Below are positions 1 through 12,238 of a DNA stretch of 12,238 nt, one piece after another (position 1 is the first letter of the stretch; every line of letters begins with the position of its first letter). Location of the stretch: positions 1-12,238 of the forward strand of contig CANFNO010000034.1 in assembly GCA_947447845.1 (NCBI GenBank), in the 5' to 3' direction. A program made the translations under genes and the position numbers. Source of the stretch: Burkholderiales bacterium (GTDB lineage: Bacteria; Pseudomonadota; Gammaproteobacteria; Burkholderiales; Burkholderiaceae). Below the pieces are notes generated by a model. It saw nothing but the letters and a program-made list of their open reading frames with translations. It made no database searches and was not told the origin of the DNA.

Positions 1-1
1 C

Positions 2-361
2 GACGCGGTGCTGAAAAGCGAGCGCTGCTGTGGCGAATCCGGCACTCTGGGCGTGAACCGGCCCGACATCTCCACGCAAATTCGTTTCCGCAAGGAAGAA
101 GAACTGCGCAAGGGCGAAGTCGAGCTGCGGGCACTGACTGCGGTGGATGGCGCACCGGCAGCCAAGGGCAATTTGAAGATTCTGACCAGTTGCCCGAGCT
201 GTCTGCAAGGCCTGACCCGCTACGGTAACGACCTGAACAACGGCCTGCTGGAGGCTGACTACGTGGTGGTCGAGATGGCAAATCTGATTCTGGGCAAGGA
301 CTGGCTGCCCGAGTACGTGCAAAAAGCCAATGCTGGAGGCATTGAGCGGGTGCTTGTCTAG
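2..361 (+). CDS. C-terminal end of an FAD-linked oxidoreductase with CCG Fe-S domain (5' truncated by window)
   Basis: The reading frame is open from the first bases of the window, so this is the last ~119 codons of a longer gene whose start lies upstream. The visible part carries the motif CCGESGTLG near its beginning and SCPSC about 50 residues later. This is the arrangement of the cysteine-rich CCG domain (heterodisulfide-reductase/GlpC type), which holds an iron-sulfur or metal centre that passes electrons from a flavin domain. In Comamonadaceae this ending, with a tail like VVVEMANLILGKDWLPEYV, belongs to very long FAD/FMN-binding oxidases related to D-lactate or D-2-hydroxyglutarate dehydrogenases. 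The FAD-binding portion is not in the window, so the substrate cannot be judged. It ends in TAG, 135 nt before the exoprotein gene. No convincing terminator follows it. The domain call is fairly sure; the exact family is inferred. Confidence 0.82.
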   Translation, partial: DAVLKSERCCGESGTLGVNRPDISTQIRFRKEEELRKGEVELRALTAVDGAPAAKGNLKILTSCPSCLQGLTRYGNDLNNGLLEADYVVVEMANLILGKDWLPEYVQKANAGGIERVLV

Positions 362-440
362 AAAATATTGATCAAAAGCAATGGGACTCTGTTCTTTTTG
401 CCTTACTTGTGTCAAATGGTTACCTGACCTAGCCGCTACG

Positions 441-449
441 TGATTTAAT
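441..449 (+). promoter_or_regulatory. Candidate extended -10 promoter of the TPS operon
   Basis: Within the 135-nt gap (362-496), which is AT-richer than its surroundings, the string TGATTTAAT fits an extended -10 element: TG, one base, then TTTAAT, which matches TATAAT at five of six positions. The best -35 at suitable spacing (around 420-425, TTACCT) is poor, as is common for extended -10 promoters. Transcription would begin near 456 and leave a leader of about 40 nt that includes a G5 run (459-463) and an A6 run (470-475). A second, weaker option is TTGCCC at 451-456 with TACAGT at 476-481. I saw no clear operator palindrome in this gap. This is pattern matching only. Confidence 0.4.
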
Positions 450-485
450 TTTGCCCTTGGGGGTGGGTTAAAAAATACAGTTAGC

Positions 486-492
486 GGGGTGG
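486..492 (+). promoter_or_regulatory. Ribosome binding site supporting the exoprotein start at 497
   Basis: The run GGGGTGG lies four bases before the ATG at 497. It is an imperfect Shine-Dalgarno (one mismatch to GGAGG) with short spacing. It matters because the protein starts six residues earlier than extended signal peptides usually do. The next plausible position for such a start is a CTG codon at 515, with no purine-rich stretch at suitable distance, so ATG 497 is preferred. Confidence 0.5.
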
Positions 493-496
493 TCAG

Positions 497-3400
497 ATGG
501 GATCTAGCGGTTCGCTGAATCATATTTATCGCACGGTGTGGAACCAGGCGCTCGGCGCCATGGTGGCCGTAGCCGAAGTCGCCACCGGACGCAAAAAGTC
601 GGCAACGGTGTCGGGTCTTGCCAAGGTGGACAGGCGTGTCGGTTGGTCTGCACACCGTCTGCAAAATGCCCTGCTATCGCTTGCCATTGCTTTTGCCTGG
701 GGCGCAATACCAGCGCTGACATTTGCAAATCCCACAGGCGGTGTCGCCATTCAAGGCCAGGCGACCATTACCACCAACGGCAGCAATCTGCTGGTCACCA
801 CGCAAAACGGCGCCGGCCTGAACCACTCGGCCATCAACTGGCAAAGCTTTTCTATTCCCACGGGCAGCACCACCTATTTTCAGCAGCCCAACGCCAGCAG
901 CACCTCGATTAACCGCGTAGTCACCAACACGCCATCACAGATATTCGGAACGTTGGGAAGCAACGGCAATCTGGTACTGGTGAATCAGTCTGGCATTACC
1001 GTGGGTGCGGGTGCCGTGGTGGACACGGCGGGCTTTACCGCGTCGTCTTTGCGCATGAGCGATGCGGACGCCTTGTCGGGCCGGATGCGTTTTGGTGATG
1101 CTGCATCAGCTACTGGCACCGTGTCCGTCATGGGCAGTGTGCTGGCACGCAGCGGTGACGTGGTCCTCATGGGCTCCAGTGTGGACACCGGTAGCAACGC
1201 ACTGGTGCAAGCGCCAAACGGCAACACTGTGCTGGCCGCAGGCCAGCAAATCGAGATCACCGGGCGCGGTCTCGAAGGCATCGTCATGCAGGTGCAGGCG
1301 CCCACGGATAGCGCGGTGAATTTGGGCACGCTAAAGGGCGATGCGGTGGGGATTTTTGCCGGGACGCTGAAGCACAGTGGTTTGATTCAGGCTACGACGG
1401 CGACGCTTGAAGGTGGTAAGGTGGTGCTGAAGGCTGCTCAGCGCGTGGAGGATTCGGGTGTGATCACTGCCTCCGGATCTTCTGGAGGCTCGGTCGATAT
1501 TTCCACAAACCCGACCACCAACGCAGTCAATCCAGGTGCGGTTGTTCAATCTGGATCGATTGACGTGCGTGGCACGACGGCGGCTGGCGGCGCGGTTCAC
1601 GTTCAAACTGATTCGATGCTGGCAACCGCTTCCATTGATGCCAGCGGCGCCAATGGCGGCGGCGTGATCGGCGTGCAGGCAGCACGGCAAGCGATTTCCA
1701 CTTCGTCTGCGCACTACTCCGTCGACGGTGGGACGGGCAAGGGAGGCAGCATTTTGTTGTCTGCGAAAGCGTCCAACTACACCTCGGGAACCTACAGTGC
1801 GACCGGTGCAACGGGGGGTGATATCACTCTGGCAGGCGATGAGATCAAGCTCGCAAGTACCCAACTCGATGCAAGCGGCGTTCATGGCGGTGGCAGTGTT
1901 CGGGTGGGCGGACTGGAGCATGGCGCATCGGGATTTGGCGCATTGGGTGTGAATCTCACCAATGCAAGCAACGTGTATTCCAACAGCCAGATGAGTGTGA
2001 AGGCAGATGCCTTGCAAGATGGCAATGGCGGAAGTCTGGTGCTGTGGGCGGATCAGAATATGCGCGCCAGCGGCAACCTGAGTGCCAAGGGCGGCGCAGC
2101 GGGCGGCGATGGTGGCAATGCCGAGGTGTCAGGGGCCGCATCGCTGGGCTTTAGCGCACTGGCCAACCTGTCGGCATCGCACGGCAAGGCAGGCACCTTG
2201 CTTCTGGATCCGCACAACATTACGGTGACAGCAGGGTCGGCTGGTTGGTCGGGCCTGGGTGGGACTAGCTACCTGGAAATACTTGACCCGACACCGACAG
2301 CCGCAGAGGGTTTCGGAGGCTATCAACCCTTCATCTTGCCCAGTGGAAACATTGTCGTGGCTTCTCCCAATGACGCAGCCATGGCAATTGGCTCCGGTGC
2401 CGTCTACATGTACACGTCGACTGGGACACTTCTTTCGGCCTTGGTCGGAAGCAGCGCAGGCGATCATGTCGGCAGCAGCGGTTTAAGCACCTTTTCCACT
2501 GGCAATGTGCTGGTTCGATCGCCCAACTGGTCCAACGGCACAAACACGACCGCTGGCGCAGTGACGTGGATGAATGGCACGACCGGCGCGCTGTCCACGG
2601 GTACCGCTGGAGGCGCCGTCAGCCTTGGCAACAGCCTTGTCGGCGCATCGATGAATGACCTTGTTGGCAATCAGGTTCTGGTTTCTGGAAGTGCTGCGGT
2701 GGCACTTTCACCCAATTGGACCAACGGCGCAAATGCCGCGGCGGGTGCCGTTTCCTGGTTGAACGGAGCCGACGGGAAACTGAGCAACGGAGCCTTTGGC
2801 GGCGCTATATCGACCGCCAATAGTCTTGTCGGCAGCGCGGCCTCGGATCAGGTCGGGTCTGGCGGGATCACCTGGGGGTTGCTCGGTGGCAACATTGCCA
2901 TCAGCAGTCCGCAGTGGGGCAGTGGTGGGATTTCGGCCAATGCGAAAGGAGCCGTCACCTGGATGAACTGGGCTACTGGCGCGTTGTCCAATGCCGCAAC
3001 GGGCGGGGTGGTTTCAGGGGTTGGGGCTGCACCGGGCAATAGCCTTGTCGGATCGAATCCGGGTGACAGGGTGGGCACTTTTATCCGCAACTATGACTAC
3101 TCGTATGGCACACAATTTTCTTCGCCGAGCAGTATCGATCAGAGCGGTGTTGCTTCGGTCAATGGAAATCTTGTTGTCATAAGTAACAACTGGAACGGAA
3201 CCCGGGGTGCCGTGACGTGGATGAATGGCAGCACGGGCGCATTGTCCAACGGAAGTTCTGGCGGCATTGTCGATGGCACGACAGGCACGGGCAATAGCCT
3301 GGTCGGGTCAGTTGTGGGTGACCGGATTGGAACCGTATCGACCTTTCCCGACCCCACAGGTTCCCCCAATTTGATTGACGAAGTGAGCGGTTTGGTCCCC

Positions 3401-6400
3401 TTGACTAACGGCAACTTTCTGGTTCGAAGCGCTCAGTGGGGCAGCGCTGGCGCACTGTTTGGTGGCAAGGGTGCTGTGACGTGGTTCAACAACGCTTCAG
3501 GCTTGAGTGGGGCCGTAGCTGCGGCCAACAGCATTGTCGGATCTGCCGTAGGCGACCAAGTTGGTGCCGGGCCTGGTAGTCCCTCGACGGCTTACCAGGG
3601 TGTCGTGCTGCTACCCAACAGCAACTACGTAGTCGTGAGCCCGAACTGGGGTGGCGGCAAAGGCGCCGTGACTTGGGGCAATGGCACAAGCGGCACTTTG
3701 GGTGCTGTATCGGGCTTCCCCACTGCGGGTATCGCGTCGAGTTTGACCGGCACTACTACTGGCGATCACATCGGCTCACAGGGCATTCAGCTTCAGTATG
3801 GTGGCAGCAACTATGTCGTGAAAAGTCCGCAGTTCAGCTTCAACAGTCTGACCAACAACGGCGCAGTCTCGTGGATGAATGGCGCTACCGGAGCACTTGC
3901 CGGTGGTGGATTTGCCGGTCAGGTGGATGGCACCAACAGTCTGATCGGAAGCTTTTCAAGCGATGGCGTTGGCGGCGAAGTCATTCCTCTTTACAACTTC
4001 AATTTCCTGGCACGTACGCCCTCGTGGAACGGTGGCAAGGGTGCATTGACCTGGATGAAGGGCGCCACTGGTGAATTGGCCACGAGCACTGTAAACACGC
4101 CGGTCTTTGGTGGCGCGGTGGATGGCATCAGTGCTACGCCTAACAGCCTGGTGGGCTCGGGGCAGTACGACATGTCAGGTATTGCTAACCAGCGTGGACC
4201 ACTTCAAACAGTGACCCAGCTTGGAAATGGCAACTTAATTGTTGGCACGCCGCAGTGGACAAATCCGGGTCTGTCGGGCAGCTATTGGGACGCTTTGGGT
4301 GCGGTGACCTGGATGAACGGTACGACGGGCAAGCTTTCTGACGGCAGCACCGGTGGGCCGATCGGCATTGCCAACAGTTTGGTGGGGGCAAACACTGGAG
4401 ACCAAGTGGGACAGGGTTACGTAGGCGTCGGAATTGTGCCGCTTGTTGGCACCTTCAACGGCAGCAGCGTCGTTTACAACCTGGTCATTCAAAGCCAATG
4501 GTGGAAAAACGGTGTTGCAACCTGGGCCGGTGCCGCGACCTGGATGGATGGCGCCACCGGCCAATTGGTTGGCGGGGCTTCTGGCGGCACCATTTCCAAT
4601 TCCAACAGCCTGGTGGGAACACACGCGAGCGACTTGGCAGGCGATCAGATTCTGCCGATGAACAATGGCAACTATGTCGTCGAAAGTTCTCTATGGGGTG
4701 ATGGCACCAATCTCCAGGTGGGTGCGGTTACCTGGGGTAATGGGCTTAGTGGCGCAGTAGGCGACATCGGCAGCGGCAACAGCCTCGTGGGCGCATTTGC
4801 GAATGATGGTGTGGGTCATTCTGTCTGGCCGAACAATGGCATCGATTTCATTGGCAATAACTACCTCGTTCGAAGCCGATGGAATAGCGGCGCAGGCTCC
4901 TTGACCTGGGTGGATGGTGGCAACGGGCACCTCGTTAACTACACCACAGGCCCCAACATTGGCGGCGTAGTAGCTGCCAGCAATAGCTTGGTCGGTTTGA
5001 CTCAGTCGGATAACGTCGGAGGCAGCAACCTGACGACACTGTGGAACGGCATGGCGGTGTTGGAAAACCAATACTCTGATGGAGGCAAAGGCGCTGTGAC
5101 CTGGATGAATCCAGTCAATGGGACGATGTTTGGTGGAGTGCCTTTTGCAGGAACGGTGTCACCCTCCAACAGCCTTGTGGGGACGTTAAGTGATGTGCCT
5201 GCGGGCGCTAGCGGCGACCATGTCGGGTCCGGTGGCGGCGGTGTGACCGAAATTACAGACTACAGCACTTTTTCGAACTACGTGGTGTCCAGTCCTAGTT
5301 GGTCCAATGGGCTTACTACGGGTGTGGGTGCTGTGACATTTGCCGCGGGTGACACCGGGCGAGTGGGAGCGGTTTCTACGAGCAACAGCCTGGTAGGTAC
5401 CTTGGCCGGAGACTCTGTCGGTTCATGGGGTATTTATCCGGTGACGAATAACGAAACCTTCTGGAATTACTTTGTGCACAGCCCTGATTGGGGTGGGAAT
5501 AAGGGAGCAATCACCTGGATGAATGGGCAAACCGGCGCTTTGAACACAGGGTCGTTGTCTGGCGTAGTCGGTACTTCCAATAGTTTGGTCGGGTCGACCA
5601 CGGGTGATCGGCTGGGGACGTCAAATTCCCGAAACAATGGCGGACTGGAAGCGATTACCAGCTATGCGAATGGGAACCTGTTGGTTCGAAGCGAGTTTTG
5701 GAACGCGAATGCGAGTGCCTTAACCTGGATGAGCGGAGCAAACGGCAGGTTGTCAGATGGGTCCAACGGTGGTGAGGTGTCTCCATCGAACAGTCTGCTG
5801 GGCAGTGTGCCATTCGACAATCTGGCGGGTGGCGTGAATGGGCTTGCGGTTCTTAACGGAAATGGCAACTGGGTTGTCACAAGTCCCGACTGGGATGGCA
5901 GCAAGGGTGCAGCCACCTGGATTGACAGTTCCAATGGACATCTGGCAGATGGAACAACGGGTGGCTTTGTATCGGCCCTAAACAGCCTGGTAGGAAGCGT
6001 TGCCTTCGATTTCGTTGGGGGCGACTACGCCTGTGACTGCACGGGCATACCCGGGGGGATAACTGCGCTTTTTAACGGCAACTATGTAGTCAATAGTCCG
6101 GACGTGGGCGCCCTCACATGGGGTAGCGGCACTGCCGGTGTGGTGGGGACTATCACTGCCGCAAACAGTGCACCGGTGAGCGTAGACCAGATCTATGAGT
6201 ACGGCACTTCTGGAAAGGTATTGGCCGGTAGCGGGTCTGCAAACTCCAATAAGGGTGGCGTCTTTTTGATTGGTGCCGCGGGCAGCACAGGGTTGCCCAC
6301 TTTTGCTACCAATGCTGCAGGTGACGCGTCGGTTGGCGCGGACTGGTTGGCCAATTCGCTGCGAACGGGTACCAACCTGGACTTGCAGGCCAATACCGAC

Positions 6401-9022
6401 ATCACCATCAATTCGACTATTGATGCCAGCGGCGGACAGTTCGCGCCAGGCACTTTAACGCTGCGAGCCGGTCGATCGGTAATTCTCAACGCACCCATAA
6501 CCACCGGTGGAGCTGATCTGGTGGTTAGTGCGGATGACCCGGCTGCGATCAGAGCCAACCGCGATGCAGGGGTTGGTGCTTTTGTCAACAATGCGGGAGC
6601 CAATGCGCTTGCCACGGGTGCGGGAAGGTGGCTTGTCTATGAGTCATCTCCGGCCAATGTCACCAAGGGTGGTTTGGTTCCCACTATGTACCAGTACGGC
6701 TCCGTGTTTGGCGACGCCGTTAACACTGTTAATCCGGTTGGCAGCGGATTTGTTTACGCAAGTGGGCTCGCGGTGAATGCCAACTTTTCGGGGCAACTTT
6801 CCAACCCCTACGGGGCCACCCCAACAGCGACGCTCGGGTACAGTTTGAGCGGTTTGGATGCAAGCGATACAAGCTACACGATTTCCCAGTTTGTGGGCAG
6901 TCCGACATTTTCTTACTGGCCCTTCAACACGCCTACGACAACAGCGGTTGGCACCTATCCCTTGCAGTATTCGGGCGGAATAACTTTGCCGTATGGTTCC
7001 CCACTGGGTGTTGGATCGGCACAAAGTTACGAGGTTACACCTGCGCAACTGACGGTTACGGCCCAAGTGGGCCTGGCTTCCAAGGTCTATGACGGCACGG
7101 CCTCGGCTCTGCTGAATCCGACCTATTTTTCTCTGTCCGGGTTTGCCGCCGGGGAAGGTGCCATCATTACCAAGACGAGCGGCATCTATGGAAGTAAGAA
7201 TGCCGGAAGCGGAATTCTCGTCAGCACGACTTTGACCTCTAGCGACTTTTTGCTGGGTCAAAACACCAGTTTGTCCAACTACATTTTGCCAACTGCTGCG
7301 GCGGTCAATGTAGGTGTAATCTCGCCCTTGGCGCTTACTTTGAACACACCGGTGGTGCGCAAGACATACGATGGAACAACCACCTATACGACAACGGTTT
7401 CTGACCTCGCGGCGCTTTCCGCTGCGCTTGTCACGGGAGACACCGTCAGTTCTGCAACCATCAAATATGCCGACAAAAACGCGGGGCTTGGTAACAAAAC
7501 CGCTGCGATCGCCGGGTTGACCATCAATGATGGAAATGGCGGCAACAACTACAACGTCACGCTCGCGGGCAACACCACCAGCACCATCGACAAAGCGGTT
7601 GTGACACTCACGGCGCCCAGTATCACAAAGACCTACGACGGCACTACGGCCTACACAACTACCGCAGCTGATTTGGCGGCCATGTCGAATGTTTTGGTCA
7701 GTGGTGACAGCGTTGCGTCGGCTACGCTGAGCTATGCCAGCCCGAACGCGGGTAGCGGCAACAAGGTGGTAACGCTTGGTGCGTTCACCATCAACGATGG
7801 CAACGGAGGTGCTAACTACACCTTGACCACGAACGGCAATGCCAACAGCACCATCAACCCGCTGACAGTGCTTTGGACGGGTAACGCAGGCACAGGCTTG
7901 TGGAGTAACACAGGCAACTGGAGCAGTCCGTTTGTACCGGACGGGACCAACGTGATCACGCCGTCGACGCTCAGCGTTACAACGGCCGTGTACGACCTGA
8001 CTGCCCCCACATCGGTGCAGTCGATCAATGCCTCGGGAAGCTTCACACTGCAAAGCGGCGCCCTGAACATCACCGGCGACTTGATAACGCCCAGCTACAC
8101 GCAAACCGGCGGCACTTTGAGCGTGAGTGGCGCACTGACAGTGCAGAACGCCTTCACTCAAACCGCAGGCAATATCGACAAAACGGGACCGGTTTCCATT
8201 ACCCAAGCCATCGGCGACTTGACGGTGGGCAACGTCACCGGCTCCAGCATTACGCTGCAGGCGCCGACGGGCGCCATCAAACAGTGGCCTTCGACGGGTC
8301 TGACAGGACTGGTGACACTCAGAACCACGGGTGGCGCAAGCCTGATGGACGCGGCAAATCGGATATCGGGCTTTGCTGTTGCGGATGTAGTGAGTGGCGG
8401 CGTTAGCACGCGCAGCAGCGGCAACATCGCCCTGACGAATGGGGCAGCGATGGATCTGTCGGGAATCTCGTTGGCAAACGGCAATTTGTCGATTGACAAC
8501 ACAGGCGGCATCAGCAACTCGGTTGCGATCAAAGTGGATGGAGGCACCGTGGACATCAAGTCGCACAGCCCCATCACCATTGGCAACACGGTAACTGCCA
8601 GCGGCAACATCACTCTGGCTGCATTGACGCCGGATGGCACCAGCAACATCACCCTGAATGGGGCGATGACGTCCACCGCAGGTGGCATCTCGATACAGGC
8701 CTACAACAACTTTATCCAAAACAGCAACCTCAGCGCGGCCCTGGCCATTGACGTGAGCACGATTGCAGGCAGCCTGACTTTCGGTCCCGGCGCCTACAGC
8801 ATCGGCAACCCGGTGACCTACACCGTCAATGGCGCGCCCTACATGCCGCCATGGATTGCCTCCACGCTCAGCGGTGGTGCCACCGACTTTGTGGTGGCCT
8901 TCCTGGATCAGTTCCAGGCGGTGCTGGATGCGCAGCAAGCGGCTCCCATTGACGATCCGCTGGGACTGATGCAAAGCAGCCAGGAAGGCATCGTGGTCGA
9001 GGGCGAAATATGCAAACCATGA
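497..9022 (+). CDS. Two-partner-secretion exoprotein (TpsA, filamentous-haemagglutinin-like) with propeller-like repeat array and MBG/YDG domains
   Basis: A secreted surface protein of 2841 residues, most likely an adhesin or biofilm/matrix factor exported by the TpsB protein encoded two genes downstream. Residues 7-35 match the extended signal peptide region of large exoproteins (NHIYRTVWNQALGAMVAVAE, then GRKKS). A hydrophobic core lies at 57-75, with likely cleavage after Ala77 (LTFA before NPTGG). Residues 78-~330 are the TPS/haemagglutinin-activity domain, with NQSGI at 163-167 where NPNGI is typical, then VDTAGFTASSL. Residues ~330-575 are Gly/Ala-rich beta-helix (IDASGANGGG), ending in LLLDPHNITVT. 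About 20 repeats follow (~606-1930), then an MBG-like region (~2102-2183), three YDG domains (2184-2455), WTGNAGTGLWSNTGNW (2460-2475) and a second beta-helix to ~2780. It ends EGEICKP. Only three cysteines are seen (1846, 1848, 2839). No VENN motif or toxin-like C-terminal domain is evident, so a CdiA-type toxin is unlikely. The frame is intact. The TPS assignment is secure; function and binding partner are unknown. Confidence 0.93.
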   Translation: MGSSGSLNHIYRTVWNQALGAMVAVAEVATGRKKSATVSGLAKVDRRVGWSAHRLQNALLSLAIAFAWGAIPALTFANPTGGVAIQGQATITTNGSNLLVTTQNGAGLNHSAINWQSFSIPTGSTTYFQQPNASSTSINRVVTNTPSQIFGTLGSNGNLVLVNQSGITVGAGAVVDTAGFTASSLRMSDADALSGRMRFGDAASATGTVSVMGSVLARSGDVVLMGSSVDTGSNALVQAPNGNTVLAAGQQIEITGRGLEGIVMQVQAPTDSAVNLGTLKGDAVGIFAGTLKHSGLIQATTATLEGGKVVLKAAQRVEDSGVITASGSSGGSVDISTNPTTNAVNPGAVVQSGSIDVRGTTAAGGAVHVQTDSMLATASIDASGANGGGVIGVQAARQAISTSSAHYSVDGGTGKGGSILLSAKASNYTSGTYSATGATGGDITLAGDEIKLASTQLDASGVHGGGSVRVGGLEHGASGFGALGVNLTNASNVYSNSQMSVKADALQDGNGGSLVLWADQNMRASGNLSAKGGAAGGDGGNAEVSGAASLGFSALANLSASHGKAGTLLLDPHNITVTAGSAGWSGLGGTSYLEILDPTPTAAEGFGGYQPFILPSGNIVVASPNDAAMAIGSGAVYMYTSTGTLLSALVGSSAGDHVGSSGLSTFSTGNVLVRSPNWSNGTNTTAGAVTWMNGTTGALSTGTAGGAVSLGNSLVGASMNDLVGNQVLVSGSAAVALSPNWTNGANAAAGAVSWLNGADGKLSNGAFGGAISTANSLVGSAASDQVGSGGITWGLLGGNIAISSPQWGSGGISANAKGAVTWMNWATGALSNAATGGVVSGVGAAPGNSLVGSNPGDRVGTFIRNYDYSYGTQFSSPSSIDQSGVASVNGNLVVISNNWNGTRGAVTWMNGSTGALSNGSSGGIVDGTTGTGNSLVGSVVGDRIGTVSTFPDPTGSPNLIDEVSGLVPLTNGNFLVRSAQWGSAGALFGGKGAVTWFNNASGLSGAVAAANSIVGSAVGDQVGAGPGSPSTAYQGVVLLPNSNYVVVSPNWGGGKGAVTWGNGTSGTLGAVSGFPTAGIASSLTGTTTGDHIGSQGIQLQYGGSNYVVKSPQFSFNSLTNNGAVSWMNGATGALAGGGFAGQVDGTNSLIGSFSSDGVGGEVIPLYNFNFLARTPSWNGGKGALTWMKGATGELATSTVNTPVFGGAVDGISATPNSLVGSGQYDMSGIANQRGPLQTVTQLGNGNLIVGTPQWTNPGLSGSYWDALGAVTWMNGTTGKLSDGSTGGPIGIANSLVGANTGDQVGQGYVGVGIVPLVGTFNGSSVVYNLVIQSQWWKNGVATWAGAATWMDGATGQLVGGASGGTISNSNSLVGTHASDLAGDQILPMNNGNYVVESSLWGDGTNLQVGAVTWGNGLSGAVGDIGSGNSLVGAFANDGVGHSVWPNNGIDFIGNNYLVRSRWNSGAGSLTWVDGGNGHLVNYTTGPNIGGVVAASNSLVGLTQSDNVGGSNLTTLWNGMAVLENQYSDGGKGAVTWMNPVNGTMFGGVPFAGTVSPSNSLVGTLSDVPAGASGDHVGSGGGGVTEITDYSTFSNYVVSSPSWSNGLTTGVGAVTFAAGDTGRVGAVSTSNSLVGTLAGDSVGSWGIYPVTNNETFWNYFVHSPDWGGNKGAITWMNGQTGALNTGSLSGVVGTSNSLVGSTTGDRLGTSNSRNNGGLEAITSYANGNLLVRSEFWNANASALTWMSGANGRLSDGSNGGEVSPSNSLLGSVPFDNLAGGVNGLAVLNGNGNWVVTSPDWDGSKGAATWIDSSNGHLADGTTGGFVSALNSLVGSVAFDFVGGDYACDCTGIPGGITALFNGNYVVNSPDVGALTWGSGTAGVVGTITAANSAPVSVDQIYEYGTSGKVLAGSGSANSNKGGVFLIGAAGSTGLPTFATNAAGDASVGADWLANSLRTGTNLDLQANTDITINSTIDASGGQFAPGTLTLRAGRSVILNAPITTGGADLVVSADDPAAIRANRDAGVGAFVNNAGANALATGAGRWLVYESSPANVTKGGLVPTMYQYGSVFGDAVNTVNPVGSGFVYASGLAVNANFSGQLSNPYGATPTATLGYSLSGLDASDTSYTISQFVGSPTFSYWPFNTPTTTAVGTYPLQYSGGITLPYGSPLGVGSAQSYEVTPAQLTVTAQVGLASKVYDGTASALLNPTYFSLSGFAAGEGAIITKTSGIYGSKNAGSGILVSTTLTSSDFLLGQNTSLSNYILPTAAAVNVGVISPLALTLNTPVVRKTYDGTTTYTTTVSDLAALSAALVTGDTVSSATIKYADKNAGLGNKTAAIAGLTINDGNGGNNYNVTLAGNTTSTIDKAVVTLTAPSITKTYDGTTAYTTTAADLAAMSNVLVSGDSVASATLSYASPNAGSGNKVVTLGAFTINDGNGGANYTLTTNGNANSTINPLTVLWTGNAGTGLWSNTGNWSSPFVPDGTNVITPSTLSVTTAVYDLTAPTSVQSINASGSFTLQSGALNITGDLITPSYTQTGGTLSVSGALTVQNAFTQTAGNIDKTGPVSITQAIGDLTVGNVTGSSITLQAPTGAIKQWPSTGLTGLVTLRTTGGASLMDAANRISGFAVADVVSGGVSTRSSGNIALTNGAAMDLSGISLANGNLSIDNTGGISNSVAIKVDGGTVDIKSHSPITIGNTVTASGNITLAALTPDGTSNITLNGAMTSTAGGISIQAYNNFIQNSNLSAALAIDVSTIAGSLTFGPGAYSIGNPVTYTVNGAPYMPPWIASTLSGGATDFVVAFLDQFQAVLDAQQAAPIDDPLGLMQSSQEGIVVEGEICKP
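2312..6286 (+). repeat. Array of ~20 degenerate ~69-residue (≈207-bp) repeats inside the exoprotein
   Basis: At protein level (residues ~606-1930) the unit reads GDxVG, a variable loop, NGNYVVxSPxW, a short loop, GAVTWxNGxTGxL, a Gly-rich stretch, then NSLVG leading into the next GDxVG. I count 20 GAVTW-like strands; the first (GAVYMY, ~634) and last (GGVFLI, ~1920) are degenerate caps. The NSLVG anchor recurs 19 times (residues 647, 712, 775, 848, 933, 1011, 1081, 1147, 1216, 1293, 1370, 1428, 1496, 1558, 1630, 1695, 1765, 1829, 1890). Spacing is 58-85 residues, mean 69. Length varies mostly in the loops. DNA identity between units is limited to short words such as GTGACCTGGATGAA and AACAGCCT, so the array is old rather than recently amplified. 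Similar repeats probably occur in other large bacterial exoproteins and may have a Pfam DUF entry (DUF5650-like is my uncertain recollection). Confidence 0.9.
6800..7045 (+). other. MBG-like domain within the exoprotein
   Basis: Residues ~2102-2183 show the layout of MBG-type Ig-like modules seen in large bacterial surface proteins: NPYGATPTATLGYSLSGL at the start, VGTYPLQYSGG in the middle and YEVTPAQLTVTA at the end. The module leads directly into the first YDG domain. Such modules are thought to act as spacers or stalks. The call rests on motif resemblance only. Confidence 0.55.
7046..7861 (+). repeat. Three tandem YDG domains in the exoprotein
   Basis: The K-x-YDGT hallmark occurs three times: SKVYDGTAS (~residue 2195), RKTYDGTTTYTTT (~2288) and TKTYDGTTAYTTT (~2378). 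Copies two (2280-2366, bases 7334-7594) and three (2367-2455, bases 7595-7861) are close relatives. Both run from YDGTT.YTTT through DLAA, TGD or SGD and NAG.GNK to TINDGNGG.NY, at nearly identical spacing, and look like a tandem duplication. Copy one (2184-2279) is more divergent. YDG domains are common in bacterial cell-surface proteins next to MBG modules and probably form an extended beta-rich stalk. Confidence 0.75.
8999..9022 (+). promoter_or_regulatory. Translational coupling site between exoprotein and FecR-like genes
   Basis: GAGGG (8999-9003) sits six bases before ATG 9010, inside the last codons of the exoprotein gene, whose TGA stop is 9020-9022. The two frames overlap by 13 nt. 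A second in-frame ATG at 9019 forms an ATGA overlap with the stop codon but is 15 bases from the Shine-Dalgarno, so 9010 is the better start. The arrangement predicts that ribosomes finishing the 8.5-kb exoprotein gene help initiate the FecR-like protein. Confidence 0.65.
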
Positions 9023-10374
9023 CCACACGCGGGCTTGTTGTCCGCATTACCATCGCCGTGCTGGGCCTGCTGCTGTGGCAGGCACCCTCGCTCGCCTGGG
9101 CCCAGAGTGCAGGGGAAGTGGAGTTCTCGCGCGGTGCTGCGGTGGCGCAGACGCCCGGCAAACTGCCACGCACCATGGGCAAAGGCCTGGCGGTGGAGCA
9201 GGGCGACCGGCTGACCACGGCCGAGGGGGCTATGGCCATCGTAAAACTGCAGGACGGTACGCGCCTGACTTTGCGGCCCAACTCCGAGTTGATCATGCAG
9301 ACCTACCACTATGACGGCTCGGTCAGGCAAGACAACAGCATGGTGATGCAATTGCTGCGCGGCGGCTTTCGGGCCATCACAGGGCTGATCTCCAAAGGCT
9401 TACCCAACGCCGCCAAGATCCAGACCGCCACCGCCACCTTGGGTATTCGTGGTACCGACTTTGATGTGCGCCTGTGCGGGCCGGAATGCAAGGCCGAGTC
9501 GGCCAAGGTGCGCGACAAGCCCAAACCCAACGCCATCATCGCCAGTGCCAAGTTGGTGAATGCCAAGGGTGACATATCGGCCCTGGATGGCCAGGGCCAG
9601 AAACGCATGGTCTTTGACGGTGGCTCGGTGTACCCGGGCGACACGGTGCAGACCGGGCCGGGTGCCCGGGTGATCCTGGCATTCCGCGACGACAGCCGCT
9701 TGACGCTGGGGGCCAACACCCAGTTCAAGGTCGATAGCTTTGTCTACGACCAGAAGGCGCCGACCGAGGGCCGCTTCCTGGTGACGCTGCTGCAAGGCTC
9801 GCTGCGTGCGCTCACCGGCTTGATCGGCAAGGCCAACAACCGCAACGTCGGCTTCACCACCCCCACGGCCACCATCGGTATCCGAGGCACCGGCCTGGAC
9901 ATGGATTGCCCTACGGTAGCAGCCTGCAGCTTCTTTACCTGGCTGGGCACGATTGAAGTCAAACCCAATGGCGAGACGGCGCTGCAGGTGCTGTCTGCAG
10001 GCGAGGGGCTCTACGTGGACAAGGACGGCATGCATCCCATCACCGCGCCTACGCTGGATGATTTGCCGCGTCCGGATACCGTGCCGGTTAACGTGCAACA
10101 GTTGTTCTCCTCGGGCGGTGTTTCACCGGATGAGGAGGGCCTGTTTGTCTATGTGCGCGACGGTCATATCCAGATCACCTCCAGCCGTGAGGTATTGGAC
10201 CTGGGTCGTGGTGAAACCGGCTTTGCCGGTGCCGATGGACACACGGGCCGCCCGGACGACATGCCCTTGTTTATCCAGCACGACAGCGTGCCCATGCCCA
10301 ACAGCCTGAACCCGATGCTGGTCAATCTGCTCAACGAAGCTGCCGGCGGTGGCTCCAACAATATGTGCCGTTGA
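9010..10374 (+). CDS. Exported protein with two FecR domains, TPS-operon accessory
   Basis: A 454-residue protein with a Sec signal peptide (hydrophobic 8-24, cleavage likely after Ala31, SLAWA before QSAGEV). Two FecR domains lie in tandem, ~60-160 and ~205-306. Each runs from a GD turn through a Thr-Leu strand (RLTLRPNSEL; RLTLGANTQF) and L.G..RA.TGLI.K to a TATxGIRGT signature (141-149; 286-294). Each signature is followed by a cysteine pair (156/160; 300/306), suggesting one disulfide per domain. A segment at 377-407 (VYVRDGHIQI to LGRGETGF) may be a third, partial unit. Classical FecR regulators are inner-membrane anti-sigma proteins with a cytoplasmic N-terminus beside a sigma factor and a TonB receptor; none of these is present. 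Its place between the exoprotein and its transporter suggests a periplasmic or surface accessory (chaperone, anchor or sensor), which is inference. It ends with NNMCR, a lone penultimate cysteine. Confidence 0.88.
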   Translation: MQTMTTRGLVVRITIAVLGLLLWQAPSLAWAQSAGEVEFSRGAAVAQTPGKLPRTMGKGLAVEQGDRLTTAEGAMAIVKLQDGTRLTLRPNSELIMQTYHYDGSVRQDNSMVMQLLRGGFRAITGLISKGLPNAAKIQTATATLGIRGTDFDVRLCGPECKAESAKVRDKPKPNAIIASAKLVNAKGDISALDGQGQKRMVFDGGSVYPGDTVQTGPGARVILAFRDDSRLTLGANTQFKVDSFVYDQKAPTEGRFLVTLLQGSLRALTGLIGKANNRNVGFTTPTATIGIRGTGLDMDCPTVAACSFFTWLGTIEVKPNGETALQVLSAGEGLYVDKDGMHPITAPTLDDLPRPDTVPVNVQQLFSSGGVSPDEEGLFVYVRDGHIQITSSREVLDLGRGETGFAGADGHTGRPDDMPLFIQHDSVPMPNSLNPMLVNLLNEAAGGGSNNMCR

Positions 10375-10377
10375 GGA
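10373..10377 (+). promoter_or_regulatory. Ribosome binding site that decides the TpsB start
   Basis: GAGGA overlaps the TGA stop of the FecR-like gene and lies eight bases before ATG 10386. The frame could open at GTG 10365, but that codon has no comparable site and would add seven charged residues ahead of the signal peptide. ATG 10386 is therefore chosen. Confidence 0.7.
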
Positions 10378-10385
10378 AACCCAAA

Positions 10386-12014
10386 ATGACACTGTTCAAT
10401 TTGATGGCCCTCTCACCCCAAGGCAAGTCTGCCCGACGGCTGGCGTGCTTTGGGCTTCTGCTGGGTGCCGCTGCCGCACAGGCCCAGCAGGCCATGCCTG
10501 CTGCCACAGGGGCAACCACTGCCTTTCCCATTCAGGGCTTTGAGCTCAAGGGCGACATTCCGCTCACGAGCGATGAAACCACCCGAATCCTGGCGCCCTT
10601 TATCCGGGCCGATGGCAATCTGACCACGTTGCAGCAAGCCGGTGCCGCGCTGGAAGCCGCACTCAAGGAAAAAGGTTATGCCTTGCACCGGGTCACTCTG
10701 CCGCCACAGGAAGTGGGCAAAAAGGTGACCTTTAACGTCATCAAGTTCGTCATCGGCAAGATCACGGTCGAAAGCCAGGGCAAGGTGAGCGAGAAGAACA
10801 TCCGCAGAAGCTTGCCCGAACTGCAGGAGGGCCAAGCGCCCAACTTCCGCAGGCTGGCCGTACAGACAGCGATTGCTAATGAAAATCCGTTCAAGCAGGT
10901 ACAAGCCTCGCTCAAGGAGTCGGACGAGCCGGAAAAGATTGACGTCAAATTGCTGGTTAAGGCCAGTAACCCTTTGACCTTCGCGAGCAGCGTGGCCAAT
11001 ACCGGTTCCGAGGCCACAGGCAACGACCGAGTGGCCTTGGTGCTGGGTCACTCCAATCTGTTCGATCTGGACCACCAGTTCTCGATGGCCTACACCAGCT
11101 CGCTGGAACGCGCGCAAAACGTCAAGCAGCTTGGTTTGAACTACCGCATCCCGCTGTATACCCAAGGTGGCGTGGTCGGCCTGAGTTACACCAGCTCGGA
11201 CGTGGTGGGTAGCTTTGGCAGCTTCAACAGCTCCGGTGCGGGTGAAACCTATGGTGTCAACTACAACCTGTACCTGCCCCCGTTTGGCGGCAGGCGAACC
11301 TACCTGAGTTTTGCGTTGGACGAGAAACTGTTCAACATCAGCAAGATCAACGGGGTGGAGGTGCCAGGGCAGATGCAACGGGGCAGCCGCCCCTTGACGC
11401 TGGGCTACACCGCCAAGGTGGAGTCGGACAAGGCGGTGTGGGGCTACAACGCGGATATCGCCATCAATCTGCCGGGTAGCACTGGCAACACGCTGAGCGC
11501 TTATCAAACTGAGGATGGGCGCATTCAAACGGTGGACTGGAATGTCGTGCACCTGGGTGCCAACTACCTGGCTTCCATGGAGTCGGGCTGGCTTTGGAAC
11601 GTGCGCGGCCAATTGCAGTACAGCGGGACGGCACTGATCTCGGGTGAGCAGTTTGGGCTGGGTGGTGCCGCCTCGGTGCGCGGCACGGGTGAGCGAATCC
11701 TGTCGGGGGACTCGGGTGCGTCCATGACACTGGAGATGACCACGCCCGAAGTGTTCAAAGGTTTGCGCTTGCTGGGCTTTGTAGATGGAGGTTGGCTTGC
11801 CAGCAACAACACCATGGCCACCAGTGCGGGCAAAGCTGCAAGCGATCAGCTGACTAGTGCCGGTCTGGGTCTGCGCTATAGCCTGGGCTGGCTTAACCTG
11901 TCGGCTGACTGGGGCCACATCGTGACTGGAGCCCATCTGCCAGTTAATGGGGGCTCGCTAATTCCCAAGGCCGGAGACGAAAAGCTGCACGTTAACCTTA
12001 CTGCGCGGTTCTAG
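10386..12014 (+). CDS. TpsB outer-membrane transporter of the two-partner secretion system (ShlB/FhaC/HecB family)
   Basis: A 542-residue protein, a usual size for TpsB. It should form the outer-membrane pore that recognises and translocates the exoprotein encoded upstream. The signal peptide has a basic start and a hydrophobic core (CFGLLLGAAAAQA) and is probably cut after Ala33. Residues ~47-121 fit POTRA1 (FPIQGFELKGD, then a helix rich in AALE, then KGYALHRVTLP) and ~122-193 fit POTRA2 (IGKITVES to IDVKLLVKASN). The remainder (~197-542) has the alternating pattern of a 16-strand barrel (HSNLFDLDHQFSMAYTSS; LNYRIPLY; LGFVDGGW) and ends in the C-terminal Phe typical of outer-membrane barrels. 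The Omp85/TpsB L6 signature is VRGTGER at 431-437; FhaC and most relatives have an aromatic after VRG. An obvious linker helix (H1) before POTRA1 is not evident; ~34-46 is short and Ala-rich. It follows the FecR-like gene by 11 nt in the same operon. Confidence 0.93.
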   Translation: MTLFNLMALSPQGKSARRLACFGLLLGAAAAQAQQAMPAATGATTAFPIQGFELKGDIPLTSDETTRILAPFIRADGNLTTLQQAGAALEAALKEKGYALHRVTLPPQEVGKKVTFNVIKFVIGKITVESQGKVSEKNIRRSLPELQEGQAPNFRRLAVQTAIANENPFKQVQASLKESDEPEKIDVKLLVKASNPLTFASSVANTGSEATGNDRVALVLGHSNLFDLDHQFSMAYTSSLERAQNVKQLGLNYRIPLYTQGGVVGLSYTSSDVVGSFGSFNSSGAGETYGVNYNLYLPPFGGRRTYLSFALDEKLFNISKINGVEVPGQMQRGSRPLTLGYTAKVESDKAVWGYNADIAINLPGSTGNTLSAYQTEDGRIQTVDWNVVHLGANYLASMESGWLWNVRGQLQYSGTALISGEQFGLGGAASVRGTGERILSGDSGASMTLEMTTPEVFKGLRLLGFVDGGWLASNNTMATSAGKAASDQLTSAGLGLRYSLGWLNLSADWGHIVTGAHLPVNGGSLIPKAGDEKLHVNLTARF

Positions 12015-12026
12015 TTCCGGCCTGCT

Positions 12027-12032
12027 TACAAT
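12027..12032 (+). promoter_or_regulatory. Candidate -10 element of a leaderless promoter for the DUF971 gene
   Basis: TACAAT (five of six matches to TATAAT) lies in the 24-nt gap after the TpsB stop, ending six bases before ATG 12039. A transcript starting 7-8 bases downstream would begin at or next to the A of the start codon. No Shine-Dalgarno-like sequence is visible in the gap, which fits leaderless translation. No good -35 is seen; the spacing would place it inside the TpsB coding end. Confidence 0.4.
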
Positions 12033-12038
12033 TTGCAC

Positions 12039-12238
12039 ATGGCTGGATTACAAACAGGCTCGCCCACTCCACAGGCTCTCACGGTGCACGCGCAGTCGCG
12101 CATGCTGGAAATCAGTTTCTCTGACGGAGCGTCGTTTCGCATTCCGTTTGAGTTGATGCGGGTGTATTCGCCGTCGGCTGAAGTTGCCGGTCACGGCCCG
12201 GGGCAGGAAACTCTGCAAACCGGCAAGCGACTGGTAGA
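12039..12238 (+). CDS. DUF971 family protein, N-terminal part (3' truncated by window)
   Basis: The first 66 codons are visible and the frame is still open at the window edge. The translation includes LEISFSDGASFRIPFELMR, then VYSPSAEV, GHGPGQE and LQTGKR. This is the pattern of the small DUF971 proteins (similar to the N-terminal domain of gamma-butyrobetaine hydroxylase). In Comamonadaceae they are usually encoded next to ubiE and ubiquinone genes, and their biochemical role is not established. The gene is 24 nt from the TpsB stop, but its apparent -10 element suggests it is transcribed separately from the secretion operon. I assign it to the conserved chromosomal backbone rather than to the TPS cassette. 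The family is recognised with good confidence; the genomic context beyond the window is inferred. Confidence 0.85.
   Translation, partial: MAGLQTGSPTPQALTVHAQSRMLEISFSDGASFRIPFELMRVYSPSAEVAGHGPGQETLQTGKRLV

Follow-up and report, generated by a model that had tools for sequence, protein, structure and literature searches.

The TpsA exoproteins of two-partner secretion are typically right-handed beta-helices. Beta-propellers form rings of four to twelve blades, and their lineages tend towards one number, as stated in the available portions of PMC6805158 and PMC9218822. The latter, in the same portion, calls Ph1500, whose 12 blades are reached by oligomerisation, the largest known to date; partial accounts also give sortilin a 10-blade propeller and name a hypothetical 11-bladed propeller among the architectures new to TED (PMC7618865; CATH 4.4, PMC11701635). 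The word "propeller" is absent from the available part of a review of two-partner secretion (PMC5422565). DUF5650 (PF18888) is described in its Pfam line as a repeat "of unknown function", and a search of the literature library available for DUF5650 and PF18888 found no paper. The window considered here, the whole 12,238-nucleotide stretch of Burkholderiales DNA that was analysed, encodes a TpsA-type exoprotein with a long DUF5650 array. The favoured reading, held with about even confidence, is that this inserted array of 20 calcium-free FG-GAP_2-like blades forms a single oversized ring, carried by a beta-helical stalk as its binding head.

Judged from its sequence, the open reading frame at 497-9022 is a two-partner-secreted exoprotein, with a TPS domain in the protein and a TpsB gene adjacent to it (see the table). 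Residues 7-344 match structures of EtpA, the "Adhesin" 2odl and heme/hemopexin-binding protein, and the TPS region aligns with EtpA 8vba at E 2.9e-34 (phmmer). The genes for the FecR-domain protein and TpsB lie downstream of the exoprotein frame. A FecR-domain gene also adjoins the Gallionellaceae relative L001.

Table. Features of the exoprotein gene, its repeat array and its neighbours in the window (nucleotide positions)
Feature	Position	Strand	Basis or detail
TpsA-type exoprotein, 2841 aa	497..9022	+	Pfam: ESPR, TPS, DUF5650 (18 stretches), YDG (3 stretches)
ESPR extended signal peptide	518..619	+	PF13018, residues 8-41, E 3.4e-11
TPS secretion domain	734..1465	+	PF05860, residues 80-323, E 3.7e-22
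Entry junction TLLLDPHNITV, ahead of array	2195..2227	+	flank common to 30 loci of the phylum
Blade 1; its outer strand, SYLEILDP, would complete the last blade	2267..2434	+	unit HMM match from model position 15
Blades 2-19	2435..6163	+	DUF5650 matches, parsing, structure model of residues 577-1776
Unit starts, blades 2-10	2435, 2630, 2819, 3038, 3293, 3527, 3737, 3938, 4142	+	
Unit starts, blades 11-19	4373, 4604, 4778, 4982, 5168, 5384, 5579, 5789, 5981	+	
Blade 20, degenerate closing unit (NSAPVS...GKVLAGSG...GGVFLIG)	6164..6274	+	by eye
Exit junction TNLDLQANTDITI	6371..6409	+	exit motif
YDG domain (best of 3 stretches)	7595..7831	+	PF18657, residues 2367-2445
FecR-domain protein	9010..10374	+	PF04773, E 4.4e-22
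TpsB transporter	10365..12014	+	PF03865 ShlB, E 1.1e-26; PF08479 POTRA_2, E 7.5e-09

The exoprotein matches DUF5650 over its 18 stretches with 528.1 bits (E 1.1e-162; gathering cut-off 25 bits). A unit HMM trained on the DUF5650 family delimits 19 units at residues 609-1887, and a degenerate closing unit at residues 1890-1926, read by eye and also found by pattern, brings the total to 20; this closing unit has a counterpart in all 22 of the closest proteins listed (15 by pattern, seven by eye). By anatomy, the array extends from about nucleotide 2267, at the first outer strand, to about 6274. The original prediction of some 20 repeats at 2312..6286 within a two-partner-secreted exoprotein thus agrees with the DUF5650 match and with the ESPR, the TPS domain and the TpsB gene. 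Units are spaced 58-85 residues apart, except for a single 135-residue step that contains two units. The layout of blade 1 recurs in complete small relatives, its strand boundaries being set by analogy. Pairwise identity among the 19 units averages 40% (maximum 55%). Recent amplification of the array was rejected, because Tandem Repeats Finder returned no tandem repeats in the window DNA (0 rows), and in view of this mean identity.

The DUF5650 unit, like those of FG-GAP_2 and integrin alpha, has a GD..G turn, a VV.SP/VVGAP strand and a GAV strand. In profile-profile comparison the unit scores 27.0 against an FG-GAP_2 profile, in the same phase, the highest score among 150 shuffles being 17.2; this profile was built from 127 units of FG-GAP_2 loci rather than the Pfam seed, and the shuffle controls had 150 rows each where the real profile had 400. 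The score against the FG-GAP (PF01839) profile, 9.7, falls within the shuffles (median 7.9, maximum 16.3). With a two-unit profile, over-gapped at 239 columns, the scores are 25.2 for FG-GAP_2 (prob 37), 15.5 for PD40, 12.9 for FG-GAP and 9.4 for RCC1. No PF14312 (FG-GAP_2) match was found in the whole window protein at E up to 1 (cut-off 23 bits), nor in the two array end pieces, P0192 or P0210 at E up to 10; the first blades of relatives P0214 and P0038 exceed the FG-GAP_2 cut-off (two of six proteins tested). The Asp-rich calcium loop, which had been described as missing, is indeed absent: the pattern D.[DN].[DG]..[DE] occurs nowhere in the window array and in 13 of 4529 units of the fetched proteins, compared with 87/132 FG-GAP units and 3/127 FG-GAP_2 units. 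Membership of the calcium-type FG-GAP family was rejected on the shuffle scores and the absent loop. The proposed FG-GAP/integrin-type blades are supported, in the sense that the unit resembles the calcium-free FG-GAP_2 kind, which scores above all shuffles, rather than the calcium-binding FG-GAP repeats.

The array interrupts a TpsA protein. Of 30 loci sharing the flank, four carry DUF5650 downstream and 26 have no unit downstream; because only these four carry it, the array is, on sequence comparison, an insertion in the TpsA protein. The LDP motif continues in 24 of the 26 (the exceptions are L109, which diverges, and the unread L104), and these array-free loci probably continue as beta-helix. 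Among 120 relatives, 71 have the entry motif immediately upstream of the array, compared with 33 among 1200 random control stretches, and 69 have the exit motif within 170 residues of the array's end (control 116/1200). Entry and exit belong to one junction, which array-free homologues cross without an array.

The relatives are the best 120 of 877, 2377 and 1145 proteins from three protein searches, and the array sizes found among them depend on the length limits and on score. Among the matches listed, the HMM finds both an N-terminal start and a cap in 102 arrays, with array size taken as unit matches plus one and possibly one blade off. The eight that came from the third search were inspected by eye; the start is absent in P0261, P0302 and P0344, and the other five have 6 (P0296), 7 (P0342) or 8 blades (P0265, P0307, P0309). 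The remaining 94 have 11-16 or 18 blades, again among the matches listed. Complete arrays of 9 and 10 blades were not seen, a size that falls between the length limits of two of the searches. In eight genomes from a single bacterial family, the complete arrays comprise 11, 12 or 13 blades, and every array has a single start and a single cap (closing units counted by eye; one L128 blade uncalled by the HMM). In the window protein and its 21 closest relatives listed, the count is nearly fixed, at 20 blades in 18 of 22 and 21 in four. Array sizes in multiples of 7 were rejected by this range. No match to P0192 was found in phage records; plasmid records gave one match, to a Hymenobacter plasmid.

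These sizes bear on whether the FG-GAP-type blades instead form a tandem of two or three canonical propellers, without a marked boundary, as in the 6+7+7 division first proposed for the 20 blades. This division is unlikely. Complete arrays of 6, 7 and 8 blades do exist, a 15-blade WD40 array was predicted as 7+8 (PMC9218822, available part), and FG-GAP_2 arrays with at least three matches have exactly seven in 9 of 14 cases and never more (10 of 18 when four weakly matching frames are added). A true gap at 9-10 blades, such as tandem propellers would predict for 9-11, may also exist. Against the division, the 11-blade arrays of L124 and L125 could not be two rings of 6-8 (5+6 is thinkable), the complete arrays of 11, 12 and 13 blades have a single start and a single cap, and no internal start or cap appears in the arrays read by eye. 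Long arrays occur in calcium-type FG-GAP proteins too, which was counted against a one-ring reading.

Structure prediction supports propeller-type blades. The window model covers residues 577-1776, without the last two blades, at middling global confidence; the model of P0192, a complete 13-blade relative, is confident (pLDDT 89, pTM 0.83). A blade topology is predicted, and propeller and integrin proteins lead the 50 matches listed per model, integrin alpha propellers being the best matches of the AlphaFold models. A TpsA beta-helix or other solenoid continuing through the array was rejected on these matches and is highly improbable: TpsA proteins are typically beta-helical, and sequence matches to solved TpsA structures reach only residues 7-344, but no TpsA or beta-helix protein is named among the 50 matches listed per model (some axonemal chains were not identified), and profile similarity points to FG-GAP_2. 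In a library of viral structures, the 50 matches listed include FG-GAP- and integrin-named proteins among others, with TM-scores to the query of at most 0.26. AlphaFold may fail on highly repetitive propellers, according to the available part of PMC9218822.

Closure and blades per turn were derived from alignment statistics and toy geometry. In toy rings, 6-8 blades should match a 7-blade ring at 0-4.7 Å; 10-14 Å is expected for a 13-ring, and for a circular 20-ring 12.9-19.2 Å (7 blades) or 9.8-14.3 Å (6 blades). Among the 50 matches listed for each, the window model aligns with integrins at 8.8-12.5 Å over 277-318 residues, and the P0192 model reaches a lowest rmsd of 8.4 Å against 7- and 8-blade structures. 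Tandem propellers would be expected to fit within about 5 Å, and in the predicted models, among the matches listed, no run of 6-8 consecutive blades closely fits a structure with 7 or 8 blades, which also speaks against 6+7+7; one viral predicted structure matches P0192 at 6.0 Å, over only 219 columns. The integrin blade matches of both models run in order at 8.8-13.0 Å, and because of these values a larger ring or a shallow arc is indicated rather than rings of 6-8 blades.

An open shallow superhelix or arc without closure is judged improbable, although a shallow open spiral would likewise give high rmsd and the wide range of array sizes requires no closure rule. The window model, of moderate confidence, is tighter than the toy 20-ring, with its last third more curved and nearer a 10-16-ring, as is possible for a spiral. 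Opposed to this are the near-fixed 20-21 blades, which suit a closed assembly; the start and cap, read as the parts of one split blade, in complete arrays of 6-18 blades; and the single junction that array-free homologues pass. In P0192 the N-terminal strand (residues 37-42) is modelled as paired, its partner not being told, and both model ends align together in 5 of 38 integrin matches.

In the favoured single ring, each unit would supply three strands of one blade, completed by the first strand of the next unit. One blade would be made up of the first outer strand together with the last three, like the velcro closure of integrin propellers, and such a shared closing blade would therefore place entry and exit side by side at a single junction of the TpsA beta-helix. 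The 20 blades would then form one ring, perhaps oval or nearly closed, rather than three canonical propellers. Secreted by TpsB, the protein would carry this ring on a stalk of beta-helix and YDG, exposed at the surface as a head for binding or adhesion, a putative ligand-binding role that is reasonable. The fuller claim, of a single-chain closed 20-blade ring in the window and a family with one blade type in closed rings of 6 to about 20 blades, is tentative and somewhat doubtful. If true, the ring would exceed the largest one named in the papers cited here, and ring size would be tunable by gain or loss of blades. The DUF5650 series (6-8, 11-16, 18 and 20-21 blades) would offer a natural set for asking what fixes ring size; DUF5650, whose function Pfam lists as unknown, would gain a fold, and two-partner-secreted proteins would be seen to carry large integrin-like heads, which bears on the choice of ligands.

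Compared with known propellers, the modelled DUF5650 blades align in order with those of integrin alpha and lack the calcium loop as FG-GAP_2 units do. Unlike the 7-blade FG-GAP_2 and integrin propellers, the window protein has 20 blades and a shallower predicted curvature, and its own repeats are not recognised by the Pfam FG-GAP_2 model. Like sortilin, Ph1500 and the TED 11-bladed propeller, the array would be an enlarged propeller ring; the 11-blade DUF5650 arrays equal the TED example in count. In contrast to the oligomeric Ph1500, DUF5650 arrays have FG-GAP-type blades in one chain, with 6-8, 11-16 or 18 in small proteins and 20-21 in the window group. The window protein resembles the TpsA adhesins FHA and EtpA in its ESPR, TPS domain and TpsB partner, and differs from both in carrying a predicted propeller-type module between two helix-region motifs.

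The repeat array originally noticed in the window protein, a TpsA-type exoprotein, is borne out as a block of the Pfam family DUF5650 (PF18888) in which 20 units are counted. The first, which begins near residue 590, lacks the NSLVG strand; 18 units are full, and the closing one is degenerate. Mean identity between units is 40%, and no repeats were detected in the window DNA by Tandem Repeats Finder. The last full blade carries a CDC motif (GDYACDC; positions 6020-6040, residues 1842-1848) that is kept in at least 90% of aligned close relatives, in an array where just 0.1% of residues are cysteine. Judged from sequence, the motif is a possible disulfide or metal site near ring closure.

Features of the window and of the DUF5650 array
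Feature	Position	Strand	Remark
DUF3400 oxidoreductase-like gene, 3' end	2-361		directly upstream of TpsA gene; sub-threshold CCG match
TpsA exoprotein, 2841 aa	497-9022	+	
FecR-domain protein	9010-10374	+	ends overlap both TpsA and TpsB reading frames
TpsB transporter	10365-12014	+	
18 full units	start residues from 647 (first) to 1829 (last)		
Degenerate closing unit	residues 1890-1926		

Among the 22 proteins closest to the window protein (its own sequence included), 18 have 20 blades and four have 21 (P0005, P0009, P0011, P0021). These counts add first blades missed by the HMM in P0002, P0005, and P0015; closing units were found by pattern in 15 proteins and by eye in seven. The best partners of most window blades lie in register in P0002 and P0003, and the register fades with distance. 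Among the matches listed, 94 complete arrays have 11-16 or 18 blades by HMM, and small complete proteins have, by eye, six (P0296), seven (P0342), or eight (P0265, P0307, P0309). Several small proteins with DUF5650 (P0144, P0152, P0165, P0216) have a precomputed PF14720 match. Two separate arrays per protein also occur (unit matches 13+16 in P0025 and P0029, 13+13 in P0032, 12+14 in P0036, 12+13 in P0038, and 11+14 in P0041), with a cadherin domain between the two in P0038. One bacterial family has DUF5650 in 9 of 233 genomes; one of these nine is a fragment, and the remaining eight arrays (L121-L128) have 13, 12, 12, 11, 11, 12, 12, and 12 blades, with closing units assigned by eye. An 11-blade array cannot form two rings of six to eight.

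The proposed reading of the repeats as FG-GAP/integrin-like propeller blades is supported and narrowed to FG-GAP_2. The suggested 6+7+7 split is not: among the 50 matches listed per model, no structure fits better than 8.4 Å for P0192 (a complete 13-blade relative) or 8.8 Å for the window. With no fit under these values, small rings are not what AlphaFold predicts for either protein, and AlphaFold is able to split arrays, as in a 15-blade WD40 array divided 7+8 (available portion of PMC9218822). The listed integrin matches to P0192 span about seven blades, in order, with an rmsd of 11.1-11.8 Å in 32 of 38 and 12.4-13.0 Å in six. Calculated for rings of an assumed blade geometry, the rmsd expected for seven blades is 3.1-3.8 Å in an 8-ring, 10.2-14.0 Å in a 13-ring (six blades, 7.6-10.5 Å), and 12.9-19.2 Å in a circular 20-ring (six blades, 9.8-14.3 Å). 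Five of the 38 listed integrin matches use the extreme N- and C-terminal strands of P0192 together (34-35 to 765-768), and residues 37-42 are a paired strand in the model; both features would indirectly fit velcro closure. Listed integrin matches to the window model (8.8-12.5 Å) are tighter than a circular 20-ring predicts, and the modelled part looks like a 10- to 16-ring, which counts against a circular 20-ring. Confidence in this model is moderate, so the window's ring could be oval or spiral, or the model could be wrong. One oversized ring is the best reading for the window protein, at about even odds.

The array is an insertion. A 91-aa flank on its N-terminal side is matched in 46 of the 249 genomes from the phylum, where DUF5650 itself is rare (over the cut-off in 5 of 398). 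Four of 30 flank loci examined (L087, L101, L102, L108) have DUF5650 directly after the LDP motif at the entry junction; the other 26 have no DUF5650 unit downstream in the sequence examined, and in 24 of these the motif runs on without the array. Among the matches listed, the entry motif stands just before the array in 71 of 120 relatives (versus 33 of 1200 random stretches), the exit motif just after it in 69 (versus 116 of 1200), and both in 57. That the array enters and leaves at a single junction agrees with a domain whose two ends lie together. Beyond TpsA, the module is found in proteins that carry T9SS, S-layer homology, or cadherin domains.

In the TpsA protein, an ESPR signal peptide and a TPS domain are accompanied by 18 stretches that match DUF5650 and three that match YDG; secretion through the adjoining TpsB follows from the presence of the TPS domain together with the order of the genes. 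In a Gallionellaceae relative (L001) the gene order is TpsA, TpsB, FecR; in the window, FecR lies between TpsA and TpsB. A 794-aa minus-strand open frame (6644-9028) antisense to the 3' part of TpsA is probably a compositional shadow. One genome has the TPS domain and the array split over two overlapping frames (L117:1659-3284 and 3152-9379), a frameshift or sequencing error. A stalk-borne ring of integrin-type blades suggests, from fold and location, a putative binding or adhesion head.

A search of the available literature collection found no paper on DUF5650 or PF18888. The largest propeller stated in the available portion of PMC9218822 is the oligomeric 12-blade Ph1500, and searches on 9- to 14-bladed, large, or giant propellers gave nothing further on natural rings of more than 12 blades among the matches listed; nor did the listed literature on large propellers contain the DUF5650 link, the size series, or the TpsA insertion. 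A hypothetical 11-bladed propeller is mentioned in the available text of TED (PMC7618865), and likewise of CATH 4.4 (PMC11701635), so oversized predicted rings are partly foreshadowed by TED. A 6406-aa frame (G019:C5:63974-78757) carries many calcium-type FG-GAP repeats, neighbours often lying about 71 aa apart, and is a further example of a very long array. Unlike DUF5650 arrays, the FG-GAP_2 arrays examined never exceed seven matches and have exactly seven in 9 of 14 cases (10 of 18 once frames that match weakly are included). Departure from this rule of seven is not unique to DUF5650, because long calcium-type FG-GAP arrays exist.
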